Virus record (IMG/VR): IMGVR_UViG_3300023106_000016
Span: 1-43,593 of that record
DNA: 43,593 bases
Source: a virus
Reading direction: 5' to 3' (one strand)
Below, in pieces: positions 1 through 43,593 of this stretch. The notes under the pieces are model-generated. The model saw only the letters and a program-made list of their open reading frames with translations, did no database searches and had not been told where the DNA came from. Made by a program: the position numbers and the translations under genes. Each line of letters begins with the position of its first letter. Positions within the stretch are counted from its first letter, which is position 1.

Positions 1-135
1 GTTCCTGTCGCCGCTGTTCCTGTAGCCGCTGTTACTGTCGCCGCTGTTCCTGTCGCCGCTGTTCCTGTCGCCGCTGTTCCAGTTGCCGCTGTTCCTGTCG
101 CCGCTGTTCCTGTAGCCGCTGTTCCAGTTGCCGCT
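1..135 (-). repeat. 15-bp minisatellite, left part (9 units)
   Basis: Nine tandem 15-bp units, each coding S-G-x-x-N on the minus strand. Units differ only in the two variable codons (GAC AGG, TAC AGG, GAC AGT, AAC TGG). The array continues at 43360-43593. Repeats this similar can slip in replication and collapse in assembly. Confidence 0.95.
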
Positions 136-387
136 GTTACAAAATCCAGTGTTTTCTAAACCAGTATTAGCAATACCAGATTTTAAATAAATTTCTTGAT
201 TAAATTTAGAAAAATATTCGTGCGATAAAACTTTGTGATCTAAGCACCAATTAATATTTTCATAAATTACTTTTAGTAAATCAGCTTCATTTTCGGCTGA
301 TAAAAATCTTCTATACTCTGACGCACATGGATTTTCGGGTTTAACTTTTGTGTTAAGCTCTTCTTTTAAATTTTCAAATGTATTCAT
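1..387 (-). CDS. NSGxx pentapeptide-repeat protein, N-terminal part (cut by window start)
   Basis: The gene starts at the ATG at 387 and runs off the window at base 1 exactly in frame (129 codons). It continues at the window end (43593 to 43024) if the molecule is circular. About 84 residues of ordinary globular sequence (opening MNTFENLKEEL) lead through the degenerate units NTGLENTGF into nine perfect five-residue units of the form NSG-DR/YR/NW/DS. Each unit is one 15-bp DNA repeat. The repeats resemble the NxGxxNxGxxN pentapeptide class (PF01469-like), distinct from the A(D/N)LxX right-handed helix class. It is first in the early transcription unit, behind a consensus promoter at 492-521 and a structured leader. 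Function unknown. That this is a real gene is near certain; its full length is not known because the array is broken. Confidence 0.85.
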   Translation of the reverse strand, partial: MNTFENLKEELNTKVKPENPCASEYRRFLSAENEADLLKVIYENINWCLDHKVLSHEYFSKFNQEIYLKSGIANTGLENTGFCNSGNWNSGYRNSGDRNSGNWNSGDRNSGDRNSGDSNSGYRNSGDRN

Positions 388-491
388 CTTAATAAAAATC
401 CCTACTCAACAAAGGCAGTCCAGTTGTGCTGAATGCACTAAGGCAATGTTTTTCGGGAATTTATTTAATTTCTTTTTTACTGGCTGCGGTA
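388..491 (-). promoter_or_regulatory. Structured leader E1 of the repeat-protein gene
   Basis: This is the 5' leader between the promoter at 492-521 and the ATG at 387. The 5' segment (plus strand ACTGGCTGC, 479-487) is complementary to a downstream segment (GCAG 415-418 plus CCAGT 420-424). That downstream segment lies inside a weak stem (394-402 with 455-462, one bulge) followed by a T-rich run on the minus strand just before the start codon. The layout is the same as leaders E3-E5, but the closing stem is weaker. Attenuator or antisense-like role inferred from base pairing only. Confidence 0.5.
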
Positions 492-521
492 CAAATATAC
501 ACAAATAAAAACACCCACCAA
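492..521 (-). promoter_or_regulatory. Bacteroidota-type promoter P1 (TTG-N19-TATATTTG)
   Basis: On the minus strand TTG (521-519) is followed after exactly 19 bases by TATATTTG (499-492), a perfect match to the known Bacteroidota -33/-7 pattern. The TTG lies inside the stem of the terminator at 512-537, so the terminator of one unit and the promoter of the next overlap. It should drive leader E1 and the repeat-protein gene. Confidence 0.75.
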
Positions 522-632
522 ATTTAATTGGTGGGTGCCGTTAATAATATGGGGTGAACCGCCCACTCTCCATTTTTAAACCATTACCTTCGCGGGGCTT
601 GGATAGGAACGATAAATCTCATTAGTCTTTCC
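503..632 (-). ncRNA. Candidate independent small RNA E2 (P2 to terminator)
   Basis: A consensus promoter (638-667) sits about 100 bases upstream of the strong terminator at 512-537 with no credible ORF between, so a transcript of roughly 130 nt is expected. Within it GGAA/TTCC and ATGG/CCAT segments can pair, but no long stem other than the terminator is visible. Unlike E1, E3, E4 and E5, the terminator loop is only 6 bases and I see no match to the 5' end. It could alternatively be a decayed leader. Confidence 0.45.
512..537 (-). terminator. Intrinsic terminator closing the late/lysis operon
   Basis: A perfect 10-bp stem (512-521 with 528-537, CACCCACCAA/TTGGTGGGTG) with a 6-base loop is followed on the minus strand by TTTTTATTT. 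It lies downstream of the last lysis gene (ends 657), so it should stop both late transcripts and the short transcript from P2. Confidence 0.85.
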
Positions 633-637
633 TCATA

Positions 638-667
638 CAAATATAATACTTATTTCCTATTCCACAA
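638..667 (-). promoter_or_regulatory. Bacteroidota-type promoter P2
   Basis: Minus strand TTG (667-665), 19 bases, TATATTTG (645-638). It overlaps the last codons and stop of the holin-like gene, so it is an internal promoter at the operon end. Its only visible product before the terminator at 512-537 is the short RNA E2. Confidence 0.7.
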
Positions 668-923
668 TAGTTTCTTCTTTTTTTATGATAATCTTGCTAG
701 GGCTTAAGAAGTTTTTAATTAAATACCCGGCAAATGCACCGAAAGCAGCCTTAAGAGCTAATGCCAGGCTAATATCTTTAAAGCTAAATGAAGGGCTTTC
801 CGTCCACGCCTCCAGTGTCTGCCCCAATATTGCTATTCCAGCCGTTAATCCAGCCGTTGCAGCCGCTTTTAATACATCATAAAGGTTAATGGCAAATTTT
901 TTAGATGTGGTTATTCTGTTCAT
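657..923 (-). CDS. Putative holin (two membrane segments)
   Basis: An 88-residue protein with two hydrophobic stretches (about residues 17-37 and 54-72) separated by a short polar loop. The C-terminal tail is charged (KIIIKKEETIVE). This size and topology are those of a class II holin. The start codon overlaps the stop of the putative cell-wall hydrolase upstream (ATGA), so the two are translationally coupled in the usual lysis order. It is the last gene before the late terminator. The holin role is inferred from topology and position; there is no diagnostic motif. The adjacent protein at 1533-1808 also looks holin-like, so which one forms the lesion is open. Confidence 0.6.
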   Translation of the reverse strand: MNRITTSKKFAINLYDVLKAAATAGLTAGIAILGQTLEAWTESPSFSFKDISLALALKAAFGAFAGYLIKNFLSPSKIIIKKEETIVE

Positions 924-1531
924 TTAATATGTTTTGATTCGATGATTGTACCTGTAAATTTAGTCCCGTACATTTTAACTGACTTCCTTGTAATTTCCAA
1001 AATCTTTTTAAATTCAGGCTCAGGGCATCCCATACAGCCTAAAGACCAATTGTTTACTAAACCACTCCCATAAGTATTGTTCTGGCTCATTCTATGCCAG
1101 TGAGTACCAAATATTTTAGCAATTTGTCTGTTTATTTTGTCAATTATGGTGTCTTTATTGCCATCCCGCCAATAATTAACCTTACCTATTTGCCTGAAGT
1201 ATGGGTAACTGGAAAACTCTTTGAATGTATCTTTAAATTCCCAGCCTCCTAAAACCTGCTGAGGACTTTCAATAATAGCCGTACCTCTTATTCCTTCAAC
1301 GGTTATTGGCTCTAATAAAGATCCTTTTAAACCTGGTTTTGTGGTAGCTGGCAAAGTTATAATTTGCTCAAATCCGTTAACATCTTTATAGCATACATGC
1401 AGAAAATCAGTGAATTTGTTTGTTGCTTCAAAACTCGTACGTTCCCAAATAAAATTTAATGAATAAGGGCCATTAAACCATTTGTAGCCTAATCCCTCAA
1501 CCGCTAATTGTATTTGTTTGTAGGTTTTCAT
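920..1531 (-). CDS. Putative endolysin, L,D-transpeptidase-like (HxH...SxGC)
   Basis: 203 residues without a signal peptide. The region FGTHWHRM (H144, H146) followed by NNWSLGCMGC (S163, C166) resembles the HG...S-x-GC catalytic signature of YkuD/L,D-transpeptidase folds, with the cysteine as likely nucleophile. Related HxH/SxGC proteins occupy the lysis position in other Bacteroidota phages, to my recollection. It lies between two small membrane proteins, consistent with a lysis cassette (1808 to 657). It would act on host peptidoglycan at the end of infection. Whether it cleaves peptide cross-links or acts otherwise cannot be told from the sequence. The absence of a signal peptide implies holin-dependent release. 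Confidence 0.6.
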   Translation of the reverse strand: MKTYKQIQLAVEGLGYKWFNGPYSLNFIWERTSFEATNKFTDFLHVCYKDVNGFEQIITLPATTKPGLKGSLLEPITVEGIRGTAIIESPQQVLGGWEFKDTFKEFSSYPYFRQIGKVNYWRDGNKDTIIDKINRQIAKIFGTHWHRMSQNNTYGSGLVNNWSLGCMGCPEPEFKKILEITRKSVKMYGTKFTGTIIESKHIK

Positions 1532-1532
1532 A

Positions 1533-1808
1533 TTAAAAGTGTATGTGTGTTGCTATTACTCCAATTAACCATTTTGCCACTAAAAGAACCCCAGCACCGA
1601 TAAAACCATATATCCCGTACGCTGTTTTTCTGATCAATTGGGTATCTTCGTATGTGCGTTTAAAATCCCTAAACTCTGCTTTATGTTGCTTAAAGTCAGC
1701 AACAAGCCCCTTTTCCCCAGTATCATCGTTATTATGAAGATAATTAAGGATCTTTGCAACGTCCTTCTTTAGTACCTGTACATCTGATTCTGACATATTT
1801 TGTTCCAT
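1533..1808 (-). CDS. Small protein with coiled coil and C-terminal membrane anchor (XhlA-like, holin or lysis accessory)
   Basis: 91 residues. Residues 1-60 are charged and helical (DVQVLKKDVAKIL...KQHKAEFRDFKRTYED) and residues about 66-88 form one hydrophobic helix (YGIYGFIGAGVLLVAKWLIGVIA). This resembles XhlA/haemolysin-type phage lysis proteins, which place a soluble coiled coil in the cytoplasm and a single C-terminal membrane helix. It precedes the putative endolysin by one base (stop at 1533, next start 1531). Role in lysis inferred from topology and neighbours. Confidence 0.55.
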   Translation of the reverse strand: MEQNMSESDVQVLKKDVAKILNYLHNNDDTGEKGLVADFKQHKAEFRDFKRTYEDTQLIRKTAYGIYGFIGAGVLLVAKWLIGVIATHIHF

Positions 1809-1821
1809 TTTGACCTCCTAT

Positions 1822-2199
1822 TTAAACCTTACGCTTAAATAGTTGTGCCAGTTTTGTTATTGTTATGTAATTTATAATTGAAAAAATAATAGTGGAGAAT
1901 ATAGCCAGGTGATCTGATCCGGTTGTAGTTTCCATTTGTTCCACGGTATGAGGTATCCAAATTATAAATATATCAGATACGCACCACCCAATGAATACGC
2001 TACCAAATAGCCTGATCACTTTACTTTCTAATAAGCAAATACATTGAGTTAACAGGCAAAAAATGGCATAGTCAAATATGTACTTTAAATTATGCCATGC
2101 ATTGTAATCATCAATAGTGTTATTAGGGTAAAAACGATCACATACGTTAGCATTAAACGCATATAAGATAATACAGATAAATATTAAAATGACCTGCAT
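1822..2199 (-). CDS. Multi-pass membrane protein of the lysis region
   Basis: 125 residues with about four hydrophobic segments (N-terminal VILIFICIILYAF, then near residues 44-60, 64-82 and 101-117) and a basic C-terminus (KLAQLFKRKV). No family recognised. It lies between the tail-tip genes and the lysis cassette and is co-oriented with both. It might be a further holin/antiholin or a superinfection-exclusion membrane protein; nothing in the sequence decides. Several cysteines lie in the second half of the membrane region. Confidence 0.55.
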   Translation of the reverse strand: MQVILIFICIILYAFNANVCDRFYPNNTIDDYNAWHNLKYIFDYAIFCLLTQCICLLESKVIRLFGSVFIGWCVSDIFIIWIPHTVEQMETTTGSDHLAIFSTIIFSIINYITITKLAQLFKRKV

Positions 2200-2218
2200 T
2201 ACCTCTAGTTTGGATATC

Positions 2219-2422
2219 TTACTTGTTGCTTCCAGGATATTGTTTTATTGGACTGATTAATGTTGCATGAGCTGCCAATGCATCCGTATAAGGTGTAATA
2301 GTATCAATAACAGGTGTTACATCGTTGTCATACACCAATACGGTTCCTGGTGTCGTGAAGTGGGCATCCCTGATCGATACTAAATCATTAGCCTCTTTTG
2401 CTTTTGTAATTTCAATTCTCAT
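2219..2422 (-). CDS. Small hypothetical protein
   Basis: 67 residues, no membrane segment, mixed composition (MRIEITKAKEANDLVSIRDAHF at the start, PG and SNK at the end). The start follows an A-rich leader (AAAATAAAATAAAA) typical of this genome and a TATATTTG box at 2445-2452, so it probably has its own promoter. It lies just downstream of the tail-tip genes and could be a chaperone for them, but I do not recognise it. Confidence 0.55.
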   Translation of the reverse strand: MRIEITKAKEANDLVSIRDAHFTTPGTVLVYDNDVTPVIDTITPYTDALAAHATLISPIKQYPGSNK

Positions 2423-2444
2423 TTTTATTTTATTTTAGTTGTTT

Positions 2445-2452
2445 CAAATATA
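2445..2452 (-). promoter_or_regulatory. -7 promoter box TATATTTG before the lysis genes
   Basis: Minus-strand TATATTTG 22 bases upstream of the ATG at 2422. No TTG at the preferred 19-21 base distance, so weaker evidence than P1/P2. It could give lysis genes extra transcription separate from the tail operon. Confidence 0.45.
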
Positions 2453-2456
2453 ATAA

Positions 2457-3491
2457 TTATTTTGGAGTTTCGTTACCACTTTGGTAAGTAAAAACTGCTG
2501 ATCCAGAATTTGCACCTGTTGCCACCTGTCTAATCCTTACCCAATAGCCCTTTAATACTGTTCCAGTAAGCGTTTGAGTGTTACCCATAGTACTAACAAG
2601 TCCAGAAACGCCTATCCCGGATTGGGCAATCGTAGTCCATGTACTGTTATTTGGTGAAGTTTCAAGATAAAGATAAGCTGTATTATTCCCAACCAAGGCA
2701 CTTGTTATCTGTGCAAACACATTATAATTTACTATTTGGTCTTGAGTTGCTGAAATGGTAAAAGAAGTAGATGTTATAGGCCTTGTTACTGTGTTTGTTG
2801 TATTTGCTGTTAGGCTTATAACATTTGAAGTAATATTTATGCCATTTCCAGCAGTATATGGAGATACTGTACCTGTTGGTATCACAAATGTACCACCTCC
2901 ATCACTTAATGTGATAGTATTCGTGCCAGATCCTGATAATGTTTGCGGCGTTTGAGCTGGTGCGGAAATAGTAAATGTATTACCTGACACAGTAGATGTT
3001 AATATACCTGTGGTTGTTATAGTTGGCGTAATATTACCCTGTACTGTTGGTGTATTAATAGTTAAATTAAGCCCCGTTCCACTTACAGTAGTGCCTCCAG
3101 TGCCCGTAATTGAAACTCCGGTTAACTGTGTGGCTGATAAACTTAATGTTGAAATAGGACTTAATTTAAGAATAGTATCTGATCCAAGCCAAACTATATT
3201 ATTAGGAGCACCATCATTGTGTGGTAAAGCAAGAGTAAATGGCTTTATAGGAATATTGAATTTAAATTCACCTATTAATCCATCTGCCTCATCTCTTACC
3301 ACATATAAATCTTTACCGGACCAATTACCAGGATAAAAAGCAGCCTTATATGGAGCCCTGTATTCAGTATAGAATTGAGCCGAAACAACCAAAGGTGATA
3401 TAAACGTTGCAGCTAATGTTATTTGTTTGTAATGCGAGGCAAATGAGGATATTATTACCCAAATAATTGCTAAAATGGAAGTTTTTTTCAT
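2457..3491 (-). CDS. Tail-tip/receptor-binding protein with signal-like N-terminus, Thr/Gly/Ser-rich
   Basis: 344 residues. The N-terminus is basic then hydrophobic (MKKTSILAIIWVIISSF), with a second hydrophobic stretch ending VVSAQFYTEY that looks like a signal-peptidase site. The middle (about residues 110-240) is low-complexity Thr/Gly/Ser/Ile (TGVSITGTGGTTVSGTGLN and similar), as in trimeric phage fibres. The C-terminal hundred residues look like a compact beta domain (SSTAYLYLETSPNNSTW-like), a common receptor-binding head. It follows the SGNH tail protein by one base. Fibre role is well supported by composition and position; an export signal on a phage fibre is odd (see findings). Confidence 0.65.
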   Translation of the reverse strand: MKKTSILAIIWVIISSFASHYKQITLAATFISPLVVSAQFYTEYRAPYKAAFYPGNWSGKDLYVVRDEADGLIGEFKFNIPIKPFTLALPHNDGAPNNIVWLGSDTILKLSPISTLSLSATQLTGVSITGTGGTTVSGTGLNLTINTPTVQGNITPTITTTGILTSTVSGNTFTISAPAQTPQTLSGSGTNTITLSDGGGTFVIPTGTVSPYTAGNGINITSNVISLTANTTNTVTRPITSTSFTISATQDQIVNYNVFAQITSALVGNNTAYLYLETSPNNSTWTTIAQSGIGVSGLVSTMGNTQTLTGTVLKGYWVRIRQVATGANSGSAVFTYQSGNETPK

Positions 3492-3492
3492 G

Positions 3493-5430
3493 TTAATTTC
3501 CTGTTATTATAAAATAATCAACTGTTCTGGCATCTGAAGGTGAACTACTATTAATTGTGAATCCAACTCCTACATTTTTTGTAATTGTTAGATAACCGGC
3601 AGATGTTGTACCTATCCCGGTTAGGAATATTCGGCTTGTTGCTGTAATATTTGTATTTGAAACTGTAACAGTACCAGATCCATTAAGTGTAGCTGTACCA
3701 CTCATAGCATTTGTACCCTCTTTAATAGTTAAACCATTGCCAGCAGCGCTTAAAACCACATTGCCCGTTACTTCTATCCTGCCGTTAAATCCTGCTGCGT
3801 AGTTATCCGAAAGTGTTGCATTAGTTCCAGCAATTGGAGCATTAAAATAGTTCCCGTAAGATTTGGCAATGGTTGAAGTTGCTGTGAAATTATAAGTGGT
3901 AGGCCGCCAATCGTTTTCTTTTTGAAGTGCGATTGCGCCATTTAACCAGGTGCGCGAACCTCCATCGTAAATAAATCCACTGATAGCAGCCGAGGAGTTT
4001 TGCCCCGTGTTATTTGGCTTCGTTAAGACAAAGGAAGGTGAGTTCCCTGAACTTACCGCATTAGGAGCAAAATCTATCCTGCCGGTCCCAATGGCTAATC
4101 GCGCAACGAATCCATCAGCATTTCTTGTAAAGAAACTTATTCTACCATATGAGTTAGAAACATCACTAAGTTGAAACCCCATGCCTGCATTTGCAGTTCC
4201 TGTAGATGAAAGATTAACAATTTGAGACCAGCTATTCAATGTAGTGGATCCGTTTGTAATTCTTATGGCATCCAAATTGGCAGCCGAACCGAATGATGTA
4301 GCATTACTTAATTTGTTTATTAAAATACCTCCAGTTGTACCCAATGCATAACTATTTGTAATTGTAGCATTATTTCCAGCTAATGGAGCGCTCATATAAT
4401 TACCATAAGCCGTATTAACTACAGAATTACCTAAAAAATCATATTGAGCTGGCAACCATAAATTCTCAATTTGAGGATCAATTATATTTCCAGTTTGCCA
4501 TGTTCGTCTTGGGCCTTGATGTACCCATCCTGAAATTGCAGTAGCCGCAGTTTGATTAGTGTTATCAGGCGTAACCCAATTAAAATTCCTTACAGCCCCA
4601 CTTGTTGATGCAGCTAAATTAGTATATAAACTATTATATCTTACATAAAAACGAAGTAAACCGCCAACTGCCAAACCGGAAGAAAAATCACTTTCTAATG
4701 CCGTTTCGTTTAATGTGGTATTTATCCATGTAACGCTATTATAAATAGAATTACCCAAAACACGATATCCGGCAGTTGTCATGTGTAATCCATCTGAACT
4801 ATATGCTGGAAGTAAGGCATTTGGATTCATTGGATCGGCTAAAGCAGTATAAGGATCAACTACATAATCTACGTTTATAGCTGTGTTTTTAATCCAATTG
4901 TTAATATTTTGCTGATTAGTTAAAACGCTTCCAACTGCATTCCTTGGTGTTATAGTTACTGCCACTACTTTTATACCAGCATTATGAGCCCATGTATACA
5001 TCGTTTGTAAACATGATTTTGTAGTATCAACTGGTAATGCCTGTGTGAGATCATTAGTACCTCCCATTATAACCACATAGTTTGAAGCTCTGTTAAAAAT
5101 AACCTGCCTTACAAAACGAGCACGCATTTGAATAGTATTATCTCCACTAACTCCAAAATTGTAAGTGGTCCAATTGGCGTTTTTTAAGCTTAGCAAGCTA
5201 TCAACTCTTTGTATATAAGTTCCTTCCAATGTTAAGCTATTACCCATGAAAGCTACATTGTTTACGGGTCTAATCCTAGATCCTGTACTTGCCCATTTAG
5301 TAGTTAACCCATTTGTAGTTAAGAATTTCCCTGATTGGCCTGTTTGAGAAGGCAATGGAGGATTAACAGGAGTTACTTGTGCAACTGTGTAAAAACTTAA
5401 AAATGATAATAATATAATTAATTTTTTCAT
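3493..5430 (-). CDS. Tail fibre/spike with SGNH (GDSL-like) hydrolase domain and signal peptide
   Basis: 645 residues. Residues 1-18 form a classical signal peptide ending in A-Q (MKKLIILLSFLSFYTVAQ). Residues 27-46 carry the QTGQSGKFLTTNGL motif common in phage fibres. Residues about 55-235 are an SGNH hydrolase: GNSL with nucleophile S65, a G-rich block at 92-97, GGTND with N126, and DGLHMT with D213 and H216. It probably deacetylates or de-esterifies a surface glycan. The C-terminal half holds an imperfect duplication (around residues 300-385 and 485-560, each with AISG, RTW, YGNY and AGxNAT) and ends in a NTxITATSRIFLT-type beta head known from other tail fibres. All catalytic residues are present. 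Substrate unknown. Confidence 0.85.
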   Translation of the reverse strand: MKKLIILLSFLSFYTVAQVTPVNPPLPSQTGQSGKFLTTNGLTTKWASTGSRIRPVNNVAFMGNSLTLEGTYIQRVDSLLSLKNANWTTYNFGVSGDNTIQMRARFVRQVIFNRASNYVVIMGGTNDLTQALPVDTTKSCLQTMYTWAHNAGIKVVAVTITPRNAVGSVLTNQQNINNWIKNTAINVDYVVDPYTALADPMNPNALLPAYSSDGLHMTTAGYRVLGNSIYNSVTWINTTLNETALESDFSSGLAVGGLLRFYVRYNSLYTNLAASTSGAVRNFNWVTPDNTNQTAATAISGWVHQGPRRTWQTGNIIDPQIENLWLPAQYDFLGNSVVNTAYGNYMSAPLAGNNATITNSYALGTTGGILINKLSNATSFGSAANLDAIRITNGSTTLNSWSQIVNLSSTGTANAGMGFQLSDVSNSYGRISFFTRNADGFVARLAIGTGRIDFAPNAVSSGNSPSFVLTKPNNTGQNSSAAISGFIYDGGSRTWLNGAIALQKENDWRPTTYNFTATSTIAKSYGNYFNAPIAGTNATLSDNYAAGFNGRIEVTGNVVLSAAGNGLTIKEGTNAMSGTATLNGSGTVTVSNTNITATSRIFLTGIGTTSAGYLTITKNVGVGFTINSSSPSDARTVDYFIITGN

Positions 5431-5437
5431 TGTTTAT

Positions 5438-5821
5438 TTATTGAGGTTTAATTATGTCTAGGTTTATGGAACCAGAGGTTATCACATAAGGTATAGTTGG
5501 TAATATGTATCCTGGAGTTGGGTTAAAAGTATAAGAAGTGTATGCAGATCTGGCAAGACCATTAATAGTTCCCACAAAATCATCAGAGGTGGTAAAGGTT
5601 ACCGCTAAAGCTCCTGAAGGAACATTCCCAGATACAGATGAAAGGCTACTAATCACTAAAGAAGGTAAAGTAGACCCTCCTCCTCCACCACCTCCAGATG
5701 AAGCTGTTTTTAAACGTGGGCATCCGGTTCCATCATCTTCAATTAGATAATTGAATTTCTGTTCAAAACTTAATTTATGAAAGTCACAATCGCCGAAAGG
5801 TGCGCAATCTGGTAATGGCAT
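5438..5821 (-). CDS. Virion protein with Cys-containing N-terminus, poly-Gly linker and beta domain
   Basis: 127 residues. An N-terminal module (MPLPDCAPFGDCDFHKLSFEQ, to about residue 40) resembles the start of the protein at 6468-6812 (MPNLNCNTAHLSFEE), suggesting a shared virion-attachment segment. A run of seven glycines (residues 44-50) links it to a Ser/Thr-rich, Ig-like beta domain. Located between tail structural genes and the SGNH fibre. Likely a small tail or decoration protein; the function is not identifiable. The N-terminal resemblance is visible by eye, but homology is inferred. Confidence 0.6.
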   Translation of the reverse strand: MPLPDCAPFGDCDFHKLSFEQKFNYLIEDDGTGCPRLKTASSGGGGGGGSTLPSLVISSLSSVSGNVPSGALAVTFTTSDDFVGTINGLARSAYTSYTFNPTPGYILPTIPYVITSGSINLDIIKPQ

Positions 5822-5833
5822 GGTTTTTATTTT

Positions 5834-6466
5834 TTAAACGCAAGGCACTTCTGCTTGCTTGGTAAATGTAACAGTACACCTTTTATCAACACTAAAATTT
5901 ACATCAATAAGTAAACTAAAATAATCAAAAGGATACATTTTATATTGTGTTTTTTCTTCCTCGTATGAATACTTTGAAAAAGGATCAAATGATTTAGGAT
6001 CTTGCCCTAATATATCAATGCTTCCCCTTTGGTAAATACCTGAATTAAATGTGCCTTCAGGAATAGTTCCTATAATCGTATTTATAATTTTTGATGTTAT
6101 ACTACAATCATTATATCCTAATTTTGCCTGGTTAACCCATCCAACTAAACGATAAGAAGCTTTCCATTCATTTTTATTTGATGATGTACCAGTTAAGCGA
6201 GCACCTAAATCCTCTAAATAAACTATACACCCTAACTTAGAATTTGGAACAAGATCTTTATAACGTCCATTAGATATACACTCAGGGTAATCCAATCCAC
6301 AAGAAACCGGAAACGATTTCCTTACTGTTTTACCATCTACAGAATCAGTTTTATAAATAGTTTTAACAACGCCAGCAAGCTTATCAATAAAAGGATTTAA
6401 ACCAGATCCCCCAATTCTTAGGGGATCTAGTATAGATTTTATGATATCTCCTACCTCTACAGTCAT
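5834..6466 (-). CDS. Tail-region structural protein, unknown
   Basis: 210 residues, no signal or membrane segment. Internal segments such as SCGLDYPECISNGRYKDLV and SKLGCIVYLEDLGARL suggest a compact alpha/beta virion protein, with at least five cysteines. It lies in an uninterrupted series of tail genes (spacing 1-13 bases). From its place after the tail-tip proteins it may be a baseplate or tail-attachment component. I do not recognise a family. Confidence 0.55.
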   Translation of the reverse strand: MTVEVGDIIKSILDPLRIGGSGLNPFIDKLAGVVKTIYKTDSVDGKTVRKSFPVSCGLDYPECISNGRYKDLVPNSKLGCIVYLEDLGARLTGTSSNKNEWKASYRLVGWVNQAKLGYNDCSITSKIINTIIGTIPEGTFNSGIYQRGSIDILGQDPKSFDPFSKYSYEEEKTQYKMYPFDYFSLLIDVNFSVDKRCTVTFTKQAEVPCV

Positions 6467-6467
6467 T

Positions 6468-6812
6468 TTAAACTAATCTGGTCGTAATTCTATTTGTAGT
6501 GGTGTTATAGTAAGATTGTCCAACTAAAATACCTCCAGTAATAGCGGCTGCATTATTAGCAAAAGGTAAATAAGTTAATCCTGGATTAGCCAAACGAATA
6601 GCAATTTTTCCGCAATTTGGATCAACTCCAATTAACTTTTTAAGCATTGAATCAACGCTTAATACGTGGTTTGAACAATCTACCGCATCATTAGCACAAG
6701 CATCTACAAAAGTAGTTCTTAATGCCCATTCACCTGTAGCAGTTTTTGTAATTAATGCGCCGATCAGTTCCTCGAATGAAAGATGCGCTGTGTTGCAATT
6801 TAAATTAGGCAT
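6468..6812 (-). CDS. Small virion protein with N-terminal LSFEE module
   Basis: 114 residues. The N-terminus (MPNLNCNTAHLSFEELIG) parallels the beginning of the 5438-5821 protein. The C-terminal third (ITGGILVGQSYYNTTTNRI) resembles the short beta segment often found in trimeric tail proteins. Four to five cysteines. The start follows AATTAAAAATAAAAC, the usual A-rich leader. Probably a tail decoration or fibre-attachment protein; assignment by context only. Confidence 0.55.
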   Translation of the reverse strand: MPNLNCNTAHLSFEELIGALITKTATGEWALRTTFVDACANDAVDCSNHVLSVDSMLKKLIGVDPNCGKIAIRLANPGLTYLPFANNAAAITGGILVGQSYYNTTTNRITTRLV

Positions 6813-6825
6813 GTTTTATTTTTAA

Positions 6826-7383
6826 TTAAATAACTGAAACTGTACGACAAGGAGCTGTTTTAGAGTTCCATTTAAATGTTCCTGTGAACACTACTAATTC
6901 TTTACGGGAACGTGGAATTACCTCGTTTAAACGAAGTGTTCCTGCAATTCCGGATGCACCACCATAAAGCAATCCATCGGCAGTTTTGTACCAAATAAGA
7001 ATTTTTTGGCCGCATTCCATTTTACGAAGAAATTCGTAATTAACCTGGTTTGTCTCATCAATATCAATATTTAATGTGTGAGTTTTTTCACCCACAACAG
7101 TTCGGTCATTTGATATAGTAATTTCAGATTCTTCTGGAGCTGGCTTATCAGCCAATACTACCAAAGTTCTAATCTTTAAAGGATTTGTTGATAATAACGC
7201 CATCCTGGTAGCCCATTCTGTAGCGTCATTTTCATCCGTTAATTCTCCGTTTTCGGCTGTGGTAATATAAATATTTGAAATTTCACCTGTGTGAATCTCT
7301 GGAGCACATATTGAAAAATCAACGTCCGGTAAAGGATCTGTGCAGCTTGTTGGGCAAACAATAGGTAAACAAGTAGAAGCCAT
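6826..7383 (-). CDS. Virion protein (tail tube-like candidate)
   Basis: 185 residues with a Cys-rich N-terminus (MASTCLPIVCPTSCTDPLP, four Cys in the first 30 residues) followed by a beta-rich body (TLVVLADKPAPEESEITISND, KELVVFTGTFKWNSKTAP). The length and beta content would suit a tail-tube or decoration protein, but most siphophage tube genes precede the tape measure, whereas this one follows it. It has its own candidate promoter (TAAATTTG at 7408-7415) and an upstream palindromic operator at 7437-7453, unusual inside a late operon and suggesting separate or high expression. Function not established. Confidence 0.5.
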   Translation of the reverse strand: MASTCLPIVCPTSCTDPLPDVDFSICAPEIHTGEISNIYITTAENGELTDENDATEWATRMALLSTNPLKIRTLVVLADKPAPEESEITISNDRTVVGEKTHTLNIDIDETNQVNYEFLRKMECGQKILIWYKTADGLLYGGASGIAGTLRLNEVIPRSRKELVVFTGTFKWNSKTAPCRTVSVI

Positions 7384-7407
7384 GTCTTTTATTTTTTAAA
7401 TGATAAG

Positions 7408-7415
7408 CAAATTTA
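7408..7415 (-). promoter_or_regulatory. -7 promoter box TAAATTTG
   Basis: Minus-strand TAAATTTG fits TAnnTTTG and lies 24 bases upstream of the ATG at 7383. No TTG at the standard distance; instead the palindrome at 7437-7453 occupies the -33 area, hinting at activator- or repressor-controlled transcription. Confidence 0.45.
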
Positions 7416-7436
7416 TTAATAGATTTTTACTGTATA

Positions 7437-7453
7437 TTACGCAATATGCGTGA
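7437..7453. promoter_or_regulatory. Palindromic operator O1 (TTACGCA-N3-TGCGTGA)
   Basis: Inverted repeat TTACGCA-ATA-TGCGTGA with one arm mismatch and a 3-base centre. It shares the core ACGCA-N3-TGCGT with sites at 19684-19702 and 26255-26275. It lies about 22 bases upstream of the -7 box at 7408-7415. Confidence 0.55.
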
Positions 7454-7457
7454 ATGT

Positions 7458-9182
7458 TTAATGTTCTATAGGGAATTGATTACTTAACCCATAAGAGCAA
7501 CTAAGAGATGCAGACCTAAAGAATATATTTATAAATTCGCATGGTCCTGTAGGTAAGTAACTTTCATCAAATGAAACTCCTGCCAATAATTGTTCTGAAG
7601 TATATAAACCTGGAATTATAACCATAACATAACTAGGGCATCTGTACTCAACAACTATTTCAGCATAGGCGCTGTCATAATTATAACCATATACGGTTAC
7701 TAATCCTCCTGAAATATCTACACTATCTATAAATGGGTAATGGTTCCAAGTTGAATTAAATCGTTTAAATCTTTCTGATCCTACACAAACCAAAACCCCT
7801 GTAAACTTAACATCTGTGTATATATCAGGTAATCCTGGAGCTCCTGGCGTAACTTCGTAAATAGAAAAAGCCCCTCCTCCTGGAGGGTTTCCATAATAAT
7901 ATCCATTTTTAATAACACCAACTTCATCTACCTCGTAATCACACTCAACGCATTCATCGGCTATGTTAACGCAACATGTAGAATCAATTACCTTATCTTT
8001 TAAAGTCATTATTAATTGAACATTTGAGGCACAATCACTAAATATATAAGATATATCAGTTTCTATTTTTTCGACTTCATACATATCTGAAACACGGATC
8101 TGTTTTTTTCTTATTGCCCTTGTAACTTCAATTGTATCATGTAATCTAATTATAGTTAGAGAATCTGTTATAAATTCAGGGCATTTTGGCGCAGTTAATG
8201 TTTCCTTTTTTTCCCATTTCTGGAAAGTTATATTAACCTGTTCATTTCCATCTGTATCTCCTGTTTCAGTAATAGGGTATGTAGGAGTGGATATAGGTCC
8301 ATCAATGTAAAGTCTATTTTTATATTGACAATCTATAGGATTATATAATACATCCTTCATATCGCATGTATTATACCATTCCAGCATAACATAAGGGCTT
8401 TGTGATGGAATAAAATCTTTTACAGTTATAATTTCAGAATAATAGGCGTTGTTCTGACCATCATAAACAATCATATAGTATGATCCACATGTTAATTGAA
8501 AATCAAACAAATCCCCACAGTAACTTATTACATCAAAATCACCTGCATTCCTTAAGTACAACTTTGATAAAGGCAAATCTATATCTCCAATTAATGTATC
8601 AAAAACGATTACTTCCCTTATTTCTATAGATTCTATTATTGCGTAATTAGTTGAGTTTGAAGATGTAGAACTTACTTGTATATCTGTTGCTGTAGCGGTA
8701 AATTTAGCTGTATATGTCCCTATTGATGTTATAGTCTGTGATACTACACTATTGTTTGATATCACTACGTCAAACGATGATCCAATAAACTGCCTATATT
8801 CACTTACTATTATCTTAACCTCATATAATTTACCAATAGTTAAAGCAGTTAAATTTTTAATATATCCTGTGCCAAAAGAAGCAGAAGCTCTCATTTTTCC
8901 ATTTATAAACTGATATTGAAGTGATGACCAAAATCCAGTATTATAAGTAAAATTAGAGTCATTTGTATTCAAAATGTTCTTAAATGGTTCATTACATGCT
9001 GATCTTAAAAACCATCTACTTAACTGATATCCACTTCTAGGTCTTTTTATTTGAAAAGGTAGTAATCTTGTTTTATCAGATATTAATTGAAAGTCGCAAA
9101 TATCGCAATCAATTGAAAATCTATTCTGTTCATTATAATCATCGTACCATCTTACTGGTGTGATAAGGCTGCTTCTAATCAT
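7458..9182 (-). CDS. Tail-tip/baseplate protein
   Basis: 574 residues, soluble, beta-rich. The N-terminus reads MIRSSLITPVRWYDDYNEQNRFSI. A middle carbohydrate-binding-like segment (about residues 85-195) is followed by a cysteine-containing region (STCCVNIADECVECDYEVDEVG near residue 410) and a C-terminal beta domain. It overlaps the upstream tail gene by 8 bases and lies second after the tape measure, the usual place of distal tail or hub/fibre-adaptor proteins. Exact role not identifiable. No enzymatic motif seen. Confidence 0.6.
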   Translation of the reverse strand: MIRSSLITPVRWYDDYNEQNRFSIDCDICDFQLISDKTRLLPFQIKRPRSGYQLSRWFLRSACNEPFKNILNTNDSNFTYNTGFWSSLQYQFINGKMRASASFGTGYIKNLTALTIGKLYEVKIIVSEYRQFIGSSFDVVISNNSVVSQTITSIGTYTAKFTATATDIQVSSTSSNSTNYAIIESIEIREVIVFDTLIGDIDLPLSKLYLRNAGDFDVISYCGDLFDFQLTCGSYYMIVYDGQNNAYYSEIITVKDFIPSQSPYVMLEWYNTCDMKDVLYNPIDCQYKNRLYIDGPISTPTYPITETGDTDGNEQVNITFQKWEKKETLTAPKCPEFITDSLTIIRLHDTIEVTRAIRKKQIRVSDMYEVEKIETDISYIFSDCASNVQLIMTLKDKVIDSTCCVNIADECVECDYEVDEVGVIKNGYYYGNPPGGGAFSIYEVTPGAPGLPDIYTDVKFTGVLVCVGSERFKRFNSTWNHYPFIDSVDISGGLVTVYGYNYDSAYAEIVVEYRCPSYVMVIIPGLYTSEQLLAGVSFDESYLPTGPCEFINIFFRSASLSCSYGLSNQFPIEH

Positions 9183-10944
9183 GGAGTAACGTTAATGTAA
9201 TTAAATCGGTTTGGGTATTATATATTGCCTCATCTATTTCTCCATCCCCTAATTCAGTTTTTACCAAAGCCTGAACGGGATTAAAGTCAATATCATCACA
9301 GCAATTTTGTATTAAAATTTCTTTTTGTGTTTTTGATTTTATAGTCCTACCAGTGAATGATATGGTATCTGGTCCATTATCTCCAGAAGTTAATACACGC
9401 CTATCAAGTAAGTATCTCCTAATCAAATTAGCCCATTGCAAATGCCCATTTTCATATGTGGTTATAGATGGAACTCCTATTAGTGTTTCTATATTGCAGG
9501 TGGCATTAACATTTCCAGTCCAATATCCACCACCTATATTATAGTTAACACTATACGGAGCAGATAATGAGGCGTCTATTAACATGAAGCCTTTATTGTC
9601 ATATATACCTGGATTAGTATTTGATGAATCCAAACCGGCTATATCTGTTACTACTAAAGGTATTGAATACTGTTTTTCTTGCGTTCCTGATTCATCAGAA
9701 TTATTAACACACACTCCTGAATATTCTATTTTATTGTAATCATTAGCATAAGGTTCTATGATTGCCCCGTTTAGAATATCCCTATTTTGAGAAAAATTAA
9801 ATATTTCTATTTTTGGTAAATCAATTTTTGAATAATTATATTTATTTTTCGCATTGTTGTATGGGAAATTAGTTAATGAAGTGGCATCATATAAAGTTGA
9901 ATTATTTATAAACCAACTCACATGCTCTACCCTTATAGATCCATCTGGGTGAATCATCCAATATGCATTAAACATTGTAGCCCATATTTTTTCAAGGTCT
10001 TTAAATGTTATTTTATTTTGGCTATCAGCGAATGTAGATGAACTTATTGGCTGCTCCCATTCACCAGCTGAAACGTCATTTGCATTTGATTTAGGCATAT
10101 ACAAAAGATGTGTTAACTTATTCGTCTGCCCAGTAACGTAATTTATTCCAGGAGTTAAAGGCAGGTATAAGTCAACATAAGGTTTACCTGCCGGGAATGT
10201 TGTTCCAGGTGGAATAGGAGGAGTAGAAGATGGAAAATAACCGGGTGTAGTACCAGGAGCATTCCAGTCAAAAAAATCAGACCTCAACATTATATCTGTT
10301 ATTGATCTACCAGTATTTACCAATAATTCTCGGCAAACTCCATCACAAAGCATTCTAAAAAACTGAAATGGGTAATCCTGAAATGCAGGATTTACAGGTT
10401 TTGTTCTTACAGTATACGTATAGCTTGCAAAATTTAAGTATTCAACTTCCAAAAAAACAACATCTGATCCAATAATAGTATATAAATAAAACTCATTATA
10501 AAGGGACCCAGATGTTCCAACCTCCATGTAATTTGTTATTGGATTTTTAGTTTCGTCTTTAAATTCGTTTATTTTATCGTAAATAGATGTAGAGTTAGTT
10601 GCCTGTAACAATACTGTGCATCTATCTAAATCCCACTCTCCGCTATTTAATGGAACTATTCCTTCAAACTCCAATTCATATTTTTTATTACAATACCGAT
10701 AAATTTTAAGATTTAATTCAGAACACCTTAAAGATGAATCTCTTTCGAATCCATAGAAGTAATTATAGTCAAAAATGTTTACCTTAGCATTGTTTATGAA
10801 TTTAAGTTTAGTGTTTAATTCTTTATCATAATTTAAAGAATCTTTTTGCTTTTTCCATTTGTACTCAAGTACATTGTCATTGCTTGGAAAAACTTCTCTT
10901 TCAACTCCAAGATAACTTACAACAAATTTTCGTTTAGTTCCCAT
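9175..10944 (-). CDS. Distal tail/baseplate hub-like protein
   Basis: 589 residues directly after the tape measure (11-base overlap), the standard position of the distal tail protein or baseplate hub in siphophages. The N-terminal part (about 1-130) is beta-rich (KFVVSYLGVEREVF, YELEFEGIVPLNSGEWDLDRC), as in Dit-like domains. The middle contains a Pro/Gly-rich loop (GTTPGYFPSSTPPIPPGTTF, near residues 230-250) and IRVEHVSWF, reminiscent of hub proteins. Assignment rests on synteny and composition. Confidence 0.6.
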   Translation of the reverse strand: MGTKRKFVVSYLGVEREVFPSNDNVLEYKWKKQKDSLNYDKELNTKLKFINNAKVNIFDYNYFYGFERDSSLRCSELNLKIYRYCNKKYELEFEGIVPLNSGEWDLDRCTVLLQATNSTSIYDKINEFKDETKNPITNYMEVGTSGSLYNEFYLYTIIGSDVVFLEVEYLNFASYTYTVRTKPVNPAFQDYPFQFFRMLCDGVCRELLVNTGRSITDIMLRSDFFDWNAPGTTPGYFPSSTPPIPPGTTFPAGKPYVDLYLPLTPGINYVTGQTNKLTHLLYMPKSNANDVSAGEWEQPISSSTFADSQNKITFKDLEKIWATMFNAYWMIHPDGSIRVEHVSWFINNSTLYDATSLTNFPYNNAKNKYNYSKIDLPKIEIFNFSQNRDILNGAIIEPYANDYNKIEYSGVCVNNSDESGTQEKQYSIPLVVTDIAGLDSSNTNPGIYDNKGFMLIDASLSAPYSVNYNIGGGYWTGNVNATCNIETLIGVPSITTYENGHLQWANLIRRYLLDRRVLTSGDNGPDTISFTGRTIKSKTQKEILIQNCCDDIDFNPVQALVKTELGDGEIDEAIYNTQTDLITLTLLHD

Positions 10945-13900
10945 TTGGCTTTATAATAGTGGTTAAATCACCTTTTTTAATTATCCTATTACCATTTGGC
11001 AAAACCACTTCAGAATTATTAAGAGCTGAAACAACTTTATCAAATTTACTTCCTAAATTATCGATTCGTTTTTCCATCCCTTCATTATTTGATTTAAGCA
11101 TCAAATTTATTTCAGATTGCTTTAATGCTTGTTTAGTTAAGTTTAATTGGCCTGGTATATCACCCATTAATCCCACTCCGGTATCTTTTAATAGGTCAGA
11201 TATTCCTATCCTTATCATATTATGATCTCCTGAATGAAGACCCTCTAAAAGAGTTCTGTGTTTTTTTGTTTTTTCTTTTGTTGTAACAAATTCGCCGCCA
11301 TGAACAGTTCCCATTTCCTCATATTTATCTCCGTCACCAACATAACCACCTTTCCAGAAACTACTATCTGCCGCATTAACTGCTGCACTAGCCCTTCCCT
11401 GAGCGTATGCAAATGCTCCTAGCATAGCCCCAATGGTAATGGCCGCAATAGCTACGCCAAAAGGGCCTGCGCTCGCCGTAGATGCGTAAATTTCAGCTAT
11501 AGCAGTTACCAATGAAGAGGCCTGTTGTGCCTGGTCAAGTAGTAACTGTTGCTTTCTTAAACGCTCTTTTTCTTTTTGTAATTTCTTGGTGTTTTCTAGA
11601 TCCTCATCCTGAGCTCGTTTTTTATCCGCCAATTGTTGATCAAGTTGAGCAGCATTATTTGCATAACCAGCATCCCTTAAAGCGTTTTCCTGTTGTAATT
11701 TAGATTCAATATCATCAATTTCATTTTGCCTTGCTTCTCGTCCTTTTTCTATTAATTCTAATTCATTGTCTAATTTTTCGTTTTGCGAATCAAGAAACCC
11801 CTGTGCTATACTCTTTAATTGATCCCCAATTTTACCAATATTTTCCTTATCTTTTTCAGATAAACCGAATACTTTCCCCCAATCTATTTTGCCTAAATCA
11901 TCACTATTGTTTATATCTTCAATCTCTTTACTCAATCCATTTATTAGTTTTTCTGTTTGAAGTTTTAGCAATTTTTCCTGTTCATCTCCTGAAACTTGTA
12001 TTTGATTAGCAGAATCCCTTAACCTTTCTGCCTGGGCCAATGATTCAGCATCTCCTTTAGCTTCAAGTATAGAGGCTTCGTTGTTTGCCTGAGTTACCAA
12101 TAATCCAGTTTCTGCCCTTACCTGCTCAATTCTTACCTTTAACTGATCTGCGGCAGCTTGTTTTTTTATTTCAAGTATTGCAATCGATTTTTGTTTTTCA
12201 AAATCTTCATCACTTAAGCCCTGTGGTTTTTTTAGAGCGTTTATTTCCTCTATTCGTATTTCAGTTTGTAAATCCGAAAAAGCCTTAGCATCATCAGCAT
12301 CTTTCTTCCTATTTTGAAAATCCTTTAATCTAAGCTGTGCTTTTTGCTCTGACAATTGAATATCCAGTGCTAAAGTATCAGCCCCGTATTTTCTATCAAT
12401 AGCAAGTTGCAACTGGTTAAATTGCTCTTGTTGCTCTGCACTTAGTTGATTACCTTTACCGGCAAGAGCTTGTTTTTTTAGTAGGGTTTCTTGTAATTGT
12501 TGTAATTCCTTATCAGCTATTTCTTTTTCTCGATTAATCCTTTCTAATCCAGATAATCCGGACGTTTCAGCTGCCTGAGCTCTCTTAAATATATCAAGTA
12601 AAAAATCATTATAGTCCTTTAAGGCTTTTTTAGCTTTTTCTAACTCTTCTTTTGTAGGTCCTGGAACCTGTTTTATAGCCTTAGCATTCCTAAATTGTTC
12701 ATCAGTTGCCTTTAACGATTGCCCAATTAAAATAACAGAGTTGTTATATTCCTCTGCCGTTATTTTTCCTACTGCAAATTGTGTTTTAACATAAACTAAA
12801 GCTGTATTATAGTTCAATAGTTTATCAACATTTGATTTTGTACTTTTAGAGATGTCATCTAATGCAAATGATAAAGCAACTAACTGTCCATTTCCTCCGG
12901 TTAAATTATCAATGAATGACTGTTTCCCTCCACCAGCTCTAAGACTAGCGTTTATTGCATTTAATTTAGAAGCAGCATCATTAGCCGCACCAAGTAATTC
13001 ATTAAAATTATCTATTACTAGTGCAACAATTCCCTCACTACTTTCACCCAAATTATTAAAAAGTGCATCGAAATTATCCCCTAAATTTGAAATTTTACCT
13101 CCTAAAGTTTCTGAAATAGCAGCCATGCCTCCAGTAACACCCTTCAATTCACCTAAAGAAAGTAGATATTTAATAATTTCAGAAGATGTATTTTTTACAA
13201 CTGTTTTTTGCTCATTAAAAGTAAATGTTAATTTATCACCTTCCTTAGATGCTCCAATATTAAATTCCTTTAGTCTTTCAAAAGACCCTGATTGAGCGTC
13301 CAGAACCCCTTCAACTAATTGGTCTAATGATTTACCTTTAGATGCAGCTAAATCACCTAAACTAGTCAGTTGGTCATTTGTTGGCTTGAAATTTATTGAA
13401 GCTAATTTTATAAAAGCATCAGTTACTTCTTTTACTGAAAAAGGCGTATTAGATGCAAACGTTTGAATATTTTGCAGAACTGTTTTTGCCGCTGAGTTAC
13501 TGCCTAATGTATTAGTAAGAACGGCTTCAAATTTCTGGAACTCTGCCCTTGTTTCTATTATTTTTTTTCCTAATGAAACGACAGCCCCAATACTAAAAGC
13601 ACCTATTATAGCTCCCCCCACTTTACTTACAACGCCTTCAGTTTCTTGTGAAGACTGCTGTATGCTTGCCATCTGGGTATTAAACTCTGGGGCAATAGTA
13701 GAAATTTGACGCCTGTTTTCAGCAATTAAAGAATTAAATCTTTGAATAGATTGTGGATTATTTGATCTATTTCTTGCCTCAGTTAATGCTAACTCTTTTT
13801 GAATTAATGTATTTATTATTCCATTTGTTTCTTTAAGTTTTAAAAAAGACTGATTTATGTTTGAATTTAAGTTTAATGTTTGCGTGTTTAAGTTTTGAAT

Positions 13901-14143
13901 CCCATTTCCAGCTTTATCAACTTTATTCAATTCAGAAATCATCTCACCTACGTTACCTGACCCTTTTTGGATCTCTCCACCCAACCTCGAAACATCTTTT
14001 GCAGATGATCCAAAAGCCTCTCTGGATGTTTTCTCAAAATCACTTGCCTTATTAGATAGATCATCTATTCCCCTTCCAACTTGGCTTATGCCATTTTGTA
14101 TAACAGAAACATCGGTTATTAATTCAAATTTTACAGTACTCAT
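10934..14143 (-). CDS. Tail tape measure protein
   Basis: 1069 residues, the longest gene. N-terminal 170 residues are helical and coiled. Then a hydrophobic segment (VVSKVGGAIIGAFSIGAVVSLG) and the conserved tape-measure motif FASNTPFSVKEVTDAFIKLAS (near residues 228-250) follow. Next comes a long charged coiled coil rich in Glu, Lys and Gln (about 500-870) and an Ala-rich hydrophobic stretch (ASTASAGPFGVAIAAITIGAMLGAFAY). At roughly 0.15 nm per residue (the usual rule) it predicts a tail near 160 nm, so a long-tailed siphovirus. The start codon overlaps the stop of the -1 frameshifted chaperone frame (ATGA), as in other tape-measure loci. Confidence 0.92.
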   Translation of the reverse strand: MSTVKFELITDVSVIQNGISQVGRGIDDLSNKASDFEKTSREAFGSSAKDVSRLGGEIQKGSGNVGEMISELNKVDKAGNGIQNLNTQTLNLNSNINQSFLKLKETNGIINTLIQKELALTEARNRSNNPQSIQRFNSLIAENRRQISTIAPEFNTQMASIQQSSQETEGVVSKVGGAIIGAFSIGAVVSLGKKIIETRAEFQKFEAVLTNTLGSNSAAKTVLQNIQTFASNTPFSVKEVTDAFIKLASINFKPTNDQLTSLGDLAASKGKSLDQLVEGVLDAQSGSFERLKEFNIGASKEGDKLTFTFNEQKTVVKNTSSEIIKYLLSLGELKGVTGGMAAISETLGGKISNLGDNFDALFNNLGESSEGIVALVIDNFNELLGAANDAASKLNAINASLRAGGGKQSFIDNLTGGNGQLVALSFALDDISKSTKSNVDKLLNYNTALVYVKTQFAVGKITAEEYNNSVILIGQSLKATDEQFRNAKAIKQVPGPTKEELEKAKKALKDYNDFLLDIFKRAQAAETSGLSGLERINREKEIADKELQQLQETLLKKQALAGKGNQLSAEQQEQFNQLQLAIDRKYGADTLALDIQLSEQKAQLRLKDFQNRKKDADDAKAFSDLQTEIRIEEINALKKPQGLSDEDFEKQKSIAILEIKKQAAADQLKVRIEQVRAETGLLVTQANNEASILEAKGDAESLAQAERLRDSANQIQVSGDEQEKLLKLQTEKLINGLSKEIEDINNSDDLGKIDWGKVFGLSEKDKENIGKIGDQLKSIAQGFLDSQNEKLDNELELIEKGREARQNEIDDIESKLQQENALRDAGYANNAAQLDQQLADKKRAQDEDLENTKKLQKEKERLRKQQLLLDQAQQASSLVTAIAEIYASTASAGPFGVAIAAITIGAMLGAFAYAQGRASAAVNAADSSFWKGGYVGDGDKYEEMGTVHGGEFVTTKEKTKKHRTLLEGLHSGDHNMIRIGISDLLKDTGVGLMGDIPGQLNLTKQALKQSEINLMLKSNNEGMEKRIDNLGSKFDKVVSALNNSEVVLPNGNRIIKKGDLTTIIKPNGN

Positions 14144-14858
14144 TTATTTGTTTTTAGTTGCGCAAGCCTCTTGTCTAATTTTTCCTTAAATACCAAAAGC
14201 TTTATAAAAAAATCTTCAGTATTTAAACACAATAATTCATTTTCTTCTGTAACTCTAATCCTTCCGTTTTCATCTTCAGTCATAACAGATAAAAGTTCTG
14301 ACCAGTACTTCTTAACTTCAAGTTCATGCTGTTTAATGTATAGTGGTTTTATTTCCCCTATTTCATTATCTCTATTTTTGTGTTTATTATTTCCGAGTTT
14401 TCTTGGGTAAATTTTATCAATGTTTGTTTGAATCCCTCTATAGAATTGAGAGATAAAAGGGTAAAACCCATCATGTCAAGCCCCTCCTCTTGCCAGTCTT
14501 TTATTTTATCAAGAGATATCCTTTCATCAAAAAACCTAATATCTTCTCCTTCTTTATTTATTACTAAAGCTGCCATTAAGAGGGATGGATGAACCCGTGT
14601 TTCTTCATCAACACTTGAAATTGAATTCATAATGTTATGAAGAATAACTGCTGAATTCGCAAATTGCTGTTTATTTAATGATTCATAAGCAGTTTTTATA
14701 TTCGCAAACATTTCATTGAAATTAAGTCCGAAAGTTAAACGAGGTAATAATTTCTCATATTCTACAAATCTAGAAATAGAGATTTTATCGCAAATATAAT
14801 ATTTGTTTCCGTTAGCCATAAACTCTTTAGTTTTAAGGTCAATTGTTTTTAAATCCAT
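14140..14858 (-). CDS. Tail assembly chaperone, -1 frameshifted long form (gpGT analogue)
   Basis: The -1 frame is open from a TGA just upstream of the site GGGTTTT (14463-14469, minus strand; codons ATG GGT TTT ACC) to a TGA at 14142-14140 that overlaps the tape-measure ATG. GGGTTTT fits the X-XXY-YYZ slippery rule in the chaperone frame and lies only a few bases after the -1 frame opens, as expected if selection kept the window open. Slippage there joins EEGLDMMGF to a ~105-residue tail (YPFISQFYRGIQ... to ...KLDKRLAQLKTNK) rich in charged helix. The product would be about 239 residues. Frame structure is seen; the frameshift is inferred from it and from the lambda G/GT precedent. I checked no downstream stimulatory structure. 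Confidence 0.65.
14358..14858 (-). CDS. Tail assembly chaperone, short form (gpG analogue)
   Basis: 166 residues from the ATG at 14858 (MDLKTIDLKTKEF). An upstream extension of the frame overlaps the preceding gene and is unlikely to be used. It sits immediately before the tape measure, where tail chaperones (lambda gpG/gpGT type) bind the tape measure during assembly. The sequence is mostly helical (KISISRFVEYEKLLPRL, DKIKDWQEEGLDMMGF) with no export signal. The 0-frame stop (TAG at 14358-14360) lies inside a long open -1 frame that runs to the tape-measure start, so this is probably the unshifted product of a frameshift pair. Confidence 0.75.
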   Translation of the reverse strand: MDLKTIDLKTKEFMANGNKYYICDKISISRFVEYEKLLPRLTFGLNFNEMFANIKTAYESLNKQQFANSAVILHNIMNSISSVDEETRVHPSLLMAALVINKEGEDIRFFDERISLDKIKDWQEEGLDMMGFTLLSLNSIEGFKQTLIKFTQENSEIINTKIEIMK

Positions 14859-15211
14859 TTCGTGTATATTTTTTTTATTGTTTCTGCAAATAATATTGAT
14901 AATCCTATGATTAATCCGGCATAGATAATATGATAAAAGGTATACAATCCATAATTCAAAATAACAAAAAACCATAATGCCATTTGACCAGTTACGCATC
15001 TGTGACACCCTATAATCATTTTAAAAATTGGATGATCTCCTTTACCTTTAAGCTCTCGTTTATCATTTCCGAATAATATACCAAGCCCTTTATAAAGTCC
15101 ACTAAATATTTCTCCAGGCTCTGTTAAAATAGTTGAGTAAGTGAATCCTAACGATGCTAATAAAAATGCGTTAAATATAATTGATATGCAGGTATGAGTT
15201 GAAATAATCAT
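14849..15211 (-). CDS. Membrane protein with CHRC...QxxxW motif (DUF1360-like)
   Basis: 120 residues with hydrophobic segments at about 8-27, 72-95 and 97-112. A GCHRCVTGQMALWFF motif precedes the second segment. Such CxxC...G-Q-xALW membrane proteins resemble the DUF1360 family and recur in Bacteroidota phages between head-tail genes, to my recollection. It overlaps the upstream tail-completion gene by 4 bases and the chaperone by 10 bases, so it belongs to the tail transcript. A membrane protein inside a tail operon is unexpected; it may act in assembly at the membrane or in superinfection control. Confidence 0.6.
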   Translation of the reverse strand: MIISTHTCISIIFNAFLLASLGFTYSTILTEPGEIFSGLYKGLGILFGNDKRELKGKGDHPIFKMIIGCHRCVTGQMALWFFVILNYGLYTFYHIIYAGLIIGLSILFAETIKKIYTKWI

Positions 15212-15783
15212 TTTATAAATTTACTAATTATTTTTTGTATTTCAGCATCAAAAAAACGTTGTAAAATTTCTTTTTCCTCTGTACTTGGTTGCAATATATC
15301 CCCATATTGATCAGTTAAATAACCGGCTATTTCTTCAGTACTTTTGCCATTGGATCTTTGTTTTGTATTCTTTGGTCCTACAATTGTAACTACCCTTCCT
15401 CCTTCTATAACTTTTTTAACTACTCCAATATCATTAAGGGTTGTGCCAGTAAATGATAATGTGACATGATCCGTAGGTCTATTATTGGCTTCCCTCCATT
15501 GCTTATATGATATACCTTCGCCTTTATTCTCCTTGTTTAGTTCTTTTGCAAGTAATTTATCCCCTCCTTTATTAGCAGATTTACCTTCAAAATAGAATGC
15601 CGGCAATTTATTATCGGAATAATTCCCTAATGATTTACCATCGCCAATTGTTCCTTCGTTTATAATCCTGTCTTTCATCATGGCATAAGCATTTAACGCC
15701 ATTTTTTCATTTATTATAGGAAGTTCGATCTCAATTGCCCTTGACAAATCCATCATTGCCTTATCAAACTCTGATGGATTCAT
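15208..15783 (-). CDS. Tail completion/head-tail joining protein (HK97 gp10-like)
   Basis: 191 residues, helical N-terminus (MNPSEFDKAMMDLSRAIEIELP) with the MMKDRIINEG...SLGNYSDNKLPAFYF region and HVTLSFTGTTLNDIGVV typical of gp10-like tail-joining proteins of Bacteroidota phages. It sits between the presumed connector gene and the chaperone/tape-measure block, the classical place of tail terminator and completion proteins. The start overlaps the previous stop by one base. Role inferred from context and partial motif resemblance. Confidence 0.6.
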   Translation of the reverse strand: MNPSEFDKAMMDLSRAIEIELPIINEKMALNAYAMMKDRIINEGTIGDGKSLGNYSDNKLPAFYFEGKSANKGGDKLLAKELNKENKGEGISYKQWREANNRPTDHVTLSFTGTTLNDIGVVKKVIEGGRVVTIVGPKNTKQRSNGKSTEEIAGYLTDQYGDILQPSTEEKEILQRFFDAEIQKIISKFIK

Positions 15784-16859
15784 TACGCAAATATGCCACC
15801 TCTAGCAAAATTAGAATTAGGCCTACACATTAAACAATCACTTTCAATTACCTGTAAATTGTTAGATATCCAACCTATCCACTCTTCGTATAGCGCCCTA
15901 TATCGGTTTCTTTTTCCCCATAGAACCTCCCTATCAAGCATTGTGAATCGGTTTATTTCTCCGGAAGCCAATATCATCTCTATCAACATTTCACCAGCCT
16001 TAGCCCTTATAGCGTAAGCGTAATTCATAGCCATGGCGTCATTTTCAAAATCAAGTGGTGAATCTTCTGAGCAAATTATACGTGAAGTTTCACAGGTAAA
16101 TGAGGCATCCAGAATTAAACCGTTAAGCTCTGTGGTATCAGTAAAAGTGGAGAATAATGCAGGTGAATTACCTACTGATCCCTTTACATTTACCCAATTT
16201 TTAAATAATGTTTTTTGAGAACCGCCTCCACATCCGCAATCTGATTTGTTATCTTTTGGGAGATAGGCACCAGTTAAGTCATAAACAAAATAATACTCAA
16301 GTCCATCAATTAATTTTGACCATAATGGCAATTTTAGAGGCGTAGTAAGTGTTACATATTGTAAGCTATTAGCAGTTGATGTAACAGGGTAAACGGCAAT
16401 AGGCGTTGTTTCATCTTCATTTGAGTAAACAGAAATATTAAATGAGGCAGAAGCGTTAAATAATAATCCAATTTGTTTAATAGTCATGTACCCTCCAACT
16501 ATTGGATATGGTGTAACTTTCAATAAAGCCTGATTAGTTGTTAATGCTAATGTCCTTGTAAACTGAGTGCTTCCAATAATACCAGAAAAAGCAGGTCGTT
16601 TAGGGGTGTAGTTTACAGATATAGCTGTTAGTAAATCTGTTTTAAATTGCTTAGTGGCATTCTCCCTTGACTTTGACATCATATCCCAAAGTGAACCACT
16701 TTCACAATCAGAGGCTGATTCAATAAGTTTTAAATTAAGTCCTTCAAGTTCATCAAGATAAATATCTGATTTACCTTCTGAAACGTCTACCGGTTTGTCA
16801 GCATCAAAGCATTCGCACTCAGTACGTGATAATTTTATTACATTTTCTAAGCACTCCAT
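15783..16859 (-). CDS. Cys-rich virion protein after the capsid gene (connector or decoration candidate)
   Basis: 358 residues. It contains a CECFDAD motif near the start, CGCGGG near residue 210 and CLMCRPN near the C-terminus, in all about ten cysteines. The middle is beta-rich (GYMTIKQIGLLFNASASFNISVYS) and the C-terminal third is helical (AMNYAYAIRAKAGEMLIEMILAS). Placed directly after the major capsid gene and separated from it by an intrinsic terminator, so it is likely expressed at a lower level. It could be a head-tail adaptor or a minor capsid protein. I do not recognise the family. Confidence 0.55.
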   Translation of the reverse strand: MECLENVIKLSRTECECFDADKPVDVSEGKSDIYLDELEGLNLKLIESASDCESGSLWDMMSKSRENATKQFKTDLLTAISVNYTPKRPAFSGIIGSTQFTRTLALTTNQALLKVTPYPIVGGYMTIKQIGLLFNASASFNISVYSNEDETTPIAVYPVTSTANSLQYVTLTTPLKLPLWSKLIDGLEYYFVYDLTGAYLPKDNKSDCGCGGGSQKTLFKNWVNVKGSVGNSPALFSTFTDTTELNGLILDASFTCETSRIICSEDSPLDFENDAMAMNYAYAIRAKAGEMLIEMILASGEINRFTMLDREVLWGKRNRYRALYEEWIGWISNNLQVIESDCLMCRPNSNFARGGIFA

Positions 16860-16875
16860 AATTTTATTTTAATAA

Positions 16876-16905
16876 AAAAGCCGCCGTTTATTGCGGCGGC
16901 TTTTA
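16876..16905 (-). terminator. Intrinsic (bidirectional-looking) terminator after the major capsid gene
   Basis: Stem GCCGCCG (16880-16886) with CGGCGGC (16894-16900), loop 7 bases, extended by A/T pairs on both sides and followed by TTTTTT on the minus strand. It lies 20 bases downstream of the capsid stop. Partial read-through would make capsid mRNA more abundant than downstream tail mRNA. Confidence 0.85.
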
Positions 16906-16924
16906 GAGTTTATATTTTTTAATC

Positions 16925-17971
16925 TTAAGATGTAGGGCAAGCACCACAAACAAATTCAAGTACGCCTGTATTTCCGTTACAAGCTTCAGCCCCATTAAAG
17001 AAGTCGTAGTTTGCTACAACTGTTACGGTGTGTTTTTCGTAAGGACCTGAACAGATGGATTCGGTATACACATCATAAACTAATCCTGGGATGTTTTTTG
17101 ATGGCATTGCAAATTTCCATTTACCGGCACCATGTTCTAATGGACGCTCCATGCTGCCTTTTCCATCCCATAAAGAATATGAAGAAAACGCTACCGATCC
17201 TCTGTCAATAAGGAATGTTTTTTTCTGAGAAGGGTTAACGATTGCCATGTTGACCATGTCTTCGTAATACTTCAATTTATTAAACAATGAGATCCCGGCT
17301 TTACCATCTGCATTTGCAGCATTTGCTTCTGCAAGCATCCATTGGTTATACAAATTGTCTCCATCCAATAAGAATGGATTTGTAAATTTATTAATGCGTG
17401 ATACTTGCAAGAAGTAAGGCATAATTTGAGGCGTCCAGAAAGATGGTTCGATGTAAGTTTGAGCCCAAGTTAAACCTGGTCCAGGACACCCTACGCCACC
17501 GTGAAATGCATTTAAAGAAGAGAAAGAGTCTACTTTAGCAATAGCAGTTTGAGCGATCTTCTCATCCAAAGCTTTCATTGTTTTAAGTAAATTATCCGCA
17601 AATACTTCGTTTGCATTTAAATTGCTGTTGGTATATAAAGCCTCATTAACAACAAATGAACCATGAGCGCACCCAGTGATTTCATAATCTTTACATGCAG
17701 CATCAGCTTCAGCGCCTGTTAATGCACAAAGATCAATTGGCGTAGTTGTACAATCGCCTACGGTTACGTTACAAAGCTTATTCCAATAAATAGTAGCTTT
17801 ACGCACTTTATTGTTTTCGTCTTTTAAAACGATACGGGCGGTTGAGTTTTCAATAATGGCCTTAGCTGCGTTTACTTCCGCAACGTAATCCTGTTTTTTA
17901 GCTGAATCAGCGAAAAGCGATTCGGCGCTGTACTTGGTGGCCAATAATGAGGCGCATGTTAAAGTAGGCAT
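16925..17971 (-). CDS. Major capsid protein
   Basis: 348 residues, downstream of a scaffold-like gene and followed by a strong terminator, the usual pattern for the most abundant virion protein. The body shows capsid-like features (helical N-arm to about residue 60, LNANEVFADNLLKTMKALDEK, then YIEPSFWTPQIMPYFLQVSRI and FNKLKYYEDMVNMAIVNPSQK). It is unusually rich in cysteine (at least eleven, for example in LCNVTVGDC, CKDYEITGCAHG, EFVCGACPTS at the C-terminus). Disulfides or metal cross-links in the mature shell are possible. Identification by context and length; HK97 fold assumed. Confidence 0.8.
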   Translation of the reverse strand: MPTLTCASLLATKYSAESLFADSAKKQDYVAEVNAAKAIIENSTARIVLKDENNKVRKATIYWNKLCNVTVGDCTTTPIDLCALTGAEADAACKDYEITGCAHGSFVVNEALYTNSNLNANEVFADNLLKTMKALDEKIAQTAIAKVDSFSSLNAFHGGVGCPGPGLTWAQTYIEPSFWTPQIMPYFLQVSRINKFTNPFLLDGDNLYNQWMLAEANAANADGKAGISLFNKLKYYEDMVNMAIVNPSQKKTFLIDRGSVAFSSYSLWDGKGSMERPLEHGAGKWKFAMPSKNIPGLVYDVYTESICSGPYEKHTVTVVANYDFFNGAEACNGNTGVLEFVCGACPTS

Positions 17972-17995
17972 TTTATTTTTTGGTTTAGGTTGGTT

Positions 17996-18934
17996 TTACA
18001 TTTTGTTTTGACCATTCCACTCTTTTGTAATTGCCATTTTAGTATTATCATCTTTCGCTTCACCCATCAATTTCATATACTCATCCTGGTTTGTTGGAAC
18101 TGGTCCTGTATAAACTTTATTACCATCACTCTTATTACCAGTAGCGTCGTTGTTATTACCTGCTGACTGCCTCTGAGTACCCTCTTTGAAATCCCAAACG
18201 TCGGAAGCTTTAGCCTTAACGATTTCCTTAAAGTCAATCATGTTTCCATGTGCATCTTCAAGTAATTTTCCGTTTTTGCTTACAAGCGTCTTACCATCTT
18301 TAATTTCAAATTCGTACTCAGATCCAAGTTCATTAAGTAATTTTTCGATTTGAATATCTGCCTTTAATTTACCTTCGGCGTTTTTACCTTCTGGCAAAAT
18401 AGGATTCAATTCTCTTACTATGTCCTTAGCTGTTGATGTGACGGTTTTAAAGATCGATTCTTTTTTAATTTTTGTTTCAAGTTCAGTAAACTTTCCGGAT
18501 TCAGCCGCAATAGCTTCTTCTTTTTCTTTCTTCAATCGTTCAACTGTAGATAAATAAAATGATGACCTTTTTACTTTTTCTTCGTCTAATTCAGCACCAT
18601 CTGTAGATACTTTACTTTTAACAACTGATTCAATTAAGCTTACTCCTTTTTCGTCTGATGAAATACCGAATTTTGCTTTTACTTCGCTTTCAAACTTTTC
18701 AAGAACTTCTACCTGGGCTTTCTTATATCCTTTGTCGTGTGCCTTTGTTTCAGCATCCTTAAAGGTTTTAACCCTGTCAGCGTCTTTTTGAAGTAGTGTT
18801 GTAATTGCACTTTCTTTTAAATCAGCAGATCCATCCTCTTTAGTATTAAACAGAAGTGAGGCTGCTTCTGATGCCGGTGTCCCTAATGTTTTAGAAACGA
18901 AATCGGTTACTAAATCTTTTTCTTCTTTTGTCAT
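17996..18934 (-). CDS. Capsid scaffolding protein
   Basis: 312 residues, highly charged and helical (Lys, Glu and Asp rich) with coiled-coil stretches at about 48-100 and 125-160. No cysteines, in contrast to the capsid protein. The C-terminus is basic/polar (KEWNGQNKM), and a glycine/asparagine-rich linker (GNNNDATGNKSDGNK) lies near residue 265. It directly precedes the major capsid gene, the canonical scaffold position. No protease motif seen. Assignment by composition and synteny is fairly secure. Confidence 0.75.
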   Translation of the reverse strand: MTKEEKDLVTDFVSKTLGTPASEAASLLFNTKEDGSADLKESAITTLLQKDADRVKTFKDAETKAHDKGYKKAQVEVLEKFESEVKAKFGISSDEKGVSLIESVVKSKVSTDGAELDEEKVKRSSFYLSTVERLKKEKEEAIAAESGKFTELETKIKKESIFKTVTSTAKDIVRELNPILPEGKNAEGKLKADIQIEKLLNELGSEYEFEIKDGKTLVSKNGKLLEDAHGNMIDFKEIVKAKASDVWDFKEGTQRQSAGNNNDATGNKSDGNKVYTGPVPTNQDEYMKLMGEAKDDNTKMAITKEWNGQNKM

Positions 18935-18991
18935 AATTCATACGGCTATCCCGTCAGCTTTTTATTAAACATCCGGACTATTCCGGCTTAG

Positions 18992-19064
18992 TAGCGTGTA
19001 ATGGATTCGAACCATTGACCTATTGGGTATGAACCAATTGAGCTGACCACTGCTCTAACACGCA
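18992..19064 (-). tRNA. tRNA with CAU anticodon (Met or lysidine-Ile)
   Basis: A full cloverleaf is readable on the minus strand. Acceptor stem TGCGTGT with ACACGCT has six pairs plus a T1-T72 mismatch; then T8-A9; D arm GAGC/GCTC with loop AGTGGTCA; anticodon arm ATTGG/CCAAT with loop TTCATAC (anticodon CAT); variable loop AGGTC; T arm AATGG/CCATT with loop TTCGAAT; discriminator A. 73 nt, CCA not encoded. The unpaired 1-72 position recalls initiator tRNAs, but the anticodon stem lacks the three G-C pairs of initiators, so elongator Met or Ile2 (CAU converted to lysidine-AU) are alternatives. It lies between head genes and is co-transcribed with them. A short hairpin (18973-18986) follows. 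Confidence 0.85.
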
Positions 19065-19070
19065 ATTTAT

Positions 19071-19265
19071 TTATTGAACAGGCGGTTTTTCCTGTTTAGG
19101 TTTTTCTTCCTTAATTGGAGTAACGTTTTCAGTAACCTGTTTTTTTGCAGGGTTATCTTCTTTGTTTAAGATTTTATAAGATCTTTTTTGATCTTCAGAG
19201 AATAAATCGAAATCCTTTTTAGGCATTTCAATTTCTTTATTATTGGATAAAACTTTAAGTAACAT
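19071..19265 (-). CDS. Small Lys/Glu/Pro-rich protein of the head region
   Basis: 64 residues (MLLKVLSNNKEIEMPKKDF at the start). Residues 35-64 are low-complexity Lys, Glu, Pro and Gln and probably disordered. It overlaps the previous gene by one base and is followed by the tRNA. A short N-terminal KVLSNNKEIEMPKKDFDLFSE-like segment resembles edge-strand binding modules of small head proteins, but I do not recognise it. Likely a capsid-associated or decoration protein from its position. Confidence 0.55.
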   Translation of the reverse strand: MLLKVLSNNKEIEMPKKDFDLFSEDQKRSYKILNKEDNPAKKQVTENVTPIKEEKPKQEKPPVQ

Positions 19266-19651
19266 TAAATACCAAATTTATTTTTTAATGTGGCAATATC
19301 GCCTTTTAAATGATCCTTTAAAACAATTCCCAACTCAGCATCTGTTGATGCGTTAGAATAAGGCACTTCATCCATATCTAAAAAATCCTTTACTTTAGAA
19401 GATGGGATTTCTTTTTCAACAATAGATAAGAACTCAGCATCTGTTGATTTTGAATCTTCAATTACGATGTTCTTTGTGGTTTGTTTCTTTGGCTTTTCAA
19501 CTTTTTCAGCCTGGCCTGTACTAGGCTTGTTTGAAATGTCAGAGGTCTGAATAGAATCTTTTTCGATCCATCCATTTTTATCTTTACCCATCATCTGCCA
19601 TGATTCAGGGCTAAATGACTTATAAATTCCGTTTTTAACTGCAATAATCAT
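19265..19651 (-). CDS. Head-region protein, possible small capsid-associated protein
   Basis: 128 residues with three parts: a start MIIAVKNGIYKSFSPESW, a disordered charged middle (residues 35-75, rich in Lys, Thr and Ser), and a helical C-terminal domain (VKDFLDMDEVPYSN..., DHLKGDIATLKNKFGI). Its ATG is only 4 bases from a TATTTTTG box (19656-19663), so the mRNA may be nearly leaderless. It is the first gene of the head-gene block on the left arm of the divergent promoter region at 19652-19720. Unknown function. Confidence 0.55.
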   Translation of the reverse strand: MIIAVKNGIYKSFSPESWQMMGKDKNGWIEKDSIQTSDISNKPSTGQAEKVEKPKKQTTKNIVIEDSKSTDAEFLSIVEKEIPSSKVKDFLDMDEVPYSNASTDAELGIVLKDHLKGDIATLKNKFGI

Positions 19652-19655
19652 GACC

Positions 19656-19663
19656 CAAAAATA
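19656..19663 (-). promoter_or_regulatory. -7 box of the leftward divergent promoter
   Basis: Minus-strand TATTTTTG fits TAnnTTTG and ends 4 bases before the ATG at 19651. No TTG at the -33 distance. It faces away from the plus-strand promoter at 19709-19716; operator O2 lies between. Confidence 0.4.
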
Positions 19664-19683
19664 TTAATTAATGGGTTGAAATA

Positions 19684-19702
19684 TTTACGCATGTTGCGTA
19701 AA
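19684..19702. promoter_or_regulatory. Palindromic operator O2 (TTTACGCA-TGT-TGCGTAAA)
   Basis: Perfect 8-bp inverted repeat with a 3-base centre, placed between two divergent -7 boxes, 6 bases upstream of the rightward one (19709-19716). It shares the ACGCA-N3-TGCGT core with O1 (7437-7453) and O3 (26255-26275). Position fits a repressor or activator controlling the plus-strand pair and perhaps the leftward head genes. Confidence 0.65.
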
Positions 19703-19708
19703 AAATTG

Positions 19709-19716
19709 TATATTTG
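19709..19716 (+). promoter_or_regulatory. Rightward promoter -7 box TATATTTG, leaderless start
   Basis: TATATTTG ends 4 bases before the ATG at 19721, so the transcript would start at or next to the initiation codon. It is the only plus-strand promoter that I can support. The -33 area is occupied by operator O2. Confidence 0.6.
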
Positions 19717-19720
19717 GAGT

Positions 19721-20083
19721 ATGAAAGCAAATGAATTAAGAATAGGGAATTTAGTTTTTTTAAACGGCGAATTGTATCAAATGACCATACAGACATTTGA
19801 AGACATTGGACAAAGTGAATATGATGAAGAAGATTTTACTCCAATACCATTAACTGAAAAGTGGTTGACTGATTTTGGGTTTGAATTTTCTAAATCAGTA
19901 TGGTTCTATTTAGAAAACTGTCCATATGAGTTAACGGGAGGAATTTTCACGCTTAGACTAAAGGGCCTACAGGATTTTTACTTCTTTTTAGACTTAGAGA
20001 TCGGTTGTAAAATTAAATATGTCCACCAGCTCCAAAACCTCTACTTTTCTTTTACAGGTGTGGAATTAACGCTAAAAAAATAA
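19721..20083 (+). CDS. LRIGN/PIPLTE-family phage protein (plus-strand moron)
   Basis: 120 residues from the ATG at 19721 (MKANELRIGNLVF); an in-frame ATG further upstream (19676) would lie before the promoter and is rejected. Motifs ELRIGN, PIPLTEKWLTDFGF and KYVHQLQNLYFSFTG are shared with the minus-strand protein at 41183-41653, so the two are paralogues within one genome. This family is very common in Bacteroidota phages and prophages, without known function to my knowledge. With 20088-20273 it is one of only two plus-strand genes, behind a palindromic operator, which suggests expression out of phase with the surrounding late genes. Confidence 0.75.
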   Translation: MKANELRIGNLVFLNGELYQMTIQTFEDIGQSEYDEEDFTPIPLTEKWLTDFGFEFSKSVWFYLENCPYELTGGIFTLRLKGLQDFYFFLDLEIGCKIKYVHQLQNLYFSFTGVELTLKK

Positions 20084-20087
20084 TGTT

Positions 20088-20273
20088 ATGAAAAATAGAT
20101 TTTTATTATTTGGATTTGATGATTATCAAGCATTAGGAGGATGGAACGACCATATTGGATCTTACGATACTTTGAAAGAGGCTATTAAAGAAGCTAAAGA
20201 ATATGGTAAGTCATTTGATAATTACCATATTGTTGATATTAAACGAAATCAAGTAGTTTTGTATAGTATTTAA
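20088..20273 (+). CDS. Small FGFDDYxxxGGWND-family protein
   Basis: 61 residues, MKNRFLLFGFDDYQALGGWNDHIG followed by a helix (TLKEAIKEAKEYGKSFDN) and YHIVDIKRNQVV. Small proteins with FGYDDYxxxGGWND...HIVD are widespread in phages and bacterial genomes, function unknown. It starts 4 bases after the previous stop and is surely co-transcribed with it. The unit ends convergent with the MuF-like gene: its stop (20273) and the opposing stop (20298) are 25 bases apart. Confidence 0.75.
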   Translation: MKNRFLLFGFDDYQALGGWNDHIGSYDTLKEAIKEAKEYGKSFDNYHIVDIKRNQVVLYSI

Positions 20274-20297
20274 ATAAAATGGGCTTATCAGGAAGAT

Positions 20298-21161
20298 TTA
20301 CTTCCTCCTACTTAGTAATATCTTAGCTACATCAGCCGTAATCCAGTCAGCCGTGTGCCTACACCCGTAACCTCCCATGTCCGTTATAGGATCATACGGC
20401 TTACCGCCGTACATCTTCTTAATAAATGCTGAGTCTTTCCATTTATCAGCCTGTGACCTGGTAAATATTTTCCTGTTTTTATCTATACAAAATGAACGGG
20501 ATGTATTTATAAGCCCACCACCATATATGAAGTGATCTAAATCTAATTCATCGGCATATATCAATGAATTATTCCGATCAATATGCATTATAATGTCCTG
20601 GCTAGTGGTTCTATAATAACGCTCAAGACTTCCAGATTGTTCTTTATTACCAACAATAAATTCCTTAATATCGTTTTGTAATTTGTTAACATCAGCATTA
20701 CCTGCCACAATCTTATTAACAGCCTTTACAAAATCATTCTGCGCTTTCTTGCTTCCTAAAACTTTATCAGTGAATCCGTTTTTAATAATCTTACCAGAAT
20801 CAGTGACGCCTAACCTATTTGATACGGCTTGTTTGGTTTTTTCAGCGATATCCTTAAGGCTTGATGGTGGTACCATCGTTCCAAAGTATGCTTGATTAAG
20901 GTCAGTTACTTTTAAAGAAGCCTCAAACGTATACCTCATTACATCAGGAAATTGTGACGTATAAGATTTTTTGAATTTCGTAAATATTGTATTCAGGGAA
21001 TATGGCCGTCCAAGTTTCTTCTTATTTGCTATTTCTAAAAGATCTGGTAAAATCAAATCATAAATATTACCCTGTATAATGGATAATTTACGAATGATAT
21101 TGTCTTCCTCTTTTAGGATTAGAGCTGATTTCTTAGCAGATATTTGGTTACGTGTTGGCAT
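20298..21161 (-). CDS. Phage head morphogenesis protein (Mu gpF/SPP1 gp7-like)
   Basis: 287 residues. The C-terminal region (about 218-275) shows the MuF signature: SRSFCIDKNRKIFTR...W followed by YDPITDMGGYGCRHTADW, with the conserved Cys-Arg-His. N-terminal 180 residues are helical. It follows the portal gene with a one-base overlap, the usual portal-MuF order. Such proteins are minor head components that enter with the portal and can be ejected with DNA. No toxin or ADP-ribosyltransferase domain is fused here. Confidence 0.8.
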   Translation of the reverse strand: MPTRNQISAKKSALILKEEDNIIRKLSIIQGNIYDLILPDLLEIANKKKLGRPYSLNTIFTKFKKSYTSQFPDVMRYTFEASLKVTDLNQAYFGTMVPPSSLKDIAEKTKQAVSNRLGVTDSGKIIKNGFTDKVLGSKKAQNDFVKAVNKIVAGNADVNKLQNDIKEFIVGNKEQSGSLERYYRTTSQDIIMHIDRNNSLIYADELDLDHFIYGGGLINTSRSFCIDKNRKIFTRSQADKWKDSAFIKKMYGGKPYDPITDMGGYGCRHTADWITADVAKILLSRRK

Positions 21162-22990
21162 TAAATGACTGGAAATGTATTGTTTTCAGTGCCAGCACCA
21201 AAATCGTTTGGTGTAGACTCATCGTTTATTTCAAGTATAAGATCATTTACTTTAGTCTTAACTATCTCAGCCTGTTTATTACCTTCCATCCTGTAGAAGT
21301 TAACTGATTCAGTAATGTACTCAGCTTCTATTTGATCGAATATATAATCAAAGTTAGCGTAAAGAACTTTATTGTATTTGGTTGTTATGTCGTTTAGGAT
21401 GATGTTATTTATTTCTTCCACAGATTTACCATTGAAGGGATAGAACCTTGTTTTGACTTTTATTTTCATAAGTTCATCCGGCTTATCAATATAAAGTTTA
21501 TCTGTTATATCCTTATTTATTTCTGATTTTACGTATGATTCAGCCCCTGATTTATTAGCAACATCAAGATCACTAAGAAGCATACTAACAGTTTTCATCT
21601 TAAAGTCCTTATAAAATGAATGATGCACATCAATACCAGTTCCAAGATCGATAAATGAAGCAATCATAGTAACGATGTGCTTGTAAACATCGCTGTAGTG
21701 ATCCGCAAAAGGTTTTAATGTATCATAAACGCTTTCTAAGTCGATGTTCTTTTCAGTTGCTGTAGATGTTACGTTATCAGATGAATATAACTCAGATGTA
21801 TAAACGGCTTTCATTGCCAACTGAGGCAACTCATATAATGCTAATTTCTTTTGATATTCCAATAAATCGAGTGCTGGTCCTTTGTAGCTGATATAGTTTT
21901 CTAAACTAACCATATCTTTCGTATCCTTAGGTAAACGAACCCTGATTATATCAGCTGCTGAAGTGTGGGTCTTCCATCCAGATCCTTTACAAACTGGACA
22001 AAAATTATTGGTTGTAGTTATTTTTCCTTTGTTACACATGATGCCCTTTTCAAAATCCCCAGGGCACACTTCATCATATTGAATCTTTTGAGGGAAAGTG
22101 TGTAAGCAATTTGTAAGATCAAACTCCGAAACTGTTTTAATAGACTTTTCAAAGAAAGGCATAGCTGCATGAATCATTGGTACACATGTCCTACCTCTTG
22201 TTGTAAGGTCTCTGTTAGAACCTATACGAATAGCTGGTATTTCACCACCTAAATGATCCAAGGTAGTGATAAGATGAGCCTCCTTAATATCAGTTTGTTT
22301 ATCATCAGTGTATATCAATAGCCACTCCTGATTAGTCAATAAGGCTTCTGAATAAGAATAATATGACTCTTTAGTGTAGTACTCTCCGGTGATTACCTGG
22401 TCCTGCAAGTATATCGCATGTTTATCGTTTTTAACAATAAGGAACTGAAGTTCATTGTTTATGTAAAGATAGTTTATAGCCTCCTTTGAGTTAACCTCAT
22501 ATGGATAAGGTGACGCTTTTACTTTAGGGTTATTAGGGTCTACTGACTCTTTAAATTCCACTACAATAAAGGTGTTTGGATCTGAGCAATCCAATTCAAC
22601 CATTCGTGTATTTAGATAGGACTCTACAGATTTTTTACCAAAGAATTTATTAGTAGCTTTTGAAAGGGTTAAAGCCTTTTCTTCCGTTGATTTCTTATCT
22701 TCCCATGTAATGTGCTTAGATGCATGTGATCGGCCTACCTTATACATTGGTGATGCCAATGCGTTAACTATAGCCCCAGTAGTAACTTGAGTTAGATTAA
22801 CCCTTTGAGCAAATAGAGCCTCATCTTCCCTGGGAGTAAAACGCCTTAGTAATGATTGAACATCTTCACCAGTAGTGTACCTGGTATACATGTCAGCTAT
22901 TTTATTTACTCGGTCATAATCCCGGTGTCTTAAATTAAATTGTATAGTGTCCTTAAGGACCTTTTTACCTTGGTCTAATGTGTATGGCAT
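21161..22990 (-). CDS. Portal protein with inserted zinc ribbon
   Basis: 609 residues between terminase and MuF genes. N-terminal helices (KIADMYTRYTTGEDVQSLLRRF) lead to the portal core (VTTGAIVNALASPMYKVG). A four-cysteine motif (C309, C319, C331, C334: CPGDFEKGIMC...FCPVCKGSGW) forms a probable zinc ribbon inserted before the region KDTKDMVSLENYISYKGPALD. The C-terminal helical tail contains NIILNDITTKYNKVLY and ends in a disordered stretch. The portal forms the dodecameric DNA channel at one capsid vertex. The zinc ribbon is not a general portal feature. Confidence 0.85.
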   Translation of the reverse strand: MPYTLDQGKKVLKDTIQFNLRHRDYDRVNKIADMYTRYTTGEDVQSLLRRFTPREDEALFAQRVNLTQVTTGAIVNALASPMYKVGRSHASKHITWEDKKSTEEKALTLSKATNKFFGKKSVESYLNTRMVELDCSDPNTFIVVEFKESVDPNNPKVKASPYPYEVNSKEAINYLYINNELQFLIVKNDKHAIYLQDQVITGEYYTKESYYSYSEALLTNQEWLLIYTDDKQTDIKEAHLITTLDHLGGEIPAIRIGSNRDLTTRGRTCVPMIHAAMPFFEKSIKTVSEFDLTNCLHTFPQKIQYDEVCPGDFEKGIMCNKGKITTTNNFCPVCKGSGWKTHTSAADIIRVRLPKDTKDMVSLENYISYKGPALDLLEYQKKLALYELPQLAMKAVYTSELYSSDNVTSTATEKNIDLESVYDTLKPFADHYSDVYKHIVTMIASFIDLGTGIDVHHSFYKDFKMKTVSMLLSDLDVANKSGAESYVKSEINKDITDKLYIDKPDELMKIKVKTRFYPFNGKSVEEINNIILNDITTKYNKVLYANFDYIFDQIEAEYITESVNFYRMEGNKQAEIVKTKVNDLILEINDESTPNDFGAGTENNTFPVI

Positions 22991-22991
22991 G

Positions 22992-23204
22992 TTAATATTG
23001 GCCTTTAGTTAAATTATATGTTCTTTCGAAGTGTCTTATTTGCCTTGGCGATCCTTCATTCCTTGCATATTTAATTGCAGTTAATGCATGATTCACATCA
23101 ACTAATCCGTTACGAGAATTTAGTTCTATGTATTGCTCAGGCGTTATGTCTGCCTTTGATACTCGGCAAAGTTCTATTAATTGTTCTTCTGTTAAATTTT
23201 TCAT
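22992..23204 (-). CDS. Small helical protein between terminase and portal
   Basis: 70 residues (MKNLTEEQLIELCRVSKADI...). Two or three helices: EEQLIELCRV, PEQYIELNSR, VNHALTAIKYARN. The C-terminus is basic (SPRQIRHFERTYNLTKGQY). It ends 1 base before the portal start, so expression is coupled to packaging genes. Not recognised; a portal chaperone or packaging accessory is a guess. Confidence 0.6.
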   Translation of the reverse strand: MKNLTEEQLIELCRVSKADITPEQYIELNSRNGLVDVNHALTAIKYARNEGSPRQIRHFERTYNLTKGQY

Positions 23205-23207
23205 CTA

Positions 23208-23459
23208 TTATTCGCTTAAAAGTGTGTATGTAGTTTCTTCTGATGTCTGGTAATTTACCAATCCTGGTTTTTGTTTTTCTGATTCATCAATATCAAATTC
23301 AATTCTATGAAGCCAGCATGTGGTTGCAATACCCGCATGGAAATAGCTTATTTCATAGGTTATATTTTCGGCTCTAATGCATGTGGCGGTGATCAAAGCT
23401 TTTACCTGGCCAATTTTAGTTATTACGGGTGTCCCAAATTTTACTATTTGTAGGCTCAT
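23208..23459 (-). CDS. Small beta-rich protein of the packaging module
   Basis: 83 residues, beta-strand pattern (LQIVKFGTPVITKIGQVKALITATCIRA, ITYEISYFHAGIATTCWLHRIEFDI). Its start overlaps the large-terminase stop by 4 bases. The FHAG...CWLHRxEFD pattern recurs next to terminases in Bacteroidota phages, to my recollection, but I know no function. Confidence 0.6.
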   Translation of the reverse strand: MSLQIVKFGTPVITKIGQVKALITATCIRAENITYEISYFHAGIATTCWLHRIEFDIDESEKQKPGLVNYQTSEETTYTLLSE

Positions 23460-24919
23460 AAATTAAAATATTGTTCAAATGCGGAAATGAAAAAGTATTC
23501 AACCATATCGGCTAAATGCCCGTACTTCTCATTACCATCTTTGTCTTTTGCTTTGTTCTTTTTTCCATCAGGACCTTCCTTAAGAAATTCGCAATCCGCA
23601 ATAAATTTAATACATTTTGGCGATATAGTGAAATCAATTGGTAAAGAACCGTAAAATACCTTATTCATAAACTCCTTACGAAGGACTACCCTATCGTTTA
23701 CTATTACCCTATCTGATGATTCCCCAATGTATTTAAAGAAGATTCGCCTGATCACATCATAATCGTTTTCAATAGAGTTGGTCCGCTTATTATTACCTGA
23801 ATAATCCCCGTAATAAATCATACCGTTAACTAAATCATGTGAATGAAGGGCTATAATAGCGTTTGATAAGTGTTCAGTCGTGTTCTCTGGAGGATCTAAA
23901 CACACCTCATCCATCATGTGGACATGCCAACGATTAACGTCTGACTTCCACCACATTTTAAATAATCCTGATGTAATATAAGGTCCCCTGTTAAAGTCAA
24001 ATCCAACGTGGGCAATTAGTTTTTCTGGAACATCTACCTCTTTAACATGCTTCATCCTGTCAAACTGATTGAAGTATTCGTTACCGGACTTAGCTAATGG
24101 AGACCCATATACAAGCATGTTTATTCGGTGTGGATTATGTGAATTAGGATCTATTAACTTGCTTTGAATGTACCCAGCCGGTAGATTGTCTTCATTATGG
24201 TAGGTAGAAGATATTACCACCAATTTATCGCCTATACGCTTCCTAAAGTAATCATCATTACCGAATATTCGTGAGTTTATTTCTTCAAAGTATTTAGGGA
24301 AATTAAACCACTCGCTTATCCAGTCTGTTTTTGCTGGAGACGTATAAATACTTAATGGATTAAATCCGGAAACGCCATCTTCTTTGATTGTGGTAATCTC
24401 ACCTTTTTTATCCAGCCACATTCCGGTTTGCCTTAAACGGGCCATGATAACCTCTTTTACGGCTTCCTCAGGAGTATCTTTCGTTTCATCAAGATCAGCA
24501 TGTCCAATCTCTATGCCATCAATAGCCTGGTAATTTTCGAGTGATGCGGTAAATATTAGCTTACCGTTACAAAAACTAATGGTATTGTGGTAGCTTTCTA
24601 ATCGCTCACCAATAATAGTGAATGATTCGGGCGGCTGAATGTTGACCACATAATGAACATTCCTTATAAGACCTATAGATGCCCAAAACTTAAACACGCC
24701 AACAAGTGTTGACTTACTTAATTGTGAATAGGTATTAGCGCCAATGAAACCCCTTACATGCGGATATTTAACTGCATATATAGCATTCTTAGCGCCAATA
24801 ATAAATGTTTTACCACTACCAACACCAGCATGAAATAGATTTACCTGTGCTGTACTCAACATTATCTCAAGTTGAGGCCTAGAGAACGTTAACTCAATTA
24901 TCTTATGTTCAATGGTCAT
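23456..24919 (-). CDS. terL: Terminase large subunit
   Basis: 487 residues with both domains intact. ATPase: Walker A GVGSGKT (residues 32-38), Walker B HADLDET with catalytic E145, and a coupling region around IYTSPAKTDW (191-200). Nuclease (RNase H-like): D308 in VGFDFN, D372 in YGDYSG and D471 in GHLADMVEYFF. It drives DNA into the prohead through the portal and cuts concatemers. The start overlaps the stop of a tiny membrane protein (24916-25014) by ATGA. The small subunit lies four genes upstream, so the two terminase genes are separated. Confidence 0.95.
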   Translation of the reverse strand: MTIEHKIIELTFSRPQLEIMLSTAQVNLFHAGVGSGKTFIIGAKNAIYAVKYPHVRGFIGANTYSQLSKSTLVGVFKFWASIGLIRNVHYVVNIQPPESFTIIGERLESYHNTISFCNGKLIFTASLENYQAIDGIEIGHADLDETKDTPEEAVKEVIMARLRQTGMWLDKKGEITTIKEDGVSGFNPLSIYTSPAKTDWISEWFNFPKYFEEINSRIFGNDDYFRKRIGDKLVVISSTYHNEDNLPAGYIQSKLIDPNSHNPHRINMLVYGSPLAKSGNEYFNQFDRMKHVKEVDVPEKLIAHVGFDFNRGPYITSGLFKMWWKSDVNRWHVHMMDEVCLDPPENTTEHLSNAIIALHSHDLVNGMIYYGDYSGNNKRTNSIENDYDVIRRIFFKYIGESSDRVIVNDRVVLRKEFMNKVFYGSLPIDFTISPKCIKFIADCEFLKEGPDGKKNKAKDKDGNEKYGHLADMVEYFFISAFEQYFNL

Positions 24920-25014
24920 GCCAATGGCGGCTCCTCATCATCAATAAAATATGAAACAATAAGAGCTGTTATGCAAAAAGATAAAATAATATATGATGCT
25001 ATATTTGCCAACAT
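24916..25014 (-). CDS. Tiny single-pass membrane protein (32 aa)
   Basis: An ATG at 25014 directly follows the TAA of the preceding gene (TAAATG), and the stop TGA overlaps the terminase ATG (ATGA). The product opens MLANIASYIILSFCITALIVSY and ends FIDDEEPPLA: one membrane helix plus a short acidic, proline-containing tail. The tight coupling on both sides makes it a credible gene despite its size. No function known. It is one of at least three such miniproteins in this genome (see 38384 and 41067). Confidence 0.65.
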   Translation of the reverse strand: MLANIASYIILSFCITALIVSYFIDDEEPPLA

Positions 25015-25383
25015 TTATGGTAAGATAATTTTAGGTTTTGGCAATGATATAATTTTGCCTGTTGGTTCCTCTGATATAGTTATATTTTTACCATTATTAA
25101 ACTCGATAATAGCTTCACCTGGCTCTATATCTTCTACCCTTAATGATATTGGAGGCATGCCCCTTCCAAAGATGGTTAATCGGATCTTACCAGTTAGGTT
25201 AATTAACTTAATATCCTCTGCATCCAATTCCCAAACGGAATCAATAGCAGGGTAAACATCATCTTCTTTAGGACCTACAAATAAATCATAAGCCTTTGCA
25301 TGCAATGGTTCACACTGTTCATCAGTCATGTCTTCAGGTTTATTGAAAACCATGTTTTGATCGTTAAATTCTACTGCTTTCAT
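25015..25383 (-). CDS. Hypothetical protein of the terminase module
   Basis: 122 residues (MKAVEFNDQNMVFNKPEDMTDEQC...). The central LTGKIRLTIFGRGMPPISLRVEDI is similar to short proteins common near terminases in Bacteroidota phages (FTGKIxL...PPVxL pattern, from memory). Acidic N-terminal half, beta-rich C-terminal half ending KIISLPKPKIILP. It overlaps the upstream gene by 20 bases and abuts the 32-residue membrane protein. Function unknown. Confidence 0.6.
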   Translation of the reverse strand: MKAVEFNDQNMVFNKPEDMTDEQCEPLHAKAYDLFVGPKEDDVYPAIDSVWELDAEDIKLINLTGKIRLTIFGRGMPPISLRVEDIEPGEAIIEFNNGKNITISEEPTGKIISLPKPKIILP

Positions 25384-25663
25384 ATTTCAATTGTTTAAAT
25401 GTTTCTTCCCATGTCAATTTTATAAACTCACTTTCACCTGTAATTCTTGAAGTGTAAAATCCTCGATCAATATCGAATAAGTAATCTTCAGTTACATATT
25501 TACCATGGTTTAACCCTCCGTTTATTCTAGTGGCTTCAGGAAACAATTCTTTTAGAATTTTAATAGTGTAATTAGGGCCATAAGAAAGTTTATGCTTCTT
25601 AACGATCATGTGAAGACCAATTAAAAACCAAATTGAAATAAATATTATTAAAAAATCAATCAT
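25364..25663 (-). CDS. Small protein with N-terminal membrane helix
   Basis: 99 residues; residues 2-21 form one hydrophobic helix (IDFLIIFISIWFLIGLHMIV), then a soluble domain of about 75 residues (KILKELFPEATRINGG...WEETFKQLKYESSRI). Its start overlaps the TerS stop by one base. An N-in or N-out anchored domain next to packaging genes is unexpected; no family recognised. Confidence 0.55.
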   Translation of the reverse strand: MIDFLIIFISIWFLIGLHMIVKKHKLSYGPNYTIKILKELFPEATRINGGLNHGKYVTEDYLFDIDRGFYTSRITGESEFIKLTWEETFKQLKYESSRI

Positions 25664-26100
25664 TATTTATCTTTTCCTTTAATTACAAATGTTATGTTTT
25701 GAAGTGAATTAATAGTGTGATCCACCTCAATCTTTTCAGAATAACCCCTTTTACGTCCTTTTGTTTTCAAATAAAATATTTGGGCCTGTGGGTTTGGGGG
25801 TGCCCTCAATTCCTGAATTGATCCTGTTTTATCAATTACCTGGTATTTTGCCCCATTTATAGATTCTAAAAGTTTAGATTCTACAAAGTCTGTTGTAGCC
25901 TCCCCAATATGATCAACGTCTGTAGCGTATTCTTTATCCTCTCTAATCCAGTCATAATGCGTGGTTCTGTTTATACCAACGTGTTCACAAGCCTTCGACA
26001 CGTTGCCCATAAGCTCTTTTAAGGCCATTATCATAGCAGCCTTCTTATTGTCGGTTTTGTTGACAATAACGGGGCTTCTATCTGGTCTTACTTTGTTCAA
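25663..26100 (-). CDS. terS: Terminase small subunit
   Basis: 145 residues. N-terminal helix-turn-helix: AAMIMALKELMGNVSKACEHVGINRTTHYDWIRED-type pattern at about residues 22-58, the DNA-binding head seen in small terminases. A helical oligomerisation region (TTDFVESKLLESINGAKYQ) follows, then NPQAQIFYLKTKGRKRGY, which is highly typical of TerS proteins with HTH heads. It recognises the packaging start and hands DNA to TerL. Its start overlaps the previous gene by 23 bases. Confidence 0.88.
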   Translation of the reverse strand: MNKVRPDRSPVIVNKTDNKKAAMIMALKELMGNVSKACEHVGINRTTHYDWIREDKEYATDVDHIGEATTDFVESKLLESINGAKYQVIDKTGSIQELRAPPNPQAQIFYLKTKGRKRGYSEKIEVDHTINSLQNITFVIKGKDK

Positions 26101-26323
26101 TTAATTCCTTATTTATGCGTTCATAAATGCTTGTAACGGCCCTTAAACTCATTTCTTCCTCATCTATTTTTTCGTGTTTCATGAAAGCTAGAGCGGACTC
26201 TTCAACTGAAATAGATGGTACTGTGAATTTCTGTGCCTTTATCCAGGTATATATCATAACGCAAAGTGCGTTATGCTGATACAGCCTTGAGACGTTGTTA
26301 TCTAAAAACTTATTCCTTGGCAT
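26078..26323 (-). CDS. Small hypothetical protein upstream of TerS
   Basis: 81 residues, helical (LYQHNALCVMIYTWIKAQKF, KHEKIDEEEMSLRAVTSIYERIN). No family recognised. Its 3' end overlaps TerS and its start overlaps the lipoprotein stop by one base. The gene contains a perfect palindrome (26255-26275) matching two likely operators elsewhere, so the coding sequence may double as a protein-binding site. Confidence 0.5.
   Translation of the reverse strand: MPRNKFLDNNVSRLYQHNALCVMIYTWIKAQKFTVPSISVEESALAFMKHEKIDEEEMSLRAVTSIYERINKELIEQSKTR
26255..26275. promoter_or_regulatory. Palindromic operator-like site O3 (CATAACGCA-AAG-TGCGTTATG)
   Basis: Perfect 9-bp arms with a 3-base centre, inside the coding region 26078-26323. 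Core ACGCA-N3-TGCGT is identical to O1 and O2. No -7 box stands next to it, so it may act by roadblock or looping, or be chance. Confidence 0.45.
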
Positions 26324-26601
26324 TAGAATAATTTAATATTAATTTTTGTAACTGTATCAACAAAAGATATTCTCTGCTTATAATAAGAGTAAACATTATA
26401 ATTTACGGTTGTTATTGGTAAAATAGTGTCGAAATGGGTTGTAAAATCCTTATCGAATCTATTTCCATCAACTATAACAGATAGATATTTCTTACTAGAA
26501 TCTCCATTTACCTCAATTGATATTTTTTCAATAGGTTTTGTTTCCGATTTTTTGCAACTTAGTAAACCCGCAAAAAGTGTAATTGCTAATAGTGTTTTCA
26601 T
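26323..26601 (-). CDS. Phage-encoded lipoprotein (lipobox LLSC)
   Basis: 92 residues from the ATG at 26601; an earlier in-frame ATG would overlap the VRR-NUC gene and lengthen the signal implausibly. N-terminus MKTLLAITLFAGLLSCKKSET is a type II signal peptide with lipobox LLSC, so the mature protein starts at Cys16 and is lipid-anchored. The mature domain (about 75 residues) is beta-strand rich (KISIEVNGDSSKKYLSVIVDG). No family recognised. Lipoproteins of lytic phages such as T5 Llp block receptors of the host cell; such a superinfection-exclusion role is a hypothesis here. Confidence 0.65.
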   Translation of the reverse strand: MKTLLAITLFAGLLSCKKSETKPIEKISIEVNGDSSKKYLSVIVDGNRFDKDFTTHFDTILPITTVNYNVYSYYKQRISFVDTVTKINIKLF

Positions 26602-26611
26602 ACTCCCAAAT

Positions 26612-26965
26612 CTACACATTCCCCGCCAAACTAGCAAATGTTTTTTTGAATTGATCGAATGACCGGATGAGGTGGTATTCAAAACCTAATGCCTCCACAA
26701 CGGTTTTAAAGTCTATTTGCTCAGGTGACTGCCTACCTGTTTCTGTTTTAAGTTCAAAAAACACAGCCTTACCTGGAAATAAGGCTATAAGATCTGATAC
26801 CCCCGCCTTTAATCCGGTTGATTTAAGCGTCATTGCTTCTATTTTATTACGTGTACCTCCATTAGGAACGCTAAATACGCTTAAACGAGGTTTGTGATGC
26901 TTTAGGCAGTAATTATTATTTGCCCATTGAAAGCAGGTTGCTTGTAATTTATCTTCTGATTGCAT
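26612..26965 (-). CDS. VRR-NUC domain nuclease (Holliday-junction resolvase-like)
   Basis: 117 residues. The order E4...PNGGTRNKIEA, TGLKAGVSDLIALFPG, and VFFELKTETGRQSPEQIDF matches the VRR-NUC (PD-(D/E)XK) nuclease family: D in GVSDLI and E-x-K in FELKTE are the metal-binding residues, with the Q of SPEQ conserved. In phages these single-domain proteins resolve branched DNA or debranch concatemers before packaging. It stands between the putative origin and the terminase genes, a fitting place. Confidence 0.85.
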   Translation of the reverse strand: MQSEDKLQATCFQWANNNYCLKHHKPRLSVFSVPNGGTRNKIEAMTLKSTGLKAGVSDLIALFPGKAVFFELKTETGRQSPEQIDFKTVVEALGFEYHLIRSFDQFKKTFASLAGNV

Positions 26966-27243
26966 GATTTTAGGTTAAATTCGGTAACCACGATTTTTTT
27001 AAGTTGTTGATTATCAATTCGGTTACCGAGTTACCGAATTTTTTACTATTTAATACTAATATACGGTAACATTTTTTTTATTTTTTTATTTTTTTATTTT
27101 TTTATTTTTTTATTTTTAAATATACTTTACATGTATTAATTAGAAATAAAATGGTAACTTGGTAACCTTGTTGATTTACAGATAGTTATAGGTTACCATT
27201 TCGGTTTAAATTCGGTAACCTTTACTAAATTCGGTAACCTTTT
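26966..27243. other. Putative replication origin: iterons plus AT-rich element
   Basis: This 278-base gap has no ORF. It holds at least eight copies of a GGTAAC-centred element in both orientations: AAATTCGGTAACC at 26977, 27208 and 27227; AATTCGGTTACC at 27016; reverse AATTCGGTAAC ending at 27040; ATACGGTAAC at 27061; GGTAAC at 27153 and 27161; and reverse GGTAACC at 27191. Between the clusters is a T-rich tract (27068-27117, repeated TTTTTTTA units), a plausible unwinding element. It lies directly downstream of the primase-helicase gene. Iterons next to an AT tract and a replication gene is the classical theta-origin layout. Inferred, not proven. Confidence 0.6.
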
Positions 27244-29742
27244 TTACTTCCTAAACCAAAAACACTTCACTGTAGTGCCTAATTCTTTTTTAACATGATC
27301 TGTTTTTAGCAATATGCCGTTCTTTTCGCAATACACCCTTATAGCATCATTTTGTTTGTGTGATGAAGGCCAATATGCTTTAATTACATTATTATCGTTT
27401 AAATAGGATGAAACGGCTGTTTTAATATCTTTTATAGGTACATATTCAGTTAAAATCCAATGATCAATGTTTTCATGAATAATTTCCACCATATTTCGGC
27501 CATAAGTCTGTTCAAACTGTTTTTCCCAACCAGTAGATGTTAGGGTAGCCTTTTGAAGTTTTCTATTACCTGCCAGCCATTTTTGTACTGATTTAATTAT
27601 AAATGTGTCAAAACCATACCAGTCCTTTTCATTCCATCCTTTAGGGAAATGGCATCCAAAATGAGCATCCAGACCTCCAGCTTTAGTAAAGAAGTCTGTA
27701 AATTCGATTGGAATGATTCGGCGGTTAAGTCCTCCATCTGTAATTTCAAAGCTAAAATTTGTTTGAACTATAAATTTTGGGCCGTCCTCTACAGGGATCT
27801 CTACCTCATCTTTAAATAGTTTTTTCAGGATAAATGTACCGGTTGAAGGCTCTTTTAGAAATTCATAAGGAAATGATTTTGGTACATCTGAAATACCCAT
27901 TATACGTTGGCCGGACCAGCTCTGAAAAAATTTCTCATCGAATTTGGCTTGCGTTCCGTTTTTTGAGTGATAAGTAGTTGTATGGGATAGTAGATTGCAA
28001 AATACGTTTTTACCAGATCCTCCACCGTCTTTAGGGTTAGGACATTGTTCCGTTAATACAATTATATATCCGGTAGTTTCATCTTTGTACTCATGTGCCA
28101 GAAAACCGATTGTTTTTTGAGTAAATTCTACATTATTCCAGTCAGTAGCTAATTTTAAGTACTCAATATATTTGCCGCCTTCATAAAAATTATAATCTCT
28201 GGCCTGTATCTTTTCAGCAAATACAAATGCAGGTGCAGGATATTCTAATGCACTTGCGCCGGATTCAGTTATTTTAACAAACCCATTTTTAAAGAACTTA
28301 TAGCAAACATCTGGGCCATCTTTTAATATTTCATTTTCCTGGATTATTCGCAAACGGGTCATAGTATACTTACCGTTCTTTTGCATGAAAGATTCAAATG
28401 CGTTACAAACAGACTCATGCTCATCCATATCCTCTTCTTTTATATAATCCTTCAAAATATCCTGATATTGTCTTTCGGTAGCTTTATATAAAATGTTTTC
28501 TTTTAACAAATATAAATCAGATCTGTATAGCCTAAACCCAAGTTCTGTGGATATTTTTTGAAGTGATTCACGGGATATTTCTATTTTAGAATCTTCATTT
28601 AATTTCCAGAATGTGCCAAAAGGATAAGTTATTTGGATGGCTGCCGCCATTACCTGGTAATGCATTTTAGCTTCAGGACTGAAATTTTGAGGTATTGGCT
28701 TTGCTTTTGCTACTTGTTTTTTAACAATTTGCTGTTCTTTATACGTATTTACCTTTCCGTAACCTGATGCCTGAAGATGCGCAAATGTTGCTTTTTTATC
28801 TCCACCGAATTTTAAAATGGATAAGGCAGTTGATGGATTATAGCCTTTTTCTGGTTCAAATTCGGTTGAGCTAGTGAATATGTAATAAACCCTTTTTTGA
28901 AGGTTAAATGATGCATGAACGGCTTTTGATTTTGAACCAGGACGGCTAAACCAAAAGAAATTAGCATTGTGTCCTGAATCAGTCCATCCATGATCTAATA
29001 AAACACGTTCACCTTCTGGGCTATTATTAAAATGTTCATAAGGGTTTTCATCATAATAATCACCAACAAATTTAGAAACAGTATATGGTTTATCAACCTT
29101 TATAATTTGGTTGTATGATTGTCCTAAGTTAATCAGGCTTTCATGTTCCTGATCTGTTAAAGTAGGAATAGGCTCATCTTTATGAATAGAATAACCATTA
29201 CCAGTGCATCCAGATAAAGATCCTTCACCACGTGTTTCTAAGAAATTAACCTCTTTTAGATTATTTTTGGCATTAGGGTTTTTTAACCGGTAAGCCTCCA
29301 TTTCCTCATTTGTTGGTAACCTGCCAGCTAATTTTTTAGATCCTGGAGGGGGAGACTGCATGAAATATAGAATGTGGAAGCCTCCAGAAGGCGTTTTGTG
29401 TATTCTCAATTTCGCCCAAATATCAGGGAACATTTCACGTATAGCCTGAAAGTAAATGGCATCAAATCCAGGATAATATTTTGTATCAACATCAATATTA
29501 AATAGGTTATTTGATATTTTACCCAATACAAATGCAGACCAAGCCGTTTGGTTACGATCCATTTCGTAATACAATGAGGCTTCTGTTATCTTTTCAGATT
29601 GATACTTTTTCCAGCCTTTATATGGCGTTTTCACATCATATGTCTTACCTTCGTAAGTTGATGATTTATCTCGTACCGGAATAATGTTTATACCTTGTTT
29701 TAGGTACTCTTTAATTTGTGGAAAAGTGTCTCTTAATGTCAT
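27244..29742 (-). CDS. Primase-polymerase / SF3 helicase fusion
   Basis: 832 residues. N-terminal AEP PrimPol domain: DVD (84-86) and TPSGGFHILYF (SGGFH 119-123), the metal and nucleotide binding motifs. A linker with NFFWFSRPGSKSKAVHASFN follows (about 260-280). C-terminal SF3 helicase (D5-like): Walker A DGGGSGKNV (573-579), Walker B-like region RIMGISDVP, and sensor/arginine finger QTNFSFEITDGGLNRRIIPIEF. It would make primers and unwind at the fork; the putative origin is just downstream. A stand-alone CHC2 zinc finger gene lies immediately upstream. Motifs all intact. Confidence 0.9.
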   Translation of the reverse strand: MTLRDTFPQIKEYLKQGINIIPVRDKSSTYEGKTYDVKTPYKGWKKYQSEKITEASLYYEMDRNQTAWSAFVLGKISNNLFNIDVDTKYYPGFDAIYFQAIREMFPDIWAKLRIHKTPSGGFHILYFMQSPPPGSKKLAGRLPTNEEMEAYRLKNPNAKNNLKEVNFLETRGEGSLSGCTGNGYSIHKDEPIPTLTDQEHESLINLGQSYNQIIKVDKPYTVSKFVGDYYDENPYEHFNNSPEGERVLLDHGWTDSGHNANFFWFSRPGSKSKAVHASFNLQKRVYYIFTSSTEFEPEKGYNPSTALSILKFGGDKKATFAHLQASGYGKVNTYKEQQIVKKQVAKAKPIPQNFSPEAKMHYQVMAAAIQITYPFGTFWKLNEDSKIEISRESLQKISTELGFRLYRSDLYLLKENILYKATERQYQDILKDYIKEEDMDEHESVCNAFESFMQKNGKYTMTRLRIIQENEILKDGPDVCYKFFKNGFVKITESGASALEYPAPAFVFAEKIQARDYNFYEGGKYIEYLKLATDWNNVEFTQKTIGFLAHEYKDETTGYIIVLTEQCPNPKDGGGSGKNVFCNLLSHTTTYHSKNGTQAKFDEKFFQSWSGQRIMGISDVPKSFPYEFLKEPSTGTFILKKLFKDEVEIPVEDGPKFIVQTNFSFEITDGGLNRRIIPIEFTDFFTKAGGLDAHFGCHFPKGWNEKDWYGFDTFIIKSVQKWLAGNRKLQKATLTSTGWEKQFEQTYGRNMVEIIHENIDHWILTEYVPIKDIKTAVSSYLNDNNVIKAYWPSSHKQNDAIRVYCEKNGILLKTDHVKKELGTTVKCFWFRK

Positions 29743-29771
29743 AAATTTATATTATAAAAGTTAGCTAAAAA

Positions 29772-30017
29772 TTAGACTGCCTGAATAAAATTCAGTCTTT
29801 TATAATCCATAATAAATGTTATGAATTTTCCTGATTTTCCGCACCCAAAACACTTATAAAATCCTTTATCTGAAGATACGGTAAAAGATGGTGTTTTTTC
29901 ATTATGAAAAGGACACAATCCAACTAGGTTTTTTCCTTTTTGAGTTAATTTAATAAATCGTCCTATATCTTCAATTTTTTGAGATTCACGAATTTTGTCT
30001 ATTATTTCTTGCTTCAT
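29772..30017 (-). CDS. Stand-alone CHC2 zinc finger (DnaG N-terminal domain only)
   Basis: 81 residues. Cys35-x2-His38 ... Cys56-x2-Cys59 (GLCPFHNEKTPSF...FYKCFGCGKSG), followed by the KFITFIMDYKRLNFIQAV helix that in full DnaG leads into the TOPRIM domain. The protein stops there, so it is only the template-binding zinc domain. With the PrimPol-SF3 protein next door (which lacks CHC2) it may serve as a separate DNA-recognition subunit. It lies between the SF2 helicase and PrimPol genes in one unit. Confidence 0.9.
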   Translation of the reverse strand: MKQEIIDKIRESQKIEDIGRFIKLTQKGKNLVGLCPFHNEKTPSFTVSSDKGFYKCFGCGKSGKFITFIMDYKRLNFIQAV

Positions 30018-30029
30018 TTTTGTGTGGTT

Positions 30030-31472
30030 TTACTTAATTATTATATCAGCGTAATTTAGTGTGGTATCTGCTATAATATGGTTCCACCAACCATACTTCC
30101 ATTTTGAGTACCCGGCAAATTCTTTTAAAAATGATTCGCCTTTTTGTTTTGCTATTCGAGTTGCAAAAGGTTTTTTATTTGTCATTTGAACGTATTGAAA
30201 CAATTCAAGGGCTGACAAGGTACTAATTTTTCTGCCTCGTAAATTATTATATTTAGCCGTAATTTCAACAAGTTCCGTTTCTTTTATTTCCTCTTCAGTA
30301 GGTTCATGCATTGTTATTTCTCCGCATTCGGGACACGGATTTGTTTTAACATGCATCATGAAACCACATTTTTTACATATTTTAATAGGCGCTACACCTT
30401 CTTTTTTTGGTTTTTGGTTCCACATATCATGCCATGGATGCTCATAGTTCCATGGCTTATGTCGTGTACCGTTACGGCCGTAATCAACAATATTAAACTT
30501 ATTTTTACCTGGGCTTAATCGGCTACCACGTCCACACATTTGAGCATAAAGCGGTAGTGATAATGTTGCTCGGTTAAGCATAATTAAATCAACAGCAGGA
30601 CAATCAAAACCTTTTGTAAGTGATGCAACAGACACACATATATTATTTGATCCGTTAGTAAATTCAAACAATTCATAATCTGTATTTTTGTTTTTGCTAT
30701 GGCATTCAGAAACATTATAGTTTAGTATTCTGAGTTTTGTAACAACATCTTGACAGTGTTTAATTGAAGCGCAAAATATCATGCATTTATGAAACTTAAA
30801 TAGCTTTAAATCTTCAATTAAGCCGTCAAAAACTTCAGCTTTTTCAAAAACAGCCTCTTGGCTTGATTCAGTATAATCCCCGGTACTTGATTTTTCAAGC
30901 TTTGAAAGATCTGCTACCTGCCTCTCATAATGATAATAAGGGCTTAAGAATCCATTTTCAACTAATTCCTGTGGCTGTGGGCCTATAACAATAGACTTAT
31001 ATAATTCAGGTAGGTGTTTAGCTTTACGATAGTCAGGTGTAGCAGTAAAACCTATTAAATAGGCATCTGATAACTGTTGTAAAAGTTTTGTAGGGGTTCC
31101 AATATGGGCTTCATCTGTAATTATTAAAAGGTGTTTACCTAAATTATTAAATTGATCAATTAATCCTTTACGTTTAGCTAATGTTTGAGCCATGGCAACA
31201 TAGATTTTATTTGGTTCAACATAAAATTCTTTTATGCCATCACCAATATTAATTGTGTCGCCAATTTCTTTATGAATTTGACTGTAAATGCTTGTCGATT
31301 CTGAAATAATTAAAACGGTTCTTTTATGTTCAATCGAACCCCTTGCAATTGAGATAAACACCTTTGATTTTCCTGATCCGGTAGCCGCACATGCTAACAC
31401 TTTTTCATTTAACTTGATACTTGATCGAATATCTTGTATAAATTTTTCCTGGTATGGTCTTAGTTTTATCAT
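30030..31472 (-). CDS. SF2 DNA helicase (ResIII/SSL2-like) with C-terminal zinc ribbon
   Basis: 480 residues. Motif Q/I: LRPYQEKFIQDI, then AATGSGKS (29-36); II: ITDEAHIG (DEAH 120-123); III: GFTATP (141-146); VI: QMCGRGSRLSPGK. After the helicase core comes a zinc ribbon (CKKCGF...CPECG, about residues 370-390). Similar phage helicases open origins or remodel recombination intermediates. The gene starts 2 bases after the 31474-31794 gene and is under leader E3. Confidence 0.88.
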   Translation of the reverse strand: MIKLRPYQEKFIQDIRSSIKLNEKVLACAATGSGKSKVFISIARGSIEHKRTVLIISESTSIYSQIHKEIGDTINIGDGIKEFYVEPNKIYVAMAQTLAKRKGLIDQFNNLGKHLLIITDEAHIGTPTKLLQQLSDAYLIGFTATPDYRKAKHLPELYKSIVIGPQPQELVENGFLSPYYHYERQVADLSKLEKSSTGDYTESSQEAVFEKAEVFDGLIEDLKLFKFHKCMIFCASIKHCQDVVTKLRILNYNVSECHSKNKNTDYELFEFTNGSNNICVSVASLTKGFDCPAVDLIMLNRATLSLPLYAQMCGRGSRLSPGKNKFNIVDYGRNGTRHKPWNYEHPWHDMWNQKPKKEGVAPIKICKKCGFMMHVKTNPCPECGEITMHEPTEEEIKETELVEITAKYNNLRGRKISTLSALELFQYVQMTNKKPFATRIAKQKGESFLKEFAGYSKWKYGWWNHIIADTTLNYADIIIK

Positions 31473-31473
31473 A

Positions 31474-31794
31474 TCAGAATGGTAAATTATTTACATTAGT
31501 AATTTCATGTAAATTTGGTTCGTCCCCTCCAAATTTAACCTCAATTATATCAACATAATCAGTTGAATAAACAAAATCAAAAAGTTCCTGTCTTTTTAAT
31601 TCATAATAATTTGAATCTTCCCATCCTTCTTTTGATCCGTCTGGTGAAACAAAAAATGAATAGTAAGCATTCATCCTTGTATTTATTACATTACTTACTA
31701 AATGCCCTATCAATTCTTTTGCTTTTCTGTTTACAATTCTTACGTTTTTTTCTGAACCTACAACAATAATTGAATGATGTTTAATGTATCCCAT
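31474..31794 (-). CDS. Conserved small phage protein before the helicase
   Basis: 106 residues (MGYIKHHSIIVVGSEKNVR...). It contains SFFVSPDGSKEGWEDSN and ends EITNVNNLPF. This MGYIKHHxIIV family recurs in Bacteroidota phages, to my recollection, without known function. It is the first gene behind promoter P3 and leader E3. Its ATG lies 13 bases after the terminator U-run, so its expression and that of the helicase depend on read-through or on upstream transcription. Confidence 0.65.
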   Translation of the reverse strand: MGYIKHHSIIVVGSEKNVRIVNRKAKELIGHLVSNVINTRMNAYYSFFVSPDGSKEGWEDSNYYELKRQELFDFVYSTDYVDIIEVKFGGDEPNLHEITNVNNLPF

Positions 31795-31802
31795 ATTAAA
31801 TA

Positions 31803-31930
31803 AAATTAAAAAACCGTTATTGATGCGCCTGGGTTACTATCCCTAGACCGGCTCTAACCCCAGTCAACACACCAATAACGGTCTAAATGTTTTTATGTTA
31901 GAGTATATGAATCGGTTAGTTACTCCGATA
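31803..31930 (-). promoter_or_regulatory. Structured leader/attenuator E3 upstream of the helicase unit
   Basis: From the promoter at 31936-31966 an RNA of about 128 nt ends in a perfect 10-bp stem (31813-31822 with 31873-31882) followed by TTTTTT on the minus strand. Its 50-base loop contains ACCG (31847-31850) and CTCTAAC (31852-31858), which are complementary, in order, to CGGT (31913-31916) and GTTAGAG (31897-31903) near the 5' end. Within the loop GGGTTA/TAACCC can also pair. The 5'-end-to-terminator-loop pairing is the same plan as in E4 and E5. Either a regulated attenuator or a free small RNA. Confidence 0.65.
31813..31882 (-). terminator. Intrinsic terminator of leader E3
   Basis: ACCGTTATTG/CAATAACGGT, 10 perfect pairs, then TTTTTTAATTTT on the minus strand; loop of 50 bases is itself structured. 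Located 13 bases before the ATG at 31794. Confidence 0.7.
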
Positions 31931-31935
31931 TGCTG

Positions 31936-31966
31936 CAAATATACGCCTTATTTATTACAATGGCAA
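31936..31966 (-). promoter_or_regulatory. Bacteroidota-type promoter P3
   Basis: Minus strand TTG (31966-31964), 20 bases, TATATTTG (31943-31936). Near-perfect match to the Bacteroidota housekeeping consensus. Confidence 0.72.
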
Positions 31967-31969
31967 ATT

Positions 31970-32203
31970 CTAAAACAATTTTTGTTGGTTTTTTATATCT
32001 ATTTCGATTTGAGATCTACCGATTAATTTACGCTTTTTTAAACCTAATTGTTTAAGGCTTTCATCGCTCCAAATCTTTCTCATGTGGCCGTATTGGCCTG
32101 GATTGTTAGAAGATAAAATTTTCTTAATTACTTTTATTTCCTTACATTCGTTTTCCTTTATAATCTCTGCAATCTGTGGGGCGTAATATTCTCTCCAGCT
32201 CAT
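31970..32203 (-). CDS. Small basic protein with C-terminal QQKLF
   Basis: 77 residues, basic (SLKQLGLKKRKLIGRSQIEIDI). It ends in QQKLF, the same five residues that end the DNA methyltransferase just upstream. QxxLF fits the beta sliding-clamp binding motif. Its start overlaps the methyltransferase stop by one base (TAATG-type coupling). The fold is helical; possible DNA-binding or clamp-recruited accessory protein. No family recognised. Confidence 0.6.
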   Translation of the reverse strand: MSWREYYAPQIAEIIKENECKEIKVIKKILSSNNPGQYGHMRKIWSDESLKQLGLKKRKLIGRSQIEIDIKNQQKLF

Positions 32204-32865
32204 TAGAATAATTTTTGTTGGTTAGTATGCTGTTCAATGCGTTTCATTGCAGCGTTGTAATAGTCTTCGTTTATTTCATATCCAATAAAATCTCTATTTA
32301 AGTTGTGGCAAGCTATCGCAGTAGTGCCTGATCCAGAAAAACAATCAAGAATTAAATCACCAGGTTTACTGCTTTTTTCAATTAAGAATTCCATCAAATT
32401 AACTGGTTTTTGAGTAGGATGTAGCTCGTTATCAGTTCTTTTAGCTTTAATAATGTTTGAGTGCCTACCATTATTTAATTTCTTATTTCCATTAGAAATA
32501 AATAAACACATTTCATATTTAGGGGCGTAATCCCCATAAAGATCACCCATGCCAGTATTATTCTTTTCCCAAATCAATATATTTTTAACATTAAACACGC
32601 TTTCAAATTCTTTTTTAAAAACATCAACATTATGCCAGCTGCAGAAAATATACAAATGCGCATCTTCTTTAGACACTCTTTTCAAATCTAAAACCCAACC
32701 AGGAAGCCACTCTAAATTAGAATCATTTTCTATTTTTATGTGTTTTTCTTTTCTATAATTTGATTGAAAAGACATTCCATAAGGTGGATCAGTAGCAACT
32801 ACATCTATAGAACCTGTTGATACCTCATGTAAACCAAAACATGATCCTTTTATTAATTTTATCAT
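32203..32865 (-). CDS. DNA adenine-N6 or cytosine-N4 methyltransferase
   Basis: 220 residues. DPPY (26-29, in VVATDPPYGMSF) precedes the SAM-binding LDCFSGSGTTAIAC (FSGSGTT 174-180), so motif IV comes before motif I: the beta-class order. HPTQKPVNLMEFLI is the typical segment before motif I. No recognition-domain extension, so short target. No restriction nuclease adjacent, so probably an orphan methylase protecting phage DNA from host restriction. The C-terminus NQQKLF is a likely clamp-binding tail. The ATG sits only 5 bases after the U-run of leader E4's terminator. Confidence 0.9.
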   Translation of the reverse strand: MIKLIKGSCFGLHEVSTGSIDVVATDPPYGMSFQSNYRKEKHIKIENDSNLEWLPGWVLDLKRVSKEDAHLYIFCSWHNVDVFKKEFESVFNVKNILIWEKNNTGMGDLYGDYAPKYEMCLFISNGNKKLNNGRHSNIIKAKRTDNELHPTQKPVNLMEFLIEKSSKPGDLILDCFSGSGTTAIACHNLNRDFIGYEINEDYYNAAMKRIEQHTNQQKLF

Positions 32866-32869
32866 AATT

Positions 32870-32923
32870 AAAAAAAGCCCGAATAAATCCTTGGGGTCTC
32901 ACGCCAATTCATTATCCGAGCTT
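32870..32923 (-). terminator. Intrinsic terminator of leader E4
   Basis: Minus-strand AAGCTCGGATAA pairs with TTATTCGGGCTT (two G-U wobbles) and is followed by TTTTT. It is so close to the methyltransferase ATG that it should affect both transcription and ribosome access. Confidence 0.75.
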
Positions 32924-32962
32924 GTTTAAGTTCGTTAATTCCCGTATAGTTGAGACCGGAAT
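32870..32962 (-). promoter_or_regulatory. Structured leader/attenuator E4 upstream of the methyltransferase
   Basis: A 12-bp stem (32875-32886 with 32912-32923, two G-U pairs) followed by a T run forms a terminator that ends 5 bases before the ATG at 32865. Its 25-base loop contains GGTCTCA (32895-32901), perfectly complementary to TGAGACC (32951-32957) at the 5' end of the RNA. The two pairings interlock (a-b-a'-b'), so a pseudoknot or an antiterminator is possible. Promoter box at 32968-32975. Confidence 0.65.
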
Positions 32963-32967
32963 GTTTG

Positions 32968-32975
32968 TAAATATA
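32968..32975 (-). promoter_or_regulatory. -7-like box TATATTTA before leader E4
   Basis: One base off TATATTTG; a TTG lies 15 bases upstream, shorter than the usual 19-21. Weaker than P1-P3 and P5, but positioned like them relative to the leader. Confidence 0.4.
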
Positions 32976-32979
32976 CTAA

Positions 32980-33219
32980 TTAATCCTCACCAAGCACCCA
33001 TTTAAGGGCTGTTATTACTTGCCTGATGGTTTCCGATTCAATTCTATTCCCAAAACGTTCAAATGCAGTCATTGTATTCTCTAACTCAGCTACCCTCTCC
33101 TTTATCTCCTCCTTAGATTTTATTTCAGTTTCTGACAATGCGATAAGAGATCCTTTCAAATCATACATTTGGTCTTGATAATTATCTAAAATATCTTTTA
33201 TTAATTCCTGTTTGTTCAT
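32980..33219 (-). CDS. Small coiled-coil protein behind leader copy R1
   Basis: 79 residues, strongly helical and charged (NKQELIKDILDNYQDQMYDL, SKEEIKERVAELENTMTAF), probably a short coiled coil. No homologue recognised. It starts 22 bases after the 115-bp leader element R1 and shares the sequence ACTAATAATTAATTTTGA before its ATG with the gene starting at 41653. Its neighbour downstream is the methyltransferase leader E4. Confidence 0.6.
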   Translation of the reverse strand: MNKQELIKDILDNYQDQMYDLKGSLIALSETEIKSKEEIKERVAELENTMTAFERFGNRIESETIRQVITALKWVLGED

Positions 33220-33240
33220 GTTTTCTCAAAATTAATTATT

Positions 33241-33355
33241 AGTGAATGTTTAGGCCACGTCTGCCAGTGGCGTTTATTAGTGATTAAATAACGGTTGCAT
33301 TGACCGTCATATATAAGCCTAAGATTACCTAATTTGGCTTTACGGAAGGCGGTTA
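33241..33355 (-). repeat. Leader element R, copy 1
   Basis: 115 bp, 108 identical to copy 2 at 41933-42047 with no indels. Hairpins: GCCAC/GTGGC (33254-33271), ACGGT/ACCGT (33291-33307) and AGCC/GGCT (33316-33339). The first two hairpins are identical in both copies; the mismatches gather in and around the third. It sits between a stop (33375) and a small-gene ATG (33219). No promoter box seen. Confidence 0.85.
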
Positions 33356-33374
33356 CTTTTTATTCAATGATTAA

Positions 33375-33641
33375 TTATACCTTCACACTATATCTTTCAT
33401 AAACACAATTCTTTTTATTTAGCAATTCATCACTCAATTTATGATATTCACAAAATGGAACTATAGCCCCAAACCAAAGTGTACCATCCAAACTAATATT
33501 ATCTTTTCTTTTCGCATATTGATAAACCGGAAAATCACATCCATTCTCACAACACTTATGGACGTTTTCAGATTCAAACATACACCTATAATACGTTATA
33601 TTTGCCAACTCTCCTTTTTCTGTTTTAAATGTGTGTTGCAT
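33375..33641 (-). CDS. Small Cys-rich, probably metal-binding protein
   Basis: 88 residues. Cysteines at YRCMF, HKCCENGCDF and FCEYH, with histidines nearby (C...HKCC...C...CEYH), suggest a zinc site. Not recognised. It is translated right after 33646-33936 (spacing 4 bases) and before leader R1. Such small zinc proteins in phage early regions often inhibit or redirect host enzymes; here that is only a possibility. Confidence 0.55.
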   Translation of the reverse strand: MQHTFKTEKGELANITYYRCMFESENVHKCCENGCDFPVYQYAKRKDNISLDGTLWFGAIVPFCEYHKLSDELLNKKNCVYERYSVKV

Positions 33642-33645
33642 GGGT

Positions 33646-33936
33646 TTATTCAGGTTTAAGTTTATTCCAAAGTTCTAATTTTGCCTCTTTAATGTTTTCC
33701 TCACCAGCTATTTCGTTTGCCATATACAAATAAAAATCACGTCTTTGGTTCATAGTTAAGCTTCTGTATTTATAATTATCATCTTCAGGAGAATAATGTT
33801 TCCATTTTCTTTTACCTTTTGATAAAGTCCAAATAGATAAATTATATTGACATCCTCTTAACATGTCTATCCAGCAGGAAACACAAATTTTAAGCTTATC
33901 GCCGTTTTCTTTTACTATTATTTTCTCGTGATTCAT
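33646..33936 (-). CDS. Hypothetical early protein
   Basis: 96 residues (MNHEKIIVKENGDKLKICVSCWIDML...). Basic aromatic middle (WTLSKGKRKWKHYSPEDDNYKY) and a helical C-terminus (DFYLYMANEIAGEENIKEAKLEL). C-V-S-C near residue 18-21 could bind metal together with cysteine 29. Start follows ATAAAATAAAAATAAG. No family recognised. Confidence 0.55.
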   Translation of the reverse strand: MNHEKIIVKENGDKLKICVSCWIDMLRGCQYNLSIWTLSKGKRKWKHYSPEDDNYKYRSLTMNQRRDFYLYMANEIAGEENIKEAKLELWNKLKPE

Positions 33937-33966
33937 CTTATTTTTATTTTATGCCACCATGGGCGG

Positions 33967-34107
33967 TTAGTTACAATAAAACCTTAATTCAAACCAATAA
34001 AACCATATTCTAACAACTGATATTTTACCCTTTTTTTCAGCTATCCAATGTCTGTTTATAATTATTTTGAATGGTTTAGGCGTTTTATATTTTCTGTATA
34101 TAAACAT
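33967..34107 (-). CDS. Small basic protein (46 aa)
   Basis: ATG at 34107, 7 bases after the previous stop, TAA at 33967-33969. The product is very basic and aromatic: MFIYRKYKTPKPFKIIINRH, then WIAEKKGKISVVRIWFYWFELRF. No signal peptide. It fills what would otherwise be a 177-base gap in a dense operon, and its position and spacing fit the unit, but at 46 codons chance cannot be excluded. Confidence 0.45.
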   Translation of the reverse strand: MFIYRKYKTPKPFKIIINRHWIAEKKGKISVVRIWFYWFELRFYCN

Positions 34108-34113
34108 CTCTAT

Positions 34114-34689
34114 TTACCCTTTGGTGTTTTTAAATTTGGTGTCCATAAATTTAGCGTGTGTAGCATAAGCATAACCATGCAATCCATTAGTTACCTCATG
34201 CATTACAAATGCTTCAATTTTAGTTTTTGGTTGATAAATTCTTAAACACCACCAACCTGATTTTAATAAATCTTTTGACGGTAAATCTATCCAATCACTT
34301 TCTTTACTCTCCGTTGGTTGGGTGAGGTAGGGTTTTACTTCAACCTTGCAATTACCATTAGGTAAATCCTCTACACTTACAAATCCAACTTCTTTATAAA
34401 TGCATATACTTTCAATGTCAGGGTGAATATCTCCATCCGCTATGTAATTCTCTTTAATTACTTTTTCCGCTTCTTTAAAAGAATCCACTTCTAAGAAATC
34501 ATTATCTATTGGTGAATAGATAACTAATTTGGTATCTTCCAAATCCGGTTTGTTTTGCTCCTGCCAGTATTCTGCACCTCTTATAAAATCATACTCGGAA
34601 ACTTTTCGTTCAAGATCTGTTGCGTTTGGCATTCTCAACGCATATTCTATTGCCGCTTCTCTAAGTTTTGCTTCTTGTTCCGTGTTCAT
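34114..34689 (-). CDS. Conserved hypothetical early protein
   Basis: 191 residues. The opening EAKLREAAIEYALRMPNATDL...FIRGAEYW and ESDWIDLPSKDLLKSGWWCLRIY are patterns shared by early proteins of Bacteroidota phages, to my recollection. Function unknown. It follows the YqaJ-like nuclease gene by 11 bases in the recombination part of the early operon. Confidence 0.6.
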   Translation of the reverse strand: MNTEQEAKLREAAIEYALRMPNATDLERKVSEYDFIRGAEYWQEQNKPDLEDTKLVIYSPIDNDFLEVDSFKEAEKVIKENYIADGDIHPDIESICIYKEVGFVSVEDLPNGNCKVEVKPYLTQPTESKESDWIDLPSKDLLKSGWWCLRIYQPKTKIEAFVMHEVTNGLHGYAYATHAKFMDTKFKNTKG

Positions 34690-34700
34690 AGGGTTAGGGT

Positions 34701-35423
34701 TTAAGGGTTAATTTTACCAAGTTTTGATTTCATTTTAATGTCATATTCTGTTAGCCATTTCCTGCATAATATAACACGATCCTGTATTTCCTTTATAATT
34801 AACGGATCATGATGAGCGGTGTAAGCTACCCATCTGGATTCTACAGGCATATCGTCAAATACTATTTCAGGTGTCCAATCTGTTTCAGGCGTATTCATTA
34901 GCCCGGTAAATAATATACCTTTATTTTTACGCCACAAATGCATATACACACGTAACTGATATTCATGTTCAATAGATAAACCTTCATCAACTCGGTCATG
35001 TAAAGTTTTTCTATTCCAGGCAGCCTTAACGTCACAAATAGCATCAGGGAACTCAATGTCGCATTCACCGTCAAAGTACTCATCAGATAGCCTTATTTTG
35101 TTTTTCTCAGCCATTCCGTAACCTAATTGTTCCGCTGCAAAGTCGATTAAATCATCTTCAACGGCGATACCTTTGTCCAGGTATTTTGATCTTATTTCTT
35201 CCTGGTCGTTTGCGTACCATTCTTTAAGGTAAGTTGTGCAAGTATCTGGAAGCTTTGGATTATCAAATTTAATGATAAGATCCTGCATTGTTGATTCTTG
35301 TATTGGAGTGCGTTTAGGCTTATTTCTTAACTCAACAAGCGTTTCTAATTGTTTATCTGTTAAACCAATCCTGCCCATTATTTTGCTGCATTGGCTTGCT
35401 CTTATTCTGAATAGTTTTTCCAT
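34701..35423 (-). CDS. YqaJ/RecB-like PD-(D/E)XK recombination exonuclease
   Basis: 240 residues. RIRASQCSKIMG at the start and a glutamate in GIAVEDDLI recall YqaJ viral recombinases. The core FDGECDIEFPDAICDVKAAW supplies the metal-binding D and the D-x-K lysine, and EHEYQLRVYMHLW matches the following Q-x-Y motif. It would resect double-stranded ends to expose single strands for annealing. The adjacent upstream gene 35425-35952 is the natural partner. The start ATG is 2 bases after that gene's stop. Confidence 0.78.
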   Translation of the reverse strand: MEKLFRIRASQCSKIMGRIGLTDKQLETLVELRNKPKRTPIQESTMQDLIIKFDNPKLPDTCTTYLKEWYANDQEEIRSKYLDKGIAVEDDLIDFAAEQLGYGMAEKNKIRLSDEYFDGECDIEFPDAICDVKAAWNRKTLHDRVDEGLSIEHEYQLRVYMHLWRKNKGILFTGLMNTPETDWTPEIVFDDMPVESRWVAYTAHHDPLIIKEIQDRVILCRKWLTEYDIKMKSKLGKINP

Positions 35424-35424
35424 G

Positions 35425-35952
35425 TTATTTTGTTTCAGGCGTTAATAATAATTTCTCCACTTCGCTACTTACCTGGTATTTTTGCCTGATCTGATCAATA
35501 GTATACCCGCTTTTTTCAATAGCTGTTTTTGCTTTTTGGAAGTTTTCGCTATCCTTAATTAATTCAGGTAAAATGTATTTTTTGAAGCCAACGACGTGGC
35601 CATGTTTCCTATCAGGCTTCGCATACATAATAAAAGGAATGTTTGGATCGACATCATCAATGTATAAAGAACCGTTAGCCAATTCTTTAGCCATGAAATT
35701 TGCTCTTGCTACATTTAACAGGCATGGTTTGTATAGCATTTTACCGGTTTTACAGTCTATTAAATAAATAGCCGTTTTATTTACTTCTGCCTGTGCCTTT
35801 TGATCAAATGCCGGAGCATCTGTAAATTTTGCCATTGTAACTATCATTTCCGGTTTTAATCCTTTGCCCATACCTTCGCCGTTTAATAAATCTTCACCGC
35901 TTATGTAGCGTTTATCTAAGTTTTTTCTGAATGGTGTTTTTTGCGTTTCCAT
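35425..35952 (-). CDS. Probable partner of the recombination nuclease (ssDNA-binding or annealing-type candidate)
   Basis: 175 residues. MAKFTDAPAFDQKAQAEVNKTA, KTGKMLYKPCLLNVARANFMAKEL and DPNIPFIMYAKPDRKHGHVVGFKKY are visible blocks with basic patches. The C-terminus is helical. Genes of this appearance sit next to YqaJ-like nucleases in Bacteroidota phages, so an OB-fold or annealing role is plausible, but no Erf, RecT or Rad52 motif is evident. Assignment by neighbour only. Confidence 0.5.
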   Translation of the reverse strand: METQKTPFRKNLDKRYISGEDLLNGEGMGKGLKPEMIVTMAKFTDAPAFDQKAQAEVNKTAIYLIDCKTGKMLYKPCLLNVARANFMAKELANGSLYIDDVDPNIPFIMYAKPDRKHGHVVGFKKYILPELIKDSENFQKAKTAIEKSGYTIDQIRQKYQVSSEVEKLLLTPETK

Positions 35953-35970
35953 CTTATTTTATTTTAATAA

Positions 35971-36234
35971 TTAATACTCTAAATATTCGCCATATTCCTC
36001 ATATACGGCATCTTGTAAGTCTTCTAGTGTAACTAGTATAGTGCCAGTGTGATCGTATCTGTATGCACCAAATGATTCGTAAATTACTACGTGATCTAAC
36101 TGATAAACATACATATCCAGTGAGTTACTCCATTGCTCTGTAAAACCTATGGATTTTAGTAGGCGGTTTGTTAGTATTGGATTTTCTTTCACTGGATTTT
36201 TAAAGGTTGGTTGGTTGTAGTCTGATTCGGTCAT
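35971..36234 (-). CDS. Small acidic early protein
   Basis: 87 residues, acidic C-terminus (EDLQDAVYEEYGEYLEY), with MYVYQLDHVVIYESFGAYRY in the middle. Similar to short phage proteins of the 'LGFTxxxx...VxIYExxxxYRY' kind, unknown function. Its ATG overlaps the TAA of the coiled-coil gene 36234-36407 (TAATG). Confidence 0.6.
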   Translation of the reverse strand: MTESDYNQPTFKNPVKENPILTNRLLKSIGFTEQWSNSLDMYVYQLDHVVIYESFGAYRYDHTGTILVTLEDLQDAVYEEYGEYLEY

Positions 36235-36407
36235 TATAATTCTTTAAACTGTTTAAGTTCATATTTAAGGTCTTCGTTAACTGCCATTAATCGTTCAATA
36301 TCATTTTCTAATTCAGTGATTTGTTCATCACGATTAATTATAGCATATTCAAAGTCTTCTAGGATGTGTTTAATATCGTTAAACTTTCTTTCTAGTGCTT
36401 TTTCCAT
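36234..36407 (-). CDS. Small coiled-coil protein (57 aa)
   Basis: From the ATG at 36407 to TAA at 36234-36236, which overlaps the next ATG. It is almost entirely helical and charged: EKALERKFNDIKHILEDFEY, then NRDEQITELENDIERLMAV and EDLKYELKQFKEL with leucine/isoleucine heptads. Typical of short phage coiled-coil proteins. Tight coupling to both neighbours supports it. Confidence 0.65.
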   Translation of the reverse strand: MEKALERKFNDIKHILEDFEYAIINRDEQITELENDIERLMAVNEDLKYELKQFKEL

Positions 36408-36409
36408 GA

Positions 36410-36742
36410 TTATTCGGTTGCTTTTTTAATTGCTAATTCTATTTTATTAGCTAACTCCGCATCAATAGCCACACTAAATAACATTTCATTTGCTAAAATC
36501 AAGGCTTCTAATAATTCTGGAGCAGCGGATATTAATTTAGCGTTAGATTCCACCATTTTTATGGTTTTTACGCTTATATCCTCATTTGGCAATATACATA
36601 TAGCTGTACATGTTGACCCTCCGTCAGCATCCTTCAATGAAGATATTGGATAAATGGTGTGTGGCATTCTTAGATGTCCAATAAATACGTTTTCTATTTT
36701 TGAGTCTAAAGCCCAAGGCCCCGGAGTGTGTTTTGTTTTCAT
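36410..36742 (-). CDS. HTPGPW-family phage protein
   Basis: 110 residues. The KHTPGPW start and the MVESNAKLISAAPELLEALILANE helix are the signature of a small family found in very many phages and prophages, function unknown. Cysteines in STCTAICILP. It is the first gene behind promoter P5 and leader E5. The ATG lies 16 bases after the terminator stem, in the same arrangement as the genes behind E3 and E4. Confidence 0.8.
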   Translation of the reverse strand: MKTKHTPGPWALDSKIENVFIGHLRMPHTIYPISSLKDADGGSTCTAICILPNEDISVKTIKMVESNAKLISAAPELLEALILANEMLFSVAIDAELANKIELAIKKATE

Positions 36743-36754
36743 AACTTTTATAAA

Positions 36755-36852
36755 TTATAAAAGCCCGTGCCATTGGAGTAGAAGTCCGCCGGCAAGGGCT
36801 ATTAAATTAGTTTCGATTGTTTGAGTGAGAAGCTTCTACCATTCTCCAATCG
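36755..36852 (-). promoter_or_regulatory. Structured leader/attenuator E5 upstream of the HTPGPW gene
   Basis: Terminator stem 36762-36766 with 36796-36800 (AGCCC/GGGCT) plus 36768-36771 with 36791-36794 (TGCC/GGCA), then a TTTT run on the minus strand. The loop holds 12 consecutive bases TTGGAGTAGAAG (36773-36784). These are complementary to two blocks near the RNA 5' end, CTTCTA (36833-36838) and CTCCAA (36844-36849), separated by 5 bases. The plan is the same as E3 and E4. Confidence 0.68.
36758..36800 (-). terminator. Intrinsic terminator of leader E5
   Basis: Nine pairs with one mismatch, 19-base loop, followed by TTTTATAATTT on the minus strand. Ends 16 bases before the ATG at 36742. 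Confidence 0.65.
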
Positions 36853-36857
36853 TTCTG

Positions 36858-36887
36858 CAAATATATTAATTATTTTTTAATCGGCAA
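36858..36887 (-). promoter_or_regulatory. Bacteroidota-type promoter P5
   Basis: Minus strand TTG (36887-36885), 19 bases, TATATTTG (36865-36858): full consensus match. The -33 region lies in the gap 5 bases downstream of the 36892 stop codon. Confidence 0.75.
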
Positions 36888-36891
36888 CTAT

Positions 36892-37086
36892 TTATTTATC
36901 TAAAATATCAACATAGCCGACAATTGCACCTATCCCGCAACAAGCGGAAACGGTATAGATAATCTCTGCCTTACCTATAGGATCCCAGTTGCAATTAACT
37001 GCCTTTATAATACATTTTACCTCCCCTGTAATTAAAGCCGCAACTATTGCAACATATATTACGATTACGCCTATGCCTGTTTTCAT
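36892..37086 (-). CDS. Small membrane protein
   Basis: 64 residues, two hydrophobic helices (GIGVIVIYVAIVAALITGEV and EIIYTVSACCGIGAIVGYVDIL) with a short loop (KCIIKAVNCNWDPIGKA). Start follows AAAACAAAACAAG. It is last in its part of the early operon, just ahead of promoter P5. Function unknown. Confidence 0.55.
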   Translation of the reverse strand: MKTGIGVIVIYVAIVAALITGEVKCIIKAVNCNWDPIGKAEIIYTVSACCGIGAIVGYVDILDK

Positions 37087-37105
37087 CTTGTTTTGTTTTT
37101 ATGGT

Positions 37106-37741
37106 TTATACTAATTTTAAATTTACTGTTAATTGATATTCTTTACCGCCAACGGTTACGAATTGTACTAAGGCGGTTGCCTCTGCGCATCCAATAGCCT
37201 CTTTGATTAACGCCTTGGTATCGGTGATTAGTTTTGATTCGTCAAGTGGTTTGTCTTTGATTACTTCTGCCCAGATGCCGTCTACCATAACACCATAAAT
37301 GTCAGTTCCAAGTACATAACCGTTTTTATCCTGTGGGTTTAAATGCGCTATCCTGCCAAAAAAATCAGTAAGGAATATAGTTTTAATATTTCCATTTGAT
37401 CCAAATTTAGCAGTTACTTCCTTACCAATTACAAACCCCCTTCTCTCTGCCTCCTTAATCAAAGCAGATTCCCATTCTTGTGGGGTGGCTTCTACGCCAT
37501 CTCTAAATCTAATTCCGTGTTCATTGTCAGGGTCTTCCCAATCACCTCCAATAAAACCATAACCAAGTAAATCTTTATCATTTATAGCCGTAACCATCCA
37601 TAAGCAATCAAATGATGAATCTGTTTCTGGTAATTTATACACCTTCCCCACTTCAAATTTAGGCTTCCCTATCTTAGCCATTAGTTCTTTTTTCACCTCC
37701 GCTAATCGAGCGTCAAGGTCTTGTTCTGTTAGTTGTTTCAT
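37106..37741 (-). CDS. Conserved hypothetical early protein
   Basis: 211 residues from the ATG at 37741 (MKQLTEQDLDARLAEVKKEL); a longer frame would overlap the DUF3127 gene. The body contains KPKFEVGKVYKLPETDSSFDCLWMVT and WESALIKEAERRGF, which look like a small beta domain followed by helices. Recurrent in Bacteroidota phages as 'xxWExxLIxEAxKRG' proteins, to my recollection. Function unknown. Confidence 0.6.
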   Translation of the reverse strand: MKQLTEQDLDARLAEVKKELMAKIGKPKFEVGKVYKLPETDSSFDCLWMVTAINDKDLLGYGFIGGDWEDPDNEHGIRFRDGVEATPQEWESALIKEAERRGFVIGKEVTAKFGSNGNIKTIFLTDFFGRIAHLNPQDKNGYVLGTDIYGVMVDGIWAEVIKDKPLDESKLITDTKALIKEAIGCAEATALVQFVTVGGKEYQLTVNLKLV

Positions 37742-37743
37742 GG

Positions 37744-38010
37744 TTATACTTTTTGAATTTTCCACGCTTGTAAACTCACAAACGATGTGTCTTTATGTAA
37801 ATTACCCTTTAAATTATAATCTACTGATACCTGTTGACCTTCTATGTATTGGTCTAATAAACTGCATTTATCCTGAGTAAATTCCATTTTAATGTACTGT
37901 GGATAAGGAGTAGATTGTTCAGTTACAACTATAAATTCACGCTTTGCAAACTTATCTGAAATGTGTTGTGTTTGTTTGATACTATGGATCTCTCCGTTTA
38001 GTTGTGGCAT
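37744..38010 (-). CDS. DUF3127 OB-fold protein (ssDNA-binding-like)
   Basis: 88 residues. QTQHISDKFAKREFIVVTEQ, YPQYIKMEFTQDKCSLLDQY and GQQVSVDYNLKGN...SFVSLQAWKI are the hallmark blocks of DUF3127, a small OB-fold family abundant in Bacteroidota phages that probably binds single-stranded DNA. It complements the recombination and replication genes nearby. Complete length. Confidence 0.85.
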   Translation of the reverse strand: MPQLNGEIHSIKQTQHISDKFAKREFIVVTEQSTPYPQYIKMEFTQDKCSLLDQYIEGQQVSVDYNLKGNLHKDTSFVSLQAWKIQKV

Positions 38011-38015
38011 TTTAT

Positions 38016-38387
38016 TTATCTATTTAATTGTTTGTAAATTCTTTTTTGCTCTTCTAAAATTAGGGTGCGTTTGGAGGGTGATAGTAGGATATAATCTGAA
38101 CTATTCATCAAACCTATTAGCCCCTTATAGTATGCTTGTGTCTGTATGGCATCAAATATACCGTCTTTATTCTTAGTACTGAATTGAACCATGGCTAAAT
38201 AAACCTTAAAGGCATCCTGGATCCTGGCATAAAAATTCATGCTCATTGGCCTTCTGTTACTCAGCATATCAACAATAGAGTGGTATCTTTTATATCCTAA
38301 TTCTTTAGCTAAATATGGATATGCATCTACTGGTATATCGTAGTATAATTGCCTTATGGCTGAATTACTTGGTTTATCTGATCTCAT
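38016..38387 (-). CDS. Hypothetical protein, phage early region
   Basis: 123 residues from the ATG at 38387 (MRSDKPSNSAIRQLYYDIPVDAY); the longer frame from 38510 overlaps the miniprotein at 38384-38467 and is less likely. Helical throughout: YPYLAKELGYKRYHSIVDMLSN, RIQDAFKVYLAMVQFS, SKRTLILEEQKRIYKQLNR. The first half might be a DNA-binding helix-turn-helix (KELGYKRYHSIVDML). Function unknown. Confidence 0.6.
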   Translation of the reverse strand: MRSDKPSNSAIRQLYYDIPVDAYPYLAKELGYKRYHSIVDMLSNRRPMSMNFYARIQDAFKVYLAMVQFSTKNKDGIFDAIQTQAYYKGLIGLMNSSDYILLSPSKRTLILEEQKRIYKQLNR

Positions 38388-38467
38388 ACCGATAACCAAA
38401 TTAGAGCTACTACACCTAAACCGGCTATAGCTATTAATACACAGGCTATGTAAATCCCAATTTTCAT
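38384..38467 (-). CDS. Tiny single-pass membrane protein (27 aa)
   Basis: ATG at 38467; the stop TGA overlaps the ATG at 38387 (ATGA). Product starts MKIGIYIACVLIAIAGL and ends ALIWLSV: one uninterrupted membrane helix, no soluble part. The coupling to the next gene and the hydrophobic coding supports it, but at this size chance remains possible. Confidence 0.5.
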   Translation of the reverse strand: MKIGIYIACVLIAIAGLGVVALIWLSV

Positions 38468-38487
38468 TATTCGTTGTGGTGTCATAA

Positions 38488-39399
38488 TTATAATTTACTA
38501 TATTGTTCAATTGCTTTAAAAATCTGATATGCCACCTGTGGAACTATTGCGTTTCCTGCCGCTTTAATGGACTCTGTTCGCCAATCTGAAAAGGTAATTC
38601 CGTCCAATCGGGAGGAAATCCCATCATTTCCAGAACAAATGGCGGGTTGAGTTGGAAATTCTGACCAATCTGTCTCTGGATGTTTTCGTGTAAATTTACT
38701 CCCCGGGAGTGATTCTTTCTGGTTTTGAACGCTTCCGAATGCTGTTTGAATCCGCTCCTGTAATCTCTGGCCGTTGGAGTCGGAAGTAACCCCTGAAATG
38801 CAAAGTGTGTTAGACTCATTGAATGAAATCCCACCTCCGACCAGGTTGCATCCTTCCGTAGATTCTTTATTCCCGATGAATCCATCGCTGCTGGCGTTGG
38901 TAATAAGCCGCGATATGAACCAGATTCGGTCCCGTCTGTGGGGAGCGTTGACACCTCCAGCTGGAAGTAAAAACGGTAACACTTCGTAGCCCTCAGTTTC
39001 CAGGTCAGACTGCACTTCGTCGAATACCACCCCTCCATTCCAATTAGTAAGCCCGCGAACGTTTTCGCCCACAACGTAGCGCGGTTGTATTTCCCGAACT
39101 GCTCTAAGCATCTCCGGCCAGAGATGTCTTGCGTCTTCTTTTCCAAGTCGTTTACCGGCTGAGCTATATGGTTGACATGGGAATCCACCTGTAAGAATGT
39201 CAATTCTGTTTGCATAATTTTTAAAATCTGTTTTAGTTATGTCTGTAAAACTTTCGGCGCTAGGCCAGTAGTGTTTCAATACTTTTTGCCCAAAAGGATT
39301 CCATTCGCAATGAAATTGGTTGTCCCATCCCATCCACTCAGCCGCTAAATCAAAGCCGCCTATTCCGGAGAATAATGATCCGTGTGTCATTATTCCCAA
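38488..39399 (-). CDS. DNA cytosine-C5 methyltransferase
   Basis: 303 residues. Motif I SLFSGIGGFDLA (8-19), motif IV GGFPCQPYS with catalytic C75, motif VI GENVRGL (E112), motif VIII RDRIWFIS, motif X AAGNAIVPQVAYQIF at the C-terminus. All catalytic blocks present. The variable target-recognition region lies between VIII and IX. Starts may be at M1 or M4 (MTHGSLF is the family norm). No restriction partner. Another open frame of 223 codons overlaps most of it (38544-39215). Confidence 0.92.
   Translation of the reverse strand: MGIMTHGSLFSGIGGFDLAAEWMGWDNQFHCEWNPFGQKVLKHYWPSAESFTDITKTDFKNYANRIDILTGGFPCQPYSSAGKRLGKEDARHLWPEMLRAVREIQPRYVVGENVRGLTNWNGGVVFDEVQSDLETEGYEVLPFLLPAGGVNAPHRRDRIWFISRLITNASSDGFIGNKESTEGCNLVGGGISFNESNTLCISGVTSDSNGQRLQERIQTAFGSVQNQKESLPGSKFTRKHPETDWSEFPTQPAICSGNDGISSRLDGITFSDWRTESIKAAGNAIVPQVAYQIFKAIEQYSKL
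38544..39215 (-). CDS. Overlapping reading frame inside the C5 methyltransferase gene, likely coding
   Basis: 223 codons in the +1 frame of the methyltransferase, starting at ATG 39215 over motif IV. It is not a random shadow: it has structured repeats of LLPTPxARD/AAMD (LLPTPAAMDSSG, LLPTPTARDYRSG), SLTWKLRATKCYRFYFQLEV, LLIGMEGWYSTKC and a closing MMGFPPDWTELPF. Proteins with exactly this pattern (LIGMEGWxSTKC...LTWK, LLPTPxARD, MGFPxxWTELPF) occur in Bacteroidota genomes, from memory, next to or over C5 methylases. Whether both frames are translated must be tested. It has no obvious own promoter. Confidence 0.5.
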   Translation of the reverse strand: MQTELTFLQVDSHVNHIAQPVNDLEKKTQDISGRRCLEQFGKYNRATLWAKTFAGLLIGMEGWYSTKCSLTWKLRATKCYRFYFQLEVSTLPTDGTESGSYRGLLPTPAAMDSSGIKNLRKDATWSEVGFHSMSLTHFAFQGLLPTPTARDYRSGFKQHSEAFKTRKNHSRGVNLHENIQRQIGQNFQLNPPFVLEMMGFPPDWTELPFQIGEQSPLKRQETQ

Positions 39400-39587
39400 T
39401 TTTGTTTAATCCATTTAATCACTTTCCTGATAAATATCCTTTCTTTATCAAGTACTATCCCTTCGTTTGATATGCAATGTATCACACCGTTACAGTCTTC
39501 TACAATGCTCCGGTTATCATCGAAGGGCTGTTTATATACGTAGCTTACGTGGCTACCGCATAAGATTAGGTCGTTATTTTTTGGCAT
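39390..39587 (-). CDS. Small hypothetical protein before the C5 methyltransferase
   Basis: 65 residues (MPKNNDLILCGSHVSYVYKQ...), beta-rich with ISNEGIVLDKERIFIRKVIKWIKQNWE at the C-terminus. Overlaps the methyltransferase start by 10 bases and the RHH-like gene by 14. No family recognised. Confidence 0.55.
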   Translation of the reverse strand: MPKNNDLILCGSHVSYVYKQPFDDNRSIVEDCNGVIHCISNEGIVLDKERIFIRKVIKWIKQNWE

Positions 39588-39726
39588 AGCAATATATTAA
39601 TTTTTCTACACTATCAACTAACATTGCGTTAACCGAATCGAATTTCAATCTTTTTGCAGCTTTCTTTAGTGCCGGCTTCGTTACCTCGTTATCTAAAGGC
39701 ATTTTTATTGTTAGTACTTTGCTCAT
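39574..39726 (-). CDS. Ribbon-helix-helix-like DNA-binding protein (50 aa)
   Basis: ATG at 39726, TAA at 39574-39576. A short strand (SKVLTIKMPLD) followed by two helices (TKPALKKAAKRLKFD, SVNAMLVDSVEKLIYCY) gives the Arc/CopG-like ribbon-helix-helix plan with basic residues in the first helix. Such proteins are dimeric repressors binding palindromes. A strong palindrome (39995-40019) overlaps the promoter 270 bases upstream of this gene in the same unit, so autoregulation is a reasonable guess. Confidence 0.55.
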   Translation of the reverse strand: MSKVLTIKMPLDNEVTKPALKKAAKRLKFDSVNAMLVDSVEKLIYCYAKK

Positions 39727-39730
39727 GATT

Positions 39731-39955
39731 TTAGTTTTTATTATTTTCAGTACTAATCCAGCACCCTATAAATTTAGCTGATTCAACAAGCTGTTTTTGG
39801 AACTCATTAGCATCTGATTCTTTAATGAATACTTTTGAGTATCTTATTGTGTTATCTGACCATCCTGATTTAACATACCAGGTTACGCTCCAACTTTCTA
39901 GCTCAGTTACTGTTTGAGCTTTTTCTTTTGGTATTAATAATTTAAATATATTCAT
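39731..39955 (-). CDS. Small hypothetical protein, first in its unit
   Basis: 74 residues: MNIFKLLIPKEKAQTVTELES, then SWSVTWYVKSGWSDNTIRYSKV, an alternating beta pattern, and an amphipathic helix (ESDANEFQKQLVESAKFI). It is the first gene behind the promoter/palindrome at 39995-40026. Not recognised. Confidence 0.55.
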   Translation of the reverse strand: MNIFKLLIPKEKAQTVTELESWSVTWYVKSGWSDNTIRYSKVFIKESDANEFQKQLVESAKFIGCWISTENNKN

Positions 39956-39994
39956 AATCTTTTTTTTACCGTAGCAACATCACTACATCGTAAA

Positions 39995-40019
39995 GGTATT
40001 ACCTTAATTTGGTAATACC
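39995..40019. promoter_or_regulatory. Palindromic operator GGTATTACC-N7-GGTAATACC
   Basis: Perfect 9-bp arms separated by 7 bases, beginning at the last base of the -7 box at 40019-40026 and covering the expected start site. Occupancy would block transcription. A candidate RHH repressor is encoded two genes downstream. Confidence 0.65.
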
Positions 40020-40026
40020 AAATATA
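40019..40026 (-). promoter_or_regulatory. -7 promoter box TATATTTG
   Basis: Minus-strand TATATTTG upstream of the ATG at 39955. A TTG lies 14 bases further upstream, off the preferred distance, so the operator-controlled promoter may be weaker or need an activator. Confidence 0.55.
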
Positions 40027-40045
40027 TTTTAAAGATTTAACAATT

Positions 40046-40234
40046 TTAATATTTAGGATAATCGACCGAATAAGGAATGTATTCCCAATCATCATATAAG
40101 TTATTCCTACTTAAATATTCATCAGCTAATTTATAAGCCTCTTCAGTACTATAGGCTCGAAATACTTTTATTCTGAATTTTTCTTCACCAGTAAATTCAA
40201 ATCTATAATTTTCTAATTCTTTTTCGTTTTCCAT
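40046..40234 (-). CDS. Small hypothetical protein
   Basis: 62 residues from the ATG at 40234 (MENEKELENYRFEFTGEEKF); an upstream in-frame ATG at 40273 would overlap the previous gene. It has a beta hairpin (YRFEFTGEEKFRIKVFRAYS) and a helix (STEEAYKLADEYLSRNN). The pattern resembles short phage proteins annotated as hypothetical; no function known. Confidence 0.55.
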   Translation of the reverse strand: MENEKELENYRFEFTGEEKFRIKVFRAYSTEEAYKLADEYLSRNNLYDDWEYIPYSVDYPKY

Positions 40235-40250
40235 AATAAATGTTGTTAAT

Positions 40251-40445
40251 TTAGTTTCTAAGTTGATCAACATAAGATTTTGCTGCTATGTGCCAGACTT
40301 TTACTTCATCTGAAGTTGTGGTATTGTGCCACCTAACATGAACTTCCATTTCGTTGTTATCTTTACCATGAATGATTATCCTGCAATGCTTTTTTCTACA
40401 AGGACTGTAAAAGAAAATGATTAACTCTTTTTGTTTTTTTGCCAT
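40251..40445 (-). CDS. Small basic hypothetical protein
   Basis: 64 residues, basic, with possible metal ligands (SPCRKKHCRIIIHGK, VRWHNTT, VWHIAAK). Not recognised. Follows the spanin-like gene by 3 bases. Confidence 0.5.
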   Translation of the reverse strand: MAKKQKELIIFFYSPCRKKHCRIIIHGKDNNEMEVHVRWHNTTTSDEVKVWHIAAKSYVDQLRN

Positions 40446-40448
40446 AAT

Positions 40449-41063
40449 TTATTTTTTTAAATTGCTTATTACTTCTATCCCCCTATCAATAGCCACCCCA
40501 ATACCAACCCCCTGAACCAATCCTTTCCAGTATTTTCGCTTAGCAGTCTTGCGAACCTTAACAATACTATCCTGTAACTTATCAATATACACACTATCAT
40601 TTCTCAACATCACATCCTGGTTAATTACAACCGTTTTAAGATCGCTTATTGAACTATCCTGTAATTGTATTCGTGTTACTAATAAACTATCTGTAACGTC
40701 ACGTAATCGCTTATAATTAGCTATATATGTATGGCAAGTATCAGGACTTACCGTAACACTCCAGTCATAATATTTCACTGCCGATTCAATTGCGTACGGT
40801 ATGCGTTTAATTATTGTGTCAATTATTACTTGTCTGTATGATATTGCTTGTTTTAATTTGGCGTTTTCGATCTTTAGGGAATCGTTGGAGGTGTAGGGTG
40901 TAGGGTTATTCCGGTCGCTACACGTTTTGAATAGTTGAGTAAGGGATATAACCAATACTACTATACTAAGCCATAAACTGAAATAGCTTAACCGGTTTGA
41001 TTTTGGCTTCTCTAATCGTTGCATTGCGCTCTCGTAAACGCTGTATGTGTCGGTTGTTTTCAT
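40449..41063 (-). CDS. N-terminally anchored coiled-coil protein (inner-spanin-like)
   Basis: 204 residues. Residues 26-44 form a membrane helix (YFSLWLSIVVLVISLTQLF), followed by a periplasmic-type coiled coil (SLKIENAKLKQAISYRQVIID ...) rich in hydroxyl residues, then LRDVTDSLLVTRIQLQDSSISDLKT and a basic tail. Topology matches i-spanins (Rz type) that act in lysis of Gram-negative hosts. It lies far from the lysis cassette, in the early region, which argues against a simple spanin. Alternative: an envelope-anchored early protein. Confidence 0.5.
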   Translation of the reverse strand: MKTTDTYSVYESAMQRLEKPKSNRLSYFSLWLSIVVLVISLTQLFKTCSDRNNPTPYTSNDSLKIENAKLKQAISYRQVIIDTIIKRIPYAIESAVKYYDWSVTVSPDTCHTYIANYKRLRDVTDSLLVTRIQLQDSSISDLKTVVINQDVMLRNDSVYIDKLQDSIVKVRKTAKRKYWKGLVQGVGIGVAIDRGIEVISNLKK

Positions 41064-41066
41064 GGA

Positions 41067-41180
41067 TTATAGTTTGTTTTTATTTTTTTTATAGTCTAAA
41101 TAAAATGCGTATAGTATTAATACTAGAACAGGCAAAAATGTGCAACCCACTGCTAGTAATGCTGCTTGCTTTTCGCTCAT
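41067..41180 (-). CDS. Tiny membrane protein (37 aa)
   Basis: ATG at 41180, TAA at 41067-41069, 3 bases before the next ATG. MSEKQAALLAVGCTFLPVLV continues as a single membrane helix (LVLILYAFYLDYK), then a basic tail KKNKNKL. The third membrane miniprotein coupled to a downstream gene in this genome. Confidence 0.55.
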   Translation of the reverse strand: MSEKQAALLAVGCTFLPVLVLILYAFYLDYKKNKNKL

Positions 41181-41182
41181 AA

Positions 41183-41653
41183 TTACTTAATTGTTAGTTC
41201 TTGTCCGGTGAGGGCGAAATATAGGTTTTGTAAACTATGAACATACTTTACGTCTACACCCATAATATAATAAGTTAAATTTTCCTTATTAACAAACCAA
41301 GGCGAATATTTATATGGGCTTTCGTTCATTGAAATTGATAAAGCTATATCCATTCCATCCACTGTTTCTTTTTCCGGTTCGCCATTTTCATTTATATAAA
41401 ACCCCATCTTTAAAATCCACTCTTCGGTTAATGGTATTGGTTCAATTTGATCATTGTCATTTAGATCATTTACCCTATAAGTTTTTCTAAACCTATGTTC
41501 AATTTGATAAATAGGGCATGTTTCTTTTGTATCAACGAATCTTACCATATTGCCAATTCTAAGTTGACATGCATCAATGGCATTAACACCTCCGCAACAA
41601 TCCGGGCTTAATTCCTGCCCCTGATTATTTATACAATTTTTACATTTTTTCAT
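41183..41653 (-). CDS. LRIGN/PIPLTE-family phage protein, minus-strand paralogue
   Basis: 156 residues. QLRIGNMVRF, EPIPLTEEWILKMGF and VKYVHSLQNLYFALTGQELT match the plus-strand gene 19721-20083. It has an extra N-terminal Cys-rich segment (MKKCKNCINNQGQELSPDCC), a possible zinc site absent from the paralogue. The leader ACTAATAATTAATTTTGA before its ATG is identical over 18 bases to that of the gene at 32980-33219. Function unknown. Confidence 0.7.
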   Translation of the reverse strand: MKKCKNCINNQGQELSPDCCGGVNAIDACQLRIGNMVRFVDTKETCPIYQIEHRFRKTYRVNDLNDNDQIEPIPLTEEWILKMGFYINENGEPEKETVDGMDIALSISMNESPYKYSPWFVNKENLTYYIMGVDVKYVHSLQNLYFALTGQELTIK

Positions 41654-41672
41654 CTCGTTTCAAAATTAATTA

Positions 41673-41912
41673 TTAGTTAAGTGCTGCGTATACATGTCTC
41701 CAAATGCACTCATGGCTTGGATTATCACTATCGCATAAATTAAGAACACCATTTAATAAATTCTTTAAACTATCTATTTCTTTAATAAGCATTTCGTTTT
41801 GACATTCCTCAACATATAGCTGTGATTCCAATTTATCAAAATCATCCGCTGTTTTTTCCAAATCAAAGTATTTACCTCCAATTTTCCCATATAGTTTCCC
41901 TTTGTATTGCAT
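41673..41912 (-). CDS. Small helical protein behind leader copy R2
   Basis: 79 residues: MQYKGKLYGKIGGKYFDLEK, then a coiled coil (ADDFDKLESQLYVEECQNEM), and a C-terminal segment CDSDNPSHECIWRHVYAALN with cysteines and histidine. It is the same length as, but not similar to, the protein behind R1. Starts 20 bases after element R2. Confidence 0.6.
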   Translation of the reverse strand: MQYKGKLYGKIGGKYFDLEKTADDFDKLESQLYVEECQNEMLIKEIDSLKNLLNGVLNLCDSDNPSHECIWRHVYAALN

Positions 41913-41932
41913 TTTATGTAAAATTTATTATT

Positions 41933-42047
41933 AGTGTATGTTTAGGCCACGTCTGCCAGTGGCGTTTATTAGTGATTAAATAACGGTTGCATTGACCGTC
42001 ATAGATTAGCCTGAAGTTACCTAATTTGGCTTTCCGGAAGGCGGTTA
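41933..42047 (-). repeat. Leader element R, copy 2
   Basis: 115 bp with 108 identities to 33241-33355 and no gaps. Identical GCCAC/GTGGC and ACGGT/ACCGT hairpins; an AGCC/GGCT hairpin is kept. It lies between the RNA-ligase stop (42060) and the ATG at 41912, the same setting as copy 1. Confidence 0.85.
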
Positions 42048-42059
42048 GGAAGGAGTGCA

Positions 42060-42983
42060 TTAGAATAGATCAGGTTTCTTATTTTTAACTTCCGCAAAAA
42101 TAAAATGCATTAATCTTTTAAAGTCAATGCTCGGGTTTTTGTGCTCCTTAACGAAATCCCAACAATCTTCTTTTACAACAGAATAATAAACAGTGTTCAA
42201 TAACCTTGGAATCATTTTACTATTCCACCCGGATTCGTTTTCTATTTTTGAATGTTCTTTTTCTACAAGCGCAGCAGTTACATATTTCATAGCAATCTCT
42301 TGTTCAACTAATTTATTTCCTGTAATTGTAGAGGCACCCATAACTTTTGAGTGTTGCTCTTTAAATTCAGATGTTACGATCTTAGCCCACGTTTGGCGGT
42401 TATATTTGTTTTTGAAGTCATAGTTTTTAATTACAATACCTTCACCAGCGCCTTTGCCGTCTTCAATAAGAAATACATTTTTACATAACTGATTAATAAA
42501 CTGTTCATAAGACCCATTATTAATTATACTTATTGGCGGTATGTAGTTGATTTGATGTTTTTCTAAAAATGGCTTATAGGCCAAGTAGTGAAGATGCTTT
42601 AATTCATCATCCCCATCATGTAGAATTTCATCTTTATGTTTATCCACGCAGACATCGAACACATAAAAGTTTCTCCAGGTATCTTGGCGATACGTTTTAA
42701 GGGAATGAGGCACAAGCCACTCCCCAAACAATCTGTGTTCCGGAAACTCCTTAAGATAGTTTATGATATTTTCCTGCCTTAAAACCCATTCATAAAATCC
42801 AGCATTATCTTTATCTAAAGATAAATGTTTTGTTCTGCTGCCAGCTTGTATTTTTCCTTCATGCATCCATACAGACGCATTTGTACCATCTATTTTAGGG
42901 AACACATAGCATTCACCTAATTCAATGTTTTGCACCTCAGTTGTGCCAAGTCTCTCTAAGTGTTGATATTTTTTAAAGCTCAT
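42060..42983 (-). CDS. RNA ligase (T4 Rnl2-like nucleotidyltransferase)
   Basis: 307 residues. Motif I FPKIDGTNAS (lysine nucleophile K30), then RLFGEWLVPH (motif III area), EGIVIKNYDF (motif IV) and WAKIV (motif V), in the correct order. Without the extra C-terminal domains of DNA ligases, and ending in a helical domain (KNKKPDLF), it fits the Rnl2-type RNA ligases of phages. These reseal tRNAs cleaved by host anticodon nucleases or edit nicked RNA. No polynucleotide kinase is visible in the window, so 5'-phosphate and 3'-OH ends are presumed. It is second in the unit from promoter P1, after the repeat gene. Confidence 0.85.
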   Translation of the reverse strand: MSFKKYQHLERLGTTEVQNIELGECYVFPKIDGTNASVWMHEGKIQAGSRTKHLSLDKDNAGFYEWVLRQENIINYLKEFPEHRLFGEWLVPHSLKTYRQDTWRNFYVFDVCVDKHKDEILHDGDDELKHLHYLAYKPFLEKHQINYIPPISIINNGSYEQFINQLCKNVFLIEDGKGAGEGIVIKNYDFKNKYNRQTWAKIVTSEFKEQHSKVMGASTITGNKLVEQEIAMKYVTAALVEKEHSKIENESGWNSKMIPRLLNTVYYSVVKEDCWDFVKEHKNPSIDFKRLMHFIFAEVKNKKPDLF

Positions 42984-43023
42984 ACTCTCACGGGTTCATT
43001 AAGCCGCCCAAGGCTGTTTTATA

Positions 43024-43593
43024 TTAGTTTACTTTTATGCCAGTTATCTCTTCGAATTTAATCGCATCGAAATTAGGTAAATTTAAAAACTCATTTTTAT
43101 TTTCATCCGTAAAGTTGTGCCATGCATTTTTCCAAGCATCTTTCATTGAAAGAGTTTTTAAAAAACCTTCTGTTGTTTCGTGTTTAGGATTGTTTTCTTT
43201 TTCTAAATCGGTCATTTGACTTGATGGCACCCAAATAGTTGTTTCAATAGAATACATTATATTAAAGGCGTTGCTATTTTCCCAATCTTTTACTAAAATA
43301 TTTGTCGGTTTATCAAATAATATCATAGTTGGGTTTGTGTCGGTACAAAAAGCACCGCTGTTCCTGTAGCCGCTGTTACTGTCGCCGCTGTTCCTGTCGC
43401 CGCTGTTCCAGTTGCCGCTGTTCCTGTAGCCGCTGTTACTGTCGCCGCTGTTACTGTCGCCGCTGTTACTGTCGCCGCTGTTCCTGTCGCCGCTGTTCCA
43501 GTTGCCGCTGTTCCTGTCGCCGCTGTTCCTGTAGCCGCTGTTCCTGTTGCCGCTGTTCCTGTCGCCGCTGTTCCTGTCTCCGCTGTTCAAGTT
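43024..43593 (-). CDS. NSGxx pentapeptide-repeat protein, C-terminal part (cut by window end)
   Basis: The frame enters from the window end with NL-NSGDR and contains 15 perfect five-residue units. It then leaves the array (NSGAFCTDTNP) for a 100-residue C-terminal domain: NPTMILFDKPTNILVKDW, TIWVPSSQMTDLEKENNPKHE, LSMKDAWKNAWHNF, NLPNFDAIKFEEITGI. Domains of this kind (DUF7666-like) follow NSG/NxG repeats in many phages, to my recollection. With 1-387 it forms one gene of at least 318 codons if joined. Function unknown; a virion, decoy or surface protein are options. Confidence 0.85.
   Translation of the reverse strand, partial: NLNSGDRNSGDRNSGNRNSGYRNSGDRNSGNWNSGDRNSGDSNSGDSNSGDSNSGYRNSGNWNSGDRNSGDSNSGYRNSGAFCTDTNPTMILFDKPTNILVKDWENSNAFNIMYSIETTIWVPSSQMTDLEKENNPKHETTEGFLKTLSMKDAWKNAWHNFTDENKNEFLNLPNFDAIKFEEITGIKVN
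43360..43593 (-). repeat. 15-bp minisatellite, right part (15 units plus a partial)
   Basis: Fifteen perfect 15-bp units from 43360 to 43584 and 9 bases of another. Same unit types as 1-135. The partial unit GTTCAAGTT is a variant not seen elsewhere in the array. Confidence 0.95.

Follow-up and report, generated by a model that had tools for sequence, protein, structure and literature searches.

Phage leaders on one plan: an intrinsic terminator whose loop is complementary to the 5' arm of the RNA

To our knowledge, little has been learned about how Bacteroidota phages control their early genes, and we know of no described layout in which a terminator has its apical loop tertiary-paired to the 5' region of the RNA. 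Antisense kissing complexes of 7-8 bp are known. Among phage RNAs that act on transcription, the CI RNA of satellite phage P4 brings about premature termination before the replication genes (PMC4825925), and HK022 put, transcribed from immediately beyond PL, is short and structured and needs no phage protein (PMC9378689). For flavobacteria, PMC9723704 gives TAnnTTTG as the sigma-A -7 consensus.

The virus record analysed here (43.6 kb, its whole length being called the window) has promoters of this Bacteroidota type (TAnnTTTG) and nearly all of its genes on the minus strand. Searches of Rfam 15 with the window returned only a tRNA at threshold. For leader E3 the best match was S15-Flavobacteria, at 25.9 bits against a gathering threshold of 46.5 (E=3.3), loci of the E3 family gave no match up to E=1, L132, L134 and L135 gave none, and elsewhere only AT-rich miRNA or snoRNA chance matches came up. 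We found no description of such leaders in the main texts of open-licence papers, in agreement with an earlier note on this DNA that knew of no described phage RNA class of this layout.

Four leaders in the window

Leaders E1, E3, E4 and E5 all lie on the minus strand, and in each we found the order that the earlier note had claimed: promoter, a, b, a', b', T run and ATG, with b and b' forming the terminator stem (Table 1). Full-consensus promoters had been assigned to three of them, and indeed TATATTTG with a TTG at 19/20 nt precedes E1 (499), E3 (31943) and E5 (36865), the E4 promoter being TATATTTA only. The proposal that a stands at the RNA 5' end and pairs with the terminator loop holds for the complementarity, but a of E3 is placed in a linker behind a 5' hairpin, the loop of which makes a separate contact with the hairpin P4. 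The primary sequences differ between the four leaders, as had been stated; other phages, however, contain clear relatives by sequence of both E3 and E1.

Table 1. Positions of the leader features and adjoining genes in the window
Feature	Position	Strand	Sequence and remarks
E3 promoter, -7 box	31936-31943	-	TATATTTG; TTG 31964-31966, spacer 20
E3 P1 hairpin	31911-31929	-	ATCGG-AGTAACTAA-CCGAT; loop ACTAA (31916-31920) pairs with P4 loop
E3 segment a	31897-31903	-	CTCTAAC; in linker; covarying helix
E3 b, terminator stem 5' arm	31867-31881	-	14/15 pairs change on both sides
E3 P3 hairpin	31846-31865	-	GACTGG-GGTTAGAG-CCGGTC; 8-nt loop holds a' GTTAGAG (31852-31858)
E3 P4 hairpin	31831-31843	-	GGG-ATAGTAA-CCC; loop TAGT touches P1 loop
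E3 intrinsic terminator	31808-31828	-	b' 31814-31828; TTTTTT 31808-31813
Gene after E3, phrog_11375	31474-31794	-	unknown function
ResIII-type helicase	30030-31472		with primase-like genes, behind the phrog_11375 gene after E3
E4 leader	32870-32975	-	TATATTTA 32968-32975; b 32912-32921; b' 32877-32886; T7
E4 P1 hairpin	32939-32961	-	contains a GGTCTCA (32951-32957)
E4 P3 hairpin	32891-32907	-	contains a' TGAGACC (32895-32901)
Gene after E4	32203-32865	-	N6/N4 DNA methyltransferase
E5 leader	36758-36865	-	TATATTTG 36858-36865; hairpin 36814-36852 containing a (36833-36850)
E5 terminator parts		-	b 36791-36800; a' CTTCTACTCCAAT 36772-36784; b' 36762-36771; then TTTTA
Gene after E5, phrog_1273 family	36410-36742	-	unknown function
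E1 leader	394-499	-	TATATTTG 492-499; a GCAGCCAGT 479-487; b 447-459; P3 426-438
E1 terminator parts		-	a' ACTGGACTGC 415-424; b' 399-411; T5 394-398

With 4000 dinucleotide shuffles of each leader's 5' segment as the reference, the a:a' complementarity gave p=0.0035 for E5, p=0.005 for E1, p=0.12 for E4 (not significant) and p=0.22 for E3 (within chance); the window by itself thus makes a convincing case for two leaders, E1 and E5. The form of E4, two hairpin loops in a 7-bp contact, fits the class, and a:a' of E3 is accepted despite its value when taken alone because 27 homologues show complete covariation.

E1-type leaders comprise E1 of the window, L036:7190, L014:6372, L114 and L117, which have most of ACATTGCC and P3 in common; their a:a' is different in each, with complementarity kept. 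A pattern scan for the E1 motif at its true gap of 39 yielded no additional relatives. In the terminator stem of this type (399-411 with 447-459 in the window), CCCGAA / AGTAGGG resembles a bulged-G (loop E, sarcin-ricin) motif. An E1-type leader identical over ~100 nt is found before NUMOD4-HNH endonuclease genes in L036 (7198-7300), L041 and L054, with differing promoters; in L054 the gene behind it diverges past the first codons, and the E1-type cassette sits at the start of the exonuclease gene, with a second copy of that gene's first codons upstream. Furthermore, both contig ends of the window (1-141 and 43355-43593) fall within one tandem NSG-coding repeat; the genome is therefore probably circular, with the record cut within a single repeat-rich gene whose leader would be E1.

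Other structured elements were seen in the window. At 513-645 (minus strand), a full-consensus promoter (TATATTTG at 645, TTG spacer 19) is followed ~120 nt on by ACCCACCAATTAAATTTGGTGGGT-GTTTTT, a strong terminator; no gene is obvious in between, and this is likely a free-standing small RNA just upstream of E1. A 128-bp element occurs twice with 93.75% identity (33228-33355 and 41920-42047), directly upstream of two unrelated small genes; it has several hairpins (ACGGT..ACCGT, GCCAC..GTGGC) and is read as a duplicated leader of another type. At 39990-40026 (minus strand), TATATTTG stands immediately before a perfect hairpin of 9 bp, GGTATTACC..GGTAATACC, where the transcript is expected to begin.

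Covariation in the E3 family

Contig L014 was reached through the window's exonuclease protein; it carries two leaders built in this way, ahead of an HNH endonuclease and a primase. A motif common to E1 and L014 led on to L036, L041 and L054, and a descriptor scan of those contigs found a leader in L036 with the same 5' hairpin as E3. When 2.9 million viral contigs were scanned, 45 contained the hairpin TCGGAGTAACNAACCGA, most of them with a complete E3-type leader from promoter through ATG. The resulting covariance model, R1, defines an E3 family of 42 phage-contig copies including E3, which scores 122.5 bits (E=2.6e-22), being itself among the 18 model sequences, and has every R1 feature (P1, a:a', b:b', P3, P4 and the P1:P4 contact). 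As the family was fetched by its P1 sequence (a 17-nt search word), conservation of P1 is uninformative, and the rest is independent evidence.

Segments a and a' form seven Watson-Crick pairs out of seven in 27 of 28 distinct copies, with 14 different a sequences, and crossing a with a' among copies gave a match in only 1 of 182 combinations. Between L036 (GAGTAAC/GTTACTC) and E3 (CTCTAAC/GTTAGAG), the change is a triple compensatory one. In alignment A1 (18 sequences), 98.2% of 733 cells are paired, where sliding the partners leaves 28-42%, and both bases vary in 27 of the 41 pairs; none of 500 shuffles did as well. By helix, pairing is 100% for a:a' (5/7 covarying), 98.1% for the terminator stem, 96.1% for P3 and 100% for P4. 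According to the earlier note, the idea would fall if a:a' in related phages were no better than shuffled sequence, and this was not the outcome. There is also a second tertiary contact, between the loops of P1 and P4, in which G:C and T:A are switched in step: in all 28 copies, the P4 loop has C where the P1 loop has G, and A where it has T. Covariation shows this E3-family structure, made up of P1, a, the b/b' stem, P3 with a' in its loop pairing with a, and P4 with its loop on that of P1.

The frequent G-U pairs in the terminator stem point to an RNA in the sense of the gene. A T run of at least five follows the stem in 25 of 28 copies, and the start codon lies 2-7 nt past the end of the R1 match in all 39 copies with a readable start. 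Furthermore, a linker copy such as AACATTTAG can form a competing hairpin with the terminator 5' arm, with 84% of cells paired where slid partners reach 49% at most; folding of RNA prefixes predicts this hairpin as well. It is a candidate antiterminator of the E3 family, E3 itself keeps it only in part, and in other subfamilies it did not emerge as a general feature. The genes behind these leaders encode a helicase-methyltransferase, a VapE/BT4734 primase, DUF6291, a DUF3987/Prim-Pol primase, a methyltransferase and small unknown ORFs; because they are mutually unrelated, what is constant is the leader and not the gene.

The same plan in other phages

For the wider class we scanned 0.99 Mb of phage DNA, mostly from Bacteroidota phages and with the E3 family left out, for a promoter followed by a 70-165 nt leader with a T-tailed stem and an open ATG. 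Counting near relatives, 22 leaders reached -28 kcal/mol or lower, against 2, 2 and 3 with decoy promoter words; the decoy GT..ATTT was discounted because of its overlap with the real promoter, GTATATTT. Among isolated phages, 11b, elemoA, mumin6-1, hattifnatt9-1, Polaribacter P12002L and Cellulophaga phi3:1 have leaders that follow the plan but are unrelated in sequence; mumin6-1 and hattifnatt9-1 are phages of Flavobacterium. In Flavobacterium 11b, a/a' is CGGGCAGG/CCTGCCCG; mumin6-1 has two leaders (helicase-VirE region and NUMOD4 endonuclease), hattifnatt9-1 one at a helicase and P12002L one at a replication protein. Several leaders have two small hairpins facing each other with 8-nt loops, which we read as 7-bp kissing loops: GTAG-GGTCGTAG-CTAC and AGAG-CCTACGAC-CTCT in P12002L, GTAG-AGTCGTCG-CTAC and AAAG-ACGACGAC-CTTT in mumin6-1, and GATG-AGTCGTGG-CATC and GAG-ACCACGAC-CTC in L101.

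In 16 non-redundant leaders selected blind to a:a', pairing of a with its own a' gave -14.3 kcal/mol against -9.1 for crossed partners, with p=1.5e-4, an approximate value as cross pairs are not independent; this shows complementarity beyond chance in the wider class. The central idea of the earlier note, one plan in different sequences with a terminator loop complementary to the 5' arm, was thus borne out by covariation, by the decoy promoters and by the own-versus-crossed test. We consider the element to be real, covariation-proven for the E3 family and well supported as a class, its function being inferred.

Protein homologues of the E3 and E5 genes had no leaders in common, and blastn of the leaders against known phages was uninformative; a match in Tenacibaculum JQ was rejected as a coding coincidence. 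In the related phage L015, a promoter-like block (tttgaaaatgtagtgcaaat..gTACTTTTG) recurs at several sites, with leaders that are short and plain; we saw no RNA of the present kind there.

Function and known systems

Anatomy makes attenuation the best-supported function, and we hold with moderate confidence that the leaders are cis-acting transcription attenuators; the earlier note had left the choice between attenuators and small RNAs, and the latter may also be formed. By sequence, an intrinsic terminator is present between the promoter and the first gene. Polymerase would start at the host-type promoter and either stop at this terminator, ~10 bases before the start codon, or continue into the phage gene or operon behind it, which frequently serves DNA replication or modification. 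As a' lies upstream of b' and is made before it, the nascent RNA can form a:a' before the terminator exists. This pairing would then hold the RNA in a fold enclosing the terminator 5' arm, which in most E3-family members would sit in the small competing hairpin, until b' emerges and the RNA refolds as the terminator, with the tertiary contact tying it. Read-through would depend on the balance between the two folds, and the timing or strength of termination on the tertiary contact. In energy folding of RNA prefixes, a:a' formed before b' in most of 10 members of the E3 family and in 13 of the 14 other leaders, E5 being the exception; in folding of the full RNA, the terminator wins.

Against attenuation stand the weak T runs of some leaders (E5 TTTTATAA, L014:1006 GGGTTAATTTATTT), which fit better a 5' UTR element for stability or translation, whose tied fold would shield the mRNA 5' end and show an unpaired U/A-rich start region, termination being incidental. 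The short fixed spacing to the start codon also suits such an element, but it is unlikely, because 25 of 28 E3-family members have a G/C-rich stem that runs straight into five or more Ts, E4 has T7, and the T runs of P12002L and L117 are long. Attenuation has two further points against it: the kissing contact could equally strengthen termination, and the downstream genes are without a common function pointing to a ligand. A polymerase-modifying RNA, a folded leader riding on host polymerase that then ignores its own and later terminators as with put, is very unlikely: these leaders do adjoin promoters of phage operons, as put does, but put consists of two stem-loops and, as described in PMC9378689, lacks its target terminator, whereas here the terminator is within the fold.

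The terminated leader might instead be a small RNA whose a or a' binds the leader being transcribed from another copy and turns the operon down, giving self-immunity or autoregulation in trans as in P4. The 7-8 bp contacts in small hairpin loops, the replication genes downstream, the premature termination caused by CI RNA in P4 (PMC4825925) and a sequences that differ without cross-pairing (1/182) would agree with this; however, cis pairing already explains the a:a' match, variation with matching preserved is what any conserved RNA stem normally shows, and we noticed neither a separate antisense gene nor any sign of lysogeny in these phages, so that we regard it as improbable. It is distinctly doubtful that a tied terminator leader combines both roles, working in cis and, after termination, also on sister genomes in trans, as a phage-specific RNA self-recognition. 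If true, the matched diverse loop pairs would be each phage's own RNA-only replication control and immunity, without a repressor protein. An HDV-like self-cleaving ribozyme, considered on account of the a-b-a'-b' order, was rejected with no Rfam match and with a starting at about the transcription start, and a DNA-level inverted repeat is disfavoured by the G-U pairs and the fixed orientation to promoter and gene.

If they are attenuators, their layout would provide a compact switch for transcription that can be re-addressed. The RNA recurs at the promoters of early genes, replication genes among them, and phages in culture from Flavobacterium, Polaribacter and Cellulophaga have it too. On a practical matter, R1 with its 42 copies could serve as the basis for a new Rfam entry.

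By analogy, the leaders would work most like intrinsic attenuators, P4 leader termination or put RNA. With P4 they share a phage leader RNA, premature termination before replication genes and short complementary segments, but CI RNA pairs with seqA/seqC as an antisense (PMC4825925), whereas here the partner lies in the terminator loop of the same leader and the terminator is intrinsic. HK022 putL/putR are likewise short structured RNAs beside an early phage promoter that act on transcription; they differ, as far as the available part of PMC9378689 describes them, in having two stem-loops, no internal terminator and no kissing contact, and in belonging to another host phylum. The structured 5' regions of Flavobacterium psychrophilum come from the same phylum, with the same promoter type and reported attenuation, but concern chromosomal genes, and the available part of PMC9723704 mentions no such motif. 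Terminator-type riboswitches and pseudoknotted leaders have pseudoknots, loop contacts, a competing hairpin and a terminator before the gene in common with the leaders described here, which differ from them in having no Rfam match, genes without a common pathway and a terminator stem that itself closes the folded domain.

Follow-up and report, generated by a model that had tools for sequence, protein, structure and literature searches.

A phage C5-cytosine methyltransferase probably built from two chains encoded in overlapping reading frames

A C5-cytosine DNA methyltransferase gene of a phage contains a long second reading frame on the same strand, and both frames are under selection. We consider it most likely (probability about 0.82) that the locus specifies a two-polypeptide enzyme from one DNA stretch read in two frames, the translation of the nested frame being deduced, because frame 0 has motifs I-VIII and X without motif IX, and the nested +1 frame carries motif IX. 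Rather than being an unrelated passenger, the nested protein probably supplies the half of the enzyme that frame 0 lacks, with motif IX and target recognition.

A reading frame nested in a methyltransferase gene

The window, that is, the whole stretch of DNA analysed, is a 43.6-kb virus record carrying phage portal, terminase, tape-measure, and replication genes. We refer to the frame 0 product of the methyltransferase gene as the alpha chain and to the nested +1 product as the beta chain. Their features are as follows:

38488-39399, minus strand: alpha chain, C5-cytosine methyltransferase frame, 303 aa (PF00145, phrog_363)
38544-39215, minus strand: beta chain, nested +1-frame protein, 223 aa, ATG start (phrog_1008, alignments, selection tests)
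39355-39372, minus strand: alpha motif I (FSGIGG)
39172-39189, minus strand: alpha motif IV (GGFPCQ), just downstream of the beta start
39058-39069, minus strand: alpha motif VI (GENV)
38926-38946, minus strand: alpha motif VIII (APHRRDR)
38605-38916, minus strand: alpha linker from motif VIII to motif X, of disorder-like composition and poorly conserved, sharing its DNA with the beta LPTP modules
38533-38556, minus strand: alpha motif X (GNAIVPQV), at the end of the overlap
38949-39029, minus strand: beta WYSTKCSLTWK...FYFQLEVS block, predicted beta-hairpin, overlapping alpha motifs VI-VIII
38790-38906, minus strand: beta LPTP module 1, 39 aa
38652-38789, minus strand: beta LPTP module 2, 46 aa
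38589-38651, minus strand: beta motif IX-like block, LNPPFVLEMMGFPPDWTELPF, whose homologous segment stands in frame before motif X in fused relatives

The alpha frame begins with a TTG at 39399, the ATG at 39390 being the more likely start. The beta frame, which runs from stop to stop over 38544-39236, lies entirely within the alpha gene in register +1 relative to alpha and covers it from motif IV through motif X. A preliminary description of this DNA had reported a 223-codon second frame inside the methyltransferase gene; it is present exactly at 38544-39215 on the minus strand, in the +1 register and with an ATG, and the sequence features attributed to it (LTWK, LLPTPxAxD blocks, of which there are two, and MGFPPDWTELPF) were all recovered. 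We found no Shine-Dalgarno sequence ahead of the window beta ATG; its absence is common in Bacteroidota. The G+C content of the methylase gene (38488-39399) is 0.45, and 0.48 in the overlap, versus 0.345 for the window, reflecting either dual-frame constraint or recent acquisition.

The flanking genes that were tested did not include an identifiable restriction gene. Elsewhere, the window encodes a second DNA methyltransferase (32203-32865; phrog_67, 1.6e-65) near a DNA helicase gene (30030-31472), a PHROG RNA ligase match (42060-42983; 5.2e-51), and, near the structural genes, a large protein with lipase/esterase-like and polysaccharide deacetylase-like PHROG matches (3493-5430).

Both frames are under selection

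The longest +1 stretch of the alpha gene spans 230 codons, a length reached by one in 20,000 synonymous shuffles (a null that preserves protein and codon usage, not codon context) and by two in 20,000 codon permutations. In 15 other long genes of the window, the longest +1 stretch does not exceed 65 codons. The pattern extends to the relatives of the gene: the +1 frame is stop-free over the matched stretch in 70 of 83 non-redundant homologues, with 0.04 expected under synonymous codon shuffling. The remaining 13 contain 13 +1 stops in total, which we attribute to alignments extending beyond the beta stop codon. The +2 frame of the same 83 homologues has about 18 stops per gene, the same as the null. 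Similarity of the encoded beta to the window protein ranges from 43 to 265 bits in these homologues, compared with shuffle maxima of 29-125.

We observed a marked reduction of synonymous change within the overlap. Measured over 46 independent pairs, the rate at four-fold sites is 0.37 and 0.39 in the N-terminal and C-terminal single-frame flanks, respectively, versus 0.165 over motifs IV-VIII and 0.099 in the MGFP segment. The overall ratio of overlap to flanks is 0.40 (95% interval 0.34-0.46), a 2.5-fold reduction. In the flanks, p3/p1 stands at 2.4-2.7, a third-position excess that disappears in the MGFP segment (0.79), as expected where the +1 frame dominates. Moreover, 82 of the 83 genes (18.6 expected) retain an open ATG ahead of the conserved part of beta, with the exact start differing between relatives. 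True dual coding, one of the two readings offered in the preliminary description, is thus supported by synonymous-site constraint, codon-position profile, start-codon conservation, and a register shared across phyla (see below). What had been named there as counting against it was frequent +1 stops in homologous methyltransferases and a lack of synonymous constraint; the outcome was the opposite, with close homologues free of +1 stops and synonymous change constrained.

Two explanations that deny the +1 frame a present function were weighed against these data. That it is a chance open frame produced by the composition of the methylase gene we regard as next to impossible: the raised G+C of the gene would lengthen random frames, but shuffles preserving protein and codon usage attain such a length about once in 20,000 for the window alone, and a profile match across phyla cannot be chance. 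The other reading offered earlier, an unused remnant of an ancestor in which the enzyme was split or fused, is hardly more credible. The frame does resemble segments of fused enzymes, and fused mycobacteriophage genes retain a shortened +1 remnant; yet relics gain stops, whereas 70 of the 83 divergent relatives are stop-free and show depressed synonymous change. With both frames under selection, the fossil reading was dropped, and the shuffle and synonymous-site tests led us to reject chance and composition as well.

Motif IX and the nested chain

The window alpha chain matches PF00145 with an E-value of 3.6e-43, covering only profile positions 2-161 of 324, and phrog_363 with 4.5e-67. It has the motifs of the PF00145 family, I, IV (PCQ), VI (ENV), VIII, and X; motif IX is absent from it, and its C-terminus reads DGISSRLDGITFSDWRTESIKAAGNAIVP. 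Order-promoting residues make up 19% of the alpha linker versus 35% of motifs I-VIII (mean over relatives). We examined how motif IX is distributed in 79 PF00145 loci from Bacillota, Bacteroidota, and Pseudomonadota. None of the five loci with a nested beta has a frame-0 motif IX. The methylases without a nested frame are canonical single-chain enzymes: 44 of these 74 fit a strict in-frame motif IX pattern, and in most of the other 30 the motif is recognizable by eye. No locus among the 79 has both a nested beta and a frame-0 motif IX, showing that the motif is distributed complementarily between beta and frame 0.

The conserved parts of beta are a block with SGxxC and WxSxxCxLTWK, one to five LPTPxAxD modules, and LNPxFVxEMMGFPxDW. 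Searches with beta gave no family match in Pfam or NCBIfam, and a profile search of solved structures returned nothing. An AlphaFold model of beta alone, built with 33 homologues, was poor (pLDDT 54, pTM 0.25). The window beta does match PHROG 1008, 'DNA methyltransferase' (3.6e-22). This family also matches the C-terminus of fused relatives (1e-64), the chain of split ones (1.7e-100), and nested proteins of Paenibacillus (9.7e-73) and E. coli (2.1e-27).

The fused and split relatives place the beta segments within the enzyme. In OldBen and prophi91-4, LPTP modules and EWMMGWPxGWVT are in frame with motifs I-VIII and continue into motif X (GNGVxPQQA), so the claim that an LPTP...MGFP pattern occurs fused to C5 methylases elsewhere held for mycobacteriophages, as LPTP...EWMMGWP. 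Most OldBen-like loci in IMG/VR are fused and the others are split; Severus and several others have a split enzyme, with motifs I-VIII in frame 0 and LPTP-IX-X on an overlapping +1 chain. One fused relative (L308) aligns to PF00145 positions 1-317 of 324. Its AlphaFold model (pTM 0.70; residues 281-350 near 90 pLDDT by block; LPTP region of low confidence) aligns over 1-361, end to end, with M.HhaI, with Z 22.6 over 242 residues. From the fused and split relatives, the alignments of L308, and common membership in PHROG 1008, we infer that the beta MGFP block is the motif IX of the enzyme; for the window beta itself, the correspondence is one of sequence and family membership.

Most of the fused OldBen-type loci (L290-L303, L309, L313) retain a shortened +1 frame that contains the LPTP modules and the N-terminal block of beta, and these loci may also encode a second product. 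In one mycobacteriophage locus (L305/L306), two C5 methylase frames follow one another: the first stops after motif VIII plus an LPTP block, and the second is a complete fused enzyme.

Two further explanations accept that the +1 frame is used. It could be translated and selected as an independent protein, such as a regulator or an anti-defence factor, that happens to overlap the methylase. This is unlikely, although the N-terminal block of beta (SGxxC, WxSxxCxLTWK) is without a recognized counterpart in canonical methylases and the database searches above found no family or structure for the protein. Against it, many mycobacteriophage enzymes carry the beta domain in one frame with motifs I-VIII and X, and in split forms this domain bears motifs IX and X; alpha is without motif IX at all five beta-bearing loci; and there is no free-standing beta among the beta-profile matches examined. 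Somewhat less likely again, ribosomes might slip into the +1 frame once past motif VIII and return to frame 0 ahead of motif X, yielding a single chain whose order, I-VIII-LPTP-IX-X, would be identical to that of the fused relatives. Such a scheme requires two programmed shifts per protein and would omit the conserved beta block that precedes the LPTP modules and overlies alpha VI-VIII; nor does it accord with the retention of the open beta ATG in nearly all homologues. We therefore favor two chains assembling into one enzyme.

Register and distribution among relatives

We collected 160 viral matches, querying with beta and alpha separately, and 80 genome loci found with the beta profile, together with phage records. 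Beta overlaps alpha in the +1 register in all 164 viral and phage loci, and in 243 of 244 when the genome loci are added; the sole exception (L234) is a broken gene. Loci retrieved by alpha alone have the same register, so the beta query is not the cause of the agreement. All 22 Bacillota and Pseudomonadota genomes having an open match encode beta in +1 over alpha. Because the Pseudomonadota relatives are GC-rich, openness of their +1 frame says little by itself, and the evidence there consists of profile matches and register. The same register is found in Lactobacillus, Paenibacillus, mycobacteriophage, and E. coli prophage genes, with nested forms in SG4, Spikelee, S-H1, Golestan, and E. coli prophages. 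A search of a plasmid collection gave only four beta-like places. Phages and bacteria belonging to several phyla share the arrangement. The overlap had been presumed rare; it is not rare in phages and prophages, and 5 of the 79 PF00145 loci examined in three phyla carry it.

LPTP modules

The 83 genes contain 207 LPTP modules, one to five per gene, with a median of 39 residues, falling into 121 types at 65% identity. Modules of the same type are found at different positions and next to many different neighbors, which indicates that they have been shuffled. By analogy with multispecific phage methylases, the modules are probably exchangeable target-recognition cassettes, the reading that we prefer; since the LPTP region is of low confidence in the fused model, the role in recognition is put forward by comparison. 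The DNA of the modules is common to both frames, and their exchange therefore rewrites the alpha linker too, which fits the disordered composition of the linker.

Comparison with known systems

The nearest precedent in layout is M.EcoHK31I, whose small chain is reportedly read from a different frame of the gene for the large chain; the window small chain, too, lies in another frame inside the large-chain gene. M.EcoHK31I (YGGCCR) is naturally split (PMC3439449), and, as summarized in PMC3404938, its large chain holds motifs I-VIII and X and its small chain motif IX. The window gene has the same motif division, layout alone being compared. Unlike M.EcoHK31I, it is apparently an orphan phage gene with LPTP modules. 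The predicted recognition domain also differs in location: that summary places it on the large chain of M.EcoHK31I, whereas the window modules are on beta and the alpha linker looks disordered. In M.AquI (CYCGRG), one chain has motifs I-VIII and the other has the distal variable region and motif IX (PMC3404938). Motif X is on the small chain of M.AquI and on alpha in the window; Severus and the L304-type relatives, with IX and X on the small chain, have the AquI-type split, the Severus type being nearer to it than the window.

Recognition cassettes of multispecific methylases are about 38-40 aa in size. The multispecific enzymes are single chains; in the window, the modules (median 39 aa in relatives) are out of frame with the catalytic part. 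Judging from titles cited in PMC8936443 and PMC12707154, the multispecific phage C5 methyltransferases (M.SPRI, phi3T, H2 type) have a variable number of cassettes between motifs VIII and IX.

PHROG 1008 brings together the window beta, the 'internal gene' proteins of Paenibacillus phages, split beta chains, and fused C-termini; the entry as shown gives the cluster name only and mentions neither dual coding nor a subunit role. We found no account of the overlap in papers on overlapping genes or Paenibacillus phages; methylases receive only a brief mention in PRFect, a paper on frameshift prediction. The motif layout is already known from M.EcoHK31I; we found no description of its breadth, of measured dual-frame selection, of module shuffling, or of the fused-split-nested series.

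Discussion

We suggest that the two chains would act as follows. Alpha, read in frame 0, would bind AdoMet and cytosine through motifs I-VIII, followed by the disorder-like linker and motif X. Beta would be translated from its own ATG in the +1 frame and would provide motif IX and the recognition region in trans. The two would assemble into one active enzyme, with both needed for activity. Given the phage setting, this enzyme would methylate phage DNA, most likely against host restriction.

More tentatively, and at somewhat less than even odds, the locus may belong to a class of phage methyltransferases that is widespread yet mostly missed by annotation, with exchangeable recognition cassettes lying out of phase with the catalytic chain and cassette number setting the count of protected sequences. 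If true, every recombined cassette must remain open in two frames simultaneously.

Gene callers usually output alpha only, and the second protein is usually missing from annotations. In Paenibacillus phage Rani, beta is annotated as 'g50 Internal gene'; in the E. coli RefSeq loci viewed, alpha is annotated and beta is absent. At one E. coli locus (ECCTRSRTH03; L325, 1-3110), RefSeq calls the prophage methylase two partial pseudogenes; frame 0 is nevertheless open across both calls (518-1730), and the +1 frame is likewise open (630-1659). Annotation may mistake dual-coded methylases for broken genes. Alpha cloned alone from such annotations would probably be an inactive enzyme, distorting methylome and restriction databases.

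Deeply conserved, long nested genes on the same strand are rarely documented in bacteria and phages. The nested methylase frame keeps one register over several phyla, with measurable selection on both frames, and together with the split and fused forms it makes up a natural series in which the passage from a single enzyme to a pair of overlapping genes can be studied.
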